DNA of 11,855 nucleotides. Source: an uncultured Eubacteriales bacterium. GTDB lineage: Bacteria; Bacillota; Clostridia; Oscillospirales; Oscillospiraceae. Location of the stretch: the NCBI GenBank assembly GCA_900546615.1, contig URDJ01000061.1, positions 1-11,855 on the forward strand. The letters run 5' to 3'. Shown here piece by piece: positions 1-11,855 of the stretch. A program made the position numbers and the translations under genes. The notes below the pieces were generated by a model, which did no database searches, was not told where the DNA came from, and saw only the letters and a program-made list of their open reading frames with translations. How positions within the stretch are numbered: position 1 is the stretch's first letter; every line of letters starts with the position of its first letter.

Positions 1-49
1 GCACACTAGAACCTGAATCTAGCGAGTCTGCCAATTCCACCACTCGCGC
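1..49 (-). tRNA. tRNA-Leu(CAG), 5' part only, cut by window edge
   Basis: Read on the minus strand, the sequence gives a 7-nt acceptor strand (GCGCGAG), a D-arm with the Leu-type GTGGAATTGGCAGAC run, and an anticodon stem CTAGA/TCTAG around a loop with anticodon CAG. The variable arm, T-arm and 3' end lie outside the window. It is transcribed away from the other tRNA-Leu genes and has its own promoter at 67-95. The identity rests on the anticodon and D-arm. Confidence 0.9.
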
Positions 50-66
50 ATTTGGAATGCTTGATT

Positions 67-95
67 ATGATAGCACCAGAACGCGAGAATGTCAA
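67..95 (-). promoter_or_regulatory. Sigma-A promoter for tRNA-Leu(CAG)
   Basis: On the minus strand a perfect -35 TTGACA (90-95) is followed, after 17 bp, by TATCAT (67-72) preceded by TGC, an extended -10. The predicted start is 10-15 nt upstream of the mature tRNA end at 49, as expected for a stable RNA promoter. Confidence 0.75.
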
Positions 96-123
96 TAATA
101 AAGTTTAATAAAAAAGTGCAATA

Positions 124-152
124 TTGACACAGCAAAGGGAAAAGTGTTAAAT
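124..152 (+). promoter_or_regulatory. Promoter in front of the decayed tRNA-Leu
   Basis: A perfect TTGACA (124-129) is followed after 17 bp by TTAAAT (147-152), preceded by TG at 145-146. The -35 is consensus and the -10 matches 4 of 6. It sits 9 bp ahead of the degenerate tRNA at 162, so that copy may still be transcribed. Confidence 0.5.
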
Positions 153-161
153 TAAAAGAAC

Positions 162-232
162 GCCGGTGTGGTGGAACTGGCAGACACCTGGGACTTAAAA
201 TCCCATGTGACGTCCAGAGCCCAACCGCCGGT
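162..232 (+). pseudogene. Degenerate tRNA-Leu(TAA) copy
   Basis: The first 45 nt match the intact tRNA-Leu(TAA) at 373-459 with two C/T differences: same acceptor strand GCCGGTG, same D-arm, same anticodon stem and TAA anticodon. The remainder has decayed. The long variable arm is missing, and the T-loop GGTTCGAGCCC is replaced by GTCCAGAGCCC with no pairing T-stem. A 3' strand CGCCGGT can still pair with the acceptor strand through two G-U wobbles, but there is no CCA. At about 71 nt it is too short for a type II leucine tRNA. It is most simply a tandem duplicate that has degenerated; a trace of recombination at the anticodon arm is an alternative. Confidence 0.7.
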
Positions 233-319
233 TTTGCTTGAAATATCAAGGCTTTTCGCGCTTCCATCCGAGCTGCATTTTGGAGCATCCCTCCTGACAT
301 CCCTCCTGAGCAGCAACTG

Positions 320-348
320 TTTTCAAAAACCGCACGCCGTGCTATAAT
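320..348 (+). promoter_or_regulatory. Promoter for intact tRNA-Leu(TAA)
   Basis: An extended -10 TGCTATAAT (TATAAT at 343-348) lies 17 bp after a weaker -35 TTTTCA (320-325). The initiation region is GC-rich (GGGCGCG), as is common for stable-RNA promoters, and the tRNA starts 25 nt after the -10. Confidence 0.65.
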
Positions 349-372
349 GGGCGCGTGGGATTCAACATATTT

Positions 373-459
373 GCCGGTGTGGTGGAATTGGCAGACACCT
401 GGGATTTAAAATCCCATATCCGTGAGGATGTACGGGTTCGAGCCCCGTCACCGGCACCA
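373..459 (+). tRNA. tRNA-Leu(TAA), intact
   Basis: This is a complete type II tRNA of 87 nt including an encoded CCA (457-459). The acceptor GCCGGTG pairs with CACCGGC, the anticodon stem TGGGA/TCCCA encloses a loop with TAA at 407-409, there is a long variable arm (ATCCGTGAGGAT), and the T-arm is ACGGG-TTCGAGC-CCCGT. The recombinase gene ends 45 bp beyond its 3' end, so its 3' half is the likely attachment site of the neighbouring element. Confidence 0.95.
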
Positions 460-460
460 G

Positions 461-492
461 CCGCTCCGCGCATTCAGCGCGGGGCGGTTTTT
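461..492 (+). terminator. Rho-independent terminator of tRNA-Leu
   Basis: An 11-bp GC-rich stem (461-471 with 477-487, one G-U pair) with a 5-nt loop ATTCA is followed at once by TTTTT (488-492). It begins two bases after the encoded CCA, so it terminates the tRNA-Leu(TAA) transcript before the convergent recombinase gene. Confidence 0.9.
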
Positions 493-503
493 ACGTCGTG
501 GCC

Positions 504-1664
504 TCATTTCGGGAAAACGTCAATGATGGCCTGAGCAGACGCAAGCTTTGAATTGAAGTCAAGGTGCGTATAGATATTTGCGGTGGTGGAAATGTTGCTG
601 TGCCCAAGCCACTCCTGAATATCCTTGAGGCTTACTCCGTTGGCGTACAGCAGGCTAGCGCAGCTGTGCCTGAGGTCGTGGAAACGTATCCTCCTCAAAC
701 CGTTTTCTTCGAGCAAAACAGGAAATCTGGATGAGATGTAGCCGGGCTTTATGCGTTCTCCAAGCTCGTTGACATACACGAAGTCGAGATACTTGGTGCA
801 GTATGCTTTGCCGCAGGCACCCCGGTTTTTCTCCTGCTCTTTTCGCATCTCCTGCAGCAGGGATGCAAACGGCAAGACCAGTGGGAGCGTCCTTCTGCTG
901 GATTTTGTCTTTGTCCTCGCCTTTTCCACGACTTCATATTTCCCGTCTACAACTGCCTCGGTAACTGTGTACTTTATGGTCAGCAGATTTCGCTCGAAGT
1001 CTATTGCGTCCCACCTTAAGCCCACGATCTCGCTGCGCCTCAATCCGTAGAATGCGCCGAGGATGACTGCCAGTTCGAGCTTTGTCCCCTTGGCCGCTTC
1101 GAAGAGCTTGGCCAGCTCGTACCGGTCATAGATATCGGCGGTATAGTCATTCTTCTTCGGGCGCTCAACTCTGTCTGCTGGATTGAAGTTAATAAGCCCT
1201 GTTTTGAGTGCATACTGAAGTGCTTTGCGGATGTTAGCGTGTATGTGTATTACAGTGTTGGGTGAAAGCCCTTCCGTATTGAGGCAGTAGGAGTAGTAAT
1301 CCTGGATATCCTTTGGACCGAGTTCTGAAAGCAGCATTCCCTTCGCTGAGAAATACGGAATTATCTTGTTTTCAACTATCCTCGAATACCCTCCATACGT
1401 CGTTATCTCCACGCTGTTTTTCATCATCCTGAGCCAGTCGCGCATGAAATCTGTGAACAACGGGCTTTTCTTGCCGGCGTCTGTTGAATCCAGAGGCTCA
1501 AATGTCTTGCGAGCCTCGATCAGTATCGCCTCGGCCCGCCGCTTATTCCCCTTGATCGGCAGGCCGGTGCTGATGGATTTAGTCCGTCGCTTGCCAGTGT
1601 AGTCCTTATAGCTCAGTATGATCTGATAATAGCCATTTTGTTCCCGCAGGTGACCTGCTACCAC
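504..1664 (-). CDS. int: Tyrosine recombinase (phage/ICE integrase)
   Basis: This 386-aa site-specific recombinase is of the Tn916/lambda integrase class and would cut and rejoin att sites to insert or excise the element. An N-terminal arm-type DNA-binding part (NGYYQIILSYKDYTGKRR) and a SAM-like core-binding domain (about residues 70-165) precede the catalytic domain. The active-site set is visible: Arg209 in YGLRRSEI, a probable beta-hairpin Lys near 252, His329 and Arg332 in FHDLRHS, His355 in WLGHSN and Tyr365 in NIYTHL. The start is GTG at 1664 because it sits 6 nt after a perfect AAAGGAGG; the frame stays open upstream to 1733 but has no such site. It is downstream of and same-strand with the excisionase-like gene, and convergent with tRNA-Leu(TAA), the standard arrangement for an element inserted in a tRNA 3' end. 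Family assignment is firm; the element's exact type is inference. Confidence 0.95.
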   Translation of the reverse strand: MVAGHLREQNGYYQIILSYKDYTGKRRTKSISTGLPIKGNKRRAEAILIEARKTFEPLDSTDAGKKSPLFTDFMRDWLRMMKNSVEITTYGGYSRIVENKIIPYFSAKGMLLSELGPKDIQDYYSYCLNTEGLSPNTVIHIHANIRKALQYALKTGLINFNPADRVERPKKNDYTADIYDRYELAKLFEAAKGTKLELAVILGAFYGLRRSEIVGLRWDAIDFERNLLTIKYTVTEAVVDGKYEVVEKARTKTKSSRRTLPLVLPFASLLQEMRKEQEKNRGACGKAYCTKYLDFVYVNELGERIKPGYISSRFPVLLEENGLRRIRFHDLRHSCASLLYANGVSLKDIQEWLGHSNISTTANIYTHLDFNSKLASAQAIIDVFPK

Positions 1665-1749
1665 AACGTTCCTCCTTTCGATAGCAGCCTGCACCCGCCA
1701 TTGACAAGCACAGTGTAACAGGCGAGGCAGCATTCTGCAATCTTGCCGC

Positions 1750-1971
1750 TCAGGAGCCGGATATCACCTGCAGATAACTCAGGATGTGGAGTTTCGGTAT
1801 CCTGTAGCTCCGGCCAACACGAAAATGTGCGATGGAGTTTTCCCGAAGGAGCCTGTATCCAGTTTTGGAGCTTACCCCGAGCATTTCGCTCATCTGCTCT
1901 ACGCTTACCACGTCGGGGTATTGTCGAAACATCGTGCGATAGGCATCTCTTACGCTTATTACTGGCTGCAA
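1750..1971 (-). CDS. Excisionase-like small HTH protein
   Basis: This 73-aa protein carries a MerR/excisionase-type winged helix: VVSVEQMSEMLGVSSKTGYRLLREN followed by the wing HFRVGRSYRIPKLHILSYL. Such proteins bind bent DNA at att sites and steer integrases towards excision, or act as small regulators. I chose a TTG start at 1971 because a GGAGG (1979-1983) stands 7 nt upstream; the next in-frame ATG, at 1932, has no ribosome binding site and would give 60 aa. The gene lies 85 bp upstream of int on the same strand, the usual xis-int order. The frame is open back to 2295, but the upstream part does not look like protein. Family is well supported; an excisionase role is inferred from position. 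Confidence 0.8.
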   Translation of the reverse strand: MQPVISVRDAYRTMFRQYPDVVSVEQMSEMLGVSSKTGYRLLRENSIAHFRVGRSYRIPKLHILSYLQVISGS

Positions 1972-1983
1972 GAAGCCACCTCC

Positions 1984-2392
1984 ATTTTGCCCTCCCTGGA
2001 TGACATACTTTGCCCAAGGAGGGCTTTTGAGTTTCCCGCCGTATTTGCCACGCGCCCCGGCGGTAAGGGGATACAGCGAGCCGCCTCTGGCGAGGCTGTC
2101 ATAGCTCCACGGCATCGGACTAACCGTGTGCCACAGGGCTGCCCCCAAGTCCTCGGGAGCGCGTGAGCAAGTACCTTTATCCCCCGCGCTTTCGTTGCAA
2201 AGCGGCTTGCCAAAGCCGTTTTTGAGGCCGCGTTTATCGCTCAGGCTCACGCCTTCATCGCGCCGCGCCCCGCGTCGCTGACCGTCTCCGGTCACGCAGG
2301 TTCTGTGCTCGCTGTACCGTATATTCAGTTGTGGGGAACTCTCAAAAATGTCCCTTCGCTATATAGGCAGCGAGAATGCGATTTTTACAACC
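1984..2392 (-). other. GC-rich 409-bp stretch without a convincing gene
   Basis: This lies between the sigma-like gene and the excisionase-like gene. Several frames stay open because of high GC, and the frame of the HTH gene continues to 2295, yet no frame gives a recognisable domain or a good ribosome binding site apart from the one used for the HTH gene. Small hairpins are visible: a GACCG/CGGTC stem with a GAGA (GNRA) loop on the minus strand at 2280-2293, and a ten-pair stem at 2199-2222 ending in a T run on the plus strand. It may be a structured leader for xis-int or simply spacer. No function can be assigned. Confidence 0.4.
2199..2223 (+). terminator. Possible plus-strand terminator hairpin
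   Basis: A ten-pair stem including one G-U (AAAGCGGCTT with AAGCCGTTTT) around a GCCA loop ends in a T run to 2223. No plus-strand gene precedes it, so a role as a barrier to transcription entering from the tRNA side is only a guess. Confidence 0.3.
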
Positions 2393-2809
2393 TCAGGCCA
2401 AATGTTTTTTGATTTTGCGCAGTCTCTTCGACACCGCCTGCTGCGTGCACCCGAGCACGCGGGCCGTCTGCGCTTGTGAGAGGCCGTCAACGCAGAGCAG
2501 TGTAAGAAGCTCCAAGTTGGCCTCAGGCAGCTCGCGCAGTTTTGCAGAGAGCCGTGAATCACTCAGTTCCTCTATCCAGCCACCGCGGCCGGGATTGCAC
2601 TCAGGCATCAGGTTATAGCAAGAGCCGCAGGCCATCTCCAACGGACGCCTGCGGCTCTCGTACGCTCTATTGCGGTTGAATTGTTCGAGGTCGAAGCGGC
2701 GCATCTCCTCGATGTCATCCTCGCTCATGCCTTCTTTCCTGTACCAACGTTCCTTGCGCTTCCACTCGGCGTCAAACCTTCGCTTCTCTCTGGCGTAGTT
2801 GTATGACAT
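2393..2809 (-). CDS. Sigma-70 region 4-like regulator of the integrative element
   Basis: This 138-aa protein has a very charged N-terminal half (many R, E, K, D; residues 1-60), a short GSCYN/PECNPG middle, and a C-terminal helix-turn-helix. That helix-turn-helix is LSAKLRELPEANLELLTLL, then GLSQAQTARVLG, then CTQQAVSKRLRKIKKHL, as in sigma factor region 4. Proteins of this kind occur near int/xis in Tn916-like elements and phages, where they act as transcription regulators of transfer or excision genes. The ATG at 2809 is chosen because AGGAGG (2818-2823) lies 8 nt upstream; the frame opens 12 codons earlier without a site. That AGGAGG is inside a strong hairpin (2816-2856), which suggests translational control. 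The target promoter is unknown. Confidence 0.8.
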   Translation of the reverse strand: MSYNYAREKRRFDAEWKRKERWYRKEGMSEDDIEEMRRFDLEQFNRNRAYESRRRPLEMACGSCYNLMPECNPGRGGWIEELSDSRLSAKLRELPEANLELLTLLCVDGLSQAQTARVLGCTQQAVSKRLRKIKKHLA

Positions 2810-2815
2810 TAAAAT

Positions 2816-2856
2816 GACCTCCTGCTTTGATTTGGATGGGATCAAAATAGGAGGTC
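2816..2856 (-). promoter_or_regulatory. 5' hairpin sequestering the ribosome binding site of the sigma-like gene
   Basis: Two arms, 8 bp (GACCTCCT with AGGAGGTC) and 6 bp (TTTGAT with ATCAAA), separated by a 2-nt mismatch, close a 9-nt loop. On the minus-strand RNA the 3' arm holds the AGGAGG that serves the ATG at 2809, and the 5' arm is its exact complement. Folded, it would block ribosome access. A terminator role is less likely because only TTTT follows. Confidence 0.6.
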
Positions 2857-2978
2857 AGGGGTATTTGGATATGTAGCACTGCCAGAAGTCAGAGCGTACA
2901 AAGCGCCCGCTCTCAACCAAGGTTTAGAAAATGTAGTTGTTGATAGTGAAAGTTTAAGACATTCCTATGCCGGACTTT
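2857..2978 (-). other. Short AT-rich spacer between agrD and the sigma-like gene
   Basis: I see no gene here and no clear terminator for agrBD. Any promoter of the sigma-like gene should be in this stretch, but no strong -10/-35 pair stands out. Confidence 0.4.
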
Positions 2979-3131
2979 TCATTTGTCAGCCTTTTCTTCC
3001 TGCGCAGCTTTGGCAGGAGCCGGACGTTTTGGCTGATATAGCATACCTAAACACAAAGGAGGCCATCCGTCAACTTCACGTTTAACCGCATTTGAGACAA
3101 AGGTTTTTGCCGTTTTTTCAATAAATTTCAT
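2979..3131 (-). CDS. agrD: AgrD cyclic-peptide pheromone precursor
   Basis: This 50-aa precursor encodes the autoinducing peptide processed by AgrB. It has the three AgrD parts: an amphipathic N-terminal leader (MKFIEKTAKTFVSNAVKREV), the peptide region with the ring cysteine at 27 (WPPLCLGML), and the conserved tail YQPKRP followed by an Ala/Pro/Lys/Glu-rich end. By alignment with known AgrD proteins, where cleavage precedes the D/E-E-P-K-type tail, the five-residue thiolactone ring is most likely C-L-G-M-L. How many exocyclic residues remain cannot be read from sequence. The start overlaps the agrB stop by 4 bp (ATGA) and GGGAGG stands 8 nt upstream inside agrB, so the two are translationally coupled. 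The gene is easily missed because it is so short. Confidence 0.93.
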   Translation of the reverse strand: MKFIEKTAKTFVSNAVKREVDGWPPLCLGMLYQPKRPAPAKAAQEEKADK

Positions 3132-3715
3132 TGTTCTTTCCTCCCTTTTTGCCTTGCTTTTTCTGTTGACACTAAGATTTGCGTTAATAGGACACCACAG
3201 AAGAGATAAGTGCCTATATTAAATAAACTTGCCAATGAAGCAGATGTCTGAAGCAAAAAGACAATAATAAGTAAATGGTTTTTCTTCTTGTTGTTTTCTA
3301 CAATCGCTTCTCTAGTAAAATTCGCTTGCGGAGGGTATATGGGTTTCGTAAAGTAAGCGACGATATAGATTAAAAAGCTTCCTATCAAAGAGGGCAACAA
3401 TGGAATGCGGCTCAAAAGCGGGCCAATAAGCATTGTTATCGTAATTACTATAACGATGCTCGCTGTAATACATAACCATGGCAGCTTTGCGTGGTACCCG
3501 CCCATTCTGCTGCGGAGAACATAAAATGTACAGGCAAAACTCAGCGTTTCAATGTGCTTTCCCGAGACACACATCCAGAGCAAAAGAAGCAATAGAAAAG
3601 CAGAGAACAATATCCACTTTTCTGCCGCATAGACGCACCAGTCGAGCTCTGAATCTTTTACCCATCCTCTGCTCACGCAGGAGTTTGCTATGGCAACAGC
3701 TCTTTTGTGCAGCAT
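3128..3715 (-). CDS. agrB: AgrB membrane endopeptidase that processes AgrD
   Basis: This 195-aa integral membrane cysteine protease removes the AgrD tail and closes the thiolactone. The family signature RSRMGGYHAKLPWLC is present, with catalytic His75 and Cys82 seven residues apart as in characterised AgrB. Around it are hydrophobic segments at about 35-50, 82-103, 108-128, 150-167 and 168-185. The N-terminus MLHKRAVAIANSCVSRGWV resembles other AgrB proteins from their first residue. I place the start at ATG 3715: in-frame TTG, GTG and ATG codons lie at 3727, 3724 and 3721, but the stretch GGTGAT (3720-3725) matches the 16S anti-Shine-Dalgarno tail with spacing that suits 3715. It forms an operon with agrD under the promoter at 3732-3761, separate from agrAC. 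Confidence 0.95.
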   Translation of the reverse strand: MLHKRAVAIANSCVSRGWVKDSELDWCVYAAEKWILFSAFLLLLLLWMCVSGKHIETLSFACTFYVLRSRMGGYHAKLPWLCITASIVIVITITMLIGPLLSRIPLLPSLIGSFLIYIVAYFTKPIYPPQANFTREAIVENNKKKNHLLIIVFLLQTSASLASLFNIGTYLFCGVLLTQILVSTEKARQKGRKEQ

Positions 3716-3731
3716 TGGCATCACCAATAAT

Positions 3732-3761
3732 ATTATACATTTTCAGATAAAATACTGTAAA
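3732..3761 (-). promoter_or_regulatory. agrBD promoter
   Basis: On the minus strand TTTACA (3756-3761) is followed after 18 bp by a perfect TATAAT (3732-3737). The predicted start near 3725 leaves a leader of only about 10 nt before ATG 3715. The weak -35 and slightly long spacer fit a promoter needing an activator, and paired repeats lie immediately upstream. Confidence 0.8.
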
Positions 3762-3798
3762 TATCGCAGTAAAACAGGTAAAATTAGCAGTCAAACAA
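3757..3798 (-). promoter_or_regulatory. Paired 21-bp repeats upstream of agrB: likely AgrA operator
   Basis: Two imperfect 21-bp direct repeats stand head to tail (3778-3798 and 3757-3777), 16 of 21 bases identical. The shared core on the minus strand is TGTTTNACTGC (3787-3797 and 3766-3776). The last bases of the second repeat form the -35 box. LytTR regulators such as S. aureus AgrA bind paired 9-bp elements about 12 bp apart (21-bp period) upstream of a -35. The GTT core is kept although the flanks differ from the staphylococcal site. AgrA binding is inferred from geometry and context. Confidence 0.7.
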
Positions 3799-3801
3799 GC
3801 A

Positions 3802-3835
3802 AACCGCCGGCCCATGAATACATGAGCCGGCGGTT
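3802..3835 (-). terminator. agrAC terminator between agrC and agrB
   Basis: A 10-bp GC-rich stem (AACCGCCGGC with GCCGGCGGTT) plus an inner CATG pairing lies 9 bp after the agrC stop on the minus strand. It is followed by TGCTTGTTTG, a broken T-rich tract. It separates agrAC transcription from the agrBD promoter directly downstream. Confidence 0.7.
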
Positions 3836-3844
3836 AATTCAACA

Positions 3845-5155
3845 TCATATCTGTGCCGAGAAAATGAAAAGCTTCTTTGCGGCATCGTAGCTTATCGCAT
3901 AGATCCCTCCATGTCTTGCCAATACTGCGGCCACATTTTGGAGGCCGAAACCATGACCTGCGGCGTTGTCTTTTGCGGTCTGAACCACGTTATTTCGAAC
4001 TCTCACAGGTTCGGCTGTCGAGTTCTCAATGTAGAGAAATGCGGCCTCATCCTTGACCTTGAACTTGAGAAGTATATGCCTCTTTTCGGGTTTGGATATC
4101 TCCTCACAAGCTTCAATGGCGTTGTCTATGAGGTTTGCCAGCACTGTGACGAGTTCATCATCCGGCAGGGATACTGTTGACAGGTCGTCTAGCTGATATC
4201 TGAAGCTGATGTCCTTGCTTTTTGCTATGGACAGCTTCTGGTTGATGATGATATCCGCAGCCGGGCGGTGGGTATTTACAAGTGTCTCGGCGGGTGTGAG
4301 CTGAGCCTGGAGCCCGTCCAGATAGGTGAGCAGGTCGGACTTGTCAGCATCCTGCTCCACCATGCCGCGTATGACCAGCAGCTGATTCTGGTAGTCGTGC
4401 GTCAGCTTGCGCTGCCCGGAATACGCCTCCCTCCAGGCCGTTATGTTGTCAAGCTCCAGCTTTATATTGTGCCTGAGTATCGCGTTGTCGCGGACGGCTT
4501 CGCTCTGCCTCTCCATGTAATTCAGGACGAAGAAGGACATGACGTCTGTGAGCAGCACTATTATGACGCACACGAGCAGTTCCTTCGTGGCCTCCGGCGC
4601 CGCTATGACGGAGCGCAGCAGAAGTGTTGATATGACAAATGACGAGGCCGGAAAGGCCAGAGCCCGTATCCAGTCGGAGACGGAAGCAGCTCGCCCGGGA
4701 AAGCGGTGCCTGAGAATGAATTGCAGTGCAATGATGAAGAACAGCTCGACGGTTTTAATGAAAAAACACAGCGCGTAGTATTCAAATGGCCCGAACAAAA
4801 AGTACTGCACGCTAATTCCAAGCCATTCGCAAACTGCTGCGATTAAAGCAGTGTCAGCAAGCTGCAAAAAGGCGCCTATAAATGCTCCCGTGAAGACCGC
4901 CTTGACCGCGTTAGTACGGAAGCCAAGCAGCACCATTGCAGACATGAGAGCACATCCTAGCACAACGCGCAGATACATATGCTCAGCCAGAAGACTGTAC
5001 ACATACCAAATAGGCGGCGCGGAGACTATAAACAGGCAGAGCGTGAGAGGGGCGCTGAACCTGCGCCTGAACATCCCTTCGGACAGGATGTAGACCATGA
5101 GCTGCTCGAGGGCAATGACGAGGATGTTGAGAAATACTGACAATCCTGCGCTCAT
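3845..5155 (-). CDS. agrC: AgrC-type sensor histidine kinase
   Basis: This 436-aa membrane receptor would detect the AgrD-derived peptide and phosphorylate AgrA. The N-terminal half is hydrophobic, with segments at about 5-24, 37-54, 61-78, 85-108, 125-148, 165-183 and 192-213, as in AgrC sensor domains. A linker and dimerisation helix then carry the phospho-acceptor His253 in KLTHDYQNQL. The HPK10/GHKL ATPase has an N-box NLIDNAIEACEE (Asn345), a short IENS motif (376-379) and a G-box GHGFGLQNV (400-408). The ATG overlaps the agrA stop by 4 bp (ATGA), so agrA and agrC are coupled. The gene ends just before the hairpin at 3802-3835. Ligand identity is inferred from linkage to agrBD. Confidence 0.93.
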   Translation of the reverse strand: MSAGLSVFLNILVIALEQLMVYILSEGMFRRRFSAPLTLCLFIVSAPPIWYVYSLLAEHMYLRVVLGCALMSAMVLLGFRTNAVKAVFTGAFIGAFLQLADTALIAAVCEWLGISVQYFLFGPFEYYALCFFIKTVELFFIIALQFILRHRFPGRAASVSDWIRALAFPASSFVISTLLLRSVIAAPEATKELLVCVIIVLLTDVMSFFVLNYMERQSEAVRDNAILRHNIKLELDNITAWREAYSGQRKLTHDYQNQLLVIRGMVEQDADKSDLLTYLDGLQAQLTPAETLVNTHRPAADIIINQKLSIAKSKDISFRYQLDDLSTVSLPDDELVTVLANLIDNAIEACEEISKPEKRHILLKFKVKDEAAFLYIENSTAEPVRVRNNVVQTAKDNAAGHGFGLQNVAAVLARHGGIYAISYDAAKKLFIFSAQI

Positions 5156-5901
5156 AGCCCGCTCCCTTTCCAGAGCAGGTACTGCTCGCGTATTTTGGAG
5201 TAATTCAGCTCTGAGACCTTTAGCTCTTTTCCGTTCGATATGAAGGCCCGATAGCCGCTGATACGGCGCAGATGGGCCATGTTTACAAGAAAGCTCTTCT
5301 GTATCCTGAGAAAGCCCTTGCCTGAGAGCGACTCCTCAAGAGCGGATAATTTGCCCTGACAAGTCACCGGCCCCTCATGGCCCATCACATATGCGAGCAC
5401 CATGCGCTGCGCGGTTCCCTCAAAATACAAAACGTCTTTCAGGGGAAGCACACAGTCACCGTCATGTGTCCTGAGGCTGACGACGTCGCTGCTGCTGTAA
5501 AGCCTCTCCCGTATGCCTTCAAGGATCTCTCTGAGTTCTTCGTCGACCCTGGATTTGAGCAGATAGCGAAAGGCGTCGACTTTGTAGCCCGAGGGAGCAT
5601 ATTCGATATAGGCGGTGACAAAGACAAGTATCATTTCAGGATACTTTATCCGCAGCAGTCTTGCCAGTTCTATGCCGTTGCCGCCGGGCATCTCAATGTC
5701 AAGAAAGGCTGCCTTTACACCGGAGAGGTCGGCATTCAGGACATCCTGCGGCTTATCAAATATAAGGCAGTCAAGAGGCCAGTCCTCATATGCGCAGATG
5801 TCCTCGATCCTGCGCCGAAGCTCTCTGGCAAACGCGGCGTTGTCATCGCAGATCATCAACCTCATGGGAAAACACGCTCCAGGTCGTTTTTTCTTTACCA
5901 T
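5152..5901 (-). CDS. agrA: AgrA-type LytTR response regulator
   Basis: This 249-aa cytoplasmic response regulator has a receiver domain (about 13-130) with an acidic pocket Asp19/Asp20, phospho-acceptor Asp68 in AFLDIEMPG, a conserved Thr96 and Lys116. A LytTR DNA-binding domain follows (about 138-245), including RIQKSFLVNMAHLRRISG. It would bind paired direct repeats to activate agrBD and other targets. Two starts are plausible: ATG 5901 with GGAGAG 7 nt upstream, and ATG 5865 with GGAG 11 nt upstream, which begins exactly at the receiver domain (MRLMICDD). I keep 5901 for its better spacing; the 12 extra residues are basic and not part of the domain. It is first in the agrAC operon, driven by the consensus promoter at 5994-6022. 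Confidence 0.93.
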   Translation of the reverse strand: MVKKKRPGACFPMRLMICDDNAAFARELRRRIEDICAYEDWPLDCLIFDKPQDVLNADLSGVKAAFLDIEMPGGNGIELARLLRIKYPEMILVFVTAYIEYAPSGYKVDAFRYLLKSRVDEELREILEGIRERLYSSSDVVSLRTHDGDCVLPLKDVLYFEGTAQRMVLAYVMGHEGPVTCQGKLSALEESLSGKGFLRIQKSFLVNMAHLRRISGYRAFISNGKELKVSELNYSKIREQYLLWKGSGL

Positions 5902-5984
5902 ATATTATCTCTCCAGTTTTGTCAAATCTCAGACTTTATAATGGACTTTCGACATCTGGCATAGTTCATGCAAAGATTCTGATT

Positions 5985-6017
5985 ATTAACACAATTATCG
6001 TGCAACTATATGTTAAT
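5985..6017. promoter_or_regulatory. Inverted repeat within the overlapping divergent promoters
   Basis: ATTAACA (5985-5991) and TGTTAAT (6011-6017) are perfect 7-bp inverted arms 19 bp apart. They cover the -35 and -10 of the XRE promoter and flank the agrAC -10. This is the size and placement of an operator for a small dimeric repressor, possibly the XRE protein itself. The protein that binds is inference. Confidence 0.45.
5986..6014 (+). promoter_or_regulatory. Promoter for the XRE regulator
   Basis: TTAACA (5986-5991), a 17-bp spacer and TATGTT (6009-6014) give a moderate promoter reading towards the XRE gene, with a leader of about 37 nt before ATG 6058. It overlaps the opposing agrAC promoter almost completely. 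Confidence 0.5.
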
Positions 6018-6022
6018 GTCAA
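5994..6022 (-). promoter_or_regulatory. agrAC promoter
   Basis: On the minus strand a perfect TTGACA (6017-6022), a 17-bp spacer and GATAAT (5994-5999, 5 of 6) form a near-consensus sigma-A promoter. The leader to ATG 5901 is about 85 nt. It overlaps the divergent promoter of the XRE gene, so the two should compete. No paired repeats like those of agrB are visible here, which fits constitutive or XRE-controlled expression of the sensor pair. Confidence 0.7.
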
Positions 6023-6057
6023 GAAAATTGCTGAACATTAGCTTGTAGGGAGGCTGG

Positions 6058-6303
6058 ATGTTGAAAATATATGACTATAAGGGCAAGAAAAACATTTGCG
6101 GAGATAGGATACACGAAGCACGAACACGACAAAGAATGACACAGCAAGAACTGGCTGCACGAATGCAAATTGAAGGAGTTACTTTGGAACGGGACTCAAT
6201 AAGTAGGGTAGAGATTGGGACCAGATTCGTCACGGATTACGAAGTAGTTATTTTTGCAAAAGTGCTCGGAGTAGCAACGTCATGGTTGCTTGGAGAAGAA
6301 TGA
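6058..6303 (+). CDS. Small XRE-family HTH transcription regulator
   Basis: This 81-aa protein is essentially one Cro/C1-type helix-turn-helix domain. GDRIHEARTRQRMTQQELAARMQ leads into a short insertion (IEGVTLERD) and the recognition part SISRVEIGTRFVTDYEVVIFAKVLGV, ending in SWLLGEE. No sensor or enzymatic domain follows. A GGGAGG lies 5-6 nt before ATG 6058, which is a sound start. It is divergent from agrAC with overlapping promoters and an inverted repeat between them, so control of itself and of agrAC is plausible. A perfect palindrome starts on its stop codon. Base composition is AT-richer than agrAC and the lipoprotein genes, like agrBD. Confidence 0.88.
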   Translation: MLKIYDYKGKKNICGDRIHEARTRQRMTQQELAARMQIEGVTLERDSISRVEIGTRFVTDYEVVIFAKVLGVATSWLLGEE

Positions 6304-6336
6304 CTCCCCTTAACCTGTTCAGGTTAAGGGGAGTCA
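6301..6336. repeat. Perfect 17-bp palindrome on the XRE stop codon
   Basis: TGACTCCCCTTAACCTG and its exact complement are separated by only TT, and the first three bases are the stop codon of the XRE gene. It would form a very stable hairpin in RNA. No T-tract follows on either strand, so a classical terminator is uncertain; a bidirectional stop, an mRNA 3'-end stabiliser or a protein-binding site are alternatives. Confidence 0.75.
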
Positions 6337-6356
6337 ACTATTGTCAGCACCATTAT

Positions 6357-6398
6357 AGATTTTACAGCCTAATTTGCCGATTATACAGTTATTATTAC
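6357..6398 (+). promoter_or_regulatory. Second paired 21-bp repeat, matching the agrB operator
   Basis: Two 21-bp units (6357-6377 and 6378-6398) share GATTWTACAG with a 21-bp period. Aligned to the two units before agrB, all four share the pattern TTTWNACWG at the same offset and end in a T-rich TTAC/TTGC. The second unit runs into the -35 box exactly as at agrB. I infer an AgrA-controlled promoter driving the secreted protein at 6600. Confidence 0.6.
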
Positions 6399-6424
6399 AT
6401 ATGAGGATGACAAGAGTGTATAGT
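6394..6424 (+). promoter_or_regulatory. Promoter linked to the second operator
   Basis: ATTACA (6394-6399) and TATAGT (6419-6424) are 19 bp apart, close to the TTTACA-18-TATAAT layout at agrB. The long spacer and weak -35 suggest dependence on an activator. The transcript would have a leader of about 170 nt before ATG 6600. A second, weaker pair, TTGGTA-16-TATGAT near 6515-6542, could also serve that gene. Confidence 0.5.
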
Positions 6425-6599
6425 ATGCTTGAAAATGGCGAGTGAAGCAAAATATTAACTTCAGAGCAGTGGCTTTGCGAAATTCGGCAGGTATTGTTAA
6501 TTATATTTTACTTTTGGTATTGAGAGGATGATGCGTATGATTGCACTTCTTTAAGACATTTGAAAAAAGTAAAGTATTAAGGATAGGAAGGTGAATGCA

Positions 6600-7055
6600 A
6601 TGAAAAAAAGGTTAATATCTATGCTTCTTATTGTTGCAATGACGATTGCAGTATTGTCGATTAATGCCTTTGCGGTTTGCACAGAGTATTCTGTTGGAAT
6701 GCACGGGACCCGTGGCAAACCTGCGGGAGCAAGTGACTCTACAGAAAATTGGTATTACAGCTATTATTCCAATCAATCGTATTGGGTAGGTGCCAACTAT
6801 AAGTCCACCGGAAAACAAGTATATATGGTTCAAGCCTATCTATTTGCTGATGGAGAGTTTACAGACATATCCAGCGTTGACGGAGTATGGGGCCAAAATA
6901 CAGATACACAAATCCGTGCGTATCAGTTTAAATACTCTGGTGACGGATTGACTTCAGATGGAGTTGTAGGCACTAACACATGGAAACATATGGCATACAT
7001 TAAATATCAAACTACAATAAGCTATCTTCTTCCTTTTGTGCCTAATTATATATAA
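6600..7055 (+). CDS. Small secreted peptidoglycan-binding-domain protein
   Basis: This 151-aa exported protein has a clear signal peptide (MKKRLISMLLIVAMTIAVLS, then INAFA before a predicted cleavage near residue 25). A Tyr/Ser/Asn-rich stretch follows (about 48-72), then a PG_binding_1-like repeat (about 73-132) with the family landmarks SSVDGVWGQNTDTQIRAYQFK and SDGVVGTNTWKHM. A short aromatic C-terminal tail ends in YLLPFVPNYI. There is no catalytic domain, so it probably attaches to the cell wall without cutting it, or works with a partner. ATG 6600 is preferred over the in-frame GTG 6591 because GGAAGG overlaps that GTG and sits 8 nt before 6600. The paired-repeat promoter upstream makes it a candidate Agr output. 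Export and fold are well supported; role is not known. Confidence 0.85.
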   Translation: MKKRLISMLLIVAMTIAVLSINAFAVCTEYSVGMHGTRGKPAGASDSTENWYYSYYSNQSYWVGANYKSTGKQVYMVQAYLFADGEFTDISSVDGVWGQNTDTQIRAYQFKYSGDGLTSDGVVGTNTWKHMAYIKYQTTISYLLPFVPNYI

Positions 7056-7067
7056 TATAAATTATTG

Positions 7068-7109
7068 TTACCAGTGTAGCAGGCATATAATTGCCTGCTA
7101 CACTGGTAA
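7068..7109. terminator. Perfect 18-bp palindrome after the secreted-protein gene
   Basis: The arms 7068-7085 and 7092-7109 are exact complements around a 6-nt loop TATAAT, starting 12 bp after the stop at 7055. The stem is strong, but no T-tract follows, so it may act as a terminator, an RNA stabiliser or an operator. The loop reads TATAAT, with ATTGTT 16 bp before it, so a promoter inside the palindrome cannot be excluded. Confidence 0.5.
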
Positions 7110-7150
7110 ATATGCCCAGATTAATAATTATAGAAAGGTTTTTTGATGCC

Positions 7151-9301
7151 ATGTATATTAAGCGCATAACATGGTTATCTCTGCTTTGTGCTGCGATACT
7201 ATGCCTCTCATCGTGCGGAAGTGCCGGTACGCTGCCTGGCAAAACAGACAGTGCGGCTGAAGCTGCCGATTCCGCGTCCTACAGATACGTCAAGACCGCG
7301 ATAGCTCTGCCGAAGGAGAACTTCATCATCTCAAACGCCGAGGCGGCGAAGTCAAACATCTACCTCTTCGGCACGGAGGTCACAGAGGCCCCGAACAACT
7401 ATTACATCTATGCTCTGGACTATGACGGCAATATAATTGATCAGAAACGCTGTGCCTGGGATGACGGCTATTACCACAGCATTATGGATTCGGCGGTGGA
7501 CGACAGTGGCACTATATGGCTGCTCGAATACCTGTATGAACGTACATATGATGAAGACGGGAATAAAACATCGGAGCGCTCTGCTGGCTGGTGCGTCGAG
7601 AGAGTGGACGAAAACGGCTTTTCCGGGCCTCTTTTCAGCTCAAGCGTCGTCGATGAGCCGTGGGAAATTGACGTTTACAATGAGGCAGTTTACCTGTGCA
7701 GCAGCGATGGCGCCTTCTGTTTTTCCGTTGACGGAGACTTTCTCGGTTCGTCTGGCAGCCTGAACGGATTTCGCGGCATGACCATTGCCGGCGGCAGCAT
7801 ATATCTGCTGCATTCCGACATAAGCGGCGTGAAGATAAGCCTCGTTTCGCCCGAAGACTGTTCCATCTCCGCTGACCTGGCAGCGGATGTCAACGTCTAC
7901 GACTTGATAGGCGGCACAGGCCTCTACATAAACAGCGGCAGCGACCTTTACAGCTTTGACCCGGAAACAGGCGAGACCGGCCTCGTGCTGAATTGGGTCT
8001 CGGCCGGTGTCTCCGGGAATTACAAGGGCGTAACTGCGCTTGCAGACGGGGCGTTTTTGTACTACGACGCCCGGGAATTGTGCATCCTGGAGCCTGCCGC
8101 GCACACAGACGAGCTGATAACGCTGACGCTGGCGAGCATGGAGCCCCGCTTTATCCGGGACGCTGTGATCGACTTCAACGCCTCTAACGGGAAGTACGCC
8201 GTTGAGATAATCGACTACTCGCAGTACAACACCGACGACGCGCCAGAGGCCGGAGTTTTAAGGCTGAATCTGGACATAATCTCCGGCAATGCGCCGGATA
8301 TCATCGACTTGACCAGTTTGCCGCTGGGACAGTATGAGAATATGGGCCTGCTGGAGGACCTCAGCGCGTACTTTGACCGTGAGGGAAGCCCGGCCATGGC
8401 AGAGAACCTCTTGAACGCCCTGAAAAGCGGCGGAAAGCTCTGCGCCATTGTACCATGCTGTACGATAATGACCATTGAGGCATACGGCTCGGACGTAGAC
8501 GGCATGGGGGAACTGGAGTTCCATGACATATTGGCGCTTCAGAAGACGATGGGCAGTGGAGCCAACCCCTTCGGCGCGACGATGTCCAAAAAGTCGTTTC
8601 TGGAAACCATGCTCTCCGTAGGAAATTCCAAATACATAGACTGGAAAACCGGCACGTGCAATTTTGATTCCAGCTTTAAGGATATGCTTGAATTTGTGGC
8701 CAGCCTGCCTGATGAGTACGACCTGTCAACGGATTTGCAGATGATAGCCTCGAGGGACCAGCTGCTTTCCGTGCAGCATATATCCTCAATCATGGATATC
8801 CTGGCATTTGACTACTATTTCGGTGGCGACCTGGCCCTCTGCGGCATACCGTCCGCCGAAAACTCCGGTGCTGTCATGTGTCCGTATATCATGCTGGGTA
8901 TGTCATCTGCCGGCGAGAACAAGGATGGCGTATGGGAGTTTATGAGCATGTTGCTATCTGACCGGTATCAGGATATGTACGCTGACATGATGCTGCCGAC
9001 GACAGAGTATGGGCTGGAGCAAGTAATGGATGATATGGATGAGTGGATATCGTCCGGAGGGGAGCTGTATCTGCTTGACATCCACGGAAATGAAGTATCC
9101 GTAAAATCAGACAATGAAAAATGCGCGAAGCTTTTTCGTGAGCTTTTGTACTCTGTGACAAGTGTCTGCGAATTCAATCAGGAGCTGTTCGACATTGTCT
9201 GGCCCGAAGCTCAGGCATATTTCTGTGGAGACAAAAGCGTGGATGAGGCCGTCAATATCATTAGCTCTCGGGTGCAGATATATGTCAGCGAGCATTTGTG
9301 A
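7151..9301 (+). CDS. Lipoprotein: propeller-like domain fused to family-1 solute-binding domain
   Basis: This 716-aa lipoprotein would be anchored outside the membrane. The signal peptide ends in lipobox LSSC (lipid Cys22). Residues about 45-315 hold recurrent beta-rich units such as NYYIYALDYDGNIIDQK, VYLCSSDGAFCFSVDGDFLG and LYINSGSDLYSFDPETGE, which look like propeller blades. From about 320 a family-1 extracellular solute-binding domain follows (TLASMEPRFIRDAVIDF, then DIISGNAPDIIDLTSLP). The best start is ATG 7151; GAAAGG (7133-7138) is 12 nt upstream, a long spacing. The frame runs back to a TTG inside the palindrome, which is unlikely as a start. No ABC permease or ATPase gene is visible, so transport is not shown; ligand sensing at the surface is an alternative. 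It is 31 bp from the next homologous gene. Confidence 0.85.
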   Translation: MYIKRITWLSLLCAAILCLSSCGSAGTLPGKTDSAAEAADSASYRYVKTAIALPKENFIISNAEAAKSNIYLFGTEVTEAPNNYYIYALDYDGNIIDQKRCAWDDGYYHSIMDSAVDDSGTIWLLEYLYERTYDEDGNKTSERSAGWCVERVDENGFSGPLFSSSVVDEPWEIDVYNEAVYLCSSDGAFCFSVDGDFLGSSGSLNGFRGMTIAGGSIYLLHSDISGVKISLVSPEDCSISADLAADVNVYDLIGGTGLYINSGSDLYSFDPETGETGLVLNWVSAGVSGNYKGVTALADGAFLYYDARELCILEPAAHTDELITLTLASMEPRFIRDAVIDFNASNGKYAVEIIDYSQYNTDDAPEAGVLRLNLDIISGNAPDIIDLTSLPLGQYENMGLLEDLSAYFDREGSPAMAENLLNALKSGGKLCAIVPCCTIMTIEAYGSDVDGMGELEFHDILALQKTMGSGANPFGATMSKKSFLETMLSVGNSKYIDWKTGTCNFDSSFKDMLEFVASLPDEYDLSTDLQMIASRDQLLSVQHISSIMDILAFDYYFGGDLALCGIPSAENSGAVMCPYIMLGMSSAGENKDGVWEFMSMLLSDRYQDMYADMMLPTTEYGLEQVMDDMDEWISSGGELYLLDIHGNEVSVKSDNEKCAKLFRELLYSVTSVCEFNQELFDIVWPEAQAYFCGDKSVDEAVNIISSRVQIYVSEHL

Positions 9302-9332
9302 AATTCGGCGCAAAACTGAGAAAGGGGCAAGT

Positions 9333-11369
9333 ATGCTGGGATACAAAAGAATAAAACAGGCGTCCATCGCCCTGCTGGCGGCGGCCTGCCTGGTGCTCTC
9401 CGGCTGCGGCAGGGACGGCGGGAGTGTTTCGCTCGTCGAGGCGGGCCCGGCGCAGGAGCAGGGCGGCGGGAGCTATGTGCCGCAGACGCTTGCCTCAGAG
9501 GCTGAGATCGGGACCATCTTCTCCGCGGCTCCGGCGGAGGACGGGCTGTACGTTTTTGGCAGCAAGCTGATGCTGCTGGGTTTTGACGGCTCGGTAGAGA
9601 CCATACCCAGCATTTCATCTGTTGTAAAAATGTGCGCGGGGGACGGCGGGACGGCTTGGGTGCTCCACCGTCTGCCCACGGATGCCGACAGCGCGCCCGT
9701 CTATGAGCTGGGGCGGCTCTCAGGAGCGGAGTACAGCCCGACATGCTCGCCGGATATCGGCCAAAAGGAGGTCACTGTCGGCATGTGCGCCGCCGGGGAC
9801 ATGGTCTATATCGCCCTGACAGACTACCTCAACTCGCATCGCATCGCCGTCTATTCCGCCTCAAGCGGCGAAAAGCAGCGGGATATCTCCGTAAGCGGCC
9901 CAATAGACCTTGCCTCGGACGGAGAAACGGTATATGCAGGCAGCGCGGAAACGACAGGCGGCGGCGCGCTCTCCGTATTCCGCCTTGAGAGCGGGGAAGA
10001 AGTTGCCCGCTTCGACGGCGGGAGCCTGCTATCCGCCGCAGACGGGCTTCTTTGCATAAGCGACGGCACCTCCGTCTTTGAGTACGACATAGCATCCGGG
10101 CAGCTCACGCGCTTATTTGGTTTCGTCTCCTGCGGCCTGAGCGGCAGGCAGGTCACCGTCTGGCCGGACGGCGAGGGAGACTATGTGGCCGTCGGGCGCG
10201 AGGCGGCGGCCCTGCTGCGCTACGACGAGAACGCCCGGCCGAAAACGCAGCTTGTGCTGGCGGTCAACGGGCAGTCTTCTTTTATTTCAAGCTCCATTTT
10301 GGAGTTCAACGCCTCGGGCGGAGAATACGAGCTCGCAGTCAAAGACTACAGCGGTTATTCGGATCCCCTTACCGTGCTGAACACCGAGCTGATAGCCGGG
10401 AATGGACCGGATATAATAGACGTCAACAGCTTTTCATCCACCATACTGAACCCGGACGCCATGGTCGACCTGTTACCGCTCATCGAAGCCGACCCGGAGC
10501 TTGGGCCGGACAGCCTCATCGATGGGGCGCTTAACGCCATGCTCGCGGATGACGGCAGGCTGCCGGCGATAGCTCCCGTCTACTATGTGTCCACGTTGGT
10601 GTCGCGGGATGCCGAGGCCACCCCCTTTACCTCCGTCTTTGACGCGCTCGAACGCATGGGAAATGCGGACGAGGCGCTCGGCGGCACTATGTCGAGGGGA
10701 ATGTTCCTCACTATGGCCTTCGGCTGCGGCGGAGCGGAGGACTATGACGCCGCGGACATACAGGCCATATTGGAATATGCCCAGGCACTGCCCGATGAGG
10801 AGGACCACAGCTCCGAGACGGCAAATATGGCATCAGGCACGCAGATATACAGCTTTCAGACCATCGGCGGCGCAGGAGGTCTGTTCGGAGCGGCCGAAGA
10901 CTTCGGCTGTTCTCTGGAAGATTTGCAGGTGTGCGGCCTGCCCTTCCGCGAGGGCAGCGGGACGCTTGTGCCGGTGGTATATCTGGCAATACCCGCCTCG
11001 TCCAAAAACGTTGATGCCGCCTTCGGCTTCATAAAGAGCCTGATGCTCGAGGAGAACACGCTCTACAAGAATCTCGAACTGAACGCCTTCCCCATACTTT
11101 CCGCCGAATATGAGCGGCTGGCCGAATATGAGCAGCAGAGAATAGACGCGGCCGGGGAAGGCCAGTATCCATGGACGTACGCGAAACACTACGAACGAGC
11201 GGCTGAGGTCCTGGACGGCCTGAACGGCCTGTGCTGCCCGGACACTGCGCTCATGGGCATCGTTGACGATGCTGTGCCCGCGTATTTCGCCGGGGCATCC
11301 GATGCCTCCAAAACGGCTGACGAAATCGTCTCCAGACTGGGCATATATTTTGCTGAGAAGGGGAACTAA
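9333..11369 (+). CDS. Second tandem propeller plus solute-binding lipoprotein
   Basis: This 678-aa lipoprotein has lipobox LSGC (lipid Cys25). As in the preceding protein, a beta-rich N-terminal half (about 45-300; units such as GLYVFGSKLMLLGFDGSVET and ETVYAGSAETTGGGALSVF) precedes a family-1 solute-binding half from about 305 (SILEFNASGGEYELAVKDY, then LIAGNGPDIIDVNSFS). Both proteins share FNAS, GN-PDIID, GGTMS/GATMS, LPDE and a DE-V...R..IY tail, so they are paralogues. ATG 9333 has AAGGGG 5 nt upstream; the frame extends back to 9162 but overlaps the previous gene and lacks a site. It lies 31 bp after that gene, probably in one operon, yet is clearly more GC-rich. Ligand unknown. Confidence 0.87.
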   Translation: MLGYKRIKQASIALLAAACLVLSGCGRDGGSVSLVEAGPAQEQGGGSYVPQTLASEAEIGTIFSAAPAEDGLYVFGSKLMLLGFDGSVETIPSISSVVKMCAGDGGTAWVLHRLPTDADSAPVYELGRLSGAEYSPTCSPDIGQKEVTVGMCAAGDMVYIALTDYLNSHRIAVYSASSGEKQRDISVSGPIDLASDGETVYAGSAETTGGGALSVFRLESGEEVARFDGGSLLSAADGLLCISDGTSVFEYDIASGQLTRLFGFVSCGLSGRQVTVWPDGEGDYVAVGREAAALLRYDENARPKTQLVLAVNGQSSFISSSILEFNASGGEYELAVKDYSGYSDPLTVLNTELIAGNGPDIIDVNSFSSTILNPDAMVDLLPLIEADPELGPDSLIDGALNAMLADDGRLPAIAPVYYVSTLVSRDAEATPFTSVFDALERMGNADEALGGTMSRGMFLTMAFGCGGAEDYDAADIQAILEYAQALPDEEDHSSETANMASGTQIYSFQTIGGAGGLFGAAEDFGCSLEDLQVCGLPFREGSGTLVPVVYLAIPASSKNVDAAFGFIKSLMLEENTLYKNLELNAFPILSAEYERLAEYEQQRIDAAGEGQYPWTYAKHYERAAEVLDGLNGLCCPDTALMGIVDDAVPAYFAGASDASKTADEIVSRLGIYFAEKGN

Positions 11370-11449
11370 ATATCTAAAATGCTGGATGGTTTCTCAAATT
11401 TATAATTTTGCTTATCTAACAGTACTCTGCTATGAGAAGGAAATGTTGT
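11370..11449 (+). other. 80-bp spacer before the third lipoprotein
   Basis: AT-rich spacer with a TATAAT at 11401-11406 but no good -35 at 16-18 bp. It is more likely an operon gap than a separate promoter. No hairpin terminator is seen. Confidence 0.35.
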
Positions 11450-11855
11450 ATGAAAAGTTCATTCGCTCTGCTTTTTTCAGTTCTTCTATGCGTACTCTCG
11501 GCCTGTGGCACACAGGGAACTAACGACCCGGCACTTGACCTGCCTGAGGTCGCAGCACCGTCTGCCGAGCTTGAGCCTGACCAAACCGCCGCCCAGGGCG
11601 AGTACAGCCTCGCCGTGACGCAGACGGAGCTGCCCGGCGGGCTCGACACTCTCGCATCCGCCTGCCCGTCTGACGGCGGCGTGTACCTCGCCGGGGCGGG
11701 CTCTGATGGGGTTCCGATGCTTGGACTGTGGGCGGATGGGGCCTATGAGCCGCTAGACCTTCCCGAGGGCATCACGGAGATCGAATCCATATTCTACGGC
11801 GACGCCCTGTCGGTGCTCGCACGAGCGGGCGACGCCATACAGATCCTGCACTATG
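11450..11855 (+). CDS. Third tandem lipoprotein, N-terminal 135 residues, cut by window edge
   Basis: The ATG at 11450 has AGAAGG 9 nt upstream and opens a lipoprotein signal peptide MKSSFALLFSVLLCVLSAC with lipid Cys19. After a Pro/Glu/Ala-rich linker come beta-rich units (GGVYLAGAGSDGVPMLGLW, GITEIESIFYGDALSVLAR) like the N-terminal halves of the two preceding proteins, so it is probably a third paralogue. The frame is open to the edge with no stop. The solute-binding half would lie outside the window and cannot be confirmed. Confidence 0.82.
   Translation, partial: MKSSFALLFSVLLCVLSACGTQGTNDPALDLPEVAAPSAELEPDQTAAQGEYSLAVTQTELPGGLDTLASACPSDGGVYLAGAGSDGVPMLGLWADGAYEPLDLPEGITEIESIFYGDALSVLARAGDAIQILHY

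Follow-up and report, generated by a model that had tools for sequence, protein, structure and literature searches.

A putative second LytTR-type operator in a gut Oscillospiraceae agr locus and its candidate exported-protein output

The sequence at positions 6360–6389 of the window, i.e. the whole 11,855-nucleotide stretch analysed here, is likely a LytTR-type operator of the locus's own AgrA-like regulator, which would serve both agrBD and a divergent output of exported proteins. In the mechanism we propose, the peptide made by AgrBD would accumulate and AgrC would then phosphorylate AgrA, which would bind both operators, each composed of two direct 9-bp half-sites 21 bp apart, and recruit RNA polymerase to a weak −35 with an over-long spacer. 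The agrBD promoter would provide feedback and the divergent 6360 promoter the output, namely a secreted peptidoglycan-binding protein and perhaps the lipoproteins encoded behind it. We infer three of these steps: that this AgrA binds the operators, that it activates rather than represses, and that the response depends on the peptide. The evidence consists of two matching operators in the window, their geometry, the recurrence of a second operator in relatives, and the genes found behind these sites.

The window encodes an AgrB peptidase along with an AgrC kinase and an AgrA LytTR response regulator, all on the minus strand. The AgrA-like regulator and presumed binder (5152–5901; LytTR 54.1 bits, Response_reg 39.4 bits, both above cutoff) is followed by an AgrC-like GHKL histidine kinase (3845–5155; HATPase_c_5 67.8 bits, above cutoff), agrB (3128–3727; Pfam AgrB 63.5 bits, cutoff 23), and an AgrD-like peptide gene (2979–3131) that scored below cutoff with TIGR04223 (15.3 bits, cutoff 19). 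This last frame has a WPPxC....YQPx(R)P-type tail, as do small frames 3' of agrB in relatives, with WPPxC....YQPxRP found in 14 of the 17 relatives having an AgrB frame. Staphylococcal equivalog models scored far below their cutoffs on AgrC and AgrA (12.9 of 500 and 38.3 of 400). On the plus strand, a small XRE regulator gene (6058–6303; HTH_31 and HTH_3 barely above cutoffs) lies between agrA and the 6360 operator.

Two operators of like design in the window

The 6360 operator was delineated by repeat pattern, matrix score, and alignment to the agrB units, and comprises unit 1 (TTTTACAGC, 6360–6368) and unit 2 (TTATACAGT, 6381–6389, deviating from the consensus) on the plus strand, i.e. 9-bp direct repeats with 12 bp between them and 21 bp from start to start. 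This is the geometry of LytTR/AgrA-type sites, in which direct repeats of about 9 bp stand 12 bp (11–13) apart. A likely −35 (ATTACA, 6394–6399), assigned from the sequence and from spacing relative to agrB, begins 4 bp after unit 2, and the likely −10 (TATAGT, 6419–6424), assigned from spacing and the −10 term of the matrix, stands 29 bp after unit 2 and 19 bp beyond the −35, exactly where an earlier note on this DNA had placed it. On the minus strand, the agrB operator was recognised by the same three approaches, with unit 1 (TTTGACTGC) at 3787–3795 and unit 2 (TTTTACTGC) at 3766–3774, ahead of a TTTACA-18-TATAAT promoter (3732–3761) matching the consensus at 11 of 12 bases. The repeats end 4 bp before the −35 at both sites, the distance from unit 2 to the −10 is 28 bp at agrB (TATAAT at 3737–3732) vs 29 bp at the 6360 site, and both promoters have over-long −35/−10 spacers (18 bp at agrB and 19 bp within 6394–6424).

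The earlier note had also aligned two 21-bp units, 6357–6377 and 6378–6398, with the two units at agrB, and this alignment indeed needs no gaps and shows identity at 25 of 42 positions, a count that none of 20,000 random 42-mers of similar composition attained (mean 11.3). The shared motif had been mistyped, as TTTWNACWG matches none of the four units and occurs in the window at 6924–6932 only, while TTWNACWG, one T fewer, matches all four. This short motif alone means little, because it has eight matches in the window vs 4.5 expected, and 17 of 200 shuffles reach eight. On these counts, the unusual feature would be the pair at 21-bp spacing rather than the short motif. The pair pattern TTWDACWGY-N12-TTWTACWGY has two exact matches in the window and a third at three mismatches, against a shuffle mean of 0.32 at up to three mismatches, a count that is circular since the pattern was written from the sites themselves.

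An earlier, smaller matrix, built from the agrB operators of the window, L012, and L045 and including no −10 term, placed the 6360 site second in rank at a score that was not significant window-wide (reached in 27 of 100 simulated windows, and in 40 of 2000 simulated intergenic stretches). The training set of the main matrix was chosen after this non-significant window-wide result, and was extended to four relatives because L007 and L011 carry further unit variants, including an ACAGC form that the 6360 site also carries. This main matrix combines the eight units of the agrB operators from L012, L045, L007, and L011, whose agrB promoters are organised in the same way and have TTTTACTGC and TTTCACAGC among their units, with a generic −10 term, and excludes the window. 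It ranked the window's agrB site first (33.8) and the 6360 site second (22.2), followed by a match at 11.6 that overlaps agrB, which upholds the proposal that the two sites are of the same operator kind. In simulations, 22.2 was reached by 0 of 200 windows and by 2 of 3000 intergenic stretches; on the two units alone, without the −10 term, the site's score was reached by 5 of 200 and 5 of 3000. A chance resemblance in AT-rich intergenic DNA, which the commonness of the short motif and the window-wide result of the earlier matrix would allow, is thus very improbable given this window-blind ranking, the identity to the agrB units, and the test of related loci described below. The near-identical contig L006 differs at 54 of 3097 bases, none of them in the units or the −10, and is too close to inform on conservation.

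The XRE gene stands directly before the 6360 site, and it has relatives beside agrA in L012, L011, and L007 (and, weakly, in L045), so that the operator could instead belong to the XRE protein, with the likeness to agrB either incidental or reflecting shared XRE control. The 9-12-9 direct repeat ahead of a −35 is, however, the plan of LytTR sites (PMC6193735), and in L008 a distance of 199 bp, free of any XRE frame, separates the operator from agrA. We accordingly give control by the XRE protein very little weight, and retain the AgrA-like regulator as the probable owner of the site.

Both operators are preceded by a strong hairpin, as the earlier note had described (−28.9 and −29.5 kcal/mol, z about −6.2). 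The further idea that these hairpins would stop incoming transcription is supported by prediction at the agrB site, where folding energy and terminator scoring identify a terminator-like hairpin on the incoming strand between agrC and the operator (3802–3835, minus strand). It found no support at the 6357 site, since the hairpin located 3' of the XRE gene (6301–6336, plus strand), which has no T-run on its own strand, was scored as terminator-like on the minus strand only. A near-perfect hairpin at 7068–7109 (−34.9 kcal/mol, z −9.3), between the peptidoglycan-binding and first lipoprotein genes, likewise has no T-run and resembles the one 3' of the XRE gene. Separately, an eight-codon frame at 6527–6553 (ATGATGCGT...TAA) follows GAGAGG in the leader of the gene at 6600, and is possibly a leader peptide and possibly a product of chance.

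Recurrence of a second operator in related agr loci

An alignment of AgrA relatives yielded 45 loci from a species collection, and an AgrB-like frame was found in 17 loci, one of which (L001) came from a search of the family of genome G001. AgrB itself gave no match when used as a query against genome contigs, and matched one of 292 genomes in that family. This genome, G001, was rejected as kin: the matching contig is probably a stray one, given that it is 3.1 kb long and 98% identical over 4845–7941, in a bin marked as 8% contaminated.

To evaluate recurrence, each locus's own operator (located before agrB, or else after agrC) served as the reference for its best other copy. Of the 39 loci so treated, 20, among them the window and the identical pair L035 and L036, offered a clear operator together with sufficient upstream DNA. 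In 8 of the 20, the best other copy was divergent from agrA and no more than 1 kb upstream of it, vs 0.85 expected. With the window and the duplicate removed, the count was 6 of 18, while column-permuted matrices gave a mean of 1.4 and a maximum of 5, with none of 200 reaching 6. When this divergent zone was scored alone, 10 of 18 loci were significant at p < 0.05 (Fisher 1e-10), a count that includes one false match, in L019, where the site overlaps a gene start, and a p-value that overstates the independent evidence since several loci are close kin. Controls gave 2 of 18 on the opposite strand of the upstream zone (Fisher 0.036), 1 of 18 and 0 of 18 on the two strands inside agrC, and 0 of 15 at 1.6–2.6 kb upstream. 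The remaining 8 of 18 loci displayed no clear divergent operator. For 8 of the 18 loci, in which AgrB was unrecognised, the operator located after agrC served as the reference.

The reading of the second promoter as marking a candidate Agr output is thus well supported by comparison. This recurrence beside agrA, together with the match between the 6360 units and the agrB operator of the same locus, also bears on whether the site could serve another LytTR regulator encoded elsewhere, in which case the gene at 6600 would not be an Agr output. LytTR regulators are common enough to make this conceivable, with a match to the AgrA alignment in 361 of the 391 genomes of a class sample, but on balance we consider it improbable, and the locus's own AgrA-like regulator stays the favoured binder. 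In the same class-wide search, G306 was the sole locus in the score range of the related loci, followed by more distant LytTR regulators, and the three class-wide loci examined had no such operator (best scores 14.3, 11.0, and 14.7).

Genes behind the operators and extent of the regulon

The first gene behind the 6360 operator (6600–7055, plus strand) has a product of 151 aa, which carries a signal sequence at its N terminus as well as a PG_binding_1 domain (Pfam 33.0 bits, cutoff 23) and for which nine homologues were found at 45–99% identity. Signal and lipoprotein sequences, here and in the relatives, were read by eye from translations. Two large lipoprotein genes whose products weakly resemble solute-binding proteins follow on the plus strand, one at 7151–9301 (SBP_bac_1 24.5 bits, below the cutoff of 26) with homologues in L008, L023, and L009, and one at 9333–11369 (SBP_bac_1 17.3 bits, also below cutoff), the product of which is related both to that of 7151–9301 (5.4e-33) and to L008:5478-7685; a third runs off the end of the window. 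Because these lipoprotein genes follow, the Agr output may extend beyond a single wall-binding protein, with 7151–9301 and 9333–11369 as possible further output.

Judging from translations in the related loci, the genes behind the second operator mostly appear to encode exported proteins. Behind the L008 operator stand genes for two lipoproteins homologous to the 7151–9301 product (1.5e-14 for the first and 1e-49 for the second), and in L010 an operator after agrC precedes five tandem lipoproteins. The ten significant zone loci are L012, L018, L019, L024, L026, L029, L035, L038, L039, and L047, and in six of them (L018, L024, L026, L035, L039, and L047) the product of the next gene looks exported. 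The zone operator of L012 is followed by a sigma-like gene, then by agrBD and the gene of a 793-aa protein in which PG_binding_1 is combined with a glycoside-hydrolase-like domain, and that of L038 by a 66-aa hydrophobic frame, while L041 has secreted and lipoprotein genes behind a weak operator (p 0.107). L011 has one operator before a secreted 208-aa protein and another before a 439-aa non-exported protein, and falls outside the zone-test count because neither operator lies within 1 kb of agrA. A Pfam scan of ten such proteins left six without a match, and identified a carbohydrate-binding module in L026.

Additional operator-like sites were observed in some of these loci. L011 contains four, including L011:5025 and L011:10233, with one before the 439-aa protein, which has a relative in L039, and one before short frames only. 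A sigma-like gene distinct from the window's sigma-like frame is flanked by two operators in L012. At L016:3953, a further such site (26.1) lies ahead of a frame for a 26-aa peptide and two long frames that resemble ABC exporters by eye, with an AgrA-like regulator downstream.

The earlier note had further suggested a defined small Agr regulon, for which support in the case of the window comes by proxy, through the relative L011 only. On the complete 3.1-Mb chromosome of L011, an operator pattern written from that genome's own agr locus has three exact matches, all three within the agr locus; at up to two mismatches, 4 of 13 matches lie in the locus, and a backward control gave 6. The other nine matches score at most 17.0 with the matrix and −10 term, vs 22.8–31.8 for those in the locus. 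These scans would fit a local regulon in L011, and no more than that.

Relation to known systems and setting of the locus

The 6360 operator would belong to a known LytTR kind, and the part that merits attention is the recurring private exported-protein output beside agr. The window resembles S. aureus agr P2/P3 in that a LytTR regulator is associated with direct repeats ahead of promoters whose spacers are over-long (18 and 20 nt for P2 and P3; PMC4227749), and in that one promoter would feed back on agr and the other serve the output. Unlike in S. aureus, a separate promoter behind agrA-agrC serves agrB-agrD, and the candidate output consists of protein genes divergent from agrA. The agr output of S. 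aureus is the regulatory RNA RNAIII. A protein gene, rather than an RNA, stands behind the 6360 site, and the only Rfam match in the window at gathering scores is a tRNA.

According to PMC6193735, most LytTR operons of S. mutans have 9-bp direct repeats 12 bp apart, located 4–11 bp before the −35, and the HdrRM and BrsRM systems share with the window the 9-12-9 repeats before the −35 and the combination of feedback with further targets. The HdrRM and BrsRM regulators are described there as having no receiver domain and being held by membrane inhibitors, whereas the window's AgrA contains a receiver domain and is paired with a histidine kinase. As in the agrACDB locus of Clostridioides difficile, which encodes a LytTR AgrA along with agrC, agrD, and agrB (PMC3754575), the window combines agrA, agrC, and agrB with an AgrD-like gene, a likeness of gene content. 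Unlike in that locus, the window has the order agrA-agrC, hairpin, agrB-agrD, with XRE and exported-protein genes divergent from agrA. Among the matches listed in searches of open-licence PMC papers, none described this arrangement.

The agr loci of gut Oscillospiraceae and their kin might be self-contained cassettes, with one LytTR operator at agrBD and one or more at a private output block that encodes exported proteins, both small secreted ones and large lipoproteins, and often diverges from agrA, a generalisation for and against which we see about equal grounds. If true, quorum sensing would steer a dedicated surface programme within the cassette rather than a genome-wide regulon, and the recurring secreted or lipid-anchored output beside agr hints at the purpose of these signals. 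The 6360 site also offers an operator that can be put to the test and an initial set of candidate targets for the Agr systems of gut-type Clostridia, many of which are represented here by metagenome-assembled genomes only. With a rule of 9-12-9 repeats and about 29 bp to the −10, likely targets of quorum sensing could be listed using no more than the sequence.

The agr locus may itself be cargo of an integrative element. A search of the window for another copy of the tRNA 3' end, which could act as an attachment site, found none, and a plasmid search with 2800–7200 gave no match. At 373–2845, a tyrosine integrase (504–1733, minus strand) adjoins a tRNA-Leu (373–459) and is followed by excisionase-like and sigma-like frames, an order that resembles integrative elements. 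Just 5' of the intact tRNA-Leu, a tRNA-Leu-like stretch at 168–233, called by neither ARAGORN nor Rfam, is possibly a degenerate copy, and a partial tRNA-like end occupies 1–50 on the minus strand. The sigma-like frame at 2393–2845 has relatives near the agr loci of L011 and L039.
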